This document shows, piece after piece, positions 1 to 64,000 of a DNA stretch of 64,000 bases (its first letter is position 1; each line of letters starts with the position of its first letter). A model generated the notes under the pieces. It was not told the origin of the DNA. It made no database searches and was given only the letters and a program-made list of their open reading frames with translations. This DNA is from Vasconcelosia minhoensis LEGE 07310 (GTDB lineage Bacteria; Cyanobacteriota; Cyanobacteriia; Phormidesmidales; Phormidesmidaceae). Made by a program: the position numbers and the translations under genes. The stretch is taken from NCBI RefSeq assembly GCF_015207255.1, contig NZ_JADEXG010000008.1, positions 1 through 64,000 of the forward strand, read 5' to 3'.

Positions 1-15
1 CCCCTTCCCTCTTCA

Positions 16-40
16 CCCACTACCCACTACCCACTACCCA
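16..40. repeat. C-rich 7-bp tandem repeat
   Basis: About 3.5 copies of the unit cccacta. The complementary strand has four GGG tracts separated by TAGT, which is a canonical G-quadruplex pattern. Similar repeats lie at 36451-36478 and 58413-58443. Further on (61-112) is a mosaic with 'gcgacgctttgcgaac' and 'ttcgggaagccgct', of a kind dispersed in filamentous cyanobacterial genomes (recalled, not checked). No gene is seen in 1-161. Confidence 0.8.
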
Positions 41-161
41 TCCACCCCTAATACCTACGGCGACGCTTTGCGAACACCCCTACCCTTCGGGAAGCCGCTA
101 CCGCGTCTACACCCCATCACAAGATATATTTGAAAAGCGCTAACCCAGGAGACCAAATCCG

Positions 162-1040
162 TTGACCTTTTCCGCCGAAGATTTTGCCAAAGCTCTAGAG
201 CAGCACGACTACCAGTTTCAGCGCGGCAGCACTGTCACCGGTAAGGTAGACAGCCACGAGGATGCCGGGGCCTATATCGATATTGGCGGCAAGTCAGCGG
301 CGTTTCTGCCCCGCCAGGAAGCCGCCCTCGACCCGGAGCTGCCGCTGGAGGAAGCGGTGCCGCTGGGGACGGAGCGGCAGTTCTTGATCGTGCGCGACCA
401 GGACGCCAACGGTCAGGTCGTGCTGTCGATTCGGCAAATGGAGATCCAGGCACTGTGGGAGCAGCTGGCGGAGCGCCAGGCCAAGGATGACGTGATCGAG
501 GTTGAGGTGACCGGGTCGAATAAGGGTGGCGTCACCGCCGACGTCAGCGGGCTGCGGGCCTTTATTCCGCGATCGCACCTGGCCCAAAAGCCCGAAGACC
601 TGAACGAATTGCTCGGTCAAAGGCTGACTGTGGCTTTCCTAGAAGTGAACCCTGAGACGAATAAGCTGGTGCTTTCCGAGCGGATTGCGGCGCGATCGCT
701 GGTGCTGAGCCGCCTCCAGCGCGGTCAGGTCGTGTCGGGCACGGTGGCGTCGATTAAACCTTTTGGCGCCTTTATCGACTTTGACGGGGCCTCGGGGCTG
801 CTGCACATCAAGCAGGTCAGCAAGAGCTATGTCGAGTCGCTGGGCCAGGTGCTCCAGGTGGGACAGCCGATCAAAGCCGTTGTTACCAACATTGACGACG
901 AGCGGGGGCGGATTTCGCTTTCGACCCAGGCGCTGGAAAAATATCCGGGGGAGATGCTGAAGGAGCCTGAAACGGTGATGGCGGAGGCCGAGCAGCGGGC
1001 TGAGCAGGTGTCTAAGGTACTAGCAGAGAGCGACCTGTAA
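162..1040 (+). CDS. S1 RNA-binding domain protein (Rps1b-like)
   Basis: A 292-residue protein with three S1 (OB-fold) RNA-binding domains at about residues 20-90, 107-175 and 187-255; the third, with 'GTVASIKPFGAFIDF', is the most canonical. Cyanobacteria carry several short three-S1 proteins, and the length fits the Rps1b/Nbp1 type rather than the longer six-domain S1 of proteobacteria. It is expected to act in the cytoplasm, binding mRNA during translation initiation. The start is TTG at 162, supported by an AGGAGA sequence at 147-152. The next gene, Tab2-like, begins 3 bases after the stop, so the two are probably co-transcribed and both may act on mRNA translation. Confidence 0.85.
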   Translation: MTFSAEDFAKALEQHDYQFQRGSTVTGKVDSHEDAGAYIDIGGKSAAFLPRQEAALDPELPLEEAVPLGTERQFLIVRDQDANGQVVLSIRQMEIQALWEQLAERQAKDDVIEVEVTGSNKGGVTADVSGLRAFIPRSHLAQKPEDLNELLGQRLTVAFLEVNPETNKLVLSERIAARSLVLSRLQRGQVVSGTVASIKPFGAFIDFDGASGLLHIKQVSKSYVESLGQVLQVGQPIKAVVTNIDDERGRISLSTQALEKYPGEMLKEPETVMAEAEQRAEQVSKVLAESDL

Positions 1041-1043
1041 GCG

Positions 1044-1913
1044 ATGGCTACCGTTTGGGAACTGGACTTTTACTCACGACCGATTTTAGACGAACGCCAG
1101 AAGAAACGCTGGGAAATTCTGATCTGTGAAGGGGCGCAGTCGGTAGACGAGCCGGATCAGCGATTTCGCTACAGCAAGTTTGTTTCCAGCAGCGAGGTCA
1201 ACTCAATTACGCTGAGAGACGCGATCGCGGATGCCCTGACCCAGGCTCCAACTCCGCCTAGCCGGATTCGCTTCTTTCGCTACGCCATGCAGAATATGAT
1301 CGTCCGGGCCTGCGAAGAACTGGGACTACCGGCGAAGATCAGCCGCCGCACGCTGGCCCTACAGCAGTGGCTGGAAGTGCGGCAGCAGCAGGTCTATCCC
1401 CAGCAGCCGGGCTACCAGCCAGGCGGCAATCCTTCCGTCAGCCGTCCGATTGAGGTGTCTAAGCCGCTGCCTGATGCCCTGCAAGGCCAGCAGTGGGCGC
1501 TGGTGACCCTACCAGCCCAGGACTTTGCCGATATGGACGAATGGCCGATTGACTTTGGCGAAGGCTTCCCGCTAGCGCTGGCTGGGATTGATGAGAAAAG
1601 GCCCATTCCAGGATTTATTATTTTCTCTCAGCGAGCCGTGCCTCTGGCGGGTTGGATGTCGGGTCTGGAGCTGGCCTACCTGAAGGCGGAAGGGGGCGCG
1701 CCGGTCAGCGCTGCTCAGCTGCTGCTGGAGACCGGCGCGACCGACACCTGGATTCTGGCCAATTTGGGCACCGCAGAACTCCAGGCTGAGGGCCAGCGAT
1801 TTGAGGCAGCTAAGCAGGCGGCGGGAGGGGTGCATTTTCTGGCCGTGCAGCAGCGTCCCGAGGCTGAGCAGTTCGCCGGGTTTTGGCTGATGCAGGAACG
1901 GGGGTTTGGCTGA
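1044..1913 (+). CDS. Tab2/Atab2 family RNA-binding protein
   Basis: A 289-residue protein that starts 'MATVWELDFYSRPI', the hallmark of the Tab2/Atab2 (DUF1092) family. In Chlamydomonas and Arabidopsis these proteins bind photosystem mRNAs and are needed for translation of photosystem I/II reaction-centre subunits; cyanobacterial members are conserved but little studied. Length is normal for the family. The gene lies 3 bases after the S1-domain gene, and its TGA stop overlaps the ATG of the following ABC permease (TGATG at 1911-1915), so all three reading frames may be translationally coupled. The role in photosystem synthesis is inferred from the plant and algal homologs. Confidence 0.9.
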   Translation: MATVWELDFYSRPILDERQKKRWEILICEGAQSVDEPDQRFRYSKFVSSSEVNSITLRDAIADALTQAPTPPSRIRFFRYAMQNMIVRACEELGLPAKISRRTLALQQWLEVRQQQVYPQQPGYQPGGNPSVSRPIEVSKPLPDALQGQQWALVTLPAQDFADMDEWPIDFGEGFPLALAGIDEKRPIPGFIIFSQRAVPLAGWMSGLELAYLKAEGGAPVSAAQLLLETGATDTWILANLGTAELQAEGQRFEAAKQAAGGVHFLAVQQRPEAEQFAGFWLMQERGFG

Positions 1914-2743
1914 TGCCGCGATCGCGACTGGCCCGAACCATTGCTATGTACGGGGTGATGATGGTAATCGCGATCGCGATGCTGCTACCGCTGTTCTGGC
2001 TGGTCAGCACCGCTTTCAAGTCGCCGAGTGAAAATATTTTTGAGTTTCCGCCCCGATTCATCCCCCAGCAGCCAACGCTGAATAACTTTGTCTCGGTCTG
2101 GCAGACCAATCCCTTTGGCCGCTACTTTTTCAACAGCACGCTGATCGCCGTGATTACGGTAGGGCTGAACCTGGTCTTTTGCTCGCTTGCCGCCTATCCT
2201 CTGGCCAGGCTAGCCTTTCGAGGCCGCGAGGTGATCTTTTCGGTGATCGTCTCCACCATTCTGATTCCCTTTCAGATTGTGATGATTCCGCTGTATATCC
2301 TCACCGTGCAGTTGGGGCTGCGGAATACCTACCTGGGGGTAATCTTTCCCGCGATCGCCTCTGCCTTTGGCATTTTCCTGATGCGTCAGGCCTTTCAAAC
2401 TGTGCCCAAAGAGCTGGAGGAGGCGGCCCGGATGGATGGCTGTTCAGAGCTGGGAATCTGGTGGCATGTGATGCTGCCCGCCGTCCGCCCGGCCCTGGTG
2501 ACGCTGGCCATTTTTGTTTTCATCGGCTCCTGGAGCGATTTTCTCTGGCCGCTGATTGTGCTGGACCGGCCCGAATACTATACGCTGCCGCTGGGGGTGG
2601 CGCGGCTGGCGGGCAGCTTCTCCCTCGACTGGCGGCTGATTGCAGCGGGCTCGGTGATTTCTATCGTGCCGATCATTCTATTTTTTGTGGTGGCCCAGCG
2701 GTATATCGTGCCTTCAGAAACCGGCAGCGGCGTGAAGGGATAG
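1913..2743 (+). CDS. carbohydrate ABC transporter permease (MalG-type)
   Basis: A 276-residue polytopic inner-membrane protein with about six hydrophobic helices. The loop 'EEAARMDGCSELGIWWHVML' is the EAA motif that contacts the ABC ATPase, and overall it matches the MalG/UgpE class of sugar permeases. The ATG at 1913 is chosen because it overlaps the upstream stop (TGATG); an in-frame TTG at 1883 lies inside the previous gene and is unlikely. No partner permease, binding protein or ATPase is nearby, so it must pair with subunits encoded elsewhere. The substrate is not visible from sequence. Confidence 0.9.
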   Translation: MPRSRLARTIAMYGVMMVIAIAMLLPLFWLVSTAFKSPSENIFEFPPRFIPQQPTLNNFVSVWQTNPFGRYFFNSTLIAVITVGLNLVFCSLAAYPLARLAFRGREVIFSVIVSTILIPFQIVMIPLYILTVQLGLRNTYLGVIFPAIASAFGIFLMRQAFQTVPKELEEAARMDGCSELGIWWHVMLPAVRPALVTLAIFVFIGSWSDFLWPLIVLDRPEYYTLPLGVARLAGSFSLDWRLIAAGSVISIVPIILFFVVAQRYIVPSETGSGVKG

Positions 2744-2746
2744 CCG

Positions 2747-3658
2747 TCACGGCCTGAGCCGCTCAATTTCGGCAATGCTCAGCCCGGTGGTTTGGCTGAT
2801 CGTTTCCGGGTCTAGCACGTCGAGGAGGGAACGCGCGATCGCTTCTGCCTGCAGTCGGCGACCCTGCTGCAACCCTTCCTGCAATCCCTGCTGTAGCCCC
2901 TGCTGCAGCCCCTGCTGACGTCCTTCTTCCAGACCTTGCTGTACGCCAATCTGTGTCGCTTTGAGAAAGGCATTGCGGTTATCGTGTAGAAACATCTGCT
3001 TGCGTTCAAAAATATCGAGCTCTTCGCGGCTCAGGTTGCTCACCTCGGCGATATGAAACGCTTGCTCCATGGAAGGAATACTGCTGAAGGATTCAGGGAC
3101 GACTTCTAAGCTTTCCGCCTGCTTGATAAAGTAAATCCACTTATCGGTGATGGTTACTAAAGCGTCGAGCGGCTTATTAAATTTGGGCAGCTCCACAAAA
3201 ACCAGCTCAATATCATCGTTATAGTCGGTCAGCTCTTCCTTTTCCTTCAGGCCAAAGCGAGAAATCACCTTGGAGCTGTCGGGAAACATCTCAAAGTCGG
3301 TAATGGTTAGCGCAATCACAGGATTCAGCCGGGCATAGTCTTCCCCGGCGTCGAGCTGAATCGAGAAGGCTTTAGCGGCATTGTAGAGCACTCGCTTTTC
3401 AAAGCCCAGCACGTTGAGTACCTGCATCTCGATAATCACCGTCCGATTCCCCGTAATCTGGGCCTTCACATCGAGAAAGCTATCCTTCATTCCCTTCAGC
3501 TGGGGGGCCTGGTAGGGGTCTAGAATATCAATATCCTGGATGACGGGCTGGGCTTCGTAGAGGATGGCGTTGAGAAAGCTAATCAAAATGCCTTTGCTCT
3601 GGGCAGAAGCAAAGATCTTTTTGAAGGCAAAATCGGTTTTGGGGTTAATAAAACGCAT
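2747..3658 (-). CDS. Rpn family PD-(D/E)XK nuclease / putative transposase
   Basis: A 303-residue protein opening 'MRFINPKTDFAFKKIF', typical of the Rpn/PDDEXK_2 family (PF12784). The likely nuclease core is the Asp of 'LDVKAQ' and the Glu of 'VIIEMQV', matching D...ExQ, at about residues 65-85. The C-terminal third contains a Gln/Gly-rich tandem repeat built from units like 'QGLQ' and 'EGLQ', then a short helical tail. Related Rpn proteins stimulate recombination; members are numerous in cyanobacterial genomes and behave like selfish or mobile genes, although no inverted repeats or target duplications were seen here. It ends 3 bases from the convergent ABC permease. Confidence 0.85.
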   Translation of the reverse strand: MRFINPKTDFAFKKIFASAQSKGILISFLNAILYEAQPVIQDIDILDPYQAPQLKGMKDSFLDVKAQITGNRTVIIEMQVLNVLGFEKRVLYNAAKAFSIQLDAGEDYARLNPVIALTITDFEMFPDSSKVISRFGLKEKEELTDYNDDIELVFVELPKFNKPLDALVTITDKWIYFIKQAESLEVVPESFSSIPSMEQAFHIAEVSNLSREELDIFERKQMFLHDNRNAFLKATQIGVQQGLEEGRQQGLQQGLQQGLQEGLQQGRRLQAEAIARSLLDVLDPETISQTTGLSIAEIERLRP

Positions 3659-3993
3659 TGGCCTGTCCTAGCAGCAATGGCCGCCCAACGATCGTCCAAT
3701 GACCGCCTAGAGCGGCCATCAAGAATTTTTGAGTATGCCTTGATGCAGCGCTTTTGGACTGCTGTGTCTAGGCTACTGGATGAAGCCCGAGATCACTAAA
3801 TAGGCTCCGCAAACGCCCGCCAAAATGGCCAGTACTTTGCCCGCATTCCAGCTGCCTTTCCAGGAATAGTTTTTGTCTGCCATAGATTTTTCATAGAATT
3901 CGTTGCCTTCCAGATTAACAAAAGGCGAGAGACAAAGCTTCTATCGGCAGAAAGGCTTCCATCCGTTTTTGGCAGGCTGGTGATCCCAGTACG
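3659..3993. other. gap holding one small ORF
   Basis: The 335 bases between the Rpn-like and PIN-TRAM genes contain only the 36-codon minus-strand ORF at 3773-3883. The rest shows no RNA gene and no strong terminator. Confidence 0.6.
3773..3883 (-). CDS. small single-helix membrane protein (36 aa)
   Basis: The ORF starts with 'MADKNYSWKGSWNAGKV' and ends in a hydrophobic helix 'LAILAGVCGAYLVISGFIQ'. The N-terminus is polar and positively charged and one membrane span fills the C-terminal half, as in small subunits of photosynthetic complexes. Reading upstream in frame, an in-frame TAG is met before any other start codon, so ATG 3883 is the only start. There is no convincing Shine-Dalgarno sequence. 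I do not recognise the family. Composition is protein-like, with no stop in the core and a clear amphipathic-to-hydrophobic layout, but a chance ORF cannot be excluded. Confidence 0.5.
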   Translation of the reverse strand: MADKNYSWKGSWNAGKVLAILAGVCGAYLVISGFIQ

Positions 3994-5073
3994 TTAGGAC
4001 ACAATCGCCGAACTAGGGCGAGCGAAGATCATGCGCCCAGCTGAGGTCTGGAGGGCACCGGTGACCACGACGCTGAGCTCATTGCCGATGTATTCTCGAC
4101 CTTCCTCAATCACCACCATGGTGCCATCGGTGAGATAGCCCACGCCCTGGGAAGGTTCTTTACCTTCTTTAAGGACCTTGATCTCTATATCGTCGCCAGG
4201 TAAGTAGGCTGGACGAATAGCCTGGGTCAGGTCGTTGATATTCAGCACGGTGACCTGCTGGACGTTGGCCACTTTGTTCAGGTTGTAATCCGTCGTCAGC
4301 AGCATGGCGTTAAGCTCCTGGGCCAGCCTAACCAGCTTGGCATCGACGGTGGAAATATCCTCATAGTCCACTGCACTAATCACCACCCGGCTGGGGTAGT
4401 CTTCCCGAACTCGATTGAGAATATCTAGGCCGCGACGACCGCGCGATCGCTTTTGGTCACTGGACGAATCGGCGACCTGCTGAAGCTCTTGCAGCACAAA
4501 CTGGGGGATCAGCAGCTGACCTTCCAAAAAGCCGGTTTGCAGCAGTCCTTCAATCCGCCCGTCGATAATGCAGCTGGTATCGAGAATCTTGCTGGCAGAG
4601 GGCTTTAGGGTGCCTTCGGCAATTAGGGCCGACTCGTAGCTGTTGGGATTGATGATCCGCAGCAGGGCTCGCCCGTTGGTATCGGCTAGGTTCATGCCGG
4701 TCACCGCAAACAGGAGGCTGCCCATCACCGCCGTCAGTGGCTTAATAAAGCTAAACTCATCCGGGATCGGCAGTAGAAATAGCGGTGCTAGGGAGAGGTT
4801 GGCAATCAGCAGACCCACGACCAGACCCACGGCGCGGGTCAAAATCCGATCGGGCGGCATTTCCTTAATCTGTCGCTCTAGCCGCCGGTAGCTGGTCTGA
4901 ACCACCAGCCCCAGGACGCCGCCGAGCAGGGCCCCAAAGCCTGCGGTGACCGAGCTTAGGCCCTCTAGGTTAGTGACCTGCTGGAGGGCCGTCTCAGGCA
5001 GAAAATCAATGCTAAAAAAGCCGACTCCCGCGCCTGCTAAAATAAACGAAATGACTATCAGTGCATCAAGCAT
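3994..5073 (-). CDS. PIN/TRAM domain membrane protein (YacL-like)
   Basis: A 359-residue protein with about four N-terminal membrane helices (residues 1-140), a PIN nuclease-like domain from about 165 ('ILDTSCIIDGRIEGLLQTGF', with acidic residues later at 'LLTTDYNLN') and a C-terminal TRAM RNA-binding domain ('VGYLTDGTMVVIEEGREYIG'). This is the arrangement of Bacillus YacL and its universal cyanobacterial homologs, thought to act on RNA at the membrane, though the substrate is unknown. ATG 5073 starts at 'MLDALIVISF', as in homologs; a TTG at 5118 would add 15 residues. Divergent from hemW. Confidence 0.9.
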   Translation of the reverse strand: MLDALIVISFILAGAGVGFFSIDFLPETALQQVTNLEGLSSVTAGFGALLGGVLGLVVQTSYRRLERQIKEMPPDRILTRAVGLVVGLLIANLSLAPLFLLPIPDEFSFIKPLTAVMGSLLFAVTGMNLADTNGRALLRIINPNSYESALIAEGTLKPSASKILDTSCIIDGRIEGLLQTGFLEGQLLIPQFVLQELQQVADSSSDQKRSRGRRGLDILNRVREDYPSRVVISAVDYEDISTVDAKLVRLAQELNAMLLTTDYNLNKVANVQQVTVLNINDLTQAIRPAYLPGDDIEIKVLKEGKEPSQGVGYLTDGTMVVIEEGREYIGNELSVVVTGALQTSAGRMIFARPSSAIVS

Positions 5074-5312
5074 ATCAATTCGCAACCTTGCGGCTGTTGC
5101 ATCGCTGGGCTTTGCCAACAGCTACCTCAATCGGCTTTTGGCCGGCCCTTGGCTAAACCCTCGGATTAATCCCCCTAGATTAACCCTTTGTACATCGGAA
5201 TCCTCTAGTTTGGGTTGGCAATAGCCCCATTAAGCAAAAGTACTTAATAAAGTCACCTCTATTTTATAACCTTGACCTCCAGATCGCTGCTTTAGGGTTT
5301 ACCGTCGCTTTC

Positions 5313-6593
5313 GTGCCGTTTACTACTTCAGAACACCGCTTATCCCCATCAGCGCTGTCAGCTACGGCTCAAGCCCCTCGGTCTGCCTACGTTCATATTC
5401 CCTTCTGCCGTCGGCGCTGCTTTTACTGCGATTTTCCCATTTCGGTCATTGGCCAGCGGCGGCGGGGAGAAACCTCCGGTACGATCGCCCAATACGTCGA
5501 TGGGTTGGTGCAGGAGATTCGGGCGACGCCCCGGCTGAACGCGGCTCCGCTGCAGACAGTCTTCTTTGGCGGCGGCACACCGTCTTTACTCTCGACTGAC
5601 CAGCTAGCGCAAATTCTCCAGGCGCTGGACAATCGATTTGGGATTGCTGCCCCGGCTGAGATTTCCATGGAAATGGACCCGGGCACCTTTGACCTGAGCC
5701 ACATTCAAGGCTATCGGAGGCTTGGCGTCAGCCGCGTCAGCCTGGGTGTGCAGGCCTTTCAAGATGAGCTGTTGGCAGCCTGCGGGCGCTTTCATCGCAC
5801 TGCCGACGTTTATCAAGCCGTCGAGCTACTAGAACAGGCCAGCGTTCCCAGCGTTAGCCTGGATTTGATTTCGGGGCTACCCCACCAGAGCTGGGCGGAC
5901 TGGGTGGACTCGTTGGAAAGGGCGATCGCGCTTTCTCCCCAGCACCTCTCTGTCTACGACCTGACGATCGAGCCCCAGACCCCCTTTGGCCGCTCCCTGC
6001 AACCTGGCGCTCGGCCCCTACCCACCGAAGCCGCGACGGTGGCGATGTACCGTCAGGCCCAGCGGCAGCTCACCGCTGCGGGCTATAACCATTATGAAAT
6101 CTCTAACTACGCCCAGCCGGGCCACCGCTGTCAGCATAACCTCACCTACTGGCATAACCAGCCCTTCTACGGCTTTGGCATGGGAGCCGCCAGCTATACC
6201 CAGCACCAGCGGCTGAGCCGCCCCCGAACGCTGCGCCTATATCGCGAATGGGTGGCGGCCTACGTCGCCGGTGGAGGAATCCTGGACTGCCCCCCCACAC
6301 CGCCCTGGGAACAGGTGCTCGACGGCCTGATGGTGGGGCTGCGGCTGGCCGAGGGAATGGGTCTAAGGTCGGTCGCCGCCGTCTATGGCTGGGCCGGGCT
6401 GGAGCTGCTCCAGGACTGTCTCAGGCCCTATATCGAAAAAGGCTGGCTGGTGCTTGATAATGCCGGTCAAAACGCAGGCGAGCTCATACCATCAACTCGC
6501 TTGCGGCTGACCGATCCCGAAGGTTTCCTCATGTCTAACCAGGTCATCGCTGATATGTTTAACGCCCTAACCCCAGTCGCGCCTACCGTCTAA
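5313..6593 (+). CDS. hemW: radical SAM heme chaperone HemW
   Basis: A 426-residue radical SAM protein. The cluster motif CxxxCxxC appears as 'CRRRCFYC' near residue 33, followed by 'FFGGGTPSLL' and 'DLISGLPHQSWADW', and by the C-terminal HemW domain. HemW proteins look like oxygen-independent coproporphyrinogen III oxidase (HemN), but known members bind and transfer heme instead. The motif lacks the extra fourth Cys (CxxxCxxCxC) of true HemN, as Phe follows ('CDF'). The start is GTG 5313. It is transcribed away from the PIN-TRAM gene and sits alone upstream of serA. Confidence 0.92.
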   Translation: MPFTTSEHRLSPSALSATAQAPRSAYVHIPFCRRRCFYCDFPISVIGQRRRGETSGTIAQYVDGLVQEIRATPRLNAAPLQTVFFGGGTPSLLSTDQLAQILQALDNRFGIAAPAEISMEMDPGTFDLSHIQGYRRLGVSRVSLGVQAFQDELLAACGRFHRTADVYQAVELLEQASVPSVSLDLISGLPHQSWADWVDSLERAIALSPQHLSVYDLTIEPQTPFGRSLQPGARPLPTEAATVAMYRQAQRQLTAAGYNHYEISNYAQPGHRCQHNLTYWHNQPFYGFGMGAASYTQHQRLSRPRTLRLYREWVAAYVAGGGILDCPPTPPWEQVLDGLMVGLRLAEGMGLRSVAAVYGWAGLELLQDCLRPYIEKGWLVLDNAGQNAGELIPSTRLRLTDPEGFLMSNQVIADMFNALTPVAPTV

Positions 6594-6666
6594 ACCCAGG
6601 ATATTGGCCTCAAAACGGCTGCGGCTTTGCAGTAGAATGACAGACTGTGAACCCCGTTGCTGAGCC

Positions 6667-8247
6667 ATGCCTAAGGTACTCGTTTCTGACCCCGTCGATC
6701 AAGCTGGAATCGACATACTCTCCCAGGTTGCCCAGGTCGATGTGAGAACCAGCCTGCCGCTCGAAGAGCTCGTCAAGGTCGTCCCCGACTACGATGCGCT
6801 GATGATCCGTTCCGGCACTAAGGTCACCGCCGAGGTGATCGAAGCTGGTCGCAATCTCAAAATTATTGGCCGAGCGGGGGTTGGCGTCGATAACGTCGAT
6901 GTTCCGGCTGCAACCCGGCGCGGCATTGTCGTGGTAAATTCGCCCGAGGGCAATACGATCGCAGCGGCTGAGCACGCCCTGGCAATGATGCTGTCGCTGT
7001 CACGCTATATTCCGTCGGCAGACCAATCGGTGAAGTCGGGGGAGTGGAATCGCAAGGCCTTTACCGGTGTAGAGGTCTACAAAAAGACGCTGGGCGTCGT
7101 CGGGCTGGGAAAAATTGGCTCCCATGTGGCGACCGTAGCCCGGGCCATGGGAATGCGGCTGCTGGCCTTTGACCCCTACATCTCCAGTGAACGGGCCGAG
7201 GAGCTGGGCTGTCGGCTGGTGGACCTCGACCTGCTGCTGCAAGAGGCCGACTATATCACCCTGCACATCCCTAAAACGCCCGATACGACTCATCTGATCA
7301 ATGCCGAAGCGCTGGCCAAGATGAAGCCGACCGCACGGATTGTCAACTGTGCTCGGGGTGGCATCATCGATGAAGCGGCGCTGGCGACGGCGCTGGAGCA
7401 GGGCGTGATTGCGGGGGCGGCCCTGGACGTATACGAGCAGGAACCCTTGGCAGAAACGGGACTGCGATCGCTGGGCAAAGCTGCCGTCCTCACACCTCAT
7501 CTGGGGGCTTCTACTGCCGAGGCTCAAGTTAACGTGGCGATTGACGTAGCTGAGCAAATTCGAGATGTGCTGCTGGGATTGCCAGCCCGGTCCGCGGTCA
7601 ATATCCCCGGCCTGCGCCCTGATATCTTGGAGCGGCTGCGGCCCTACCTGCAGCTGGCTGAGACGCTGGGTAATTTTGTCGGCCAGCTGGCGGGTGGACG
7701 AATTGAGCAGCTCCATATCCGGCTCCAGGGCGACCTAGCCGAGATTGACACCAAGCCGATTGTAATTGCGGCGCTGAAGGGGCTACTGTCCCATGCGCTG
7801 CAGGAGCGGGTCAACTACGTCAATGCGTCCCTGGAGGCCAAAGAGCGAGGCATTCACGTGATTGAGACCCGAGATTCTGAAATCAAGGACTACACCGGGT
7901 CGCTCTACCTATCGGCCAAAGGCTCCCTGGGCACTCATTCGGTCACGGGCGTACTGCTCGGCGGCACTGAAATTCGCATTACCGATATGGATAACTTCCC
8001 CATTAACGTGCCGCCAACCAAGTACATGCTGTTTACGCTACACCGCGATATGCCCGGCATTATTGGCAAGATCGGGTCGCTACTGGGTAGCTTTAACGTC
8101 AACATTGCCAGTATGCAGGTTGGTCGCAAGATTGTCCGAGGCGATGCGGTCATGGTCTTAAGCATCGACGATCCGCTGCCTGAAGGAATTCTGGCGGAAA
8201 TTACCAAAGTTCCGGGGATTCGCGAAGCCTATACGGTCGCGCTTTAA
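6667..8247 (+). CDS. serA: D-3-phosphoglycerate dehydrogenase
   Basis: A 526-residue long-form (type I) PGDH that oxidises 3-phosphoglycerate to 3-phosphohydroxypyruvate, the first step of serine synthesis. The NAD-binding glycine motif is '[20 protein letters not shown]' (about residue 140). Catalytic Arg and His lie in '[13 protein letters not shown]' and 'LTPHLGAST'. The C-terminal part has the intervening/allosteric substrate-binding domain and an ACT domain ('[20 protein letters not shown]'). Full length. It starts a plus-strand run with prmA, a small membrane protein and a DUF39 gene. Confidence 0.96.
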
Positions 8248-8317
8248 CTTTGGCGAACTTCAACTTTGGCAAACTCAGACTGACCGCAAACAACCGTCAC
8301 TATCAGGCAGCTCAACG

Positions 8318-9202
8318 TTGGCACATTGGTGGGAAATTCAGGTTCGCTGTCCGCTGGCGCTGGAAGATAGCGTCTATTGGCGATTTGAAACGGTGGACGG
8401 ACGCGGCACCGTTAGCCAGCAGCAGGGCGAAAATCGGCTAATTAGATCCTATTTTCCCCAGGCTCAGTTTGTCCCATCTGAGCTGGCTGAGCTGGCTGAG
8501 CAAATCCAGGCTGACGCTCGGCGGGCGGATATTCCGACCAAGCCTCAGATTGACTGGCAGCTGATTCCCGAAGAGGACTGGGCTCACAGCTGGAAATCCC
8601 ACTGGCAGCCGCAGCCAATTGGCCGGTTTATGGTCAACCCCGCCTGGCTGTCACCCCCTGCAACGGAGCAAATTGTGCTTCAGCTCGACCCAGGCAGCGC
8701 CTTTGGCACCGGGGCTCATGCGACCACTCAGCTCTGTCTAGAAGGACTGTCTCTACAGCCCGGCGTTAAGGGCGCAACCCTTGCCGATATTGGCTGCGGT
8801 TCTGGCATTTTGTCGATTGGGGCGGTGCTCTTAGGCGCTAGCCAAATCCATTCGGTAGATGTCGATCCGCTCGCTATTACCGCAACTCGACGTAATTCCG
8901 AATTGAATGGGCTCACAGAAGCACAAATTACGGTCGCCCAGGGCAGCATTGAGCAGCTGATTAAAACACTGGAACAGCCGGTGGACGGTATTCTCTGCAA
9001 TATTCTGGCTGAGGTGATTATCCAGCTGATTCCCCAGTTCAATCGGATTACTCATCCTGACAGCTGGGGGCTTCTGAGCGGTATCTTAGGGGCTCAGGCA
9101 GCTAATGTAACCAGGGTGCTCGTCGCTAACGGCTGGCAGGTGACGGGGTCGCGATCGCAGGCCGAATGGTGCTGCCTGGCCATCAGCCGGACGGTCCTAT
9201 GA
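8318..9202 (+). CDS. prmA: ribosomal protein L11 methyltransferase
   Basis: A 294-residue SAM-dependent methyltransferase. It has the PrmA N-terminal domain, then the SAM-binding signature 'LADIGCGSGILSIGAVLLGA', preceded by 'DPGSAFGTGAHATT' and followed by 'ILCNILAEVI', the PrmA form of the NPPY-like motif. It methylates L11 in the cytoplasm. The start is TTG 8318 ('MAHWWEIQV'), which aligns with the usual 'SWWEI' beginning; no strong Shine-Dalgarno sequence is visible. Its TGA overlaps the ATG of the next small gene. Confidence 0.94.
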   Translation: MAHWWEIQVRCPLALEDSVYWRFETVDGRGTVSQQQGENRLIRSYFPQAQFVPSELAELAEQIQADARRADIPTKPQIDWQLIPEEDWAHSWKSHWQPQPIGRFMVNPAWLSPPATEQIVLQLDPGSAFGTGAHATTQLCLEGLSLQPGVKGATLADIGCGSGILSIGAVLLGASQIHSVDVDPLAITATRRNSELNGLTEAQITVAQGSIEQLIKTLEQPVDGILCNILAEVIIQLIPQFNRITHPDSWGLLSGILGAQAANVTRVLVANGWQVTGSRSQAEWCCLAISRTVL

Positions 9203-9390
9203 TGACTGGAACCGTTGGATTTCTACTCAAGGTGTTGCTGCTCTCCGCCGGGGTGAGCCTGCTGATTAAGTATGGTGGACCCCATCTGGCTATTCCGCCA
9301 ACGGTTGGGGTCAGCCTGGCGCTGATCCTAACGCCGAGTCTGATCGTAGCGGCTGTTTTGATCGTCCAGGCGCAGCGCCGCTCAGCTTAA
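9199..9390 (+). CDS. small two-helix membrane protein (63 aa)
   Basis: A hypothetical protein beginning 'MMTGTVGFLLKVLLLSAG' with a second helix 'GVSLALILTPSLIVAAVLIV' and a short basic tail. ATG 9199 overlaps the prmA stop (ATGA), indicating translational coupling; a start at 9166 would lie wholly within prmA. It lies 3 bases ahead of the DUF39 gene. It resembles small cyanobacterial membrane proteins of unknown function; no motif gives a role. Confidence 0.75.
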   Translation: MMTGTVGFLLKVLLLSAGVSLLIKYGGPHLAIPPTVGVSLALILTPSLIVAAVLIVQAQRRSA

Positions 9391-9393
9391 CCC

Positions 9394-10593
9394 ATGCGAA
9401 CCATTGCCGAGATCAATGACAAAATTTGCCGGGGTCAGGCCGTTGTCTGGACGGTTGAAGAAGCCAAGGCTCAGGCGGCAGAGCGAGGCGTAACGGCAGC
9501 GGCTAAGCTCGTAGACGTGGTCACCACCGGCACGTTTGAGCCGATGGAGGCGTCTGGGGCAATCATCAATTTAGGCCATACCGACCCGCCGATTAAAATT
9601 CGCGAATGCCGTCTCGACGGGGTGCTCGCCTATGCCGGATTTGGCGCGGTCGATCTCTATCTGGGGGCCAGCCAGGTGGCTGAGGCTGGGCGGCTGGGCG
9701 ATAGCCTGGAAGGGGATGAATTGCGCGATCGCGGCGGTGGCCATGTGATTGCCGACCTGATCGCGGGTAAGTCCGTCCAGCTCAGGGCGTCGGGCTACGT
9801 CACCGACTGCTACCCCCGGGCCGCATTGGAAACGACGATTAGCCGCGAGCGGATTAACCAGTTCTACCTGTTCAATCCGCGCAACCTGTACCAAAACTTC
9901 ATCGTCGGCGTCAACGGCGGCGATCGGCCCCTGTTTACCTACCTAGGCCCGCTTCAGCCGCGCCTGGGCAACGCCGTCTACTCCAACCTGGGCGAGCTTT
10001 CACCCTTGCTCAACGATCCGGACTTGCAGGTGATTGGCATTGGCAGCCGAATCTTCCTGGGGGGCGGCGTCGGCTATATTGCCTGGGAGGGCACCCAGCA
10101 CTTTCCACTGCAAAAACGCCTGCCCAACCGGACACCGGTAGGGCCGGCCGCGACCGTCGCCCTGATCGGCGATGCCAAGCAGATGGAACCCCGCTGGGTC
10201 AGAGGCTGCTACTTCAAAAGCTATGGCCCTTCCCTGATGCTAGGCGTGGGGGTGCCGCTGCCGATTTTAAATGAGGCCGTGCTGGCCTACTGTGCAGTTC
10301 GAGATGCTGACCTGGTTGCCCCGGTGGTGGATTTCTCGATTCCCCGGCGGGTGCGGCCCACCTTTGGCCTGGTTAGCTATGCCCAGCTCAAGTCGGGGCA
10401 AATTGCGATTGAGGGCCGCCGAGTGCGGACGGCGCCCCTGGCTAGCCAGTATCTTTCAAGGGAAGTCGCGATCGCGCTCAAGCAGAAAATTCTGGCGGGC
10501 GGCTTTGAGCTGACGGTGCCGGTTGCGCCCCTGCCAGCCGACCGCAAGTTTATTCCCCAGGACAGCTGGGGAGCTGAAATCGACGTCAGCTAG
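9394..10593 (+). CDS. homocysteine biosynthesis (DUF39) family protein
   Basis: A 399-residue protein with the DUF39/HcyBio signature: 'FEPMEASGAIINLGHTDPPI', 'AYAGFGAVDLYLGAS' and 'GIGSRIFLGGGVGYIAWEGT'. In methanogens the homolog (MA1821 type), usually with CBS domains and a ferredoxin partner, helps make homocysteine from aspartate semialdehyde and sulfide. The cyanobacterial form here has no CBS domains. A Cys in 'KIRECRLDGV' and another in 'TDCYPRAA' are candidate sulfur carriers. It is placed behind serA, prmA and a small membrane gene. The sulfur-transfer role is inferred from archaeal work. Confidence 0.85.
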   Translation: MRTIAEINDKICRGQAVVWTVEEAKAQAAERGVTAAAKLVDVVTTGTFEPMEASGAIINLGHTDPPIKIRECRLDGVLAYAGFGAVDLYLGASQVAEAGRLGDSLEGDELRDRGGGHVIADLIAGKSVQLRASGYVTDCYPRAALETTISRERINQFYLFNPRNLYQNFIVGVNGGDRPLFTYLGPLQPRLGNAVYSNLGELSPLLNDPDLQVIGIGSRIFLGGGVGYIAWEGTQHFPLQKRLPNRTPVGPAATVALIGDAKQMEPRWVRGCYFKSYGPSLMLGVGVPLPILNEAVLAYCAVRDADLVAPVVDFSIPRRVRPTFGLVSYAQLKSGQIAIEGRRVRTAPLASQYLSREVAIALKQKILAGGFELTVPVAPLPADRKFIPQDSWGAEIDVS

Positions 10594-11684
10594 TCGGCGG
10601 ACTCTTCGGGCGGCTCCGACTGGCCCCGAGATTGACCCTGAGCTTGGGCCTGAGACTTGAGGGCAGGCTTGGGCGTCGGTTTGGGCGTCTCCGACCGCCC
10701 CGAGCGGGACCGATCGGGCGGCTTGCGATCGCTGCGGCTAAAGCGCTGGCGTCCGCCGCCCTGGCTCTTGGGCTTTTTCTTCGGCGGCACGACGGCGATG
10801 GACTTGCCTTCCTGGAGCACCAGCTCGCGCCCCTGTCGCTCAACTTTGAGATCCCAGAAGTAGCCAATGGTTTTTCCTTCCAGCCGACCACTGACGGTCA
10901 GCCGGAAAGGCCGCTTGGGCTTGTTATCTTTCTTAGCTTTTTGAACGATGTTGACAGTGATCTCTTCTTTGTCTTCGACGTACTTGGTAATTTCACCGCG
11001 AATTGAGAAATAGTTAGCTTGCTCATTCTCTGAAGTTGTCGGAGCCTCAGCGGCCGGAGCAGCGACTTGAGTCTCGGCGGGCAGTTTGGCCTGCTCCTGA
11101 GCTGAGCCGTCGGCTGTGGCTGAAACCGTCGCTTCGTCCTGATTCTCATTCGTACTCAAGGTTTCAGGTTCCCAGACGCCGACAATCTGTACATGCAGAG
11201 CCGGCGTGTCCTCTTCCCGTTGAAAGGTACGTGGGTAAACAACCCAGAGATGGTCGCTGTCCAAGTCAATGTGTTTTTTAATCAGGCTGGTGACGCGACC
11301 CAGCAGGACGGCGTCGATCGTAGACTCGTCCTGAGTGAGAATGTCGCCACGATTAAACTGCTCTTCTGAGGGAATGTACCGGCCTCTTAATAGTCCGATT
11401 GCCCGATACTGCATGGGCTCACTAGGCGGCGAAATCGGTGACTGTCTGGGCTGTGACTCTAGCGGTTGATCAGGGAACTGGGGCGAGGTATCGGGTTGGG
11501 CTGAAAGCGCCTCGTCAGCAGCAGCGGGTTGAACTTGAGCAGGCTCTGGGGGAGGAGCTGGGCGACTGGGGGGAGACATCAGGGTTGGCCGAACCGGCGG
11601 CTGACTGAGATCCGCGGCCTGGCGATTGGAATTTTCGGAAGACGGTTCTGGAGAGTTATGGGGGCGACTGGCTGCAGAACTCAT
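10590..11684 (-). CDS. conserved cyanobacterial protein with disordered arms
   Basis: A 364-residue protein I know only as a conserved cyanobacterial hypothetical. The first ~90 residues are rich in Pro, Ser and Gln and look disordered. A conserved core from about residue 92 begins 'MQYRAIGLLRGRYIPSEEQF' and contains 'AVLLGRVTSLIKKHIDLD' and 'LWVVYPRTF'. A second block ('YFSIRGEITKYVE', 'PFRLTVSGRLEGKTIGYFWD') is followed by a basic tail rich in Arg/Ser/Lys/Pro, which could bind nucleic acid. Its stop overlaps the end of the convergent DUF39 gene by 3 bases. No enzymatic motif is visible. Confidence 0.85.
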   Translation of the reverse strand: MSSAASRPHNSPEPSSENSNRQAADLSQPPVRPTLMSPPSRPAPPPEPAQVQPAAADEALSAQPDTSPQFPDQPLESQPRQSPISPPSEPMQYRAIGLLRGRYIPSEEQFNRGDILTQDESTIDAVLLGRVTSLIKKHIDLDSDHLWVVYPRTFQREEDTPALHVQIVGVWEPETLSTNENQDEATVSATADGSAQEQAKLPAETQVAAPAAEAPTTSENEQANYFSIRGEITKYVEDKEEITVNIVQKAKKDNKPKRPFRLTVSGRLEGKTIGYFWDLKVERQGRELVLQEGKSIAVVPPKKKPKSQGGGRQRFSRSDRKPPDRSRSGRSETPKPTPKPALKSQAQAQGQSRGQSEPPEESAD

Positions 11685-12086
11685 AGATGCTCAAACCTCC
11701 TCAAGGGGCAAATCTGCCTATACTGAAAGCAAAAGGGAACCGGGGACAGCGGGATATATCGAAAAAGGCTAATTATTTAGAACCAGATTAGCATCCGTTC
11801 CCAACCCGGTGGGGTTTCCGGCAAACTATCGCCGGTTCGCCCTGCGGTTAGGCTGCTGGGTAAACGGCTCTTCCTAGAGTTCACCAGCGACCGCCCAATG
11901 AAACATTCGACATCTAACATACCTGAGAATCTAAATAGCTCAAATCTTGCCTCTCTTCTGAATCAGATTTTTCGCTTTCCCATTCGCTCAGCGAGCAGAT
12001 AATGCAGGATCCGTACTTGAGTCAGTTTTAGGTCAGAATTCACTAAGATGGGCAAGGAAAATTTTAAAGGTAATTCCACAGGAGCC
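11685..12086. other. divergent intergenic region with two stem-loops
   Basis: The 402 bases between the Pro-rich protein gene and the TPR gene hold promoters for both. Two short adjacent hairpins are visible: aaccc(ggtg)gggtt at 11803-11816 and ccggc(8 nt)gccgg at 11818-11835. No tRNA or known riboswitch signature was recognised. A small RNA is possible but unsupported. Confidence 0.35.
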
Positions 12087-13007
12087 ATGATTTTGAAACG
12101 GGATAGCTGGATAGTCCGCGGCATTTTAATATTGGCAATCGTCGCATTTGTGGGAGGGTCGCTGGCGTTTGTCTTCAGCGGTCCGCGCAACCGGGCCAGC
12201 GGCGGCCCCGCCAGTACGGCCCAGACCGCGACGCCGGAGGAGCAGCGAGCCGAGCTCGAAGGCCGGGCTAACGGCTACGCGCTGGTGCTGGAACGGGAGC
12301 CCAACAACCAGGCCGCGCTTCTAGGTTTGGTCGAAGCGCGGCTGGCGCTAGAAGATCTGCCGGGCGTCGTAGAGCCGCTGCAAAAGCTAGCCGAGCTCAA
12401 CCCAGCCCAGCCCGACTATGCGGTTTTACTGGCTCAAACTAAGCAGCAGCTAGGCGATTTAGAGGGCGCGGCCCAGGTTTATCGCAGCGTGCTCACCACC
12501 AACCCCGGCAATATGAACGCGCTGGAAGGCATGGTAGCGCTGCTGATTAACCAGCAGCGCCCGCAGGCGGCGGTCGGGCTGCTGCAAGATACGCTGACGA
12601 CGGCGGAGCAGGCTAACCAAATCCAGCCGGGCAGCATCGATACGACGTCGGTGAAGCTGCTGCTGGGCCAGGTCTATGTCGAGCAGGAGCGGTTTCAGGA
12701 CGCGATCGCGATCTATGACGAAGCAATCGCCGCTGCGGCAGCCCAAGGCGAGGTCCAGCCCGATTTTCGACCCACGCTAGCCAAGGCGCTGGTGCTCCAG
12801 CGGCTGGGCCGGATGGAGGAAGCGCAGCCGCTATTTGACAATGCCCTGACGATGGCCCCGGCCGAGTTTAAAGACAGCATTGAGCAGCTGATGTCAGGGA
12901 ATGCGGCAGATGCTGATGCGACTACTATCGAGTCAGCCCCGCTTGACGCTGAAGCGCCGGTGACCCCAGCCGCCGAGTCGGAAGCAGAATCGGTCCCGGC
13001 AGAGTAG
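12087..13007 (+). CDS. membrane-anchored TPR repeat protein
   Basis: A 306-residue protein with one N-terminal membrane helix ('GILILAIVAFVGGSLAFVF') and about four to five tetratricopeptide repeats from residue ~65 to 250 ('DLEGAAQVYRSVLTTNPGNM', 'RFQDAIAIYDEAIAAAA'). The C-terminal tail is acidic and Ala-rich. TPRs mediate protein-protein contacts; cyanobacterial examples of this layout help assemble membrane complexes, but the partner is unknown. ATG 12087 is preferred because AGGAG lies just before it (12080-12084); an in-frame ATG at 12048 has no such signal. Confidence 0.85.
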   Translation: MILKRDSWIVRGILILAIVAFVGGSLAFVFSGPRNRASGGPASTAQTATPEEQRAELEGRANGYALVLEREPNNQAALLGLVEARLALEDLPGVVEPLQKLAELNPAQPDYAVLLAQTKQQLGDLEGAAQVYRSVLTTNPGNMNALEGMVALLINQQRPQAAVGLLQDTLTTAEQANQIQPGSIDTTSVKLLLGQVYVEQERFQDAIAIYDEAIAAAAAQGEVQPDFRPTLAKALVLQRLGRMEEAQPLFDNALTMAPAEFKDSIEQLMSGNAADADATTIESAPLDAEAPVTPAAESEAESVPAE

Positions 13008-13051
13008 CAGCCGGTTTTCGGCCTTCCAAAAACTGCACAGAGACTGCCCAA

Positions 13052-13092
13052 AAGCGAAGAGGCGATGACATCATGTCATCGCCTCTTCGCTT
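13052..13092. terminator. perfect 19-bp stem-loop, bidirectional terminator
   Basis: Perfect inverted repeat with arms 13052-13070 and 13074-13092 and a 3-nt loop. It lies between the convergent TPR and membrane-protein genes. On the minus strand the stem is followed by TTTTGGG; on the plus strand a run of T comes 7 bases later. It most likely ends transcription in both directions. Confidence 0.7.
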
Positions 13093-13164
13093 GCCCTAAT
13101 TTTTCAGCAGTTTGGTCTTGCTATACCCCTGCCGTATACCAATCCTACAGAGGGACCCGCCAGC

Positions 13165-13494
13165 CTAAGCGGCACCCTGGCTGGAAACCGCTACCGAGGT
13201 TTGTCCCGACATATTGGGCCGCTTCGCCCTAGCTTCAGCCTCGACATCAACGGCATTAAATTCGATGTGGTTAATCAGCGTCGTGACAAAGGCAAAGAGC
13301 AAAAACGGCAGTGAGAGCACCAAGATTAGGCCAACCGTTGCCAGGGCATAGATGGGGCGACTCGCGCCCATCAGTGCCAGGGCCGTTGCTAGACTGATGA
13401 AAAGCACAATCAGCCAGACAATAATCTGACCGTAAACATCTCCAAACGTGAGAGTACAGACCATCCGGTACTTTTTAGCGAGATCTTTTGCCAT
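13165..13494 (-). CDS. conserved two-helix membrane protein
   Basis: A 109-residue hypothetical protein. The N-terminus is basic ('MAKDLAKKYRMVCTLTFG'), followed by two long hydrophobic helices at about 22-44 and 48-75, and a polar, Ala/Ser-rich tail. The form is typical of conserved cyanobacterial membrane proteins of unknown function. It is divergent from the zinc-ribbon phosphatase gene and convergent with the TPR gene. Confidence 0.75.
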   Translation of the reverse strand: MAKDLAKKYRMVCTLTFGDVYGQIIVWLIVLFISLATALALMGASRPIYALATVGLILVLSLPFLLFAFVTTLINHIEFNAVDVEAEARAKRPNMSGQTSVAVSSQGAA

Positions 13495-13731
13495 GACGCT
13501 TCTGATATTAAAGAGACTGAGTTACCCTTCAGGATACCGATTGGCATAGCAAGATGCACGTTTTTTCTCTAGACTTCAAGTTTTAATAAGTTTTGATAAG
13601 TGTAGCTCTAGGCTCATTCCACTCACAGACAAAATTTTGATGTCATCCCGACGCCAAAATTCGGCTGAATAAGCTAAGTTGCTGCCTTAAAACGGGAACA
13701 ATCCCTGCATTAGACTCTATTTTCTTAAGCC

Positions 13732-15525
13732 ATGCCTGTCTGCGAGCACTGTCAGTTTGAGAATCCCAGCGGTAACAAGTTTTGCCAGCGGTGCGGCGAA
13801 CCCTTACAGCAATGGCAGGCCTGGCTCATTCCCCACGCTGCTGACGCCAAGCTGCCAGACCTGTGCCCGGGGGATTGCCTGGACTCAGTAGAGCGCTATC
13901 AGCTTGCTACGCCTTTAGTCTTTCACCCAACGGCGGCAAGCGCGATCGCGATCGATAGCCAACCGGAGCAACCGACCCTATCAATTGCACCCGATTCGCG
14001 GTCAGACGCCGCTGCCTTTGCCGCGGCTGCACCAGCTGAGATTCCGGCAGCGGCCCATCCCTACCTGTTTCTTGCCGATCGGCCAGCCGTACCGACCCTA
14101 CATGACGCCTGGCAGCAGGCCGACTACACGGTTTTGCTAGTAGAAGACCGTAGCCATCTGCCGCGGCTGGAAGCCGCCTGGCCCGCAGCGCCGACAGCAC
14201 TCAAAATTCACTGGTGCTACACCATGGTCGAGCTCTGGCCAGCCCTAGCCGAGTGGAACGCTCAGGCCAGCCTGACCGCCCTTGACAACCTGCGGGTGGA
14301 TGAAGACCAGCTCTGCTGTCTGCAACAGCTCATGGTGCAGGCCCCGGATGGGGTGCTGCCGCTGTCAGCTCTCGGACAGCTATGGCGGTCGCTGCTAAAC
14401 GGGGAGGGAGATCAACCGGCAGCCCTGGCACTCTTGGCAGATAAAATCGGAGCTGGCCAGCTCGCAAGCCCCGAACCGATCAGACAGGAGCTAGTCAGCC
14501 TTGCAGAACAGCTGGAGTCATCGACTGAGCTCACCGAGACCCTCCTCACCACTCCAATGTTGATGGCATTAGAAACTGAAGACGATCCCTTTGAGCTAGG
14601 AGAATTCAGCGAATTTGTTCGCGAAGATGACGGGAATCGGGCCGAACCTGACCTATCGACGATGGTGCTGCCGATGAAGCTGACCCATCTTGAAGATACG
14701 GGGCAAACCCACGTCGGTCGGCAGCGCGAGCACAATGAGGATACTTTCTTCATTCAAACCGAGGTCAAGAAGCAGAGTAACCTTCAGGGGCAGCGGCTTC
14801 AGGCCCGCTGTCTCTATGTACTCTGCGACGGCATGGGCGGCCATGCCGGGGGTGAGGTCGCGAGCCAGCTGGCAGTAGATACCCTGCGAGATTATTTCAC
14901 AGCGTATTGGCAGACCGAGCGGGGACAAGCCGGCCTACCCGATCAGGACTGCCTATGCGAGGCTATTAGCCAAGCCAACCAGGCCATCTTTGATATTAAC
15001 CAGGCCGAGGAACGTACCGGCAGCGATCGCATGGGCACAACGCTAGTCCTGCTGCTGCTCCAGGGCAGCCAGGCCGTGGTTGCCCACGTCGGCGATAGCC
15101 GACTATACAGCTACTCTCGCCGCCTGGGCCTACAGCAGCTGACGGTAGACCACGAGGTGGGTCAGCGCGAAATTGAAAAGGGGGTAGAGCCTGAGATTGC
15201 CTACGGTCGGCCCGATGCCTATCAGCTGACTCAGGCGCTTGGCCCTAGAGATCAGAAGAGAATTATTCCGACGGTCAAGTTCCTCAGCTTCACCGAAGAC
15301 ATGCTGCTGCTGCTGTGCTCAGACGGTTTGAGCGATCATGAACTGCTGGAAAATCATACCCGCAGCCATCTAGACCCGCTGCTGCGGAGCCCCAAAGACT
15401 TGGAAGCCGGAATTTCTGAGCTAATCGCCCTGGCCAATGAAAGCAGCGGTCATGACAACATCACCGCTATTGGCATTCGGCTGAAGCTAAAGCCGGACTT
15501 AGATCAGCTGCCGCCGCTTCAGTAG
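13732..15525 (+). CDS. PP2C-type serine/threonine phosphatase with zinc ribbon
   Basis: A 597-residue protein. Four cysteines, C4, C7, C18 and C21, form an N-terminal zinc ribbon. Residues ~30-310 are a long region of unclear fold. The PP2C (PPM) catalytic domain starts near 325, with metal-binding Asp residues in 'REHNEDTF', 'LCDGMGGHAGGEVAS', 'VAHVGDSRLY', 'LLCSDGLSDHE' and 'SSGHDNITAIG'. All metal-site motifs are present, so it should remove phosphate from Ser/Thr in a Mg/Mn-dependent way. No kinase gene is adjacent, so its substrate is unknown. Confidence 0.92.
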   Translation: MPVCEHCQFENPSGNKFCQRCGEPLQQWQAWLIPHAADAKLPDLCPGDCLDSVERYQLATPLVFHPTAASAIAIDSQPEQPTLSIAPDSRSDAAAFAAAAPAEIPAAAHPYLFLADRPAVPTLHDAWQQADYTVLLVEDRSHLPRLEAAWPAAPTALKIHWCYTMVELWPALAEWNAQASLTALDNLRVDEDQLCCLQQLMVQAPDGVLPLSALGQLWRSLLNGEGDQPAALALLADKIGAGQLASPEPIRQELVSLAEQLESSTELTETLLTTPMLMALETEDDPFELGEFSEFVREDDGNRAEPDLSTMVLPMKLTHLEDTGQTHVGRQREHNEDTFFIQTEVKKQSNLQGQRLQARCLYVLCDGMGGHAGGEVASQLAVDTLRDYFTAYWQTERGQAGLPDQDCLCEAISQANQAIFDINQAEERTGSDRMGTTLVLLLLQGSQAVVAHVGDSRLYSYSRRLGLQQLTVDHEVGQREIEKGVEPEIAYGRPDAYQLTQALGPRDQKRIIPTVKFLSFTEDMLLLLCSDGLSDHELLENHTRSHLDPLLRSPKDLEAGISELIALANESSGHDNITAIGIRLKLKPDLDQLPPLQ

Positions 15526-15557
15526 GCCTACAGCAATCTGGGTGCTAGCCTGTGAAC

Positions 15558-15791
15558 CTATTCTTCTTCCCAGGTTTCAACCGCTAGCAGATCGGCAATC
15601 GGGTCTTGCATGGTGAAGTCGAACTCGGCCAGCTCGTGCTTCCAGTGAGACCAGCGATCGCCGAAGAGAAACGCTATTTTCCAAAGGCTATCCGTGGGTT
15701 TCACAGCTTTGGTATCTATGAGTGACTGCACCTGGCGCTGAAATTTGGCCATCGGATGTGCTGCCGACTGGGTCATCGTTGCTTTAGTCAT
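15558..15791 (-). CDS. DUF4327 family protein
   Basis: A 77-residue cytoplasmic protein with the DUF4327 pattern ('HPMAKFQRQVQSLIDTKAVK', 'SLWKIAFLFGDRW', 'FTMQDPIADLLAVE'). This small family is mainly cyanobacterial and of unknown function. ATG 15791 gives the usual length; the reading frame stays open upstream to 15890, but that part is unlike the family. It converges with the phosphatase gene, leaving 32 bases. Confidence 0.8.
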   Translation of the reverse strand: MTKATMTQSAAHPMAKFQRQVQSLIDTKAVKPTDSLWKIAFLFGDRWSHWKHELAEFDFTMQDPIADLLAVETWEEE

Positions 15792-16135
15792 GAATTCAGT
15801 TTTGATAAATACTGGATTGAATCGTCTAGTTAGTCGCCTGGCAAATCTTTCAAAGCTTAGCGGTATCAAACTTTGAAGCTTTTTAACCACCGCTTAAGCA
15901 GGCTACAGTGATTAAGCATAGCACAGCAAAACCGGCCAGATCTTTGGACTGGCACCTGAGCAGCCGTTTTAGCCGAGTTTCTGCCTTTGGGCAGAGCTGC
16001 CGCAGATTCGGTTTACCGACTCACAAATTGGCAGGTTAGCGCTCGGCTAGGGCGCTAAGATAGGGCTTTAGAACATCTAAGCTGGCTCTGACAGCGTATT
16101 GTTTACCGCCCACCGGACAGAATTACCAACTTTCT
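15792..16135. other. divergent region upstream of thrS
   Basis: 344 bases between the DUF4327 gene and thrS. A short hairpin, tctgcc(tttg)ggcaga, is at 15980-15995. No T-box-like or other known riboswitch structure is recognised. Otherwise nothing is seen. Confidence 0.35.
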
Positions 16136-17974
16136 ATGGCTGCTTCTCCATCGGCTCCAGCCCCACCCAACCCGAATGCACCGGCCCCAGATGTGCCGGA
16201 ACGGGTGCATCTGCCCCGGACGAGTGAGTCGGATGCGCTCAAGCGGATTCGTCATACCTTTTCGCACGTCATGGCCATGGCCGTGCAGGAACTCTTCCCC
16301 AAGGCCCAGGTGACAATCGGGCCATGGATTGAGAACGGCTTTTACTACGACTTCGATCATCCCGAATCGTTTACTGAGAAAGACCTGAAGGCAATTAAGA
16401 AGCAGATGATCAAGATCATCAATAAGGGTCTGCCGGTGGTGAGAGAGGAGGTCAGCCGGGAAGAGGCTAAGCAGCGAATTGAGGCCCTGGGCGAACCCTA
16501 CAAGTTAGAAATTCTAGAAGATCTGGAAGACCCAATTACGATTTATCACCTGGGGGAAGACTGGTGGGACCTCTGCGCCGGGCCGCACATGGGCACGACG
16601 AAGGAACTCAATCCCAAGGCGTTTGAGCTGGAAAGCGTAGCCGGGGCCTACTGGCGTGGAGATGAAAACCGGGCTCAGCTCCAGCGGATCTACGGCACCG
16701 CCTGGGAGACGCCAGAGCAGCTGGCGGAGTATCAGCGACGGCGGGAAGAGGCCAAACGACGCGACCATCGCAAGCTGGGCAAAGAGCTGGGACTGTTTGT
16801 CTTTTCGGATGCGGTGGGGCCGGGGTTACCGCTGTGGACGCCTAAGGGTACAATCCTCCGCTCGACTCTGGAAACCTTTCTCCAGCAGGAGCAGATTAAG
16901 CGCGGCTATCTGCCGGTGGTGACGCCGCACATTGGCCGGGTAGAGCTGTTTAAGCTATCGGGTCACTGGCAAAAGTATCAGGATGACCTCTTCCCAATGA
17001 TGGGCGAGTCGGAAGCCGAAGGGTTTGTCCTGAAAGCGATGAACTGCCCCTTTCACGTACAGATTTATAAGAGTCAGCTGCGCTCCTACCGAGAGCTGCC
17101 CTATCGCCTAGCCGAATTTGGCACCGTTTATCGCTATGAGCAGTCTGGCGAGCTGGGCGGCCTCACCCGAGTGCGTGGCTTTACCCAGGACGATGCCCAC
17201 CTGTTTATTACTCCAGAGCAGCTGGATGACGAATTCATCAAGGTGGTTGACCTGATTCAGTCCACGCTGCGAGCCCTCCAGCTCGACCAGTCCTTCCGGG
17301 CGAGGCTGAGCTTCCGTGACCCCGAGTCCGATAAATACATCGGCTCCGATGACGCCTGGCAGAAGTCTCAGAACGCCATCCGCCGGGCGGTGGAGACGCT
17401 CGGCATGGAACACTTTGAGGGCATCGGTGAGGCGGCCTTTTATGGCCCCAAGCTGGACTTTATCGTCCGGGATGCCCTCGATCGCGAATGGCAGCTGGGG
17501 ACGGTGCAGGTAGACTACACCCTGCCAGAGCGCTTTGACTTGGAATATGTGGCCGAAGACGGCAGCCGCCAGCGACCGGTGATGATTCATCGCGCCCCCT
17601 TTGGCTCGCTGGAGCGGCTGATTGGTATCCTGATTGAGCAGTATGCCGGGGACTTTCCCCTCTGGCTCGCGCCGGAGCAGGTGCGGCTGCTGCCCATTAC
17701 CGAGGAACAGGTGGGCTTTGCCCAGCAGGTCGCCGAGCTGCTGCTGCAAAAGCAGGTGCGGGTGGTCATCGATACCAGCGGCGAGCGGCTGAAGAAGATG
17801 ATTCGCAATGCTGAGAAAGCCAAGATTCCCGTGATGGCGGTGATTGGCGCAAAGGAAGCTGAAGCGAATACGCTGAGCATGCGGACACGGCAGTCTGGAG
17901 AACTGGGCGCGATCGCGGTCCCCGAAGTCATCTCTCGTCTGGAGCAAGCGATTAGCACTCAAGGCGACTTTTAA
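16136..17974 (+). CDS. thrS: threonyl-tRNA synthetase
   Basis: A 612-residue class II synthetase that charges tRNA-Thr. It lacks the N-terminal TGS domain, having instead a Pro/Ala-rich ~28-residue stretch, and begins directly with the editing (SAD) domain, whose HxxxH ('HTFSHV') and 'CAGPHMG' motifs are intact. Class II motif 2 is 'YRYEQSGELGG' with 'RVRGFTQDDAH'; the zinc Cys is in 'MNCPFHV'; motif 3 is 'HRAPFGSLERLIG'. The anticodon-binding domain is C-terminal. The TGS-less form is common in cyanobacteria as I recall. Confidence 0.96.
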   Translation: MAASPSAPAPPNPNAPAPDVPERVHLPRTSESDALKRIRHTFSHVMAMAVQELFPKAQVTIGPWIENGFYYDFDHPESFTEKDLKAIKKQMIKIINKGLPVVREEVSREEAKQRIEALGEPYKLEILEDLEDPITIYHLGEDWWDLCAGPHMGTTKELNPKAFELESVAGAYWRGDENRAQLQRIYGTAWETPEQLAEYQRRREEAKRRDHRKLGKELGLFVFSDAVGPGLPLWTPKGTILRSTLETFLQQEQIKRGYLPVVTPHIGRVELFKLSGHWQKYQDDLFPMMGESEAEGFVLKAMNCPFHVQIYKSQLRSYRELPYRLAEFGTVYRYEQSGELGGLTRVRGFTQDDAHLFITPEQLDDEFIKVVDLIQSTLRALQLDQSFRARLSFRDPESDKYIGSDDAWQKSQNAIRRAVETLGMEHFEGIGEAAFYGPKLDFIVRDALDREWQLGTVQVDYTLPERFDLEYVAEDGSRQRPVMIHRAPFGSLERLIGILIEQYAGDFPLWLAPEQVRLLPITEEQVGFAQQVAELLLQKQVRVVIDTSGERLKKMIRNAEKAKIPVMAVIGAKEAEANTLSMRTRQSGELGAIAVPEVISRLEQAISTQGDF

Positions 17975-18039
17975 TTCGGCTTAGCGCAACGCTTAGCAGG
18001 CGATCTCAGCTGGTCGCTGCTGGTTAGGAGCGATCGGGC

Positions 18040-18534
18040 ATGGTAACGGTGACTATCAGAGCTATTGAAGTGAATGATTGGGAAGGGCTAGCGGCGCTGC
18101 AGCAATTTCCCAAAGTCCGTCGAGGTACGTTACAGATGCCCTACCAGTCGCCAGCGGTCATCCGGCGGCGGCTAGAAAACCAGCCTGAGAATATCTATCA
18201 GCTCGCGGCTATAGAACCCGAGTCCGAGCAGCTAGTCGGAACTATCAGCCTTCATCAACAAACCCGCGGTCGTCAGCATGTAGGCTGTATCGGCATGGCC
18301 GTCCGAGACGATTTTCACGGTCAGGGAATTGGGTCTGAGCTCCTGAAGGAGGTTGTTGAAATCGCGGACGGCTGGCTGAATCTCAAGCGGCTAGAGCTGA
18401 CAGTATATGTCGATAACGCACCGGCAATACATCTGTATCAGAAGTTTGGCTTTTTAATCGAAGGAACGCTTAAAAAGTATGCCTTTCGGGAAGGTCGCTT
18501 CGTAGACGCCTTTACAATGGCAAGAATCATTTAG
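18040..18534 (+). CDS. GNAT family N-acetyltransferase
   Basis: A 164-residue GCN5-related acetyltransferase. The acetyl-CoA pyrophosphate loop is 'MAVRDDFHGQGIGSELLKEV', followed by the typical 'LTVYVDNAPAIHLYQKFGFL' and 'EGTLKKYAFREGRF'. The best match is to RimJ/RimL- or spermidine acetyltransferase-like enzymes acting on amino groups of small molecules or protein N-termini; the substrate cannot be read from sequence. It lies between thrS and thrB. Confidence 0.88.
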   Translation: MVTVTIRAIEVNDWEGLAALQQFPKVRRGTLQMPYQSPAVIRRRLENQPENIYQLAAIEPESEQLVGTISLHQQTRGRQHVGCIGMAVRDDFHGQGIGSELLKEVVEIADGWLNLKRLELTVYVDNAPAIHLYQKFGFLIEGTLKKYAFREGRFVDAFTMARII

Positions 18535-18558
18535 CTTGCTTCAACCAGGGGTTTTCTC

Positions 18559-19476
18559 GTGTCTCCATCCGCTACGGTTACGGTGCCTGCCACAACTGCC
18601 AATATCGGTCCCGGGTTTGACTGTCTGGGCGCGGCGCTGACGCTCTACAACCGGTTCGAGTTTGCGCCGATTGAGGCTTCAGGCTTCAAGATTTCAGTCA
18701 CCGGCCTGGAGGCAAATCGGGTCGCTACCGGGACGAAAAACCTAGCCTATCGAGCCTTTCTAGCCCTGTTTGAAAAAATTGGTCAATCCGCTCCGGCAAT
18801 CCATTTGAAGATTGAGCTGGGCGTACCGCTGGCGCGGGGGCTGGGCAGTTCGTCAACCGCGATTGTAGGCGGCTTAGTCGGGGCAAATCTGCTCGCCGGT
18901 TCGCCACTCGACCTCCAGGCGTTAGGCACCTTGGCCACTGAGCTGGAAGGCCATCCCGATAATGTCGTCCCGGCCCTGCTAGGCGGCTGCCGACTGGCGG
19001 TTGCCGATGCCGGACTGCCCTGGCAGACCTGCGAGCTGCCCTGGCACGAGTCGATTGTGCCGATTGTGGCGATTCCTCATTTTGAATTATCCACCGCGGC
19101 GGCGCGGCGGGTGCTGCCCCGGACCTATAGCCGGGCCGAGGCGATTTACAACATGGCGCATTTGGGGCTGCTGCTGCGCGGTTTAGCGACGGGGAATGGG
19201 GAATGGCTGCAAAGGGGGCTGCGCGATCGCATCCACCAGCCGTACCGAAAATCGCTGATTCCCGACTATGACGCCGTCCACACCGCCGCTCTGAAAGCGG
19301 GAGCCTGGGGCTTGGTGATTAGCGGCGCGGGGCCAACGCTGCTTGCCCTCACGGCGGCAGAGTTGGCTGACCAAGTTCAAACGGCGATGCTAGAAGCCTG
19401 GAGCCAGCAGTCCTTCAAGGTCACTACCCACCGGCTTAGCTTAGACAGTCGAGGGGCCGTCGGCCAAACGAGATAA
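18559..19476 (+). CDS. thrB: homoserine kinase
   Basis: A 305-residue GHMP kinase that phosphorylates homoserine on the way to threonine. Motif 1 is '[20 protein letters not shown]', the ATP loop is '[18 protein letters not shown]', and motif 3 is '[15 protein letters not shown]'. The start is GTG 18559 with an AGGGG sequence about 9 bases before it. Full length. Placement close to thrS puts threonine synthesis and use side by side, although regulation is not visible. Confidence 0.95.
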
Positions 19477-19488
19477 AGCCGGTCTAAA

Positions 19489-20940
19489 TTAGCCGCCCGG
19501 GTCAGCGGACTGACGCCGCTCGGACAGCTTTAAGGCAATTTCTGCATAGACAGCCCGGGTAATCGGGTAAAAATAGGCCAGCACCAGACCACAGAGCAGC
19601 GCAACTAAAGGCACCGGTCCCATAAAAAAGCGGATCGCTAGCAGAGCCGATTCAGGCTGTTGAACGGTCTCTGCGGCAGCCTGCCCGGCAGACTCTTCAA
19701 TAAAACCTGAGGCTTCTAATCCCACCCCAACCAGATAGATGCCGACGGCCAGACCCAGCTTTTGCAGCAGCGTCATAAACGCATAGAAGACGCCTTCCCG
19801 GCGTTTGCCGGTGTTCAGCTCGTCTAGCTCAATCACATCCGGCAGGATAGACCAGGGCACCACGTAGGCCGCTGCCGCTACGCCAAAGCCCGCGATCGCG
19901 CAGAGCACATACATCCAGGTCGTCTGTCCCGGCTGGAGGCTAAACAGGGCAATCTGCACCAAAATCCAAACGCCAGAGCCGAGAAAATACAGCCCCTTTT
20001 TACCCATCCGCTGGCTCAGCCAGCTGCAGACAAACATCATCGGAATGGCGACACCCTGAACCAGCAGCGCCGCTAAAAACCAGTTGGATTCGCCCATCCA
20101 AAACTGAACGTAAAAGGGCAGAACCGCCGCCGTCATCTGCAGGGCCAGCCAGGAGAACAGGTAAATGCCAATGACAAAGAGAAAGGGGCGGTTGCTGAAG
20201 ACGATTTGCAGCTGCCTGGGAAAAGGCATATCTGGCGTCGCCAATGTATCACCCGTGAGCTTTTGAGCCTGGGCATGCTGCTGGGTATATTTGAAGGTGC
20301 CAAAAATGCACCAGTAAATGCAGACAATCGAAATCACTCCGCCAAGGGCACCCAGCACGGCAAATCTCCGGGCCGGGTCGGGGATCCACTGGCTGACAAC
20401 TAAGCCCAGAGCTAGGATAGAAACCGCACCCGCCAGCGAAAACGCCAGCCGAAAAGAGGTCAGCTCGGTGCGTTCGTCATAGTCCTGGGTCATTTCGGCG
20501 GTCATTGTCGTGTAGGGCAGGTTCGTTGTAGTGTAGAAAATTTGAAAGACAATCGAAATGATCACGTAGTACCAAAACTTGGCGGTCGAGCTCTCAAAGC
20601 CTGGCACAATCCAGGTGAGGTAAAAGGCAATACCGAAGGGAATGCCGGAGAGAAACATCCAGGGATAGCGACGACCCCAGCGGGTCTGGGTGCGATCGCT
20701 CAAAAATCCCACAATCGGATCGTTCACCGCGTCCCAGATTTTGCCAATCAGCAGTACTAGGGACGCCGCCGAAGGCGTCAGCCCAGCCACGCTAATTAGA
20801 AAGTATAGAAATGAAAAGGCCAGCAGGTTAGCCGTGAGCCCAGATCCAGCATCGCCAGCCCCGTAGGCCAGCTTGACCGGCAGGGTAAGCCGGGGAGACC
20901 GCGTAGCTGCGCCAGTCGAGTCGAATTCAGAGTTTGCCAT
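19489..20940 (-). CDS. GPH-family sugar:cation symporter (MelB-like, MFS)
   Basis: A 483-residue transporter with about twelve membrane helices. 'VNDPIVGFLSDRTQTRWGRR' between helices 2 and 3 is the signature of glycoside-pentoside-hexuronide:cation symporters (MelB, XynB, LacS). It should import a glycoside with H+ or Na+; the substrate is unknown. No adjacent glycosidase gene is present. The C-terminus converges on thrB. The start is ATG 20940. Confidence 0.9.
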   Translation of the reverse strand: MANSEFDSTGAATRSPRLTLPVKLAYGAGDAGSGLTANLLAFSFLYFLISVAGLTPSAASLVLLIGKIWDAVNDPIVGFLSDRTQTRWGRRYPWMFLSGIPFGIAFYLTWIVPGFESSTAKFWYYVIISIVFQIFYTTTNLPYTTMTAEMTQDYDERTELTSFRLAFSLAGAVSILALGLVVSQWIPDPARRFAVLGALGGVISIVCIYWCIFGTFKYTQQHAQAQKLTGDTLATPDMPFPRQLQIVFSNRPFLFVIGIYLFSWLALQMTAAVLPFYVQFWMGESNWFLAALLVQGVAIPMMFVCSWLSQRMGKKGLYFLGSGVWILVQIALFSLQPGQTTWMYVLCAIAGFGVAAAAYVVPWSILPDVIELDELNTGKRREGVFYAFMTLLQKLGLAVGIYLVGVGLEASGFIEESAGQAAAETVQQPESALLAIRFFMGPVPLVALLCGLVLAYFYPITRAVYAEIALKLSERRQSADPGG

Positions 20941-21035
20941 GGACAGAGGCGGTATAAATAATAGGTATAACTAACGGGAAGTGAACCCATTATTGCCCCA
21001 TTCGGGCTGTCCTTAGCGCTCTGGTAAAAACGGCT

Positions 21036-21566
21036 ATGTCAGATCTCCATGTTTCCTGGACGGACTACCATCACAAAATTGAGCAGCTGGCGCTGAAAAT
21101 CTATGATTCTGGCTGGGAGTTTAACCAGATTGTTTGCTTGGCAAAAGGCGGCCTGCGGATTGGCGATATTCTCTGTCGGCTGTCTGACCAACCGCTGGCC
21201 ATCCTCTCCACCTCGTCCTACGGCGGCGCGGGCAATCGGCTGCGTGGCTCCATCACCTTTTCCCACGACCTCAGCATGACTACAGCCAACCTGGGCAACC
21301 GTGTCCTGCTGGTCGATGACCTGGTCGATTCGGGCCAGAGCCTCAAGCGCAGCATCTCTTGGCTAGAGCACAAATATGGCTTCTACATCGACGAAATCCG
21401 CACGGCGGCCCTCTGGCGTAAGGAATGCTCTATCATCGAGCCGGACTACTATGTGGACTACCTGGCCGACAATCCCTGGATTCACCAGCCCTTCGAGAAG
21501 TATGAGGACATGACCCTGGCCGACCTGGCCAAGCAGCATCAGACAGAGGCCGTTTTGGAGCATTAG
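21036..21566 (+). CDS. phosphoribosyltransferase (xanthine-guanine type)
   Basis: A 176-residue type I phosphoribosyltransferase. The PRPP-binding loop is 'RVLLVDDLVDSGQSLK', and 'FNQIVCLAKGGLRIGDIL' is the preceding active-site loop. Such proteins transfer ribose 5-phosphate to a purine base (guanine, xanthine or hypoxanthine), or act as regulators; the hood that sets specificity ('DYLADNPWIHQPFE') looks most like Gpt/Hpt-type salvage enzymes. The end overlaps the convergent trhO stop by 4 bases. Confidence 0.88.
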   Translation: MSDLHVSWTDYHHKIEQLALKIYDSGWEFNQIVCLAKGGLRIGDILCRLSDQPLAILSTSSYGGAGNRLRGSITFSHDLSMTTANLGNRVLLVDDLVDSGQSLKRSISWLEHKYGFYIDEIRTAALWRKECSIIEPDYYVDYLADNPWIHQPFEKYEDMTLADLAKQHQTEAVLEH

Positions 21567-22387
21567 GGAGCATTAGAGCTGCGATCGCGACTTTGCTCAA
21601 CCGCAGCAGCACAGTGAGGACAAATCGGAGCAGATATGGGAACCGGCTGACCGCAGTCCCGACACAGCTGATAGGAGCCAGGCTCAAGCCGATGCCCAAC
21701 CGCTACGCGCTGGTCAAAGACAAAGCATTCTCCTTGCCAAAGACTATCTGACTCGGGCACTTCAGCTAAATAATTGAGAATGCCGCCCTGAAGCTGGTAG
21801 ACCGTGTCAAATCCCTGGCTGAGCAGATAGGCAGAGGCCTTTTCACAGCGGATGCCGCCGGTACAAAACATCGCGATCTGTTTGTGCTGAACCGGGTCAA
21901 GCTGCCGAGCATACTCTACAAAGTCCTGAAAGGAAGCGGTTTTTGGGTTCTGCGCGCCCTTAAAGCTGCCGACTGCTACCTCAAAATCATTGCGCGTATC
22001 AATCACCGTCACCGCTGGATCAGAAATCAGCTGATTCCACTGTTGGGGCGGAACTGCAGTTCCAGTCCGCTGGCTGGGGTCAACTGTCGGCTGCCCAAAG
22101 CTGACAATCTCTCGTCGCAGCTTTACCTTCATTTGCCCAAAGGGCGGTTCGCTGGCAAAGGATTCCCGGGTTTCGAGATCGGCCAGTCGCGGATCAAGAC
22201 GTAGCGTCTTCAGAACCTGGTCTATCGCAGCTCGGTGGCCCGCCAGGGTGGCATTGATGCCTTCTGGGGCGAGCAAAATGGTTCCCTTCAGTGCCTCGGC
22301 CTCGCACAGCGCCTGCAGCGGAGCCTGGAGCTGGCGATAGTCGTCAAGCGGCGTAAATTTATAAAAGGTTGTGACCAGAGTTGACAT
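21563..22387 (-). CDS. trhO: tRNA uridine(34) hydroxylase
   Basis: A 274-residue rhodanese-fold protein of the TrhO/YceA family, which hydroxylates U34 of certain tRNAs using prephenate-dependent or O2-dependent chemistry in E. coli and Bacillus. The N-terminal acylphosphatase-like domain precedes a rhodanese domain with active-site Cys in 'FCTGGIRCEKAS'. A C-terminal zinc-knuckle, 'CRDCG' and 'CPHC', is also present, as in many family members. It is third in a minus-strand run (membrane protein, deacetylase, trhO), 11 bases from the deacetylase stop. Confidence 0.93.
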   Translation of the reverse strand: MSTLVTTFYKFTPLDDYRQLQAPLQALCEAEALKGTILLAPEGINATLAGHRAAIDQVLKTLRLDPRLADLETRESFASEPPFGQMKVKLRREIVSFGQPTVDPSQRTGTAVPPQQWNQLISDPAVTVIDTRNDFEVAVGSFKGAQNPKTASFQDFVEYARQLDPVQHKQIAMFCTGGIRCEKASAYLLSQGFDTVYQLQGGILNYLAEVPESDSLWQGECFVFDQRVAVGHRLEPGSYQLCRDCGQPVPISAPICPHCAAAVEQSRDRSSNAP

Positions 22388-22398
22388 AAATAGGGCTG

Positions 22399-23319
22399 TT
22401 AGAGTCTGTACTGCTGATAGACCTGAGCCGCCGCCCGATGGAGCAGGCTGTGACGGACAATCAGCGAATTCAGATCGCTGCCGTAGCCGCCACCGATAAC
22501 ACAGGCCGCTGGGACACCCGCCGCTAAACAGGTGCTGAGGACATCGCGATCGCGATTAAACAGTCCCTCATCCGTCAGCGCCAGCTTACCCAGTCGGTCC
22601 TGCCGGTGGGGGTCTACCCCAGCATCGTAGAGCACTAGGTCGGGACGAACCTGACTGAGCAGGTCTGGCAGATGCTGATTTAAAATTTTAAGATAAACGT
22701 CGTCCTCGGTGCCAGCAGGCAGCGGCAGGTCAAGGTCACTCGCCTGCTTGCGACTGGGGAAATTCTCTGTGCAGTGCATCGAAAAGGTAAATACCGTTGG
22801 GTCGGCGCGAAAGATCCAGGCCGTGCCGTCCCCCTGATGGACGTCCAGATCGACAATCAGCACCGTTTTGACCAGTTCCTGCTGCTGCAAGACGCGGGCC
22901 GCGATCGCCAAGTCATTAAAAATGCAGAACCCGGCCCCGTAGTCGGGAAAGGCGTGGTGCGTGCCGCCGGCGGTATTGCAGGCCAGCCCGTGCTGTAGGG
23001 CCAGCTTGGCGGTGAGCAGGGTGCCACCAACGGCAGTGCAGGTGCGTCTGACCAGGCCAGGACTCCAGGGCAGGCCAATCCGCCGCTGCGATCGCGCATC
23101 TAGGGTGCCACTACAGTAGGCCTCCACATAGCCAGGCGTATGCACCAGCTCTAGCCAGGTCCGGGGCGGGGCGCCCGGCCGGTAAAATTGAGCCTCAGTC
23201 GCCAGTCCTGAGCGCAGCAGCCAGTCCCGCAGTAGGCCAAACTTGGCCATCGGAAAGCGGTGGCCCGCCGGTAGCGGCATCACATAGTCGGGATGGTAAA
23301 CCAGCGGTGGGGACAGCAA
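22399..23319 (-). CDS. histone deacetylase family protein
   Basis: A 306-residue arginase/deacetylase-fold enzyme. 'TAGGTHHAFPDYGAGFCIFN' holds the active-site His pair, 'VDLDVHQGDGTAWI' supplies Asp/His zinc ligands, and the second Asp is in 'LYDAGVDPH'. These class II-like bacterial enzymes remove acetyl groups from acetyl-lysine or from small amines; the substrate is not predictable. Start TTG 23319 gives 'LSPPLVYHPDYV', which matches the family N-terminus. The upstream membrane-protein gene stops 10 bases before it. Confidence 0.93.
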   Translation of the reverse strand: MLSPPLVYHPDYVMPLPAGHRFPMAKFGLLRDWLLRSGLATEAQFYRPGAPPRTWLELVHTPGYVEAYCSGTLDARSQRRIGLPWSPGLVRRTCTAVGGTLLTAKLALQHGLACNTAGGTHHAFPDYGAGFCIFNDLAIAARVLQQQELVKTVLIVDLDVHQGDGTAWIFRADPTVFTFSMHCTENFPSRKQASDLDLPLPAGTEDDVYLKILNQHLPDLLSQVRPDLVLYDAGVDPHRQDRLGKLALTDEGLFNRDRDVLSTCLAAGVPAACVIGGGYGSDLNSLIVRHSLLHRAAAQVYQQYRL

Positions 23320-23329
23320 GCAGTCGAGC

Positions 23330-24154
23330 TTAGAGAAAAGAAGAGAGCGATCGCTTTACCCGGACATCGAGCTGATGGGCTAGACTCCCCTCCGGCCAGT
23401 CCAGCTGATGAGATTCACTCGCGGGAACGACGCTAATCACCGGCTGCGGCCCTAAGTTTTTGGAAGCGTTTGCCTGGGTTCGACGCGGCGGCGGCTGAGC
23501 AGTGCCCCGAGCTCGGATTGATAGCGCCCCCCGCCGGCGTCTTTCTGCCCGCCGCCGCGCTCTTTGACCCGGCGATTTTCCCGGCTTTGAGCGCGCTATC
23601 GAGTCTGACTGGTGCGATAGCTGAATAACCCGCGACTGAGCGAGGGGCAAGGAGGGTGCGGGAACGGCGGCTGACGATGGACTTGTCGACCGCACCAAAA
23701 TGCGAGCTGAGCGCGATCTCCGGGTCCGCGGCGCAGTTCTCGCCAGCCGCCGCCATTGCGATAGCATCACGCAGCCCACGGCACAGGCCCCTACCATAGC
23801 GCTCAAAGACCAGACGGGAACGCCTGCCTGCCGCGATGAATCTGAGCCAGCGACAGGCGCTTCGGCCGTAGGTTGGCCCGAAGCGGTAAAGGGCGAAGCG
23901 GTCGGCCCAGCTCCGTCCACCGTTCGTCCCGACGCTATTCTTCCCGACTCTATGCCAGTAGTGAGCAGTGGCTTGGGCTTGACAATTCCCTCCAGCGCAA
24001 AAACGCCTACCAAAATCGAGACCAGCCAGAAACCCACAACTAAGAGCCAGGGTCGCACCAGCAAAAGCTGAAACCAAAATCGGGAGCCCCAAAGGCGATC
24101 GGCCGCCGTCGGCAAAGCGGGCTGCTCAGTCCCGGGCTTGTCTAGCTGAGTCAT
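23330..24154 (-). CDS. hypothetical basic protein with two membrane helices
   Basis: A 274-residue protein not recognised as a named family. One helix lies at about 28-55 ('LLLVRPWLLVVGFWLVSILV') and a weaker one near 118-136 ('WSLSAMVGACAVGCVMLSQW'). The cytoplasmic C-terminal half is very Arg-rich (e.g. 'RARRRAERRRRGAL'), followed by a short block ('ISVVPASESHQLDWPEGSLA') that looks conserved. The gene is first of three closely spaced minus-strand genes (deacetylase, trhO). A 219-codon open frame in another phase of the same strand is a shadow caused by high GC content. Confidence 0.75.
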   Translation of the reverse strand: MTQLDKPGTEQPALPTAADRLWGSRFWFQLLLVRPWLLVVGFWLVSILVGVFALEGIVKPKPLLTTGIESGRIASGRTVDGAGPTASPFTASGQPTAEAPVAGSDSSRQAGVPVWSLSAMVGACAVGCVMLSQWRRLARTAPRTRRSRSARILVRSTSPSSAAVPAPSLPLAQSRVIQLSHQSDSIARSKPGKSPGQRARRRAERRRRGALSIRARGTAQPPPRRTQANASKNLGPQPVISVVPASESHQLDWPEGSLAHQLDVRVKRSLSSFL

Positions 24155-24291
24155 GGTAGAGATATCCTTAAATAAATAAGCTCCACATCCACGATTTAAC
24201 GGAATTGTAGGCGTATATCGCTAAGAGCGCCAGACCCCACCGGGAGATCTCCACAGAATCTCTACAGACTTTTCATCCCTCTGCAGCGGTT

Positions 24292-25212
24292 CTAGCGCAG
24301 TTCCAGAGCGGGCAGGTACTGTCCAGGATTGCGAGCGACCCAGCCCTGGGCAGAATTCGTCCGGACCTCAAAGTATAGAAAAGACGGACCAGCGCGATCG
24401 CTTCCGCCTACTTTACCCACCGCGTTTCCCGATGTAACAGGCTGCCCAACGGTCAGCGAAATATCGTCCAGGTTTGCATACCGGGTTTGCAGCCCTTGGG
24501 CATGGTTAATCACGACCAGTCCGGCCTCATCCTGCCTGCTGGCAAAGGCAACGACGCCATCGCCGACGGCTCGCACCTCTGTGCCCGGCAATGCCGCAAA
24601 CGCGATGCCGTTGTTGAAAACCATTTCGTCACGGCTGGGGTGGGGCTGCCAGCCATAGCTGGTGAGGATAGTCGCCTCATCAGGTAGCGGATAGCCCGGT
24701 AGAATCTGATCATCGGCTGCGATCTCGACCGATTCGGCTGACTCGGGAGCTTGCCCCGGCAGCCAGTTGCGCCCTGGAATAAAAACCTGCTGGGGCACCT
24801 CGGCCTGACAGCCATTGACCTCGAACAAAATGTCGGCCCGGGTCCCATAGGCCTCAGCTACCGCTGACCAAGTTTGCCCCGGCGCTACGGTGACCTGAAT
24901 GCCGTTAAACGGTGGAAGCAGCAGTTCTGAGCCCACCGGCAGCGGTCCGCCGGGGCTGAGACGGGGGTTCATCCCCAAAACCGTCGTTGGCAGTAAGCTG
25001 TATTGGGAGGCAATACTGTCGAGGGTATCGCTGGCGGTAACCTGGTGCCGAACTAGCGCTGAGAGCACAGGATTCGAACAGAGCTGCTCTGGCTCGCCCG
25101 CCTGCTCTGGCTGGGCCAATGCCTGAGGTATCTCGAACGCTGCTGCCGCCAGGGCCAAGAGCAGCCATATCACCTGCCACCCCTGCACCCGCAGAAAGCA
25201 GTGATTAACCAT
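24292..25212 (-). CDS. LysM protein with degenerate M23/LytM domain
   Basis: A 306-residue exported cell-wall protein. A signal peptide (hydrophobic core 'VIWLLLALAAAAFEI') is followed by two LysM-like repeats at about 55-150 ('VTASDTLDSIASQYSL', 'VAPGQTWSAVAEAYGT') and a LytM/M23 domain from ~190. The zinc ligands of active M23 enzymes are missing: the HxxxD site is 'FNNGIAFA' (H to N, D to A), 'YAHL' is 'YANL', and 'HLHFE' is 'FLYFE'. It therefore cannot be a normal metallopeptidase and is more like the catalytically dead LytM regulators EnvC/NlpD, which switch on cell-wall amidases. Confidence 0.88.
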   Translation of the reverse strand: MVNHCFLRVQGWQVIWLLLALAAAAFEIPQALAQPEQAGEPEQLCSNPVLSALVRHQVTASDTLDSIASQYSLLPTTVLGMNPRLSPGGPLPVGSELLLPPFNGIQVTVAPGQTWSAVAEAYGTRADILFEVNGCQAEVPQQVFIPGRNWLPGQAPESAESVEIAADDQILPGYPLPDEATILTSYGWQPHPSRDEMVFNNGIAFAALPGTEVRAVGDGVVAFASRQDEAGLVVINHAQGLQTRYANLDDISLTVGQPVTSGNAVGKVGGSDRAGPSFLYFEVRTNSAQGWVARNPGQYLPALELR

Positions 25213-25439
25213 TGATTTAGATATAATGTAATCTTTGCATCTCTAAATTCTAGCCAATCGTTTAGCTTGCTTGGGTAATCTTCATTGAGGACAACCGGGC
25301 GATTGCAGTAGAATCTGAGATAACTCTGAGATAACTAAGAGACACTTGTCTCCTTCCTGTTCCGGGACTGCCTAAATAGGCCTTCAACGCCCCTGAACAG
25401 CTTATACGCTTGCCTGCCAGCACAAGGACGAAGATTGAC

Positions 25440-26666
25440 ATGGGGGTTTCTCCTAAACAGATAGGACTTTACGGCACCCTTTTGCTGTTAGGCATGGGAG
25501 CTGGGTGGGGTGGCCATACCTATTTCAAGACTGCGGCCAAAGAGACCCCTACCGCTCCAGAGCTGGCAGTCGTGCCAACCTCGCTCCAGTCGCCCACCGA
25601 GCAAGCCCAGCTTTCACCTGACTACGGCAATTCGTTCCAGCTAGACCCCAACTTTATTGCCACTGCGGTCGATCGAGTTGGGGCAGCCGTGGTCAGAATA
25701 GACGCTTCACGGTCGGTAAAAGGAATGCCCGAGGCCTTTGAGCATCCGCTGTTCAAACGTTTTTTTGGCGACGAGGTGCCGGAGCAGCCCGACCTGCCCG
25801 ACCGGGTCGAGCAGGGGACGGGTTCCGGCTTTATTCTCAGCGCCGATGGTCGTTTGATTACCAATGCTCACGTGGTCGAAGGTGCAGACGTGGTGATGGT
25901 GACGCTTAAGGATGGTCGCAGCTTTGAAGGCGAGGTGATTGGGGCCGACCCGATTACCGATGTCGCTGTGGTCAAAATCGCAGCAGGTGATCTGCCGGTT
26001 GCCCCCCTCGGCCGCACGGATGACCTGGCACCAGGGCAGTGGGCAATCGCGATTGGCAATCCGCTTGGGCTTGATAACACCGTCACTGCTGGCATCATTA
26101 GCGCTCTGGGTCGAACCAGTTCTCAGGTGGGCATTTCAGACAAGCGGGTACAGTTCATTCAAACTGACGCCGCGATTAATCCAGGTAACTCTGGCGGACC
26201 GCTGTTAAATGCTGAAGGCGATGTGATCGGCATGAATACGGCTATTCGGGCAAATGCCCAGGGACTGGGATTTGCGATTCCGATTGAAACCGCTAAGCGG
26301 ATTTCAGATCAGCTCTTTGAGACCGGCGAGGTGCAGCATCCCTACCTGGGCATCCAAATGGTCAATCTGACGCCTGAAATGCGCGAACGGATTAACCAGG
26401 ACGAAGAAATTGGGATTGCCATTGAGGCAGAAGAGGGCGTTGTCATTGTCCGGGTGATGGAAAACACGCCGGCTCAGGCTGCAGGGCTAAAGCGCGGCGA
26501 TATTATCGTTAAAGTCAATGAAATGCCAGTCGCCGATGCAGCCGATGTTCAGGCTCAGGTTGAGCGTGGGGGGCTTGAAAAATCTCTGACGGTTGAAATT
26601 AGCCGCAGCGGCCAGAACCAGGTCTTTAAGATTAAGCCGACCGCCCTGCCAGCAGAACTGCCTTAG
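25440..26666 (+). CDS. Deg/HtrA family serine protease with PDZ domain
   Basis: A 408-residue trypsin-like protease with a membrane-anchor/signal helix near residues 8-27, a protease domain with a complete catalytic triad (His in 'TNAHVVEGAD', Asp in 'DPITDVAVVKIA', Ser in 'NPGNSGGPLLN') and one PDZ domain (~310-400, 'VVIVRVMENTPAQAAGLKRG'). It matches the cyanobacterial HtrA/HhoA/HhoB group, which degrade damaged proteins in the periplasm or thylakoid lumen. ATG 25440 is preferred to an in-frame TTG at 25410. It is divergent from the LytM gene. Confidence 0.93.
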   Translation: MGVSPKQIGLYGTLLLLGMGAGWGGHTYFKTAAKETPTAPELAVVPTSLQSPTEQAQLSPDYGNSFQLDPNFIATAVDRVGAAVVRIDASRSVKGMPEAFEHPLFKRFFGDEVPEQPDLPDRVEQGTGSGFILSADGRLITNAHVVEGADVVMVTLKDGRSFEGEVIGADPITDVAVVKIAAGDLPVAPLGRTDDLAPGQWAIAIGNPLGLDNTVTAGIISALGRTSSQVGISDKRVQFIQTDAAINPGNSGGPLLNAEGDVIGMNTAIRANAQGLGFAIPIETAKRISDQLFETGEVQHPYLGIQMVNLTPEMRERINQDEEIGIAIEAEEGVVIVRVMENTPAQAAGLKRGDIIVKVNEMPVADAADVQAQVERGGLEKSLTVEISRSGQNQVFKIKPTALPAELP

Positions 26667-26698
26667 AGATAGGCAGGCAAGGAGATAGGCAGGCAAGG
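26667..26698. repeat. 16-bp tandem duplication at the protease stop
   Basis: Two exact copies of agataggcaggcaagg lie head to tail immediately after the stop codon of the Deg-type protease gene. Confidence 0.85.
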
Positions 26699-26747
26699 CA
26701 AAATCGGATTTGGGTGGGCTGCCCTAAAGCGAATGGAATCTATGCTG

Positions 26748-27107
26748 CTAGCCATTGGCTTCACCGTCGTCCAGGTCGAGTGAATCAGTCCCAGATAGGT
26801 TCACTTCTAACTCCATCCGCTGCTCCATCTGACGCAAAAAGTATCCTGTCATCATGGCCGAAGCTAGCAGCCCTGCCAGATTTTCTCGGTCCGTCGTCAC
26901 CTGTACGTTGAAGCCTTCAGCGGGCAAGACCCCAACCAGGCCTTGAACATTTTGCGAGATAATTTGTTTGATTTCTCCGCTCGCAGCCTGGGCAACTCGC
27001 GTGAGCACCTCGGGGGGCTGATGCTGTAAGTACTTTAAGAGCTGATTGGCTTGGACAGTCTCTGCATTCAAGCTCATAAAGTCTGCATTTTCAGGATTGA
27101 AAGCCAT
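26748..27107 (-). CDS. DUF760 family protein
   Basis: A 119-residue soluble protein. 'NQLLKYLQHQPPEVLTRVAQ' and 'NVQGLVGVLPAEGFNVQVTT' are typical of DUF760, a family shared by cyanobacteria and plastids. The C-terminus is acidic. The function is unknown. It is a lone gene between the Deg protease (convergent) and a membrane protein on the same strand. Confidence 0.85.
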   Translation of the reverse strand: MAFNPENADFMSLNAETVQANQLLKYLQHQPPEVLTRVAQAASGEIKQIISQNVQGLVGVLPAEGFNVQVTTDRENLAGLLASAMMTGYFLRQMEQRMELEVNLSGTDSLDLDDGEANG

Positions 27108-27203
27108 AAAAAATTCGGATTATCCAACCTCACCTTACCTCAATTCATCACAGCCTGCCAAACCTGCATCAGCAGTGAGGTTAAATTCGCGCCTGCTACA
27201 GAG

Positions 27204-28772
27204 TCAGACATCTCGTGAAATAGAATGAATCGAGTCAGACGCATTCAGCTGTGTTGGGGTAGTCGTGAGTACGCTGGCTTTCCAGCCCTCTCTGAGTAAA
27301 AATAGGCCGATAAAGGTCAATAAACTAGCCAGTATCACACCCACCCAGAGCGGAATACCCGCTATCGGCAGGAACCACCACCACACTGCTACGATCCGGA
27401 GCAGCTCGGCCGTTAAAAACTGGCCTGGAGGGGGTGGCGCGCCGACCTGGGCAAAGACATCCTGAACTGGGGTTGAAAAAGCGTCCTGGAGCTGTCGCAG
27501 CGTTGCCCCCCAGACATTGAAAATAGGTGCATTGCTCGGATCACCCCATAGGGCGAGGGCCTGTCGAATCTGGCCAGCATCGGCGGCTTCTGCATAGTAT
27601 CTCTGGTAAAACGCAACCAGGGTTGGCGCGTTGACTAAAAAACCAAGAATAATCAGTCCGATTAAAAAGCCTCGCCAGCGTCGTCCCGTCAGCCCGGCTA
27701 AAGCCATCAGGCTGGGTAGGACGGGAACCAGGAAGCGAGGCCCCCAGTTCCAGCCGCCGAATTCCCAAAAACTATGAAGAATGAGGAAACCTGCAAACAG
27801 ACCCGCGATCGCAACTCCCTCAGTTTTTTGCCGTCGCCACAGCATCCACAGCCCGACAATCGCGAGAAGCGTCGGCGGACAGTACCAAAACAATCCGCCC
27901 CCCGCGCCGGGACTCACCAGTAATCCGACAAACCGCCCCAAGAAACCCTCGGCCCCAAACCGCGAGGTGTTTTGGCCAGAGCTAAAAAAGCTGCCAAATC
28001 GCATCGCATTATAGGACATGTAAAGCATTGCACCTAGGCAGGTGCCAAGAGACGGAGCAATCACCTTTGGCCAAGCTTCGCGCTTAACCAGGAAGTAAAG
28101 AGACAGGGCTGGCCCAACCACAATTCCAGACGGCTTAGCGGTGACGACCAAAGCCGAGAGCAGGCTGGTCCCTAAGGGGATACGGCTTGGTTTGCTGCAT
28201 AGGGCCATGTAGAGGGCCACAGTGGTGAGCAGCGACAGCAGCGGCTCGGCAAAAAACTCGCGAGCATAGACTAGCGCGGTCGTCCCGAAGGCAAACCCAA
28301 CTGCGGCTAGATAAGCCCCTGCCCGAGTCCCCCCCAGGCGCAGCGTCAGCAAAACAACGAAACCCGCAGTGCCAGCCGTCAGCAGCGCAGACAGAAAGAT
28401 GCCACAGGCCGCTGCCGTATAGTGGGTCGGCAGATTGAGCACATTCCCCAGCAGCAGCCCAATGGCAACAAACGGCACAGCAACGATGGGCAAGAGCGGA
28501 TATCGAGCCGAGTAATACTGCCCATCCGGTCCCAAAATGCCGCCCGTGCCTGGGGGCACCGTAAAGTCTCCCCTGAGGACCAAGGACTTAGACACGCTGA
28601 GCATATCATTGCCGTCGATTCCCCAGATTCCCGGCTTCAGAAAGGCTAGATAGATCAGGGTAATCCCGGCAAACAGAGGCAGAATAGTAGCGCCAACCTG
28701 AGTCAGCCCAACCGGGATAAGCCATCTCGAAAACAGCCTCGAAGGTGGATGAGTCTCAATCCTATTTGCCAT
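27204..28772 (-). CDS. polytopic membrane protein, GT-C-like
   Basis: A 522-residue protein with about ten or more hydrophobic helices. The first extracytoplasmic loop holds 'GIWGIDGNDMLSVSKSLV', similar in position to the acidic loop of GT-C glycosyltransferases (PMT/ArnT class), with further acidic loops 'RYPLLPIVAVPFVAIG' and 'FWEFGGWNWGPRFLVP'. It probably uses a lipid-linked sugar donor at the cell surface, but no strong catalytic signature is present and a transport role is not excluded. Confidence 0.65.
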   Translation of the reverse strand: MANRIETHPPSRLFSRWLIPVGLTQVGATILPLFAGITLIYLAFLKPGIWGIDGNDMLSVSKSLVLRGDFTVPPGTGGILGPDGQYYSARYPLLPIVAVPFVAIGLLLGNVLNLPTHYTAAACGIFLSALLTAGTAGFVVLLTLRLGGTRAGAYLAAVGFAFGTTALVYAREFFAEPLLSLLTTVALYMALCSKPSRIPLGTSLLSALVVTAKPSGIVVGPALSLYFLVKREAWPKVIAPSLGTCLGAMLYMSYNAMRFGSFFSSGQNTSRFGAEGFLGRFVGLLVSPGAGGGLFWYCPPTLLAIVGLWMLWRRQKTEGVAIAGLFAGFLILHSFWEFGGWNWGPRFLVPVLPSLMALAGLTGRRWRGFLIGLIILGFLVNAPTLVAFYQRYYAEAADAGQIRQALALWGDPSNAPIFNVWGATLRQLQDAFSTPVQDVFAQVGAPPPPGQFLTAELLRIVAVWWWFLPIAGIPLWVGVILASLLTFIGLFLLREGWKASVLTTTPTQLNASDSIHSISRDV

Positions 28773-28938
28773 ACTTTGCGCCGATCTCAGGAAGACTTCG
28801 TTTTGGTTTCAATGTTCCCTGGCCTGTTTAGACAGTAACAAAGCCCTAGCCTTGGATTTGTCAAGATTCCGAGAAGGAATGGGGGCTTCATGATGTAGAT
28901 TTAGCGCTTCAGGCTAGGCTCAATCGCGTCCTATCGGC

Positions 28939-29502
28939 CTACTCTTCTGGTAAAGCGGGTCCAATCGCTGAGGCATCGGCAGTATCTGGCTGATCTATGG
29001 GTGGGAGCTCGGTAGGGCCAGGCTTTGGGAGCGCCACCTGGGGAAGCTGATCGATTTTAAAGTGCTGATAAAACTTTTCAGTTACCTGGAGCCAGTAAGA
29101 GCGCCCGTCGGCCTGCCGCCGTTTTTTGACGAACCCCTGCTGCACCAAGTCGGGGACATGCTGGTAGGCGCCCGAACCGCGCAGGTCAACCAGGTCAGTT
29201 TGAGAAATTGGCCCCCGCAGCGCGATCGCGGCTAGCGTCCGTAGCGCCCCTAGCCCGATGTCCAACGGTACTAGCCGATCGACCATAGGCTGATACAGCT
29301 GTCGCAGCTGTAGCGAATAGCCCGCTTCGGTCTCGGCAATCTCTAGCGCCCCATCCCGGTGAGCATAGTCATTCATCAGCTCGATTAGCCCGGCCTCGGC
29401 GGTTTGGCGATCGCACTGGGCATAGTCGGCAATCTGCGCAATCGTCAGCGGCTGCGCTTTCAAATACAGAATCGCTTCGATCGTGTTGGCGAGACGAGGC
29501 AT
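28939..29502 (-). CDS. scpB: segregation and condensation protein ScpB
   Basis: A 187-residue winged-helix protein that pairs with ScpA and SMC to compact and segregate the chromosome. 'NTIEAILYLKAQPLTIAQIA', 'LRTLAAIALRGPISQTDLVD' and 'VQQGFVKKRRQADGRSYWLQ' are typical ScpB sequences. ATG 29502 is chosen; a TTG three codons upstream is an alternative. The gene follows an ABC ATPase gene by 32 bases. ScpA is not in the window. Confidence 0.88.
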   Translation of the reverse strand: MPRLANTIEAILYLKAQPLTIAQIADYAQCDRQTAEAGLIELMNDYAHRDGALEIAETEAGYSLQLRQLYQPMVDRLVPLDIGLGALRTLAAIALRGPISQTDLVDLRGSGAYQHVPDLVQQGFVKKRRQADGRSYWLQVTEKFYQHFKIDQLPQVALPKPGPTELPPIDQPDTADASAIGPALPEE

Positions 29503-29534
29503 AGCAGTCAACTCGTAAAGCCCGGAGTAGGCGG

Positions 29535-30386
29535 TTAGAGATTCCTCCCGGTAAGCTCGACAAAGATGTCCTCCAAATTCGAAGGTCGGGTCATCATCCC
29601 GGTTTTATCGGGCTGCTCGTCGAGGTACTGGTTCGCCGCCTGGAGGGTGGGAAAGAACAGATACTCCCACCGATCCCCCTTTTGTTTCATCACAATTCCT
29701 TCACCGTGGCGGTGCCGCAGTTCCGCTAGGGTACCGAGTTCGATCAGCTGACCCTGGTCGAGAATGCCAATGCGATCGCAGAGATATTCAACCTCTTCCA
29801 TATAATGGGTCGTCAGCAACATCGTCATCCTCTGCTGCTGATTTAGCTCGCGGATCATTTCCCAGAGCCGCCGCCGAGTTTGGGGATCGAGCCCTACCGT
29901 TGGCTCATCAAGAAAAAGAATTTTAGGCTGATGCAGCAGCGCCCGAGCAATTTGCAGGCGACGCTTGAGGCCACCCGAAAGCTGCTTGGCCTTCTCAGCG
30001 CGACGCTGGCTGAGTTCGACATAGTCCAGCCAGCGGTCGATTTCCTGCTGACGCTGGGGACTGGGAATATGGTGCATCCGTCCGTGGAATTCCATATTTT
30101 CCCAAACCGAGAGGTCGCCATCGACGCTCGTCTGCTGAAGGACAACGCCAATCTGCCGCCGCACCTGAGCGGGCTGACGGCTGACGTCATAGCCGGCCAC
30201 CACAATATCACCCTGGGTCTGCTGAGTCAGAGTTGTCAGCATCCGTACCGTAGTTGATTTGCCAGCCCCATTCGGTCCCAGCAGGCCAAAGATCTCTCCG
30301 GTTTGAATCGTTAGAGACAGGTCATTGACGACGCAGGAATTGTTATAGACTTTGTGAACATTCTGTAGCGAAACCGCAGCAACCAT
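29535..30386 (-). CDS. ABC transporter ATP-binding protein (DrrA-like)
   Basis: A 283-residue ATPase with Walker A 'GLLGPNGAGKSTTVRML', signature 'QLSGGLKRRLQIARAL', and Walker B with 'KILFLDEPTVGLDPQTRR'. It belongs to the DrrA/NatA group of ATPases that pair with ABC-2 type permeases for drugs, lipids or polysaccharides. No permease gene is adjacent, so the substrate is unknown. The start is ATG 30386 ('MVAAVSLQNVHKVY'). Confidence 0.92.
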   Translation of the reverse strand: MVAAVSLQNVHKVYNNSCVVNDLSLTIQTGEIFGLLGPNGAGKSTTVRMLTTLTQQTQGDIVVAGYDVSRQPAQVRRQIGVVLQQTSVDGDLSVWENMEFHGRMHHIPSPQRQQEIDRWLDYVELSQRRAEKAKQLSGGLKRRLQIARALLHQPKILFLDEPTVGLDPQTRRRLWEMIRELNQQQRMTMLLTTHYMEEVEYLCDRIGILDQGQLIELGTLAELRHRHGEGIVMKQKGDRWEYLFFPTLQAANQYLDEQPDKTGMMTRPSNLEDIFVELTGRNL

Positions 30387-30458
30387 AGGGGGCCGTTTAT
30401 CGGGCAACTCTATTCAGAGTATCTCAATCCTGACGTCCTGTATCGATGGCGACTGCCG

Positions 30459-30779
30459 ATGCGAGCTAGAATCGACTCCCCCGTTCTTTTCCTCACCTAT
30501 GACGACGTGCCGCCGTACAAAAAGCAGGGGTCGATGGTCAGAAATAGCTACTTCTGGGCGCTGCGCTCAATTGCAGACCGATCGCCCTTTGGCAAAGACT
30601 GGGAATTTGAGGAGCGGGTTTGGCTGGCCCTGACGCGGATGCTGACTGCCTTTGCCGAGTCGGGCTATCTGGGCTACCGAGAGACCGTGCTGGAGTTTCC
30701 GCCAGACGACCCCATTCCGCCAGTGCTAAAGCCGGTCGCAACCTGGCGGGCCGAAGCCCCAGAGGACGAATCGCTTTAG
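30459..30779 (+). CDS. conserved cyanobacterial hypothetical protein
   Basis: A 106-residue soluble protein beginning 'MRARIDSPVLFLTYDDVPPY' and ending with an acidic tail. Aromatic and charged residues ('SYFWALRSIADRSPFGKDWE') suggest a folded small domain. I recognise it only as a conserved hypothetical. It is divergent from the ABC ATPase gene and convergent with the HLIP gene. Confidence 0.7.
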   Translation: MRARIDSPVLFLTYDDVPPYKKQGSMVRNSYFWALRSIADRSPFGKDWEFEERVWLALTRMLTAFAESGYLGYRETVLEFPPDDPIPPVLKPVATWRAEAPEDESL

Positions 30780-30782
30780 AGT

Positions 30783-30805
30783 AAAAAAGGCAGGTCTGGC
30801 CTGCC
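30783..30805 (-). terminator. rho-independent terminator of the HLIP gene
   Basis: On the minus strand the stem GGCAGG-CCAGA-CCTGCC is followed by TTTTTT. It lies 50 bases beyond the HLIP stop. It should also insulate the end of the convergent hypothetical gene. Confidence 0.85.
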
Positions 30806-30855
30806 CTGAGAACGCTTATTTGACTTGACCCCGGGGTCACAGCCGTCGGAACTAA

Positions 30856-30999
30856 CTACATGAGCCCCAGCTGGGATAAAATCCCTTTGCCGGTGACATA
30901 CTCGGTAATCAATCCGGCGACAAACCCGATCATTGCCAGTCGCCCGTTCCAGTTTTCGGCAAACTGGGTGAAGCCAAATTTAGCCTGCTGCTCTTCCAT
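30856..30999 (-). CDS. high-light-inducible protein (HLIP)
   Basis: A 47-residue one-helix member of the light-harvesting-like family. The chlorophyll-binding motif ExxNGRxAMxGF is present as 'ENWNGRLAMIGFVAGL', and the C-terminus is 'GKGILSQLGLM'. Such proteins bind chlorophyll and carotenoid in the thylakoid membrane, protect photosystem II assembly and interact with ferrochelatase or chlorophyll synthase. A GAGGT sequence lies 7-8 bases before ATG. An HLR1-like regulator site is found upstream at 31064-31081. hemJ lies further upstream on the same strand. Confidence 0.95.
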   Translation of the reverse strand: MEEQQAKFGFTQFAENWNGRLAMIGFVAGLITEYVTGKGILSQLGLM

Positions 31000-31063
31000 G
31001 GTAAAACCTCGCTGTACGTTAGATAGTGGGTCGATTGTTAAGGAACTTAAAGCCCTACGCCAG

Positions 31064-31081
31064 AATGTTAACTAATGTAAA
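31064..31081 (-). promoter_or_regulatory. HLR1-like RpaB site upstream of the HLIP gene
   Basis: On the minus strand: TTTACATT, two bases (AG), TTAACATT. The HLR1 consensus (known) is two direct repeats of (G/T)TTACA(T/A)(T/A) separated by two bases, bound by RpaB. The first half matches exactly and the second has one mismatch. The site lies 65-82 bases before the HLIP start codon. Confidence 0.7.
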
Positions 31082-31226
31082 TTGGTTTTGCAACTGCTTT
31101 GTCAGCGCGTCAGGCACCCCGCTGCCCGCCGCGCCGCAGAACGGCGATACTCATCTCAGTCGCCCGGGCATCAACTGAGGCGACGGCGTTGCCCGTTCCG
31201 ATGAATGGGCTGGAGCAAGACTGGCC

Positions 31227-31316
31227 CTATAGCGGCAAGCAGGCCGCGCTCAGACTGAAGGTAAATAGCGCGATCGCAAAAACGGTCCAGAATCGCAGCT
31301 GCTCATCGGGGTTCAA
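31227..31316 (-). CDS. possible 29-aa membrane peptide
   Basis: An ORF between hemJ and the HLIP gene, same strand. It starts at TTG 31316 and reads 'MNPDEQLRFWTVFAIALF' followed by 'TFSLSAACLPL', i.e. a polar head and a single hydrophobic segment. It could be a small thylakoid protein, but the TTG start has only a weak CAGAG sequence ahead of it and the family is not recognised. A chance reading frame in GC-rich DNA is a real possibility. Confidence 0.3.
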   Translation of the reverse strand: MNPDEQLRFWTVFAIALFTFSLSAACLPL

Positions 31317-31340
31317 AGCTCTGATGGGACAAATTGAGCT

Positions 31341-31931
31341 TTAGTTTTGCAGGGCCTGCTGATCTGCGATCGCTGGGGTCTCAGCAGACTGCTCCTGAGC
31401 GAGCCGCCGCTTGCGGGCATAGAGCTGAATAGAGATCACGAAAGACAGCACCAGCCCAGCAATCAGCCAGGTTGTGGCATTCGTTGGCAGATTATTCTTG
31501 AAAATGACCAGCATCACAATCGTCACCAGCAGCAGCGTCGGCGCTTCATTCAAAGCCCGCAGCTGCCGGCTACCCCAGCGGCATTCACCCCTTTCGAGCT
31601 GCTTCCTCAGCCGAGCGCAATACATGTGATAAGCCAACAGCACCACCACCAGCCCAAGCTTGGCATGCATCCAGCCCGCCCTCAACACGTCTGGCATCTG
31701 CACCACTAAGCCAACGGCCATAGCTAGCGTCAGCAGCATTCCCGGCGTAGTAATAATCCGCAAGAGGCGCTTTTCCATTAGCCCATACTGCTGCTTGAGA
31801 ATACTGCGAGCCGGTTCTGGCTCTGCCTCTGCCTCGACGTGGTAGATAAACAGCCGAACCAGGTAGAACAGTCCGGCGAACCAAACCACCACGCCAATAA
31901 TGTGAAAAGATTTGAACCAGTAGTAAGCCAT
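31341..31931 (-). CDS. hemJ: protoporphyrinogen oxidase HemJ
   Basis: A 196-residue membrane protein with four to five helices that oxidises protoporphyrinogen IX to protoporphyrin IX in cyanobacteria. It starts 'MAYYWFKSFHIIGVVVWFAG' and includes the family-typical 'GWMHAKLGLVVVLLAYHMYC' (with the conserved His and Lys) and 'RALNEAPTLLLV'. ATG 31931 aligns with known HemJ starts (recalled, slr1790). The adjacent HLIP gene may support tetrapyrrole delivery or protection. Confidence 0.95.
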   Translation of the reverse strand: MAYYWFKSFHIIGVVVWFAGLFYLVRLFIYHVEAEAEPEPARSILKQQYGLMEKRLLRIITTPGMLLTLAMAVGLVVQMPDVLRAGWMHAKLGLVVVLLAYHMYCARLRKQLERGECRWGSRQLRALNEAPTLLLVTIVMLVIFKNNLPTNATTWLIAGLVLSFVISIQLYARKRRLAQEQSAETPAIADQQALQN

Positions 31932-32070
31932 TGTTTGGATTGTTTGGATTGATTGCATAGACCCTATCTATTCTCTAGCAGTCGGTCCACTTTCGTCAGA
32001 AAGGCGTCTGCTTCTTAATTTTTGGTAGCGTAGCGAATGATCCACTGAACTCAAGGAACGGTCCCAAGCG

Positions 32071-32904
32071 ATGCAAGCTGACTGGCAAACTGTGAAGTCC
32101 TATGACGACATTCTCTACTTCAAAGCGGACGGCATAGCCAAAATCGTGCTCAACCGACCCCATAAGCGCAATGCCTTTCGTCCCAAAACCGTGTTTGAAC
32201 TCTACGATGCCTTCAGCAACGCTCGGGAGGATCGGCGCATCGGCGTCGTTTTGCTGACCGGCGCTGGCCCGCATACCGACGGCAAATATGCCTTTTGCTC
32301 CGGTGGAGATCAGACCGTCCGTGGGTCGGCGGGCTATATGGACGACAGCGGTGTGCCCCGGCTCAACGTCCTGGATTTGCAGCGGCTAATTCGCTCCATG
32401 CCAAAGGTCGTGATTGCGCTGGTGGCCGGCTATGCAATCGGCGGCGGACAGGTGCTTCATCTGGTCTGTGACCTGACCATCGCCGCCGACAATGCCATTT
32501 TTGGCCAGACCGGACCCAAGGTCGGCAGCTTTGACGGCGGCTTTGGATCCAGCTATCTGGCTCGCGTCGTCGGCCAGAAGAAGGCGCGCGAGATTTGGTT
32601 CCTCTGCCGTCAGTATGATGCTCAGCAGGCCTTAACGATGGGCTTGGTCAATACCGTTGTGCCCATAGCGCAGCTGGAGGCAGAGGGGGTGCAGTGGGCT
32701 ACGGAAATTTTACAGAAAAGCCCGATCGCCATCCGCTGTCTCAAGTCAGCCTTTAACGCCGACTGTGACGGCCAGGCCGGCCTGCAAGAACTCGCCGGTA
32801 ACGCCACCCTGCTCTACTATCTGACTGAAGAGGGAACTGAGGGCAAACAGGCGTTCTTGGAAAAGCGCCCACCCAATTTTCGGCAGTATCCGTGGCTGCC
32901 TTAA
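32071..32904 (+). CDS. menB: 1,4-dihydroxy-2-naphthoyl-CoA synthase
   Basis: A 277-residue crotonase-fold enzyme that cyclises o-succinylbenzoyl-CoA in phylloquinone (vitamin K1) synthesis, needed for photosystem I. The oxyanion-hole loops are '[13 protein letters not shown]' and '[19 protein letters not shown]'; '[19 protein letters not shown]' is MenB-specific. The C-terminus '[12 protein letters not shown]' is the classic MenB end. It is divergent from hemJ. Confidence 0.97.
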
Positions 32905-32916
32905 AACATAGGCTCA

Positions 32917-32934
32917 GCCCAATCTGGGTTGGGC
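32917..32934. terminator. weak stem-loop after menB
   Basis: gcccaa(tctggg)ttgggc forms a 6-bp stem 13 bases after the menB stop. There is no T run, so the terminator role is uncertain. Confidence 0.3.
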
Positions 32935-33041
32935 CGGGCCTAGATAGAAGTTCTTGACAGTTTGGGGATCAAAAGCAGGCTGACCGAGGAATAGCAAGCT
33001 TCTTGTTTTGAGAGGTTAGTTCCTTTGCCTTAAGCGCCATA

Positions 33042-33335
33042 CTACTGGGACAGACACTCTAGCGAAAGGGGTGGCGAAAGGGGTAGCTGAGCGACTGGCT
33101 CTGTCTGTGCCGATAGCACGTTCAGCGCTGAATGCGCCAATCCTGCAGTAGACCAGATCGATTTTCCGATAGGGGTGGGATCGCTGCTCCTAAAAGGCGA
33201 AATGGATAGGCAACAGGCTTTCCAAGCCGCCTTCACAGGCGCGTTTAGCTGCTCACAATGGCCCCCTCGACGACCGGTTGGCGTATAGAAACGGCAGTAG
33301 CCACAGCTCGAAGCACCACATTTCGCTGTTTTCAT
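33042..33335 (-). CDS. Cys-rich conserved cyanobacterial protein
   Basis: A 97-residue protein. The N-terminus reads 'MKTAKCGASSCGYCRFYTPT', followed by 'RRGGHCEQLNAPVKAAWKAC', giving six Cys in the first ~42 residues, likely for a metal or Fe-S centre or disulfides. The C-terminal half is less constrained. I recall similar N-termini in other cyanobacteria without a known function. ATG start. Confidence 0.7.
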   Translation of the reverse strand: MKTAKCGASSCGYCRFYTPTGRRGGHCEQLNAPVKAAWKACCLSISPFRSSDPTPIGKSIWSTAGLAHSALNVLSAQTEPVAQLPLSPPLSLECLSQ

Positions 33336-33587
33336 GTCAAGTTTCCAAAAAGGCTTTGTTTGCTATTGTGAATTATTTTTGAAGCTAGTTTAAATTGATT
33401 GGAAAGGGCTAATGGCTGACTGCACAAGCCGCCCAAGCGGCTGACTCAGCAATTTTGCTTTAAGACTTTCTTCAGCTTTTGTTTAGGAACCGATACAAGG
33501 GCTGGGAGCAGCGGCTACCGCCCTAGAATGAGCGCAATCGGGCCAGGGATCAGCTGGGCTAAAACCACGCAGTCCTGTTCTAAAGCC

Positions 33588-34139
33588 CTATTTCCACTGC
33601 TTGACAGCGCAGAGCGCACAGACTGACCAGCGCTGAATTTCGCCCGGGGGGCAGGGATAGCAGCAGGTTGGGCAGCGGATTTGACGCTGCTGCTGCTGCT
33701 GTACAGCCTTAGCCCAGCGTTCAAAAGACTGCTTAGGGGTTGAAGGCAGACTCGCTAAGGGGGGCTGGGAGTGGGCTGGCGGGGTATAGCAGGGGTGCGA
33801 TCGCAGCTGTCCTTCGACCCTCAGCCGAGGATTATGGTCTGCCGACTGAGTCCACTGAGCGGGAGAAAAGCGGATATCTCGTAGCGGCTGAGCTAGATAG
33901 GGATTGAGCTGGCGGAGGATATTCAGCCGCTCAAAGGCCAGAGTTTGGGCCCAGGCGGCACTAGCAGTCGCGACATACAGTACCGAACGCCGCACCCCAA
34001 CCGGACGAGACTGACGGGCAACCGCCGAGCCTACAGACTTAGGCCAGTGGTCTAAAATCTGCCGCATCTGCCGCCGCATCTGCCAGCTTTCTTGCGCCTC
34101 CAGACCCTGGAGCAGCTGATGCAGTTTCTCAAGCGCCAC
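33588..34139 (-). CDS. DUF721/DciA-like protein with C-terminal zinc finger
   Basis: A 183-residue protein. The N-terminal ~100 residues form a DUF721 domain ('ILDHWPKSVGSAVARQSRPV', 'LYVATASAAWAQTLAFERLN'), as in DciA, the ancestral loader of the replicative helicase DnaB. A Pro-rich linker then leads to a Cys cluster at the C-terminus ('CPTCCYPCPPGE', 'CALC') that looks like a zinc finger. If it works like DciA it helps load DnaB at the origin; the zinc finger is an addition not found in the best-studied DciA proteins. Confidence 0.8.
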   Translation of the reverse strand: MALEKLHQLLQGLEAQESWQMRRQMRQILDHWPKSVGSAVARQSRPVGVRRSVLYVATASAAWAQTLAFERLNILRQLNPYLAQPLRDIRFSPAQWTQSADHNPRLRVEGQLRSHPCYTPPAHSQPPLASLPSTPKQSFERWAKAVQQQQQRQIRCPTCCYPCPPGEIQRWSVCALCAVKQWK

Positions 34140-34399
34140 ATTCCTATCCTCGCCCTGTCATAAAAAGTTGATGATTTTGCCCTGATGTGCTTAGCTAGGG
34201 CTAAAAAATAATCCTATACCGTCGCTATACCATTCCAAGGTTTCGGCCCAAGGTTTGGCTTCAGGCTCTGGGCAAGATTCAGAGGGAACTATCAGAGGGA
34301 ACTATTAGACAGTTTGGCAATTTTAGGCAGTTAGGACTCTCAGCGACAGCTCAGACCAATCGGGTTAAAAGACAAGACTAATCTTTGGCAGAACAGGCT

Positions 34400-35650
34400 A
34401 TGGCAGGACAGGACTTAACCTATCAAGATGCGCTCAATTCCCGAGCTGAGGATCTTCAGCCGCGGCTGCGTCAGGTCCTCAGCAGCGTCGATGTCCATCT
34501 TGAAGCCGAGCTGACGCGCTACCGCCGTCAAAAGCAGGGACAGCCCCAAGCATCGGCGACGCCTAGACGACGGCAGCCGTCTCCAGAGCTGATTTCCCTT
34601 TCGGCGGAGCCGGTTCCCAATAGCGAGCCAGACCTTCGTCCCAATGGGACTGAATCACCTGTCCAAGAGCGTTTACAGCCCGGGGCTTCACCCGTCCCTC
34701 AATCTTTCCAAGCGCATCCTGACAGTCCGACTAACCCCGCTGTGGGTACGGCAGGCTATTCGGCCCCAGAGAGCTCGCCGTTAGAGGAGTCACAGGAGTC
34801 ACCCCCCGAAGACTATCTGGCCTCCTCCGAAGAATTGCTCAGAAGTCTCGAGGGACCTCCTCCAGCGCCGGCGACAGCGCATCAAACCTGGCGTCAAAAG
34901 GCCCGCCAGACTGCGGATAGCTGGCGAACTCACCCACTCGTCCAGCGACTCCCTCAGCAGATTTGGCAGCGGGCCGGCCAGCGCCTCCAGCCACTGCCCA
35001 GGGCTTTCTCAGAATCATTTTCTAGTTCGGTACCTGCTGCTGTCGCTCGCCGTTGGCAAACCCACTCGCCTCAGCTGGCAACGCCAATAGGTCTGAGCCT
35101 GCTACTGCTATTGGCTATGGGTAGCATGGGCATAGCCTACCTGTTAACCAATCCTAGAACCGTCCAATTCCTCAGTCAGCGGCCAGCGGGTGAGTCGATT
35201 GCTGACTTACCCACTGAGGCCCAGGGCGTCACTGCCAAAAGCTATAGCCCGCCGGGGCCAGACCTTTCAGCCAGAGAGTTTGTCAATCTCGATTTAGAAA
35301 GCCTAAGTACGCTCAATCCGCGTCCTGCATCCTCGTCGAGCTACCGGCCGAGACCTGGGGCGACGGCGAGCGAACCCGCCCTGCCGCCACTCCCAACCGG
35401 CAACCCCTTGCCTGAACCCGCTCCTACGCCTGTCGAAGGAAATAATTACTATGTCACGCTCGAATTTACCGGTGAGCAGGGCCTGTTCGATGCTCGACAG
35501 TACATCAGCGAGGCCTTCGTCCGTAATTTTTCGGACGGCAATCGGATCCAGCTCGGGGCATTCGAAAACCAAGTCTCAGCCCAGCAGTGGGCTGAGCAGC
35601 TTCAGCAGAGCGGCCTCTCAGCTCAGGTGTACGGGCCAACGGTGGAATAG
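34400..35650 (+). CDS. membrane protein with SPOR-like C-terminus
   Basis: A 416-residue protein. About 225 N-terminal residues are low-complexity (Pro, Ser, Gln, Glu), then one membrane helix ('PIGLSLLLLLAMGSMGIAYL') and a ~170-residue Pro-rich periplasmic part. The last ~75 residues ('GNRIQLGAFENQVSAQQWAE') resemble a SPOR domain, which binds denuded peptidoglycan at division sites. ATG 34400 is chosen over TTG 34385. A role in cell division or wall contact is inferred only from this end domain. Confidence 0.75.
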   Translation: MAGQDLTYQDALNSRAEDLQPRLRQVLSSVDVHLEAELTRYRRQKQGQPQASATPRRRQPSPELISLSAEPVPNSEPDLRPNGTESPVQERLQPGASPVPQSFQAHPDSPTNPAVGTAGYSAPESSPLEESQESPPEDYLASSEELLRSLEGPPPAPATAHQTWRQKARQTADSWRTHPLVQRLPQQIWQRAGQRLQPLPRAFSESFSSSVPAAVARRWQTHSPQLATPIGLSLLLLLAMGSMGIAYLLTNPRTVQFLSQRPAGESIADLPTEAQGVTAKSYSPPGPDLSAREFVNLDLESLSTLNPRPASSSSYRPRPGATASEPALPPLPTGNPLPEPAPTPVEGNNYYVTLEFTGEQGLFDARQYISEAFVRNFSDGNRIQLGAFENQVSAQQWAEQLQQSGLSAQVYGPTVE

Positions 35651-35685
35651 GTTCGGCGTCTATGGCACGACCTAGAGCCGGGCTG

Positions 35686-35703
35686 CTATGCTGCTAAGCA
35701 TAG
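35686..35703. promoter_or_regulatory. inverted repeat upstream of pspA-like gene
   Basis: ctatgct(gcta)agcatag is a perfect 7-bp stem with 4-nt loop, ending 22 bases before the ATG. It could be an operator or an RNA hairpin in the 5' leader; the regulator is unknown. Confidence 0.4.
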
Positions 35704-35725
35704 AAATGAGCCCGTACCAGACGCC

Positions 35726-36427
35726 ATGGGACTGCTAGATCGCTTCTTTCGCACCGCCCGCGCTCAGCTCAATAGTCTCGTCAGCGGCGCTGAGGATCCT
35801 GAAAAGGTTCTGCAGCAGACCGTGACTGACATGCAAAACGACCTGATTCAGCTGCGTCAGGCAGTCGCTCAAGCGATCGCGACCCAGAAGCGAACCGAGC
35901 GCCAGTGCGACCAGGCCCGCTCGACCGCAGAAGAATGGTACCGTCGGGCTGAGCTGGCTCTGCAAAAGGGCGATGAGACCGCCGCCCGCGAGGCGCTGAC
36001 CCGCCGTCAGGCCTATGCTGGTCAGGCCAACGCGATGGATCAGCAGATGCAGGAACAGACCCGTGTCGTCACTGAGCTGAAGCAAAATATGAGATCGCTC
36101 GAAGCCAAGATCGCTGAAACTCGAACTAAAAAAGACATGTACATTGCTCGAGCTCGCTCTGCTCAGGCCAGCCAGCGAATCAACGAAATGATCGGACAGG
36201 TTGGAACCCAGGGTGCGATGGGTGCATTCGAACAGATGGAAGAGCGGATTCTAGAGCTAGAGGCGCAGTCCGAGGCCGTCGCCGAGCTGGCCGCTGGCGA
36301 CCCGCTCGAAGCTAAATTCGCCGAACTCGAAGGCCAGCCCAGCTCGATCGACAGCCAGCTGGCCGAGCTCAAATCCCAGATCCTGACCGGCGACCAGTCC
36401 CAACCCGAGGAACTGCCACCCGCCTAA
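35726..36427 (+). CDS. PspA/IM30 (Vipp1) family protein
   Basis: A 233-residue ESCRT-III-like coiled-coil protein. It begins 'MGLLDRFFRTARAQLNSLVS', the amphipathic membrane-binding helix, followed by 'EDPEKVLQQTVTDMQNDLIQ' and long helices to ~200. The extra C-terminal helix of Vipp1 (usual length ~255-270) is absent, so this looks like the PspA-type paralog that many cyanobacteria carry alongside Vipp1. It is expected to protect membranes under stress by forming oligomers on them. Confidence 0.9.
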   Translation: MGLLDRFFRTARAQLNSLVSGAEDPEKVLQQTVTDMQNDLIQLRQAVAQAIATQKRTERQCDQARSTAEEWYRRAELALQKGDETAAREALTRRQAYAGQANAMDQQMQEQTRVVTELKQNMRSLEAKIAETRTKKDMYIARARSAQASQRINEMIGQVGTQGAMGAFEQMEERILELEAQSEAVAELAAGDPLEAKFAELEGQPSSIDSQLAELKSQILTGDQSQPEELPPA

Positions 36428-36450
36428 GCCGCCGCCTAAACCAGACGCTT

Positions 36451-36478
36451 CCCTACCCACTACCCTCTACCCTCTACC
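36451..36478. repeat. C-rich repeat overlapping the sasA stop
   Basis: A variant of the C-rich repeat at 16-40. On the minus (sasA mRNA) strand it supplies four GGG tracts with loops TAGA, TAGT and TA. The sasA stop (36474-36476) lies inside it. Confidence 0.8.
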
Positions 36479-37610
36479 GCCGATAGACCGGTAGCGTAAA
36501 GTGAAAGCAGCTTCCACGATTGGGAGCAGAATCTACCCAAATCTGGCCGTAATGAGCACGAACAATGCGCTGGCATAGAGCCAAACCAAAGCCATGGCCA
36601 TCCTGGTCGCGATCGCGCTGAAGCCGAAAACTTTCTTCGAAAATTCGCTGCTGCTTGTCCGTGGGGATGCCCGGACCGGTATCCCGAACGCTGACCTGAA
36701 CCTTTTGAGACGTCCGGTGGAGCGCCGAGATATCAATCTTACCAGTCTCTGGCGTGTATTTGATAGCATTTTCCATCAGGTTGACGATGACCCGGCGGAT
36801 CTGGACTGGGTCGGCATGAACCAAGGGTAGATCCTGGGGCAGATCTGCTGATACGGCCTGCCGTTTGGCCTTGAGTTTACGCTTCAGGGATTCGATCACC
36901 TCTACACAGACCGATTCCAAACTTAAGGACTGGGGCCGAATCTGTAGCTCTGCGCTAGAGCTGCGGGCGGCCTGGAGAATATCCGTAATCATCCGATCGA
37001 TGGTCTGAATCTGAGACTTGGCACTCCGCAGCAGCTGAGCAATCAGCTCGGGTTTGAGCTGGGCCGCAGCCTGCTCTCGGGGATCAAATACCAGCTCCAT
37101 TGTCTCAATGGCAATCGAGGCTGCCGTTAGCGGATTGCGCAGATCGTGGGCCATCATTGCGATGATGCGATCTTTGAACTCGAGCTGGAGCGCTAGCGCC
37201 GCCTGAGCCTGATTCAGCTGAAAGATTTGGTCTGAAAGCTGCAAAATTTGACTCGACTGAGCCACCGCATTGAAGCTCTGATCGGGCTGCTCTTCACGCT
37301 CGGAGTGCAGCTGAGCTTCCTGTAGCCAGCGCGGCCACCAGTGGCTCAGCTGCGGAATCAGGTTGCGACCGGCCAGGGTCTGATGCCCCTCAGCAGCAAC
37401 TTTGACCAGAGCCGGCGTGGCTACAAGCTTAAAATGTTCGGCCAGATAGGGATGCTCAGTGACGTCGATAGTCTCTAATGCGGCTACACAAAAGGCCGTA
37501 CTGGCCTGGAGCTGCTCTAGATGCTGTCGAATCTGATAGGCCTGCTGAGCTGCACTGGGTTGCCTATCAATAAACAGTAAAAGCTTGAAAGGAGCTTCAG
37601 CTTGCGGCAT
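36474..37610 (-). CDS. sasA: circadian clock sensor histidine kinase SasA
   Basis: A 378-residue kinase that reads out the KaiABC clock and phosphorylates RpaA. The N-terminal ~100 residues form the KaiB-like thioredoxin domain ('APFKLLLFIDRQPSAAQQAY'). The HisKA domain has phospho-acceptor His 155 in 'MMAHDLRNPLTAASI'; the ATPase has N-box 'VIVNLMENAIKYTP', 'VRDTGPGIPTDK' and 'GHGFGLALCQRIV'. All key boxes are present. No kai or rpaA genes are nearby. The stop codon is inside a C-rich repeat. Confidence 0.95.
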   Translation of the reverse strand: MPQAEAPFKLLLFIDRQPSAAQQAYQIRQHLEQLQASTAFCVAALETIDVTEHPYLAEHFKLVATPALVKVAAEGHQTLAGRNLIPQLSHWWPRWLQEAQLHSEREEQPDQSFNAVAQSSQILQLSDQIFQLNQAQAALALQLEFKDRIIAMMAHDLRNPLTAASIAIETMELVFDPREQAAAQLKPELIAQLLRSAKSQIQTIDRMITDILQAARSSSAELQIRPQSLSLESVCVEVIESLKRKLKAKRQAVSADLPQDLPLVHADPVQIRRVIVNLMENAIKYTPETGKIDISALHRTSQKVQVSVRDTGPGIPTDKQQRIFEESFRLQRDRDQDGHGFGLALCQRIVRAHYGQIWVDSAPNRGSCFHFTLPVYRR

Positions 37611-37750
37611 TAGAACAGAAGCGAGCCTTGATTCAGACTCCTAAATGCTGCTAATTGGAATCTTTAGAATACTCCTTTATGGCCTGGAGACGCCATGACC
37701 AGTTCTCAAAGCGGGCTACTCTGTGCGAAATGGGATAGCCCAGCTCTGTA

Positions 37751-37787
37751 TAAATTAAAGGGATGAAAATAAATTAAAGGGATGAAA
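37751..37787. repeat. 18-bp direct repeat pair
   Basis: Two exact copies of taaattaaagggatgaaa separated by one base (37751-37768 and 37770-37787). Confidence 0.85.
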
Positions 37788-37941
37788 GCTGAAAATACAG
37801 GATAAATACAGCGTAGAACTTTTTCCAACTAACAGCCTCAGGTAAGCTTCACGATATCTGTAAAAAGAGATATTAAGGGGTCGGGTGAAAGTTAGGTATA
37901 GATAGGCTTTCTGGCTTACATTGAAAGATATCAAGGATAAG

Positions 37942-37977
37942 GTCTCCACCCCATAGTCTCCACCCCATAGTCTCCAC
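37942..37977. repeat. 14-bp tandem repeat, 2.6 copies
   Basis: gtctccaccccata repeated at 37942 and 37956, with a partial third copy ending at 37977. It sits 16 bases before the following start codon and so falls in its ribosome-binding and leader region. Confidence 0.85.
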
Positions 37978-37992
37978 AAAGAACCCCCATAG

Positions 37993-38583
37993 ATGAACTA
38001 TTCAAAAACAGTATTGCTAGGTAGGACGAAGCGGTTCCTGGGCATAGGGCTATGGCTGCTGCTAGCGGGGATTTTATCTCAGCCGGCTCAGGCTGAAACC
38101 CCATCAGCCCTAAATCGGCTGCCAGATCGGTTGCCAGATCGGCTGCCAGATCGGCTCTCGGAGACCGCAGTCCAAGATTTTTTCGCGTCATCGCCGCTGC
38201 TGGCCCAATCGACTCAGCTGCCCAGCCTACCCGCAGATGGGATCTATCTCTTCGGCCAGCAGCCCCAGCCCGATCGGTTAGAAACGACCTATTTAGTTTT
38301 TGAGGCGCTGGCTGGCCAGGTAACAGGCGCGTTCTATATGCCCTATTCCTCCTTTGACTGCGTCCAAGGCCGTCTGCAAGCAACGCAGCTAGCCCTGACC
38401 ATTACCGACAGCTACTCTCAGGAAACCTTTGCCTATGCGCTTGGGCTAGAACGTGATACCGCGATCGCGAGCACCAGCGGCGCCGCTGCCGTGAGCATCG
38501 AAGGATTCTACCCACTGCCGGTAGCAGAAAACGACCTCAACATTCTCGGGACTTGCAAAGCCTACTATGATGGAGAAATTTAG
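37993..38583 (+). CDS. exported hypothetical protein with LPDR repeats
   Basis: A 196-residue secreted or periplasmic protein. A signal peptide (helix 'FLGIGLWLLLAGILS', cleavage near 'AQAET') is followed by three exact tetrapeptide repeats (L-P-D-R), encoded by a 12-bp unit at 38116-38151, then a folded domain ('TTYLVFEALAGQVTGAFYMP', two Cys at 'FDCVQG' and 'GTCKAYY' possibly forming a disulfide). Family not recognised. Confidence 0.75.
   Translation: MNYSKTVLLGRTKRFLGIGLWLLLAGILSQPAQAETPSALNRLPDRLPDRLPDRLSETAVQDFFASSPLLAQSTQLPSLPADGIYLFGQQPQPDRLETTYLVFEALAGQVTGAFYMPYSSFDCVQGRLQATQLALTITDSYSQETFAYALGLERDTAIASTSGAAAVSIEGFYPLPVAENDLNILGTCKAYYDGEI
38116..38151 (+). repeat. 12-bp coding tandem repeat
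   Basis: cggctgccagat, cggttgccagat, cggctgccagat: three in-frame copies that encode the LPDR tetrapeptides of the exported protein. The length may vary between strains. Confidence 0.85.
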
Positions 38584-38622
38584 GGACGGCGAGATCTAAC
38601 GACGGCGAGACTTGGACATCTG

Positions 38623-39000
38623 CTAAACTGCCGAAAAGTCAACTTGCTGACAGCCCTCCAAACCCAGCATAGGGTTTTGAACATAGGCAGGCTGAGGCTG
38701 CCAGATACTGACTTCAAACCGACTATTGATGTAATACAAGTAGGCCACGTCGGCGTAGTAGTTTAGGTCGGCCCTGAGGTTCGAAAAGTCATCTTCGAAG
38801 TTCTCAAACCCAAATCTAACGATCATCTGGGCCACCAGACAGGCTGGCGTATGCTTGAACTCACCCGCTGTTTCTCGCTCCTCAGCAAACGTAGCTAGAA
38901 ACTTGCTCAGCTTCGGCATAACCTTGTCGGGTGCACCATTGCGGCTGGCATAGACAATAATCGGGTTATTTTCGACGAGTAGATGACAGGCAAGCGTCAT
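38623..39000 (-). CDS. conserved hypothetical protein
   Basis: A 125-residue soluble protein ('MTLACHLLVENNPIIVYASR', 'FEDDFSNLRADLNYYADVAY'). The mix of aromatic and acidic residues suggests a compact alpha/beta fold. The start at 39000 has an AGGA sequence about 9 bases ahead; another ATG at 39009 has it too close. Family not recognised. Confidence 0.7.
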   Translation of the reverse strand: MTLACHLLVENNPIIVYASRNGAPDKVMPKLSKFLATFAEERETAGEFKHTPACLVAQMIVRFGFENFEDDFSNLRADLNYYADVAYLYYINSRFEVSIWQPQPAYVQNPMLGLEGCQQVDFSAV

Positions 39001-39060
39001 AGCAGGCATTCCTATAGGCCGAAGCGTTTATTTTTATATCCCTCATTCTGTCAAAATATC

Positions 39061-39582
39061 ATGTCCGAATGTCCGTCAGGCGGTTATCCATTTGTCGGTG
39101 CGGTCGTTCGATCTGCCTTAGCGTTAAGATTGAGCCAGTTTCTTCAACGGTATCGTGTGAACGCAGCAGAGCAGGCACGCAGTATTGAATTTGCCAGCAA
39201 AATTGCCGCGGCTGTAAGCCTATTCAAGACCCGGTTTCCCGATCTGCGGGCCGATCTCAAGCCCTGGGCAGGCGATCCTGAAACTCAGGACCTGATCGAT
39301 CCGGAGTCAATTGATATTGGCTTCCACTTTCCTGGCGTCAGCCGCTCGTTTCACTGCCGCAGCCTGCTCGTTCAGATCCGCTTTCATCGCGAAATTGAAA
39401 CCGAACCGCCCCGGGTGATTGGCCTAGAGGTGGCTGGGTTTGATCACCACGGTCAGCAATGGCAGCTGTCTACCATTGGCACCTGGCATTACGAAGGCGA
39501 AGCGGTCCCAGAAACGCCGCTCAGCCAGGCGCTGAAGGACTGCTGTCGTCAGGTACTGGAGCTGTTTAACCGCTCGTGCTAG
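39061..39582 (+). CDS. conserved hypothetical protein
   Basis: A 173-residue soluble protein starting at the internal ATG ('MSECPSGGYPFVGAVVRSAL'); the reading frame runs on upstream, but that part overlaps the neighbouring gene. 'WAGDPETQDLIDPESIDIGF' and 'VSRSFHCRSLLVQIRFHREI' are notable segments. No known catalytic motif. Function unknown. Confidence 0.65.
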   Translation: MSECPSGGYPFVGAVVRSALALRLSQFLQRYRVNAAEQARSIEFASKIAAAVSLFKTRFPDLRADLKPWAGDPETQDLIDPESIDIGFHFPGVSRSFHCRSLLVQIRFHREIETEPPRVIGLEVAGFDHHGQQWQLSTIGTWHYEGEAVPETPLSQALKDCCRQVLELFNRSC

Positions 39583-39932
39583 CCAAAGGTTCTGCCGTTC
39601 CAGCCCCACATTTCGCCTTCCGCATCGACAAATTCGATATAGGTGCGCTCTGTTGGCACGCCTAGGGTGGCCTGCACTTGGGCGCAGAAGTCCTGACTCA
39701 TCGTTTGAGTCTTTTGTCCGCCCATCGTACCAACGCTCTTAACTTGGATAAAGCAGGCCGGCGCCGTCGTCCCCGCAAAGGTCATTGGGGTTCCCGGCTC
39801 AAACGCAGTCATCACGTACTTTTCAGGCTTACCCAGATGTTTGGACAGGCTAGCCGAGAGCCGCTTAAGCATATCCTCGACAGCAGACTGGGCCGGTGAC
39901 TCGGCAGACGTTTGGACCTTAATTAGGGGCAT
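39579..39932 (-). CDS. MIF-like phenylpyruvate tautomerase family protein
   Basis: A 117-residue tautomerase superfamily protein. The N-terminal 'MPLIKVQTSA' leaves Pro as residue 1 after Met removal, which is the catalytic base in MIF-type tautomerases. 'HLGKPEKYVMTAFEPG' and 'RTYIEFVDAEGEMWGWNG' match the family. Cyanobacterial MIF-like proteins are known (as in Prochlorococcus), with weak tautomerase activity and unclear purpose. It lies 3 bases behind a flavin reductase gene. Confidence 0.9.
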   Translation of the reverse strand: MPLIKVQTSAESPAQSAVEDMLKRLSASLSKHLGKPEKYVMTAFEPGTPMTFAGTTAPACFIQVKSVGTMGGQKTQTMSQDFCAQVQATLGVPTERTYIEFVDAEGEMWGWNGRTFG

Positions 39933-39935
39933 GGT

Positions 39936-40418
39936 TCATCCTCCGTAGTTCCAGCCGGTATCCTCGAGCAGCAGCGGTTCACCCGCTTTGTGAATCCCTG
40001 CACCAATCACTTCGCCGACAAAGACCGTGTGATCGCCATACTCAACGCTGCCGACGACCCGGCACTCGACATAGCCGAGGGCGTCTTTGATCACCGGACA
40101 GCCGGTTTCTGGTCCCGGATAAAACTCGATATCTTCGAACTTGTTGCCAACGCGCCGCAGCGGCTTGAAGAAGTTTTGGGCGATTTCTTTCTGCCCGGCC
40201 TCTAACACGCTCAGGGCGAAGACGCCGCTGGCCTTGAGCATGGTATGGGAGGTAGAATCTGCCTTGACGCAGTTGGTCACCAGCGGCGGCTGAAAGGACG
40301 CCTGCATAATCCAGCTGGCGGTAAACCCGTTCAGGTCTTCCCCATCTTTCACGCCGCACACATAGATCCCATGGGGAATCTTGCGCAGCATCGTTTTTTT
40401 AGCCTGTTCGTCTAACAC
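39936..40418 (-). CDS. flavin reductase domain protein
   Basis: A 160-residue FMN-binding split-barrel protein of the flavin reductase family ('IPHGIYVCGVKDG', 'NGFTASWIMQASFQPPLVTN', 'GYVECRVVGSVEYGDHTVFV'). It resembles the C-terminal flavin reductase module of cyanobacterial flavodiiron proteins, but here stands alone. It could reduce FMN for partner enzymes. GTG 40418 gives the family-typical start ('LDEQAKKTMLRKIPHG'). Confidence 0.85.
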   Translation of the reverse strand: MLDEQAKKTMLRKIPHGIYVCGVKDGEDLNGFTASWIMQASFQPPLVTNCVKADSTSHTMLKASGVFALSVLEAGQKEIAQNFFKPLRRVGNKFEDIEFYPGPETGCPVIKDALGYVECRVVGSVEYGDHTVFVGEVIGAGIHKAGEPLLLEDTGWNYGG

Positions 40419-40504
40419 AGTTCCGCTTACTTTACGCTCTACATGGGTCAGTGTATCGCAAGACAGGGGGCTCAGACCTGTCCTCACCATCCCTAAATGT
40501 CGCC

Positions 40505-41896
40505 TCACTGGCGGGCCACACCGGCTTCCCGAGCGGCGGCCTGGACGGCAGCGGCGACGGCAGGCGCGACCCGGGGGTCAAATACCGAAGGAATAATTTG
40601 ATCAGGGCGGAGTTCGCTAGCGGGAATCAGGCTGGCGATCGCAACCGCCGCCTGCAAAAACATCGACTCGGTGATCGACTCCGCCCGGCAGTCGATTGCT
40701 CCCCGCAGCAGCCCAGGAAAGGCCAGCACGTTGTTAATCTGGTTGGCATAGTCGCTGCGGCCCGTAGCCATCACCGCCACTATTCCCCGCACCTGCTCTG
40801 GCTGAATTTCGGGCACGGGGTTGGCCATGGCAAAGACAATCGGGTCTGACGCCATCGCTTTGACCATGTCTGGGGTAACCACGCCCGGGGCGCTAACCCC
40901 CATAAACACATCGGCGTGGGCTAGGGCATCGGCCAGGGTGCCTGCCATTTCAACCGCAAAGGCCTGCTTGGCCGAGCTGAGGTCGGTCCGCTGACGGCTG
41001 ACGATACCCTTCGAGTCGCACAGGGTCACCTGCTGCACGCCCGCCTTCTGAAACAGCCGCGCCATGGCTAGCCCCGCCGCCCCGGCGCCGTTGATCACCA
41101 GCCGAATGTCGGCGATGGACTTGCCCACCAGCTTCAGGGCGTTGGTCAGCGCGGCCAGGCTAACGATCGCTGTACCATGCTGGTCATCGTGAAAAATCGG
41201 GATATCCAGTGCTTCCTGGAGCCGGGCTTCGATCTCAAAGCAGCGGGGAGCGCTGATGTCCTCTAGATTGACCGCGCCAAAGACCGGGGCAATCCGCCGC
41301 ACCGTTTCGACAATTTCATCGGTATCCTGCGTATCCAGACAGATCGGAAAGGCGTCGAGGCCGGCAAATTCTTTGAACAGCATAGCCTTGCCCTCCATCA
41401 CCGGCAGCGCCCCGGCTGGTCCCAGGTTGCCCAGACCCAGCACGGCGCTGCCGTCGGTGACGATGGCGACCGTGTTGGCTTTAATGGTCAGGTCGTAGAC
41501 CCGCTCGGGATGTTGGGCAATCTCCATACAGATCCGCCCGACGCCGGGCGTATAGGCCATCGCCAGATCATCCTGGCTGCGCAGTGGAATCTTAGCTTCG
41601 ACCCGCAACTTGCCGCCCTGGTGCAGCTGAAACGTGCGATCGCGCACCTCCAGCACGTCAATCGCATCGATCTCCCGGATGGCGCTGACGACCTGCTCGG
41701 CATGTTCGGTACTGGCCGCATCGATAGCAATATTGCGGACGACGCTTAGCCTCGATCGCTCCACCATGTCAATCGCATCGAGGTTGCCACCGGCTTGGGC
41801 CACAGCTTGAATCACCTTGGCGAGCATCCCGGCTCGATTAGGCAGCCTGAGGCGAACGGTTACGCTAAAGCTGGGGTTAGGCGTCAGGTTGACCAT
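40505..41896 (-). CDS. NAD(P)-dependent malic enzyme with ACT domain
   Basis: A 463-residue enzyme that oxidatively decarboxylates malate to pyruvate. The N-terminal ~80 residues are an ACT regulatory domain ('VRLRLPNRAGMLAKVIQAVA'). The catalytic part has 'AYTPGVGRICMEIAQ', 'IPIFHDDQHGTAIVSLAAL' (metal-binding Asp residues) and the dinucleotide fold 'RLVINGAGAAGLAMARLF'. It is upstream of the flavin reductase and MIF-like genes on the same strand. Confidence 0.94.
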   Translation of the reverse strand: MVNLTPNPSFSVTVRLRLPNRAGMLAKVIQAVAQAGGNLDAIDMVERSRLSVVRNIAIDAASTEHAEQVVSAIREIDAIDVLEVRDRTFQLHQGGKLRVEAKIPLRSQDDLAMAYTPGVGRICMEIAQHPERVYDLTIKANTVAIVTDGSAVLGLGNLGPAGALPVMEGKAMLFKEFAGLDAFPICLDTQDTDEIVETVRRIAPVFGAVNLEDISAPRCFEIEARLQEALDIPIFHDDQHGTAIVSLAALTNALKLVGKSIADIRLVINGAGAAGLAMARLFQKAGVQQVTLCDSKGIVSRQRTDLSSAKQAFAVEMAGTLADALAHADVFMGVSAPGVVTPDMVKAMASDPIVFAMANPVPEIQPEQVRGIVAVMATGRSDYANQINNVLAFPGLLRGAIDCRAESITESMFLQAAVAIASLIPASELRPDQIIPSVFDPRVAPAVAAAVQAAAREAGVARQ

Positions 41897-42090
41897 AGAC
41901 GAGTCCGGAGCGAGGTTTGAACAAGGGCTAAAATCAGATTAAGCTTTTATTGGTTCAGCCCAACAGTCAGCCCCAATAGTAAGCTTAAGATGGCCTCTAT
42001 GCTGCGTTCAAGGCTGTGTTCAAGTCGGCCCGCGATCTCGCTTTGCCGCGTTCAAGCCATTCCTGAGTCATCCCCAGCCGCCACTGACCG

Positions 42091-42588
42091 ATGCCCAGCC
42101 TCTACGCCGAAATTGAAATTAACGCCCCGCTGGAAGCTGTTTGGCAGGCGCTGATTCGCAAAGCAGAGTGGCGCTACTGGAATACCTTTCTCTACGACTG
42201 TGACGCGACCCGAGAGCTGGCCCCAGGACAGGAAGTCTTTCTGTCGATGCAGCGGTTAGAGGGGGATGAGGAAACGGAGTTTCAGCCCGTCGTGACGGTG
42301 TTCAAGCCGAATCAATGCCTCCGCTGGACGTCAAAGATTCCTGGCCTGCGCAGCGAACACAGCTTTGAACTCCAGGAAATCACGCCGGGCCGTACCCGCT
42401 ATCTGCATCGAGCTCATTTCTCGGGCTGGCTGACAAAGGTTTTTCTCCCCTTCATCCGTCAGGATGAACGCCAGGGCATTCGCCGCATGGCTCACCAGCT
42501 CAAACGCTATGTCGAGCGTCAGGCCTACAGCCCGCACCGACAGCCGCGCCGACAGCCCTGGCCCCATCCGCGGCCCGATCGGTACTAA
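42091..42588 (+). CDS. SRPBCC domain protein
   Basis: A 165-residue protein with the START/Bet v1-like helix-grip fold: 'EIEINAPLEAVWQALIRKAE' at the N-terminus and a C-terminal helix ('RQDERQGIRRMAHQLKRYVE') with a basic tail. Such domains bind hydrophobic ligands such as lipids or quinones. The ligand is not predictable. Confidence 0.85.
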   Translation: MPSLYAEIEINAPLEAVWQALIRKAEWRYWNTFLYDCDATRELAPGQEVFLSMQRLEGDEETEFQPVVTVFKPNQCLRWTSKIPGLRSEHSFELQEITPGRTRYLHRAHFSGWLTKVFLPFIRQDERQGIRRMAHQLKRYVERQAYSPHRQPRRQPWPHPRPDRY

Positions 42589-42630
42589 GCCAGGTCTAAA
42601 TCCCTTAACAAGCGCTGAATTAGCATCATA

Positions 42631-42665
42631 AAACCGGGAAGTCAGCAATGCTCACCGCCCGGTTT
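42631..42665. terminator. stem-loop between convergent genes
   Basis: aaaccggg (42631-42638) pairs with cccggttt (42658-42665). It lies between the convergent SRPBCC and stress-protein genes and likely terminates both; T runs are short. Confidence 0.5.
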
Positions 42666-42720
42666 CTGCTCGTTTATCTCAGGGAAAAGTTCCTCAATTC
42701 AAGCCTTAATTCAAGTTAGC

Positions 42721-43428
42721 TCAGCGCCGGTTGCCGGGCTGACGAGTCTGAGCTCGCTCGTCCACAATGATGACGTCGGGATCACCGTGGGTGTTGGGCT
42801 CAGCTGCCACCCGCTTTTGGGTATTGGCCTGAGTTGCCGCTGCGGTCGAGCGGTCGGTCGGCTGGGCAATCGTATTGCCCAGGTCGGTGGCGTCGTAGAT
42901 TTCAAATTCTTCAATGCCGTGATCGCGCAGGACCGGCTCGGCCTGACGCACCTCATTTTCAAGACCGCTGACCATCACCAGATAGCTGCCGCCTTTCACC
43001 CGGTCGCTATACATCTTGGCCCGATCTTCTGGTATACCCAGGCCGACTAGAGCGCCAATGATGCCGCCCGCGATCGCGCCGGTGACCCCACCCGCCAGCA
43101 GACCTGTCAGCGCAGAAATCTCGGCCCCAACAAAGACGATGGGCCCAATACCAGGGATTGCCAGCGTCCCTAAACCGGCGAGTAAGCCAGTGATTCCGCC
43201 GAGGACGCCGCCGCTAACGGCACCTGCAGTCGCGCCTTCACCCGCAGCGTTACCTTCTTCGACCGCGCCGGCTGTATCGATCTGAACGGCATTGCGTGCG
43301 ATTAGCGAAACTCGATCCATGTTGAAGCTGGCATCTTTTAATGCCCGTAGCGCCTGTTCGGCTTCGTCGCGGCTGTAAAAAAGGCCAACGGCGCGCTTGT
43401 ATTGATGGGTGGTGGTGGGAACTACCAT
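42721..43428 (-). CDS. general stress protein with glycine-zipper core
   Basis: A 235-residue protein. Its N-terminus ('AVGLFYSRDEAEQALRALKD') is a YflT/GSP17M-type general stress domain. A Gly-rich hydrophobic region ('GLLAGGVTGAIAGGIIGALV') of glycine-zipper type follows, probably membrane-inserting. The tail is polar. A perfect AGGAGG lies 8 bases before the ATG (43437-43442 on the plus strand), unusual in this window and suggesting high expression. Confidence 0.85.
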   Translation of the reverse strand: MVVPTTTHQYKRAVGLFYSRDEAEQALRALKDASFNMDRVSLIARNAVQIDTAGAVEEGNAAGEGATAGAVSGGVLGGITGLLAGLGTLAIPGIGPIVFVGAEISALTGLLAGGVTGAIAGGIIGALVGLGIPEDRAKMYSDRVKGGSYLVMVSGLENEVRQAEPVLRDHGIEEFEIYDATDLGNTIAQPTDRSTAAATQANTQKRVAAEPNTHGDPDVIIVDERAQTRQPGNRR

Positions 43429-43595
43429 ACTGTTCGCCTCCTAAAGGAATCTACGCTACCGTTATCTCGCTTTTTCTGGTCAGCAGCATCTGCACATAGG
43501 AGAACTCTCTTTTGCTCAGAGGAAAGAGCAGTGGTCCGCTATCCTGACGTTTCGATTGGCCAACTCTGCCTTAAGACGCCGCCGCTTCTGTCCTT

Positions 43596-43667
43596 TGGAA
43601 TAGCAGCTGATAGCGGTACAGGGCTACCGACTGGAATAGCAGCTGATAGCGGTACAGGGCTATCGGC
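43596..43667. repeat. 36-bp tandem duplication
   Basis: Two copies of a 36-bp unit, identical over the first 31 bases (43596 and 43632). The second copy supplies the stop codon of the truncated DUF6816-like gene. Confidence 0.9.
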
Positions 43668-43992
43668 CGAGCTCGGGCTTTAAAGTAGTCACGGGCTGCG
43701 GCAAGAACTGTCGATTGCCGTCAAATCCCGGCGTCACTACCGTCGGTGCCAGCGGCGCTGCCATGTCTACTAGCGTCGTCGTCATCTGCCAGGTGGCCAC
43801 CATCCAGTCTGGATAGATTAAATCGCCCGCAGCCGTGGCCACCGGAGGCTTGGTCTGCCAGTTGGAGAACTTCGCCAGCCGCTCACTCAACGCACCGGCC
43901 TGAGCCTGGCCGCTACAGGTTAGCCAGACGAACAGCAGTAGCGCTATCCAGAGCAGGTTACGGCGTATCCGCCGCCAGAGGAGTGGATTCAT
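43660..43992 (-). pseudogene. truncated DUF6816-like lipoprotein/exported protein
   Basis: A 110-residue ORF with a signal peptide ('LLWIALLLFVWLTCSGQAQA'), then 'LSERLAKFSNWQTKPPVATA' and 'YPDWMVATWQMTTTLVDMAA'. It resembles the start of a larger cyanobacterial exported family (DUF6816), usually around twice this length as I recall, and ends just after 'NRQFLPQPV' in a stop provided by the 36-bp duplication. None of the three minus-strand frames further on restores a clear continuation. ATG 43992 is chosen. A short functional form is possible. Confidence 0.5.
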
Positions 43993-44131
43993 CTCAGCTT
44001 CACATACAATAAATCGATTCAAATCAGCCGGCGACGACCGGGAAGTCAGTCCGCCTTGATTTTAGAGCCTTCGACGATCGCAGCTAAGCCAGCTTGCCGA
44101 TCGGCTGCGACCGCGCTATTTTGCCAACAGA

Positions 44132-44317
44132 TTAGCGCATCGATCGCACCATATTAAGTACACCGGCGGTCAGGCAAGCCAGTATCAAAAACCATAAAAC
44201 AATTCCTGGAATAAAGGCCAGGATGCCAATTCCACGGAGCACCCATACGCCCAGCGTCAGACCTAGCAGGGCCAGAAATAGCTGAGTGCCGGGTTGAAGT
44301 CGAGAGCGGCGCGTCAT
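44132..44317 (-). CDS. small two-helix membrane protein (61 aa)
   Basis: A hypothetical protein beginning 'MTRRSRLQPGTQLFLALLGL' with two hydrophobic helices and a basic end. ATG 44317 has a GGAAG sequence about 9 bases ahead; the frame remains open upstream. Family not recognised. Confidence 0.65.
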   Translation of the reverse strand: MTRRSRLQPGTQLFLALLGLTLGVWVLRGIGILAFIPGIVLWFLILACLTAGVLNMVRSMR

Positions 44318-44490
44318 CTTAAAGCTTCCATCAATCACAATCAGCCTTGCCACCGGGAACGGTATCGCCCCTGAACCCGTCAGCATGGGAAAGAATATTA
44401 AGAAAATATTAGCAATCAGCCGGAAAGTTCACTGAAAGTTTACGGGGAGCAGCCGCAAGCCGGATGCGACACCCGGGGGATTAGGTAATA

Positions 44491-45111
44491 ATGGCACCAA
44501 ATTCATCTGTACCCCCTGTAGATATGACGAGACAAACCGCTACGCTTCAGCCGCTTCCAGGTCAGCAACCGTCAGTTACACGGACATTTAACCCCAAGGA
44601 CGAACTCGCCCTCCTCCAGGGCGAAGTGTTAATTTCGACACAGTCTCATACCGCCAACGGCGCCGCCGTCACCGCTCAGATGTATGTGCCGCTGGTGCGC
44701 TCTCAGACCTGGCATCTGCTCACCGACTACAGCCGCTGGGTACAGTTCTTTCCCGACATTGTCCACAGCCAGGTGCTAGAAGTTAAAGAAGCGCTCAAGA
44801 ATTCTAACCAGGTTACCCGTCGGCTCTACCAGGTAGGCCGCAAAGCCTTTCTGATGTTCTCGGCCCAGGTAGAAATCTATCTCCAGGTTTTTGAAACCCT
44901 TAATCAGCAAATTCAGTTCCGGTTTGAGCAGGGCACTTTTGCCGACTTTGCCGCCGATCTGACGCTTGAAGACTACGGTGCGGGTACCTTGCTAACTTAT
45001 TCGGTCAAGGCAACGCCGCTGATCCCCATCCCTAGCTTTTTAGTTGAGAAAGCCATGCAGCATGACCTGCCCGGCAACCTCCGGACCATGCGCCAGGTGC
45101 TGTGTGCATAG
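44491..45111 (+). CDS. SRPBCC/COQ10-like protein
   Basis: A 206-residue protein of the START-like superfamily ('AQMYVPLVRSQTWHLLTDYS', 'WVQFFPDIVHSQVLEV'), similar to polyketide-cyclase/COQ10-type lipid-binding proteins common in cyanobacteria. The N-terminal ~45 residues are variable. It may bind a quinone or lipid. A stem-loop lies about 105 bases downstream. Confidence 0.8.
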   Translation: MAPNSSVPPVDMTRQTATLQPLPGQQPSVTRTFNPKDELALLQGEVLISTQSHTANGAAVTAQMYVPLVRSQTWHLLTDYSRWVQFFPDIVHSQVLEVKEALKNSNQVTRRLYQVGRKAFLMFSAQVEIYLQVFETLNQQIQFRFEQGTFADFAADLTLEDYGAGTLLTYSVKATPLIPIPSFLVEKAMQHDLPGNLRTMRQVLCA

Positions 45112-45414
45112 CACATTTCCCTATTCTTGAATTAGTTAAGAACTTGTTAAAAGTCCATCCGTTGTAGCCAGATACCGATACGCTTGTAGGTCAAGATACC
45201 TCCTAACTGCGTCTTCAGCCCTGCTGAGTCCTCCCCGTGAAGCCTCAGTAGGGCTATTACTTGGCTATTTTTCAGGGACTGGAGCCGATACCGGCATCAA
45301 AAATTAATCGATTGTTCAGCGTAAACTTGCACAATTCGACTAGAATTCAAAGCCAATGCTGCAAATACCAACCCCCGGCAAACCGTTTCCATTCGCCGGG
45401 TAAACAAAGGAGCA
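45112..45414. other. 303-base gap with strong stem-loop
   Basis: It contains the stem-loop at 45217-45255. Nothing else is seen: no tRNA or ORF of note. Confidence 0.5.
45217..45255 (+). terminator. 12-bp stem-loop, probable terminator
   Basis: agccctgctgag (45217-45228) pairs with ctcagtagggct (45244-45255), with one G-T wobble and a 15-nt loop. A run of T follows about 13 bases later. It could end the SRPBCC transcript or be an attenuator for the glycosyltransferase gene. Confidence 0.5.
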
Positions 45415-47193
45415 ATGGCGGTTCAACTTAAGCGTTTGTCCAAAAAACTGGTTGATCGGCCGGGGTTTCACGCAGGGCTGCTGCTGCTCTGGTGTGGGCT
45501 GGGCCTAGCGCTGCGGCTGCTGAACCTGACCGCGAAGCCGCCTTGGATGGATGAGGTCTCTACGGTCGTCTTTAGCCTGGGGAACAGCACGCGGCTGATC
45601 CCCCTGAACCAGGTGATTGGGTTAGACGAGCTGCTAAGACCCATTCAGCTCCAGCCTGACGCCTCAATTAGGTCAGTCATCCATTTTCTGCTGGAGGAGA
45701 ACAATCATCCACCGGCTTACTTTGTGCTGGCCCATAGCTGGATGCGCTGGTTGATTCAGCCGGATGGCTATGCCTCTCTGTGGGCGGCGAGATCGCTACC
45801 CGCCTTTTTTGGGGCGCTCGCTGTGCCAGCCACTTTTGGCCTGGCCTGGGCCGCATTTCGCTCTCGGCTCGTCGCCCATCTCTGCGCAGCTCTGATGATG
45901 GCGTCGCCGTTCGCGGTCTTTTTAGCTCAGGAGGCGCGACACTATACCCTGGCCATTTTTTGGGTGACGCTTTCGCTGGGCTGCCTGGCGATCGCGGTGC
46001 GGGCGATACACCGGCGCCAGCCTCTGCCGCTGAGCATTACCGGACTGTGGGTTGGGGCAAATGGACTGGCAATTGCGACCCATTATTTCTCTGGCCTCAC
46101 GCTGCTGGCTGAGGGGCTGGTTTTGCTGGGCATGGCCTGGCAGCAGCGACGCTCCTGGCACGACTGGGCCGCCGCCCGCCGCCGAATTTATCTGGTCGCG
46201 ATCGGAACGCTGGTCGGTGGAGTCGTTTGGCTGCCCGTCTGGATGAATTTTTACGGCAGTCCCCAATCTAGCTTTCTCAAGGGTGAGCCACATGAGCTGG
46301 GCTACTGGCTGAATCCGGTTGCCCAATCCCTGGCCGGGTGGATCTATGCGATTCTGACGCCGATGACTGTGGGCTATCGCTGGTGGGGCTTAGCTGCGGT
46401 GATTATCTCCATCCTGGTCTCGCTGGCGTATCTGTGCTGGCTGATGGCTCAGCTCATCCCCAGCCTGCGCCATCAGCTTTGGCAGCCCGATCGCCAAATC
46501 GGGTTAGCGGCCGTCGGTGGCTTTTTTCTAGCAGCGAATGGCCTATTTTTTGCCATTTGCTACCTAGCGGGTCAGGATATCACCCGGGGGCATCGCTACA
46601 GCTTTGTCTTTTTCTCTGCCCTGATTGTTCTCGTCGGGGCTGGCCTAGCCCCCTTTTGGGAGGGCAAAGCGCCTCGGTTTACGAAAGTGAGGCTGCCCTT
46701 AATCCAGCGCGCCATCGGCGGTCGGCAGTTTGTCGTACTCGCGATTTGCTGTAGCCTGATCGGCAGCCTGTTCGTGGTGTTTAACCTGAGCTTTCAAAAA
46801 TACTATCGGGCCGATCGGCTGATCCCGCTCATGCAGGCGACTTCAGCCCATCCGGTGATTATCGGTACGCCTACCCTAGTGACTGCCCAACCGACGGCGA
46901 TCGGGATTGAGATGATGAGCCTAGCCTGGGAAATCAAGCGCCACTTTAACCCTGCAACCGATCCAAACTGGCAGGCCATCCCAAAATTTATGGTGCTCGA
47001 GCAAAATACGGTGACCGGGCTTGAACCGACGGGCACCTTGATTCAGCTGCTGACAGCCCAGACCCGACCGCTCGACCTCTGGCTGTTCAACTATGGCCCC
47101 GACCTCACTGCTCAGGGATGCCATATCCCCTCTGGGGGATATGGCCATAAGGGTTCGTTCAGCTACAACCACTATGTTTGTGGAGCGGATTAA
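45415..47193 (+). CDS. GT39-like membrane glycosyltransferase
   Basis: A 592-residue protein with about ten membrane helices. The first outer loop carries the GT-C signature acidic pair in 'AKPPWMDEVSTVVFS', and 'AQEARHYTLAIFWVTL' is the second typical motif of the PMT/ArnT (GT39, RgtB-like) family. It probably transfers a sugar from a polyprenyl-phosphate carrier to a surface glycan or lipid. AAGGAG sits only 2 bases before the ATG, tighter than usual. Confidence 0.88.
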   Translation: MAVQLKRLSKKLVDRPGFHAGLLLLWCGLGLALRLLNLTAKPPWMDEVSTVVFSLGNSTRLIPLNQVIGLDELLRPIQLQPDASIRSVIHFLLEENNHPPAYFVLAHSWMRWLIQPDGYASLWAARSLPAFFGALAVPATFGLAWAAFRSRLVAHLCAALMMASPFAVFLAQEARHYTLAIFWVTLSLGCLAIAVRAIHRRQPLPLSITGLWVGANGLAIATHYFSGLTLLAEGLVLLGMAWQQRRSWHDWAAARRRIYLVAIGTLVGGVVWLPVWMNFYGSPQSSFLKGEPHELGYWLNPVAQSLAGWIYAILTPMTVGYRWWGLAAVIISILVSLAYLCWLMAQLIPSLRHQLWQPDRQIGLAAVGGFFLAANGLFFAICYLAGQDITRGHRYSFVFFSALIVLVGAGLAPFWEGKAPRFTKVRLPLIQRAIGGRQFVVLAICCSLIGSLFVVFNLSFQKYYRADRLIPLMQATSAHPVIIGTPTLVTAQPTAIGIEMMSLAWEIKRHFNPATDPNWQAIPKFMVLEQNTVTGLEPTGTLIQLLTAQTRPLDLWLFNYGPDLTAQGCHIPSGGYGHKGSFSYNHYVCGAD

Positions 47194-47221
47194 AGAGCCT
47201 ATACAGCAGATAACCGCCCTG

Positions 47222-48136
47222 CTAATAACCAACCCGCGCCGAACAGGCCTCAGCGGCAGTGCCTTCGGTCTTACAGCGCTCCCAGCCGATCCGCTGGGCT
47301 ACGCGCCGGGGCAGCTGAGCCTGATATTGAAGGGCTTGGTCAAACAGCGCTAGACTCTGGTGAGGGGTCCCCTGTCGTCGCAGCAGCTGAGCCTTGAGAT
47401 ACATCAGCTCAGGATTTTCGGGCGCGGCTTGGAGGGCGCGGTCAACAGCAGTCAGCGCGTTATCAACCTGATCGAGGTCGCGATAGCCCAGGGCAATGCC
47501 ACGCTGGGCCAGATAGACCGGCGCGCCATGCTCGCTCAGGCGGGTGATGGCCTGCTCAGGATTGGAAAAGGGCAGGTTTACAGCCAGCATTAGGTCCATG
47601 TAGCCTTTGATTAGACTCAGTTCGGGGTCGTTAGGGTCGATCGCTGCGGCCCGGTCAAGATGGCTAAAGACCTGCTGTAGCATCGTCAGAACCCTGGGCG
47701 TACCGCGCGCCACGCCCACGTCCTTAAGAACGTAAGCTCCGTTCATAAAAATTCCCACCGCCGTATAAAGATGACCCCGCAGCGGATCACTTTGAGTCAG
47801 CTGCTCAGCTGTCGCTTTAGTCAGCGCGGCCCGCTGTTCGAGCGCTTCCCAGTCTTCTTCGATATAGGCCAGGGAAGCGAGCATGGCGTGGAGTAGCGGC
47901 TCGTCAGCTTCGGTCTGCTCAGCTGCGGCCAGGTAAACCTCGGTCTCGACGTAGTTGCCTTCCTTAAAAAGGGCGATGAAGGCTGCTTCGGTCTGGTCGC
48001 CAATGGCGTGGGGTGATTCGGTGCGGAAGGGATCGGCGGCAAAAGCTGGGGTAGCCAGGCCGATGGCAATCGCGGCGGCCCCAGTGGCTAATGTCCCCAG
48101 GCGAGACCAGCCTGAACGGCGAGAATAAAAAGCCAT
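47222..48136 (-). CDS. Sll0314/Alr1548 family TPR protein
   Basis: A 304-residue exported TPR protein. A signal peptide (hydrophobic 'GTLATGAAAIAIGLATPAF', cleavage after 'AFA') is followed by TPR repeats ('FSHLDRAAAIDPNDPELSLI', 'VDNALTAVDRALQAAPENPE') and a C-terminal pair of Cys. This family is conserved in cyanobacteria; function unknown. It is downstream of folB on the same strand. Confidence 0.88.
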   Translation of the reverse strand: MAFYSRRSGWSRLGTLATGAAAIAIGLATPAFAADPFRTESPHAIGDQTEAAFIALFKEGNYVETEVYLAAAEQTEADEPLLHAMLASLAYIEEDWEALEQRAALTKATAEQLTQSDPLRGHLYTAVGIFMNGAYVLKDVGVARGTPRVLTMLQQVFSHLDRAAAIDPNDPELSLIKGYMDLMLAVNLPFSNPEQAITRLSEHGAPVYLAQRGIALGYRDLDQVDNALTAVDRALQAAPENPELMYLKAQLLRRQGTPHQSLALFDQALQYQAQLPRRVAQRIGWERCKTEGTAAEACSARVGY

Positions 48137-48229
48137 AGTGTCTCAAAAAGCAGTGACGAAAGATACGGATCGATTTCTGCCTACGAGTATATCGGCTGAA
48201 TCGGCAATCGCCCAGGTCTATGGACCAGA

Positions 48230-48604
48230 TCAGCCGAGCATCGCGGCGCGCTGGCGAACAATTTCTACTGCCACCTGACCGCTAAAGTGGGGCACCGGCG
48301 GCGACAGCTTGGTCGCCCTGACCCGGACCTGCTCAATTCGGCAATCGCTCCCCAGGGCTTTATCCGCGATCGCGGCAGCGAGCCGCTCAATCAGGCTGAA
48401 CTTTTCCGTCTCAATCAGCCGCTGCGCTGCCTGAATAATCTGAGCGTAGTCATAGGTGTCGGCTAGCTGGTCGGTCTGCCCAGCCAAAGCCAGATCTATC
48501 CACAGGGTGACATCGACTTCATACCACTGGCCCAGCGCGTTTTCCTCGGGCAGCGCGCCCGTGTAGCCATAGGCGCGAATACCGCTGATCTCGAGGGTAT
48601 CCAT
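48230..48604 (-). CDS. folB: dihydroneopterin aldolase
   Basis: A 124-residue folate-pathway enzyme that splits dihydroneopterin. It starts 'MDTLEISGIRAYGYTGALPE' with the Tyr and Glu of the active site, and includes 'TYDYAQIIQAAQRLIE' and 'RVRATKLSPPVPHFSG'. ATG 48604 is the true start; the open frame to 48874 is a shadow of proA. It starts 10 bases after the proA stop, so the two are probably co-transcribed. Confidence 0.93.
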   Translation of the reverse strand: MDTLEISGIRAYGYTGALPEENALGQWYEVDVTLWIDLALAGQTDQLADTYDYAQIIQAAQRLIETEKFSLIERLAAAIADKALGSDCRIEQVRVRATKLSPPVPHFSGQVAVEIVRQRAAMLG

Positions 48605-48614
48605 TCCACCAGCC

Positions 48615-49928
48615 TCAATGCAGGTCGCGGTGCAGAAAGGGGCGGGCCGACTCACCAGAATACGTGGCAACCACATGGCCCTGGCCGACCAGCTGATATT
48701 TGTAAGTGACCAATCCTTCCAGCCCGACTGGCCCCCGTGGCGGCAGTTTCTGGGTACTGATCCCCACCTCCGCCCCGAAGCCGTAGCGAAAGCCATCGGC
48801 AAAGCGAGTCGAGCAGTTGTGAAAGACGCCGGCGGCATCGACCTGGGCCATGAAGGCAGCGGCAGCGGCGTCATCTGTAGTCGCGATCGCTTCAGTATGG
48901 CGCGAGCCGTAGGCGGTGATGTGGGCGATCGCGGTCTCCAATGAATCGACCACGCGGATAGCTAAAATCAGGTCGCTATATTCAGTAGACCAGTCAGCCG
49001 CCGGAGACAGACCCGGCAGGATTTGCCGAGTATCCCCATCGCCACGCAGCTCTACCCCGGCGGCTTGGAGCGTCTGAGCTAGCTTTGGAAGAAACTCAGC
49101 CGCGATCGCGCGATGCACCAGCAGCGTCTCAATCGCGTTGCAGGCGGAGGGATAGCCCACTTTGGCATCGAGCGCCAGGTCAACCGCCTGCTGGAGGTCT
49201 GCCGCCCGATCGACGTAGAGATGGCAGATGCCCTCGGCGTGCCCCAGCACCGGGATCCGCGTGTTGTCTTGAACATAGCGAACAAAGGCGTTAGAGCCCC
49301 GAGGAATAATTAAATTGACATCGTCATCCAGAGAGAGCAGGGCCTGGGTCTCGGCCCGAGTCGTCAGCAGCTGCACCGCCTCGGGATTGAGCCCAGCCTG
49401 GGTTAGCCCCTGGCGAATTGCCTGCACCAGCGCCTGACAGGAGCGGGTCGCCTCTCTACCGCCCTTGAGGATGACGCCATTGCCCGACTTCACGGCCAGC
49501 GTCGCAATCTGCACCACCGCATCGGGCCGCGATTCAAAAATGACGCCCAGCACCCCCAGGGGACAGGTCACTCGCTTCAGCACCAGGCCGTCGTCGAGCT
49601 GCCGGTGGATCTGTACCATACCCAGCGGATCGGCTAGCGCCGCCACATCACGCACCCCCGCGATCGCGCCCCTAAGCTTCACCGCGTCCAGCTTCAGCCG
49701 ACCGTAGAGCGGCTTAGCCAGATTGTCGGCCAGGGCCGCTTCACAGTCGAGCTGATTGGCCGTCGTAATGTCAGCCGCCGCCGATTCCAGGGCCTGGGCA
49801 ATAGACTCAATCGCCCGGTTGCGGTCGGTTCCAGAGCTGAGTGCGAGCTCCTGGGCGGCCTGTCGGGCCTGCTGCGCGATCGCGGTGGTGGACCGGGCTG
49901 ACTGCGCAACTGCTGAGGAGACATTCAT
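48615..49928 (-). CDS. proA: gamma-glutamyl phosphate reductase
   Basis: A 437-residue aldehyde-dehydrogenase-fold enzyme that makes glutamate semialdehyde for proline. Catalytic Cys is in '[14 protein letters not shown]', and '[20 protein letters not shown]' with '[16 protein letters not shown]' are family signatures. The C-terminus '[20 protein letters not shown]' is typical. Full length. The gene precedes folB. Confidence 0.96.
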
Positions 49929-50006
49929 GGAATTTACCGACTGAGATAACGCTGAAAGTCAACTATTAGTCTATCAAAAATGATTTGTCAGATTCGGCCC
50001 GGCAGC

Positions 50007-50855
50007 TCAGCGGTTCTCGGATTCTGCGATGATAGCCTGCTTAGCCTTTTGCCAGAGGGCTTCTAGCTCTTCAGGGCGGTGCTCCACCAAAGGTCGCTCG
50101 GCAGCGGCTTCGAGGCGTTCAAACCGCTGAATGAACCGACGATTGGTCCCCTGTAGGGCCGCTACCGGGTCGAGACCACGCCAGCGAGCCACCTTCAGCA
50201 GGGTAAAGAGCAGGTCGCCCAGCTCCGCTTCCTGGTTTTCAATCGGCTCGTGGTCGAGGGCCTGGTGCAGCTCGCCCAGCTCTTCGTCAAACTTTTCCCA
50301 TACGCCCGCCAGCGTTTCCCACTCAAACCCGGCTTTGGCAGCCTTTTGAGAAATTTTCATCGCAGCGGTAAGTGGCGGCAGGGTGCGGGCATAGCGCCGC
50401 AGCTTGGGCGTTAGCAGGTTAGGATCTTCGGTCGCGGCCTTTTCAGCCACCTTAATCTGCTCCCAGTTGGCATGAACCTGGTCAGGCGTATCGGCTTTAG
50501 TATCGCCGAACACGTGGGGATGGCGACGGATCATTTTTGCGGTGATGCCCCGAGCGACGTCGCCCAGGTCAAAGTCGCCGCTTTCGCTGAAGATCTGCGA
50601 CTGGAGGACGACCTGGAGCAGCAGGTCGCCCAGCTCCTCGGCAATGTCCTGACGGCTGCCGGACTGGAGCGCGTCCACCACCTCGTACGCCTCTTCTAAC
50701 ACGTAGGGCGCTAGCGTCTGCGGGGTCTGAGCCAGATCCCAGGGGCAGCCGCCGTCGGGATTGCGGAGCTGGGCGATGACGGCTATGAACCGCTGTAGGG
50801 CCTCTAGAGTAGCAGGTGGAGTAGAAGAGGTGAAGGAAGACGGGGTTGGCGTCAT
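50007..50855 (-). CDS. mazG: nucleoside triphosphate pyrophosphohydrolase MazG
   Basis: A 282-residue full-length MazG with two MazG domains. 'VLEEAYEVVDALQSGSRQ' with 'EELGDLLLQVVLQSQIF' is the first metal site (ExxE...ExxD), and 'IENQEAELGDLLFTLLKVAR' is the second. It hydrolyses non-canonical NTPs to NMP and PPi, cleaning the nucleotide pool, and in other bacteria lowers ppGpp. ATG 50855. Confidence 0.94.
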   Translation of the reverse strand: MTPTPSSFTSSTPPATLEALQRFIAVIAQLRNPDGGCPWDLAQTPQTLAPYVLEEAYEVVDALQSGSRQDIAEELGDLLLQVVLQSQIFSESGDFDLGDVARGITAKMIRRHPHVFGDTKADTPDQVHANWEQIKVAEKAATEDPNLLTPKLRRYARTLPPLTAAMKISQKAAKAGFEWETLAGVWEKFDEELGELHQALDHEPIENQEAELGDLLFTLLKVARWRGLDPVAALQGTNRRFIQRFERLEAAAERPLVEHRPEELEALWQKAKQAIIAESENR

Positions 50856-50895
50856 TGGGCTGACTGGGAGAGAACACCTGGATAGTAGCGAAGAT

Positions 50896-51828
50896 TTAGC
50901 GGCTGGTAGAGGCTAACACCAGCCGAAACCCAAATAGAATATGCCGCGACCCAATTGGCCGATCGTGGCGATAGGCGGCTCGGCAGAAGCCGGGCGAGTC
51001 GTCCCAGCCGCAGCCTTTCATGATCACCTCGCCGTCGTCATCCAAGCTGGTGAATTCAAATACGTTGCCCGCCATGTCCTCCAGGCCGTAGATGCTGCGG
51101 CTGAGCGGATAGGTCGCGATCGCGCTGACGCCTTCAGCCACCGTATCGCCCGCCCAGTTCGTCGCGTCGGGCTGCCATTGGCTGCCCCAGGGAAAGTACC
51201 GGCCATCGGTGCCGCGCGCCGCCTTTTCCCATTCCGCCGCCGTCGGCAGTCGGTACATGACGCCGTCCTGCTCACCCCGCCAGTCGGCATAGGCGACCGC
51301 GTCCCCATAGGAAACCAGCACCACCGGCTGATTAGCCGTTCCCTCGGGATAGCGATCATCCTGCCAGCGGTAGGGTTGGACCGTTTCGAAGGAGTGGACT
51401 AAAAACCCCTGGGCCTGGTAGTCTTGGCGGGAGATGTCGGGGATGGGGTGACCCGTCGCCTGAACGAAAGCCTCATATTCAGCATTCGTAATGAGATTGC
51501 GACCCATGCAAAAGGCCGGTAGCGACTGGGTCTGACGCTCGGGTTCAAAATCAAACCAGCGGCGATCGCGCAGCTGTGCCAGTTCGGTAGCGACCTCCTC
51601 CGGCGTCTCGGCCTGGGCCTCAGCCGAAATCTGGTAGGCATAGTCCCGCTCGGCGGTGTCACTGCCCGCAAGGTAAGCACCGGCTGCAACGAAGGCAAAT
51701 GAGGCGTGATGCTCACAGTCTGCCAGAGAGACGGCCAGAGAGACGGCCTGAATTAGGCTCTGGCAGCCTGCTGCTGAACTAATCAGACTTAATCCCAGCC
51801 CTAAATCGAACCATCGTGCCCGCGCCAT
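50896..51828 (-). CDS. formylglycine-generating enzyme-like (SUMF1) protein
   Basis: A 310-residue FGE-sulfatase domain protein with an N-terminal signal segment whose 'SSAAGCQSL' could be a non-ideal lipobox. The domain has 'CMGRNLITNAEYEAFVQATG', 'VVLVSYGDAVAYADWRGEQ', 'YRLPTAAEWEKAARG' and 'GLEDMAGNVFEFTS'. The Cys pair used by true FGE is not conserved, so it is probably not a sulfatase activator but one of the many SUMF1-fold proteins, possibly binding glycans or peptides. No sulfatase gene is adjacent. Confidence 0.88.
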   Translation of the reverse strand: MARARWFDLGLGLSLISSAAGCQSLIQAVSLAVSLADCEHHASFAFVAAGAYLAGSDTAERDYAYQISAEAQAETPEEVATELAQLRDRRWFDFEPERQTQSLPAFCMGRNLITNAEYEAFVQATGHPIPDISRQDYQAQGFLVHSFETVQPYRWQDDRYPEGTANQPVVLVSYGDAVAYADWRGEQDGVMYRLPTAAEWEKAARGTDGRYFPWGSQWQPDATNWAGDTVAEGVSAIATYPLSRSIYGLEDMAGNVFEFTSLDDDGEVIMKGCGWDDSPGFCRAAYRHDRPIGSRHILFGFRLVLASTSR

Positions 51829-51930
51829 TCTACTCTCGTGCGTCCAGCTCTATCATTCTGTCATGGGAAAGTCGTGGCAAAATAAGAGCAAGATCAGAGA
51901 TCCTGTCCTCCCTGCTAACCCAATGCACTG

Positions 51931-52527
51931 ATGCTACAAAACTGGCTAGTAACCGATGATGGTCGTTGTCGGCCCCTGGTGACGGCTGAGATTGCTGAGC
52001 CTGAGCGAACTTACCGACTCTATCGATTTCTGACCGAGCTAGAAGACATTCTTGACCAGCACACCGAAGAGGTCGAGCGGATTGCCGCGATCGTGCCCCG
52101 GGTGCGCCAGCTCCTGACCAGCTCCTACTGGCTGCAAATGGAGTTTAAGCCACCGACCGAGCAAGGCTGGGCGGTCAACTTTCTCTACCGCGAGCATCAG
52201 TTTCCGCTGACGGTGCAGATGGTCACCTGGGCGCCCGGCAGCCGCTCTCAAATCCACAATCACGCCACCTGGGGAATTATCGCCATGGTCGGGGGGCAGG
52301 AAAAAAATACGCTGTGGCGGCGAGACCCCGATCGGCCTGAACAGATTCAGCCTGCGGGCGAACTGATTCTAGCCCCCGGCGACATCATTGGCCTGACTGC
52401 TGACGCGATTCACTGCGTCGAGCCGCTGGCGGACGAGCCTACGGTTTCCTTTAACCTGTACGGTATTACCGACCGCAGTCGGCGCTATCAGTTCGACCCA
52501 GATGCTCAGACCGCTGCAAAATTTTGA
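51931..52527 (+). CDS. cupin, cysteine dioxygenase-like
   Basis: A 198-residue cupin. The metal-binding motif is 'SRSQIHNHATWGIIAMVGGQ' (HxH), with the later Glu in 'GGQEKNTLWRR' and His in 'TADAIHCVEPL'. The fold and motif match the cysteine-dioxygenase-like group; the substrate is uncertain. ATG start. The DUF1802 gene follows 15 bases later on the same strand. Confidence 0.85.
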   Translation: MLQNWLVTDDGRCRPLVTAEIAEPERTYRLYRFLTELEDILDQHTEEVERIAAIVPRVRQLLTSSYWLQMEFKPPTEQGWAVNFLYREHQFPLTVQMVTWAPGSRSQIHNHATWGIIAMVGGQEKNTLWRRDPDRPEQIQPAGELILAPGDIIGLTADAIHCVEPLADEPTVSFNLYGITDRSRRYQFDPDAQTAAKF

Positions 52528-52542
52528 TTTCTCCCCAAGCTC

Positions 52543-53109
52543 ATGCCTTTACAAACGGCGCTCAAAGAATGGTCTGTTGCCGTCAGGGCCTTAGCCGCGG
52601 GTGAAACCCTGCTGCTGCTGCGGAAGGGCGGCATCCGCGAGGCCGGTGGCCGGTTTACGGTCGCCAGTGACCGGGTGCTGCTCTACCCTACCTTTGAGCA
52701 TCAGCAGCCCCATCTGCTCAAGTCGCCCTATCAAAGGGATGTCCAGCCCGTTAAGGCGGGCTGGCATCCGCAGACCATAACGCTCTTGGCCTGGGCACAG
52801 ATCACCCATATTTTTCAAATCACCACAGCGGCCCAGGTAGAACGGCTGCGGCCCTTTCACATCTGGAGTCCGGAGATGATTACTGAACGGCTGCAATGGA
52901 AGCCGCAGCAGCCCCTGTACGGGCTGGCCCTCCAGACCTATCGGCTGCCAGCCGCGGTCGAGATTGACTGGCGGCCGGAGTACGGCGGCTGCCGCTCCTG
53001 GATTGAGCTGGCTGAGGCAGTGGAGGTGAGTGATGCGGTGTCCGCGATCGCGCCTGACCCATACCGCCAGCAAGTCGAGGCGATCGAGCAGGCGCTACGA
53101 TGCCCTTAA
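52543..53109 (+). CDS. DUF1802 family protein
   Basis: A 188-residue soluble protein. 'ALKEWSVAVRALAAGETLLL' and 'GGIREAGGRFTVASDRVLLY' are typical of DUF1802, a cyanobacteria-rich family of unknown function. It is placed directly behind the cupin gene and convergent with the sensor kinase. Confidence 0.88.
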   Translation: MPLQTALKEWSVAVRALAAGETLLLLRKGGIREAGGRFTVASDRVLLYPTFEHQQPHLLKSPYQRDVQPVKAGWHPQTITLLAWAQITHIFQITTAAQVERLRPFHIWSPEMITERLQWKPQQPLYGLALQTYRLPAAVEIDWRPEYGGCRSWIELAEAVEVSDAVSAIAPDPYRQQVEAIEQALRCP

Positions 53110-53161
53110 TCCCTCAGCTGCCAGTCCACCAGCGCCACTGGGCTATCGCTCATACCGTTCC

Positions 53162-55168
53162 CTACAGTTCAGAACTGCCGATCAGGGCCTGCGATTCTGA
53201 GGCCCCTGAAGGACTCTCTGGCTCTAGCCGGTGAGCGTCAGCCGTTCGAATGGGCAACCGAATGATGACCGTGGTGCCCTGGCCAACCCCTTCGCTCCAC
53301 AGCTCAATGTCGCCCTGCATCAGCTGCATCAGATTTCTCGAGATCGCCAGACCCAAGCCGGTGCCCTCATAGGCCCGGGTGTAGGATCCATCTACCATCA
53401 CAAAGGGTTGAAACAGCTTGTGCTGCTGTTCTGGGGCAATTCCAATACCGGTGTCACGAATGATGATTTTGACCTGTGGGAGCGTGAGTAAGGTGAGCCC
53501 GTCGGCGGCTTCAGGATCTGTCGAGGTAGCGGCCGCAGCCGTCGATTCGACCAGGACTGAAATGCTGCCCTGATCGGTAAATTTAATCGCATTGTTGACG
53601 ACATTGAGCAGCACCTGCCGAAATCTGGAGCGATCAACTTTGACCATAATCGGCTCGGGCAGCTCTGGCCGAACCAGATTCAGACCTTTCTGCTGGATTT
53701 GAAGCGTTTGCATATCCAAGACATCCTGCAGCAGCCGGCGCAAATCAATCAGCTCAAAATGTAAATGGACCGTACCTGCCTCAATTTTGCCAACGTCTAG
53801 AATATCCCGAATAATTTCCAGCAGGTGCCGCGCCGCACTATCGGCCTTTTCTAAAAACTCCATCTCTTCATCGTGGCTGTCACAGTAGCCATCGCGCACG
53901 ATTTGAATGGAGCCAATGATGGCATTGAGCGGAGTGCGCAGCTCGTGGGACGTGTTGGCTAGGAATTCGTTCTTGAGCTGGCTGGCGAGCTTAGCATCTT
54001 GCCAAGCCTGACGGAGCTGAACCAAGTTGGTCTTCAGGCGCTCCAACATTTGCTCAATCATATCTCCCAAATAGTCAAGCTCCCAGATTTCGTGGCTGCG
54101 GGGAGCCGGCTTGACCTCGCTCGTGTCGTCCACCGCTTGGGCATAGCGAATCAGCCGTTCGATCGGCAGCGACAGGCCGCGCGCAATATAGATTGCCAGC
54201 AGGGCATTGGCGCTGAGCAGCCCCAGCGTCAGCAAAATTAAGACGTCACGGATGTCCTTGAGGCCATACAGCGCCTGGTTCAGCGGGGTGACCGCGAGGA
54301 CTGTCCAGGTGCTCTGCCGATCGGGCCGGATGGGAATATTGGCCCCGGCATAGCCGGCTAACCATTCCCCCTGCTCAGGCAAAAACCGAAACAGGTGAAC
54401 CGTTTTGCTATTGCCAGCCCGAACACTGCCGATAACGCTTTCTAGGCGCTCCACGTCTCTGACCTGGAAAATCTTTTGACCCACCTGATTCTGATCAGGA
54501 TGGGTAATGATGAACCCATCGGAGTCAATCACTACCGTGTTTCCCACCAGCGATCGCGGATCGGTATCTTCTCGCTGGGCTAAACTCACCTGAGCAATTA
54601 AGTGATAGCGTAGGTCTCCAGCCTCGTTGTAGACCGGACTCGCCACGGTGAAGTGAATCAGGGCTTCGCGACGATCGGACTCAAACTGCTGATTCTGAAG
54701 CAGCTGAGCGTCTGCCCCGGGTGAAAAAATGGCAAAGTCAGGCGGTGCTTCGGTGGGATCAGGACTCGACCAGGGCAGTTTTTCGGTCTCCAAAGCTAGG
54801 CCGCGATCGCAGGTGCGAACCGAGGTTTCATCGGGCTGAGCGGCTCGTAACTCGACGCATTGAATCTGGTAGGGGGTCGCAGCAGCGGTCAATTGCTCGA
54901 CTGCGGCGCGAGCGGCAGCGGGGTCGCCCTGCTTCAGGGGCTCGGTCTGGGCCAATAGCTGAAGATTTGTCTCGACCGCCTGCACCCCGCTGACCAACTC
55001 ATCGGCCTTGCGAGCAGCGCTGCTAGAGAGATTTTGGCGAGCCGTATCGAGCAGACTCGTGCGGGCTTTGCGCAGCGTCATCGCCTGCCCAATCAGCAGA
55101 ATGGGAATGCTGAGCAGCAAGATGCGCAGCATTAGGACACGACGAAACGAGCGGGGTCGATTGATCAT
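53162..55168 (-). CDS. dCache-HAMP sensor histidine kinase
   Basis: A 668-residue membrane kinase: TM1 at ~10-28, a periplasmic dCache-like sensor (~30-300), TM2 at ~305-328 ('[20 protein letters not shown]'), HAMP (~330-385), HisKA with His in '[20 protein letters not shown]', and HATPase ('[16 protein letters not shown]', '[15 protein letters not shown]', '[16 protein letters not shown]'). No receiver domain is fused and no response regulator is adjacent. The signal is unknown, but the Cache domain suggests a small extracellular ligand. Confidence 0.92.
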
Positions 55169-55420
55169 ATCGGTCGTCAGTGAATGGCAGCAGGGTGGGG
55201 AGCTGCCGGGTGGATGGGATTGGGCTGGCTAACACCCCTCGGCCAGATATGGATAAACTGAATCCCAATGTAAAAATGATACAGGGTGCTGCTGATAGTA
55301 CAGAACCAGTCTAGCGAGCCTCTCTCTCAAGTCTAAATAGCGTCTGGAAAAATTAAGTCCACAATCATATAGATAAAGCTACGTTCTGTTGGCCTGACAT
55401 GGTCTATATACCGGCCTGAT

Positions 55421-56125
55421 ATGACCCATACCACTGTTGTACTGGCCATGAGCGCAGATGGCAAGATTGCCGATGAGCGCCGCTCGGCCGCTCGATTTGC
55501 CTCTGATGCCGACCGATATCACCTGGAACAGCAAATTGCTCAGGCCGATGCAACGCTGTTTGGCGCGGGTACGCTGCGAGCCTATGAAACCACGCTAGCG
55601 GTTTCTCAACCCGACCTTCAATCAGCCCGGCAGCAGCGGGGTCTGCCACCTCAGCCGGTTCAAATCGTCTGCTCGATTTCCGGCGACCTCAATCGCAACT
55701 GGCGTTTCTTTCAGCAGCCGGTACCTCGCTGGCTGCTAACTGGCGCGACCGGGGCGCAGCGTTGGACCGTTGGAGCAGCGTTTGAGCGGATTCTGACCGT
55801 CCCGGTAATTGAGTCCGGGTTGGACTGGTCAACTGTCTTTAAGCAGCTTTCCACAATCGGTATCGAACGGCTGCTGGTGATGGGCGGAGCGGAGCTGGTG
55901 GCCACGCTATTGGCGGTCGATCGGATAGATGAGCTATATCTGACTGTCTGCCCCCTGCTTCTGGGCGGGCGGACGGCCCCAACCCCGGTAGACGGCTGCG
56001 GCTTTGCAGCTGAGCAGGCGCCTCGGCTAGCGCTCTGTTCTGTAAAAGCCGTGGGGCATGAGGTATTTCTGCACTATCGTCGCTGGACCGTTGGGGCTGC
56101 GCCAACGCCTGCGGCGGCCGATTAG
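55421..56125 (+). CDS. RibD C-terminal/dihydrofolate reductase family protein
   Basis: A 234-residue NADPH-binding reductase of the RibD-C family ('VVLAMSADGKIADERRSAAR', 'DATLFGAGTLRAY', 'IERLLVMGGAELVATLLAVD', 'ELYLTVCPLLLGGRTA'). The N-terminal deaminase of full RibD is absent, so it is a stand-alone reductase; a role in riboflavin synthesis is possible but unproven. Confidence 0.9.
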   Translation: MTHTTVVLAMSADGKIADERRSAARFASDADRYHLEQQIAQADATLFGAGTLRAYETTLAVSQPDLQSARQQRGLPPQPVQIVCSISGDLNRNWRFFQQPVPRWLLTGATGAQRWTVGAAFERILTVPVIESGLDWSTVFKQLSTIGIERLLVMGGAELVATLLAVDRIDELYLTVCPLLLGGRTAPTPVDGCGFAAEQAPRLALCSVKAVGHEVFLHYRRWTVGAAPTPAAAD

Positions 56126-56240
56126 GCTGACTGGGGCGATGGCAACTTTAGCCGTCGTCTTGGCCTCATCTTTTAAAAACTTCATCTACCCTATAAAAGG
56201 CCTATAAAAGGATCTTGCGGCAAACGCCAGCAGCAGCGGT

Positions 56241-57458
56241 ATGGTGCAAAACTTACAGTCTCAGTATCAGTATAGGACCCAGTGGATCAGTCGTCTCTCA
56301 GAGGTCCCACAGCCTGCCTGGGACGCGATGGCGCTGCCAATGGCAACGCCGTTTTTTGAATGGGAATGGTTGCGCAACCTGGAAACGTCTGGCAGCGCCG
56401 TGGTCCGAGCGGGCTGGCTACCCCAGCACCTGACCCTGTGGCGCAACCACGAGCTGATTGCAGCGGCGCCGCTGTACCTGAAGGGGCACAGCCGCGGCGA
56501 ATTTGTCTTTGACTATCAGTGGGCAGAGCTGGCGGAGCGGCTCGGCATCAGCTACTACCCCAAGCTACTGGGGATGTCGCCCTTTACCCCGGCGGAAGGC
56601 TACCGTTTTTTAATTGCCCCTGGCGAAGACGAGGCGGCCCTAAGCCAGATGATGGTCTACGAAATTGACGCCTTCTGCCAGCAGAACGGCATTTCCGGCT
56701 GCCATTTTCTGTACGTCGATCCGGCCTGGCAGTCACAAATGGAGGGCCTGGGCTTTCGCCCCTGGATGCACCACAACTATGTCTGGCAAAATCAGGACTA
56801 TGGAGACTTTAACGACTACCTGGCCCGCTTCAATGCCAACCAGCGACGCAACATCAAGCGCGAGCGCAAGTCAGTGCAGAAGGCCGGGCTGCGGTTTCAG
56901 GTACATACTGGGGAAATCCTAACGGCAGACCTATGCTCACGGGTATACGACTTTTACAGCGACACCTGCGACAAGTTTGGCTGGTGGGGCAGCAAATATC
57001 TGACGCCTAAGTTTTTTCAGCAGCTCTATCCGCAGTACCGCGATCGCGTCGTCATTTTTGCCGCCTATACCGAAGCTTCCTCAAGCCCGGTGGGCCTGTC
57101 CTTCTGTTTAACTAAGAGAGACCGGCTCTATGGCCGCTACTGGGGAGCATTTGAGGACTACAATCACCTGCACTTCAACGCCTGCTACTACGAGCCGATC
57201 GACTGGGCCATCCAGCAGGGAATCCAGGTCTTTGACCCCGGTGCCGGTGGCCGTCACAAACAGCGGCGCGGCTTTCCGGCGACACCCAACCACAGCCTGC
57301 ACCGCTTCTATGAGCCGACTCTAAGCCAGGTTCTAGAGCAGCACATTGAGCGGATTAACGCTGCCGAACGAGCAGAAATTGCCCTGATTAACCAGGGCTT
57401 GCCGGTCAAGGGAGACAGCTGCGCCACAGAGCCTGAACCGGGCGGCGAAAAGGGCTAG
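56241..57458 (+). CDS. FemAB-like acyltransferase (PF04339)
   Basis: A 405-residue double-GNAT protein. 'FFEWEWLRNLETSGSAVVRA' and 'LARFNANQRRNIKRERKSVQ' are typical of the PF04339 'peptidogalycan biosynthesis/recognition' family related to FemAB enzymes, and 'FDPGAGGRHKQRRGFPATPN' is its conserved C-terminal motif. Its substrate is not known; FemAB relatives attach amino acids using aminoacyl-tRNA. Confidence 0.88.
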   Translation: MVQNLQSQYQYRTQWISRLSEVPQPAWDAMALPMATPFFEWEWLRNLETSGSAVVRAGWLPQHLTLWRNHELIAAAPLYLKGHSRGEFVFDYQWAELAERLGISYYPKLLGMSPFTPAEGYRFLIAPGEDEAALSQMMVYEIDAFCQQNGISGCHFLYVDPAWQSQMEGLGFRPWMHHNYVWQNQDYGDFNDYLARFNANQRRNIKRERKSVQKAGLRFQVHTGEILTADLCSRVYDFYSDTCDKFGWWGSKYLTPKFFQQLYPQYRDRVVIFAAYTEASSSPVGLSFCLTKRDRLYGRYWGAFEDYNHLHFNACYYEPIDWAIQQGIQVFDPGAGGRHKQRRGFPATPNHSLHRFYEPTLSQVLEQHIERINAAERAEIALINQGLPVKGDSCATEPEPGGEKG

Positions 57459-57494
57459 AATAGGAAACCCCAACTGTAACCTGATAAAACCGCT

Positions 57495-57899
57495 ATGGCG
57501 ATCGCACCCCATCCCGCCGTCGATGCCGCCGCGCTCACTGCCCTTGACAACCAGCTGTCTAAACGCTTCATTCAGCTCGACCCGGCCGGATATTTTTTAA
57601 TCTATTTAGACCGGGAAGCGGGGCTGATCTGCGCCAAGCACTTCACCAACATCATTAATGACAAAGGCCTAGCCTGCGACCCGGTAACGGGTAAGCCCCT
57701 ACCCACCCGGGGTAAGTCGGCCCGGCCAGAAACCCAGGTGTACAGTGGACGCACCGCCAAAGAGCTCTGCATCAAAATTTTTGAGAACCCAGATGGCGAC
57801 TGTCCGATTAGCTACCTGGATCATGCCGCCTACCTGGGACGCGAATTCACGCGGGCAGAAATCGCCTTGGTCAACGGCTCCGACTACGTCCAGGATTGA
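57495..57899 (+). CDS. DUF4346 family protein
   Basis: A 134-residue soluble protein ('LDPAGYFLIYLDREAGLICA', 'YSGRTAKELCIKIFEN', 'LDHAAYLGREFTRAEIALVN'), matching DUF4346, which is distantly related to archaeal tetrahydromethanopterin methyltransferase subunit A (recalled). Function unknown in cyanobacteria. A cupin gene starts 1 base after its stop. Confidence 0.85.
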   Translation: MAIAPHPAVDAAALTALDNQLSKRFIQLDPAGYFLIYLDREAGLICAKHFTNIINDKGLACDPVTGKPLPTRGKSARPETQVYSGRTAKELCIKIFENPDGDCPISYLDHAAYLGREFTRAEIALVNGSDYVQD

Positions 57900-57900
57900 G

Positions 57901-58368
57901 ATGATCATCGACCCGGCCCTGCTCCCCGACCAAAGCGTTACTAACTATCCCGACCCTTTCCGGGCCGCCGTTGCGGGCCGCTCTCGCAAGCGCTTAGGAA
58001 CCGCCGCCGGGCTCAAAAACTTTGGCGTCAACCTGACCACGCTCAGCCCGGGCAGCCAGTCCGCCCTGCGCCACTGGCACAGTCGTCAGGACGAATTTAT
58101 CTACGTCGTCCAGGGCCAGCTGGTGCTGGTGACCGAAGCCGGCGAGCACCCCATGACCGCCGGCATGATGGCCGCCTTTCCCGCCGGCGAGGCCAACGGC
58201 CATCATTTGGTCAACCGCTCAGCTGCCCCGGCGGTCTATCTCGAAATCGGTGATCGCACTGCCCAGGACCGAGTTGACTATCCCGACCATGACCTAGTCG
58301 CGCAAAGCGGTCCCAACGGCGGCTGGCAGTTTACCCACCGCAACGGCGCCCCCTATTCATCAGACTGA
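57901..58368 (+). CDS. cupin domain protein
   Basis: A 155-residue single-cupin protein. The metal site is in 'LRHWHSRQDEFIYVVQGQLV' (HxHxxxxE) with His in 'NGHHLVNRSA'. It is of the kind often annotated as mannose-6-phosphate isomerase-like or transcription-linked cupin; the substrate is unknown. ATG 57901 follows the DUF4346 stop after one base, so the two are likely coupled. Confidence 0.85.
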   Translation: MIIDPALLPDQSVTNYPDPFRAAVAGRSRKRLGTAAGLKNFGVNLTTLSPGSQSALRHWHSRQDEFIYVVQGQLVLVTEAGEHPMTAGMMAAFPAGEANGHHLVNRSAAPAVYLEIGDRTAQDRVDYPDHDLVAQSGPNGGWQFTHRNGAPYSSD

Positions 58369-58412
58369 CCCTGGTTGACTGCAAACACCCCTAATGCCTA
58401 GCTTCGGAAAAA

Positions 58413-58443
58413 CCCACCCACTCTCTACCCTTCCCTCTTCCCA
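58413..58443. repeat. C-rich repeat overlapping the nadK stop
   Basis: An imperfect C-rich stretch related to 16-40 and 36451-36478. On the nadK mRNA strand it gives five GGG tracts with loops of 4, 2, 8 and 1 bases. The nadK stop (58425-58427) is inside it. Confidence 0.65.
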
Positions 58444-59342
58444 TAGCTCACCCTCGCCCCGGCCCACTTCAGCTTCTGCCGCAGCGTCCGATAGTAGGAA
58501 TAAGCCTCCCGCAAAATGATAAACTTCGCCTCATGCTCAGCCATGTGGATATCAACCCGCTGGTTGGGTAAGACTGCCGCCGCCAGCACGCCGTCTGTCC
58601 AAAGCTTCGTGTTCATACTGGAGTCGGCTAGGGGCGAGACGCTGACCACACAGCCAGGCGGCAGGACGATGGGGCGGCTGGAAAGGCTAAGCGGGCAGAT
58701 TGGCGTAACTGCCAGGGCATGCATGCCGGGGTGCATAATCGGGCCGTTGGCCGCGACAGTATAGCCGGTAGAGCCCGTCGGCGTGCTGATTAGCAGACCA
58801 TCCCCCTGGTACTGATCGACCATTTCGCCGTCAATTGCCATCTCTAAAATTGATGTAATCATACGGTCGGGAGAGGCTGGCTTGACACACATTTCATTTA
58901 AGGCCAGGACGCGATCGCCAACTGGTGACATGTTGCCACGCCCTCCCTGATGCACCTGCGCCTGAAGCATCATCCGCTGCTGCACCGCGAATTTGTCATC
59001 CAGCAGCCGCTGCCAAACCTGTTCCAGGTCTTCAAACACTTTTGCTGATTCGGTGAGAAAGCCCAGATGCCCGCCTACGTTGACGGCTAAAACCGGCACA
59101 TCGTTAGTCGCCAGGTGACGCGCCGCCGCCAAGGCCGTACCGTCTCCTCCAAGCACAACAGCCAGGTCGATGGGTCTTGTCGCCGAAGCTAAAAAGACCG
59201 GATAGGGATTATCCTGCGGGCCGCTGGGTCCCATCAGCACCCTAGCTCCCAGTGCCTCTAGCTGTCGAGCACAGCGCTCGGCCCAGGTTTGACTCAGCGC
59301 ATTGTGAGCTTTGTGGACGATGATCACCTGCTTGAGCTGCAC
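58425..59342 (-). CDS. nadK: NAD(+) kinase
   Basis: A 305-residue kinase making NADP+ from NAD+. 'VVLGGDGTALAAARHLAT' is the GGDGT site, 'VLALNEMCVKPASPDRM' the NE/D motif, and 'LLISTPTGSTGYTVAANGPI' the conserved Gly-rich loop. The start is probably GTG 59342 ('VQLKQVIIVHKA'), which aligns with known cyanobacterial NadKs; ATG 59366 would add eight residues. It lies downstream of ndhE on the same strand. Its C-terminus ends in the C-rich repeat. Confidence 0.93.
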   Translation of the reverse strand: MQLKQVIIVHKAHNALSQTWAERCARQLEALGARVLMGPSGPQDNPYPVFLASATRPIDLAVVLGGDGTALAAARHLATNDVPVLAVNVGGHLGFLTESAKVFEDLEQVWQRLLDDKFAVQQRMMLQAQVHQGGRGNMSPVGDRVLALNEMCVKPASPDRMITSILEMAIDGEMVDQYQGDGLLISTPTGSTGYTVAANGPIMHPGMHALAVTPICPLSLSSRPIVLPPGCVVSVSPLADSSMNTKLWTDGVLAAAVLPNQRVDIHMAEHEAKFIILREAYSYYRTLRQKLKWAGARVSYGKREG

Positions 59343-59450
59343 GGCTACCTCGAATCTTCTGAACAAAAAAGGGACGCAGTCCCTGCGCCCCTCTAACTAG
59401 ATCAACCTAGGTCAATCGGTTGCCATATTGGCCCAAGCCAGGGGAAAAGC

Positions 59451-59756
59451 CTACCATTTGAGCAGATTAAACTGCTCCATATCGACCGTATCGCGGTTGC
59501 GATAAATCGACAGGACAATCGCTAGCCCAACCGCCGCTTCCGCCGCTGCGATCGTAATCACAAACACCGCAAACACCTGGCCCTTAATTCCCTGTGGGTC
59601 GAGATAGTTCGAAAAGGCCATCAGGTTGATGTTCACCGCGTTGAGCATGAGCTCAATCGACATCAGGACGCGAATCGCGTTGCGGCTGGTGACCAGGCCA
59701 AAAACGCCAATGCAAAACAGCGCTGCCGCCAGTAGTAAATAATATTCAAGCTGCAT
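59451..59756 (-). CDS. ndhE: NDH-1 subunit 4L (NdhE)
   Basis: A 101-residue membrane protein with three helices, homologous to NuoK ('[20 protein letters not shown]' carries the conserved helix Glu residues). Part of the thylakoid NDH-1 complex in cyclic electron flow and respiration. ndhG stops 17 bases ahead of it. Confidence 0.96.
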
Positions 59757-59773
59757 GAGGTCTTACTCCGAGA

Positions 59774-60385
59774 TCATTCCGAATCGCTTTCGTTAACGCC
59801 AGCTGCAACTAGCTCGCGGGGTCGTTCTGGCAGCGTCAGAACCTGCTCCTCTGCGGCTGCATCTAGGTCAGGGATAAACTCGCGGCGGGCCAGAATAATC
59901 GCCCCTACCAGCGCAATCAGCAGCAGTACTGAAGCCAGCTCAAAGGGGAGGAGAAAGTCGCTGAAGAAATGCATACCGATGGCCTCGATGGCGCGATCGC
60001 CAATCGCTACCTCGCTAGAAATCGCCCAGGGTGTAGATACCACCGTCGTTCCCAGCAGCGCAAAGAGCCCTGCGCAGACCGCGCCAGTCGCCAGTTTTCC
60101 CAACAGCGCATGGGGCAAAGGCCGGAAATCTTCCTGTTTATTGACCAGCATAATCCCAAATAGAATCAGCACGTTGACCGCACCGACGTAGACCAGCACC
60201 TGGGCTGCTGCCACAAACCCCGCATTGAGCAAAATATAGAACCCGGCAATGCTGAGAAACACCAGCCCTAGCAAGAAAGCCGAGTAGACAATGCTGCTCA
60301 GTAAGACGACGCCTAAAGCGGCGGCCAGCATGAGTGCAGCCAGTATCCCAAAAGAGACCAGTTGCACGCCTTCAGCTAAATTCAA
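59774..60385 (-). CDS. ndhG: NDH-1 subunit 6 (NdhG)
   Basis: A 203-residue membrane protein with five helices, homologous to NuoJ ('AAQVLVYVGAVNVLILFGIM'). The C-terminal tail is acidic and extramembrane. Between ndhI and ndhE in the usual cyanobacterial order. Confidence 0.96.
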   Translation of the reverse strand: MNLAEGVQLVSFGILAALMLAAALGVVLLSSIVYSAFLLGLVFLSIAGFYILLNAGFVAAAQVLVYVGAVNVLILFGIMLVNKQEDFRPLPHALLGKLATGAVCAGLFALLGTTVVSTPWAISSEVAIGDRAIEAIGMHFFSDFLLPFELASVLLLIALVGAIILARREFIPDLDAAAEEQVLTLPERPRELVAAGVNESDSE

Positions 60386-60476
60386 AACGAACTCTCCCTA
60401 TTCAAATCAAACGGTGGACCGGCGCGGGCCGACTGAGCGAATAATAGCCCAATATCAGCCCCGATATAGCTCCAAG

Positions 60477-61106
60477 CTACTGCGCCTCTTCCTCGGAGTC
60501 AGTCGACTTGGTTGCCGCCGACTCTGCTTCCATCTCAGCCCGGATTTCTTCCGGTCGTTGACCCGCTCGGCGTGAACCCGCTGGCAGCCCATGGGGGTTC
60601 ATCACGCCCTTAGGCAGATAGGCCAGCTCTCGCAGCGGCGTTACCATCGGGTCGTCGGTCACCTTGTAGGGCAGCCGCCCCAGCGCCACGCTGTCGTAGT
60701 TCAGGTCGTGCCGGTCGTAGCTGGCCAGCTCATATTCCTCAGTCATGGATAGGCAGTTGGTCGGGCAGTACTCAACGCAGTTGCCGCAGAAAATGCACAC
60801 CCCAAAATCAATACTGTAGTGGCTGAGTTTTTTCTTTTTACTCTCTTTGTCAAATTCCCAATCGACTACCGGTAGGTTGATCGGGCAGACGCGCACACAG
60901 ACCTCACAGGAAATGCATTTGTCAAATTCAAAGTGAATCCGACCGCGGTAGCGCTCTGAGGGCACTAGCTTTTCGTAGGGATACTGTACCGTCACCGGCC
61001 GCCGCTTCATATGGTCAAAGGTGACTGAAAGCCCCTGGCCAATGAACTTGGCCGCCTGACGCGTTTCCTTGGCGTAGTCAGCGACTTGTTTGAAAAAGTT
61101 CGGCAT
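60477..61106 (-). CDS. ndhI: NDH-1 subunit I (NdhI)
   Basis: A 209-residue 2[4Fe-4S] ferredoxin-like subunit. Both clusters are present: '[12 protein letters not shown]' and '[12 protein letters not shown]'. The long charged C-terminus is typical of cyanobacterial NdhI. ATG 61106 ('[14 protein letters not shown]') is chosen over an upstream in-frame start. Confidence 0.96.
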
Positions 61107-61167
61107 AGATCTAGATTCCTGACAGGGTGAGCAAACGAATCGTAAAGGGTAATCAGATTGGCAACGG

Positions 61168-62286
61168 CTAGCCGCCAAAGGCAAAGGGCAGCGTCAGCTT
61201 TAGCGCCGCAGTCGCCAGCAGATTGACCAGCGATACCGGCAGCAAAAATTTCCAGCCCAGATCGAGCAGCTGGTCAATTCGGACTCGGGGGACTGTCCAG
61301 CGCAGCAGAATCGCGATAAACACCAGCAGGTAGGCTTTGATCAGAGTCATGACAATTCCCAGACCCGCCGCAACGACTTGCAGCCAGGGCGTCGTTTCGC
61401 TAACCCCCAGCCAGCCCGCAATCGACTCAATCGGCACCGGCAGGCTCCAGCCCCCCAGGTAGAGAATCGCCACAATCAGCGCCGACAGCACCAGGTTGAC
61501 GTAGGAGCCGACGTAGAATAGCCCAAACTTCATCCCGGTGTATTCGGTCTGGTAGCCCGCCACCAGCTCTTCTTCAGCTTCGGGTAGGTCAAAGGGCAAG
61601 CGCTCGCATTCGGCCAGAGCCGCAATCCAAAATATTAAAAATCCCACCGGCTGCCGCCAGATATTCCAGCCTAGAATGCCGTAGCCCGACTGCTGGCCGA
61701 CAATATCGATGGTGCTGAGGCTATTGGTCATCATCACCACCGCCAGCACCGCCAGCGCCAGGGGAATTTCATAGCTAATAGACTGGGCCGCAGCCCGCAG
61801 TCCACCTAGTAGGGAATACTTGTTATTCGAGGAATAGCCTGCCATCAGCAGCCCGATCGGGGTAATGCTGGAAAGCGAAATCCATAGGAAGATGCCGATC
61901 CCGATGTCGGTGATCACCATGTTTTGGCCAAAGGGCACAATCAAAAAAGATAGAAATACGGGAATGACGACAATTGCTGGCCCCAAGGTAAAGAGCCAGG
62001 GGTCGGCCTTAGCCGGGGTAATGTCTTCTTTGAAGATCAGCTTTACGCCATCGGCAGCGGCCTGTAGCACGCCTAGCGGTCCGACATATTCCGGTCCAAT
62101 TCGCTGCTGGGCTGCGGCTGAAATCTTTCGCTCTAGCCACACCGAGACAAAGATACTCACCGTGGCGGCAATCAGCATCAGCGCCATGGGGAGGGGAATC
62201 CACAAAAGCTTGGCTAGTCCTAGGGGCAGGCCCAGGTCGGTGAGGGTACTGACGAACGTATGTTGGAGGTCAATGCCGGGGTTCAT
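61168..62286 (-). CDS. ndhA: NDH-1 subunit 1 (NdhA)
   Basis: A 372-residue membrane protein with eight helices, homologous to NuoH and located at the quinone site. '[20 protein letters not shown]' and '[20 protein letters not shown]' are diagnostic. It starts the ndhA-I-G-E run; a gltA terminator lies upstream. Confidence 0.97.
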
Positions 62287-62605
62287 GCTTACCTAGTCGC
62301 CTCGATGTCCAGAAATATTACGGATCTTTACCGATTCTAGCGCCTAATCATGCGCTGGTCGGTGCAAAGCCATCTTAGATGCTGATCGGATTATTTAGGA
62401 AATCGATTGAAAGTTAAGCGGGTGATCTGTAAATGGGGAAATTAGGGTCGCCAAAATAAAACCCCCTCAGCTAGCGCCAAGGGGGCTGGAGTTCCTGAAA
62501 ATCGTCACTGGACTCTATATTGTCGGCAGTTTCAAGTCTTGGGAAGGGGGGTGAGGCCCTCCATTGCGCTCTGCCCTGGATGGCAACGGTCTCTCAACCC
62601 GACGG
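62287..62605. other. gap between gltA and ndhA
   Basis: A 319-base region with the gltA terminator (62452-62486). The ndhA promoter is expected in the ndhA-proximal half; no clear -35/-10 pair was recognised. No ORF of note. Confidence 0.5.
62452..62486 (-). terminator. rho-independent terminator after gltA
   Basis: On the minus strand the stem GCCCCCT...AGGGGG with a 12-nt loop is followed by TTTTATTTTGG. It lies about 120 bases beyond the gltA stop and separates gltA from ndhA. Confidence 0.85.
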
Positions 62606-63781
62606 TTAAAGCCGGGAGCCAACCAGCTGCTTATCCCAGATTTGAGGCCGTTCGCTGACCGGAATATAGGGCTGCTCATGGGGACCTTGGTAAATCTGGG
62701 TGGGTCGGAAAATCCGATTTTCCCCAATTTGCTCTTTCCAGTGGGCCAGCCAGCCCGCCACCCGGGCGATCGCAAAAATGGGCGTAAATAAATCCGTCGG
62801 AATGCCCAGCTTGCGGTAAACCAGTCCCGAATAAAAGTCCACATTGGGATAGACGCCCTTATGCCCCAGCTTTTCGTTGATCACCTCTTCTAGCTCCAGG
62901 GCAATGTCGTAGTAGGCATCGCGGCCAAACTTGGCAAACAGCTGCTCGGCCAGCCCCTGCAAAATTTGGGCGCGCGGATCCTTGACCTTATAGACCCGAT
63001 GGCCAAAGCCCATAATCCGGGCCTTGCGCTGCACACAGTCCTCAACGTAGGGGCGAACGTTTTCCACCGAGCCAATTTCTTCTAGCATGGCGATCACTTC
63101 CTCATTGGCGCCGCCATGTAGGGGGCCAGCCAGGGTGCCCACGGCCGACGCAACCACGGCGTAGGGATCGGTCAGCGTGGAGGCCGTCACCATGGCGGAA
63201 AAAGTCGAGGCGTTGATCGTGTGCTCGGCATGGAGCGTCAGACAGATATCAAAAATGCGCGCGGCCAGCATATCGGGTTCGCGCTCGTTGAGCATATAGA
63301 GAAAATTAGCCGCATAGTCGAGGTCGTCGCGGGGCTGTACCGGGTCGTTCCCTTTACGCATTAGCTTGAAAGCAGCCACCATCGTCGGGATTTTGGCCAG
63401 CAGCCGCACCACCGCATCTTGGATGTAGGTGGGGTCGTCCAGCGCCCGCTTGGAGTAAAACAGGCCCAGCGCCGCCGCGCAGGACTGTAGCGCATCCATC
63501 GGATGGCCGCTTTCAGGGAAGCATTTCATCATGTCGCGGATGCGATATTTCAGCCGCCGGTGATAGCGAATCTCGTGCTGGAAGTCGTTGAGCTCCTGCT
63601 TCGATGGTAGCCCGCCCCAAATGAGTAGATAGGCGGTTTCGAGGAAGGTACTTTTCTGGGCTAGCTCATCAATCCGAATGCCGCGATATTCGAGGATGCC
63701 CTGGTGCCCATCGACGTAGCTAATGCTGGACTGAGTTGCCGGAATCCCCTCTAGCCCGGGGCGATATTCGCAGGCTGTCAT
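62606..63781 (-). CDS. gltA: citrate synthase
   Basis: A 391-residue enzyme condensing oxaloacetate and acetyl-CoA. Catalytic His/His/Asp are in 'LHAEHTINASTFSAMVTAST', 'MGFGHRVYKVKDPRA' and 'GVYPNVDFYSGLVYRKLGIP'. It feeds 2-oxoglutarate synthesis for nitrogen assimilation. The short (type II) length is typical of Gram-positive and cyanobacterial forms. No NtcA-type GTAN8TAC site was recognised upstream. Confidence 0.96.
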   Translation of the reverse strand: MTACEYRPGLEGIPATQSSISYVDGHQGILEYRGIRIDELAQKSTFLETAYLLIWGGLPSKQELNDFQHEIRYHRRLKYRIRDMMKCFPESGHPMDALQSCAAALGLFYSKRALDDPTYIQDAVVRLLAKIPTMVAAFKLMRKGNDPVQPRDDLDYAANFLYMLNEREPDMLAARIFDICLTLHAEHTINASTFSAMVTASTLTDPYAVVASAVGTLAGPLHGGANEEVIAMLEEIGSVENVRPYVEDCVQRKARIMGFGHRVYKVKDPRAQILQGLAEQLFAKFGRDAYYDIALELEEVINEKLGHKGVYPNVDFYSGLVYRKLGIPTDLFTPIFAIARVAGWLAHWKEQIGENRIFRPTQIYQGPHEQPYIPVSERPQIWDKQLVGSRL

Positions 63782-63923
63782 ACTTTGCTACTCCCATTGT
63801 TTCGATTCACGATCTGGCCCTGGGGGCTAGGTAAGCTGGCTCAGCAGCCGGGCGTCCCTGCTAGATCTGAGAGCATTATCTAACGTTTTAAGCCAGGCTG
63901 GCGTTCGTCCAGAGCAAAACCGG

Positions 63924-64000
63924 TGGCAAAACCCAGCCCAAAGCTCACAGCACAAACCGCGGCGGGGCTAGCCAGAATAGCTGGCTATTGGCGATCGCGC
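63924..64000 (+). CDS. possible 5' end of a gene cut by the window edge
   Basis: An open frame from GTG 63924 ('MAKPSPKLTAQTAAGLARIA') runs to the window end without a stop. It is too short to identify. It may be the start of a plus-strand gene divergent from gltA, or chance. Confidence 0.25.

Follow-up and report, generated by a model that had tools for sequence, protein, structure and literature searches.

A probable RpaB operator embedded in the predicted core promoter of an HLIP gene of Vasconcelosia minhoensis LEGE 07310

We analyzed a 64,000-nucleotide stretch of the Vasconcelosia minhoensis LEGE 07310 genome (the whole of which we refer to as the window) and found, upstream of a short HLIP gene, an 18-bp element that we predict to be an RpaB operator (HLR1) lying within the core promoter of that gene, imposing repression in low light and lifted in high light; on the sequence evidence we regard this reading as probable. 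The promoter would consist of TTGCAA (31093-31088), 17 nt and TAACAT (31070-31065), with the -10 box lying within the downstream half-site of the operator and the other half-site occupying the -35/-10 spacer. Phosphorylated RpaB would bind in low light and block RNA polymerase; in high light, RpaB would be dephosphorylated and/or released, and the HLIP gene would be transcribed. We infer the use of this promoter, its transcription start, the binding of RpaB, the sign of its effect and the dependence on light. The features of the locus are listed in Table 1.

Table 1. Predicted features of the HLIP locus, in window positions
Feature	Position	Strand	Basis or remark
HLR1-like candidate RpaB operator, TTTACATTAGTTAACATT	31064..31081	-	15/16 versus consensus
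Upstream half-site, TTTACATT	31074..31081	-	8/8; fills the -35/-10 spacer; minority position
Shared half-site, TTAACATT	31064..31071	-	7/8; predicted -10 inside
Second, weak HLR1-like site, TTTAAGTTCCTTAACAAT	31034-31051	-	13/16; between operator and ATG
Predicted -35 hexamer, TTGCAA	31088..31093	-	17 nt before TAACAT; ortholog spacing
Predicted -10 hexamer, TAACAT	31065..31070	-	TTGC spacing conserved in orthologs
Expected transcription start	31055..31059	-	inferred from the -10, about 7 nt further
Probable ribosome-binding site, GAGG	31007..31010	-	sequence; GAGG before ATG recurs in orthologs
HLIP gene, 47 aa, single-helix chlorophyll-binding type	30856..30999	-	ORF and Pfam PF00504
Terminator-like stem-loop and T run 3' of the HLIP gene	30787..30807	-	1 found, 0.6 expected
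hemJ, upstream neighbour on the same strand	31341..31958	-	TIGR00701; hli linkage conserved

The published HLR1 consensus (PMC13421787) comprises two direct KTTACAWW repeats 2 nt apart (KTTACAWW-N2-KTTACAWW). An earlier sequence-only reading had placed an HLR1-like site before this gene, and its coordinates and letters proved exact: minus strand 31081..31064 reads TTTACATT-AG-TTAACATT. Also as claimed there, the first half matches at 8/8 positions and the second at 7/8 (A for T at its third base), and the distance holds, with 64 bases separating the site from the HLIP start codon (30999..30997), such that it covers the 65th to the 82nd base upstream. This is the highest score for the full consensus anywhere in the window (15/16; the runner-up reaches 13/16), and TTWACANNNNTTWACA with at most one mismatch has its sole window match here (0.20 expected; at least one match in 18 of 100 shuffled windows). 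When the 131-nt region upstream of the HLIP gene was dinucleotide-shuffled, 15/16 was reached on either strand in 3 of 5000 shuffles. Across the 5.26-Mb genome, TTWACANNNNTTWACA occurs six times (versus two for a reversed control pattern), and on this scale the HLR1 motif by itself is weak evidence; the case for the site is made because it is placed before an HLIP gene and is conserved.

The identity of the gene derives from a Pfam match (PF00504, 24.0 bits against a cut-off of 22.3) and from the Chloroa_b-bind family motif AENWNGRLAMIGF in a short protein; a search of the 47-residue sequence against NCBIfam assigned no family. The gene is probably transcribed alone. Beyond hemJ lies menB, in the opposite direction, and in relatives hemJ, often with menB as well, likewise adjoins hli (for example L008, L010, L012, L014, L015, L023, L027, L031, L046 and L047), and the compared hli loci are therefore positional orthologs. 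The hli-hemJ-menB linkage (30856-32904 in the window) is kept across several genera, joining a light-protection gene with genes of tetrapyrrole and quinone synthesis. Past the HLIP gene a convergent 106-aa ORF (30459-30779, plus strand) has no Pfam or NCBIfam match, and relatives of it about 70% identical lie near hli in several genomes. HLIP-like matches were found in all 59 genomes searched, this one included; six further HLIP-like loci of the same genome have no HLR1 of at least 14/16 within 400 nt, and in one of them, L039, an HLR1-like site of 13/16 stands at -107.

Placed side by side, the related hli upstream regions exhibit AAATRTTGCA and, after it, a TTAACATT-like hexamer. We counted the distance between the two without imposing a preferred spacing (103 of 119 rows kept) and found TTGC 16-18 nt before the hexamer in 62 of the 103 regions (16 nt in 11, 17 nt in 41 and 18 nt in 10), compared with about 0.07 per spacing in shuffles. 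A spacing of 17 nt is that of a sigma-70-type promoter, and because of this fit we read TTGC and the hexamer as -35 and -10 elements. MAFFT aligns the TTGCAA and TAACAT of the window with those of the relatives, the window row being free of gaps. A scan with the sigma-70 consensus found no promoter at the site, because both hexamers depart from that consensus (each 4/6). Given the core TTGCAA-N17-TAACAT, the -10 box falls inside the second HLR1 half-site, and with a start about 7 nt past TAACAT the element would span about -23 to -6. This conserved core, absent from the sequence-only reading, is what puts the site on the predicted promoter itself.

That reading had proposed conservation upstream of orthologs as a check, and such conservation was found: a same-strand site scoring 13/16 or better stands at -45 to -98 relative to the ATG in 19 of 29 related loci. 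Among 43 hli loci from the genome searches (window included; six loci outside the family), scores of at least 14/16 occur at 14 on the same strand, at one on the other strand and at 0.1 in shuffles. The wider set combined the genome searches with related contigs (80 kept of 586 relatives found), and over the full 104 hli loci the counts are 22 on the same strand versus 18 on the opposite one at 14/16 (0.5 in shuffles) and 52 versus 43 at 13/16; beyond the family, HLR1-like sites show hardly any preference for the same strand. The opposite-strand signal is mostly an inverted HLR1-like element that keeps a single offset and runs into the -35 in 24 of 79 anchored promoters (defined below); the window lacks this element (5/16). 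In hli upstream regions outside the family (L089-L168; for example L160, L133 and L142), this opposite-strand element ends in the TTGC of the -35 (WWTGTAAMNNAATRTTGC). Within the comparison, the closest protein relative (L008) has a weak second half-site (4/8), a downstream partner half-site of at least 6/8 is present in 40 of 88 anchored promoters, and about half are without a clear second half-site; the -10 box itself may be part of the conservation observed. A second group of the family, the KFGFV-type hli loci (for example L057, L059, L063 and L075), carries a different, near-palindromic, GTTACGTTAAGTAACA-like motif 110 nt upstream, and its upstream regions have no evident TTGC core.

To compare the placement of half-sites we anchored the promoters on their cores, allowing spacers of 16-18 nt and favouring 17; after removal of duplicates, 88 of 106 loci remained, and those whose -10 scored 4 or more, 79 in all, were profiled. 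In the 78 promoters other than that of the window, half-site scores have one maximum at the -10 and another exactly 10 bp downstream, where 24% have a half-site of at least 7/8 (no other offset between -22 and +22, 0 apart, exceeds 12%). The window instead scores 8/8 at 10 bp upstream of its -10 half-site and 2/8 at 10 bp downstream. Whole sites of at least 13/16 are found in the downstream register in 26 of the 79 (offsets 21-23) and in the upstream register in five (offset 12): the window itself (L007, 15/16), L085 and L100 (14 each), and L015 and L166 (13 each). The idea that the upstream register is exclusive to the window is thereby rejected. L085, from the sister genus g13 (tree, 98/90), is counted in both registers; in that genus HLR1-like sites are present, with a -35 and a register that are ambiguous by eye. 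The register of the window is thus a minority arrangement, one helix turn from that of most relatives with both halves. Identity over the next 30 nt in 14 relatives favoured neither alignment when a 10-bp deletion of the HLR1 was compared with turnover of the partner at a fixed -10.

A pattern search of 388 genomes found the upstream arrangement in four, the window among them, and the downstream arrangement in 16 (17 places), with no matches to either control. The three upstream places outside the window lie before an unknown 77-aa ORF (a 57-aa stretch of which has no Pfam match), 185 nt before another ORF, which looks like a possible DEAD-box helicase, and at a place with no evident gene. Nine of the 17 downstream places are family hli promoters from the compared set; L223 and L224 precede proteins with an HLIP-like motif, L218 and L219 resemble coding sequence, and L220, L221, L222 and L234 have no clear gene.

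The position of the element relative to the transcription start determines the expected sign of its effect. In published work, HLR1 at -66 to -45 goes with activation in low light and at -38 to +23 with repression (PMC13421787), and scp genes have theirs 3-13 bp ahead of the start, within the core promoter (PMC6331805). At scp/hli promoters, bound RpaB is described as blocking polymerase until high light releases it; putative HLR1 elements near HLIP starts are reported for Acaryochloris. The element sits on the predicted core promoter, where published HLR1 sites go with repression, and RpaB should therefore repress in low light and high light de-repress. The sequence-only reading had called the position sensible and expected high-light activation. 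The site does lie upstream of the HLIP gene, but it is the distance to the transcription start, not to the ATG, that matters; and high-light induction stands as the predicted outcome, but not with RpaB as the activator, since a site on the TTGCAA-N17-TAACAT core points to repression. Were transcription instead to begin some 20 nt before the ATG, the HLR1 would fall at about -62 to -45, from where a motif of two half-sites could activate in low light, within the published activating range (-66 to -45; PMC13421787). We hold this to be very unlikely: by eye, the orthologs have no conserved -10 between site and ATG, TTGC-N17-TAACAT is conserved on the site itself, and low-light repression of HLIP genes by RpaB is what has been described in the strains studied.

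It is also very unlikely that the likeness to HLR1 reflects a -10 box (TTAACATT) plus chance, with a conserved core promoter free of RpaB control. Many orthologs do keep the -10-like half alone, and over the whole genome HLR1-like sites outnumber the control only slightly (88 sites with at most two mismatches to the full consensus versus 68). Against this, the upstream half-site of the window is an 8/8 match that is no promoter element, KTTACAWW occurs six times in 128,000 window positions, and the other 78 promoters have their second half-site peak at exactly 10 bp. The regulator itself is encoded (L203; 92% identity to the RpaB sequence used as query, with receiver and DNA-binding domains). 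That query has 68 matches in the genome, several of them full-length relatives (the next best at 54% identity), and in PCC 7942 RpaA competes with RpaB for sites that both can use (PMC13421787), which would suit another OmpR-family response regulator using the site, by itself or in competition with RpaB; we judge this very unlikely, given that HLR1 is the defined motif of RpaB and that RpaB is the regulator reported at the hli promoters of PCC 6803 and PCC 7942. An RpaB/HLR1 site before the HLIP gene, the core of the sequence-only reading, is well supported by the consensus, the conservation in orthologs, the encoded RpaB and a scpB HLR1 with the same TTAACAT half, and 31064..31081 is very probably a genuine RpaB operator. 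Elsewhere in the genome, a second site of this form, TTAACATTAGTTAACA, starts 95 nt ahead of the start codon of a gene whose product has an FtsH extracellular domain; ftsH2/ftsH3 are among the RpaB-repressed targets named in PMC13421787. At L005, TTAACATTGCTTTACAAT (1501-1516, minus strand) stands 45 nt ahead of a possible further RpaB target, a 124-aa ORF (MSYIDQFQPPYF...) with no Pfam match in its first 60 residues.

Taken with an RpaB operator in the core promoter, the two registers suggest a conjecture, which we offer tentatively and consider rather doubtful: that RpaB half-sites make up the hli core promoter, one fixed as the -10 and its partner gained or lost by helix-turn steps (upstream in the window, L085 and L100; downstream in most relatives with both halves), with an inverted element running into the -35 in many cyanobacteria outside the family, repression being kept while the register drifts around the polymerase site. 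We recognized no treatment of the half-site register of hli-promoter HLR1 in the literature covered, a body that omits most subscription papers and so does not prove absence. The two registers around one shared half-site would provide a natural test of how RpaB placement affects repression. More generally, the prediction would add a little-studied lineage to those in which RpaB controls HLIP genes, and it suggests a testable rule, namely that a conserved TTGC-N17-TAACAT-like core locates the start and thereby tells predicted HLR1 sites that repress from those that activate.

Among known systems, small-HLIP-gene promoters with HLR1 inside the core, as predicted here, are those of hliA in S. elongatus PCC 7942 and the scp genes of Synechocystis, for which RpaB binding and a light response have been shown, both of which are predicted from sequence in our case. 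The HLR1 of scpB (ssl2542) in Synechocystis sp. PCC 6803, published as TTACAATAGTTAACAT (PMC6331805), equals TTACATTAGTTAACAT here in 15 of 16 letters. The two-half layout, the AG spacer, the TTAACAT second half and the downstream HLIP gene are all shared; the differences are one base in the stretch and the distance to the start codon, listed as -42 there and 65-82 nt here. The Leptolyngbya-like hli promoters (L010, L016, L017, L022 and L024) resemble the window in having a TTGN-N17-TAACAT core with HLR1 across the -10, but their partner half lies downstream of the -10 and that of the window upstream, which displaces the whole two-half site by 10 bp. By its sequence the candidate operator is an ordinary HLR1, nearest that of Synechocystis scpB; what the present locus adds is its place in a conserved predicted core and its shifted register.
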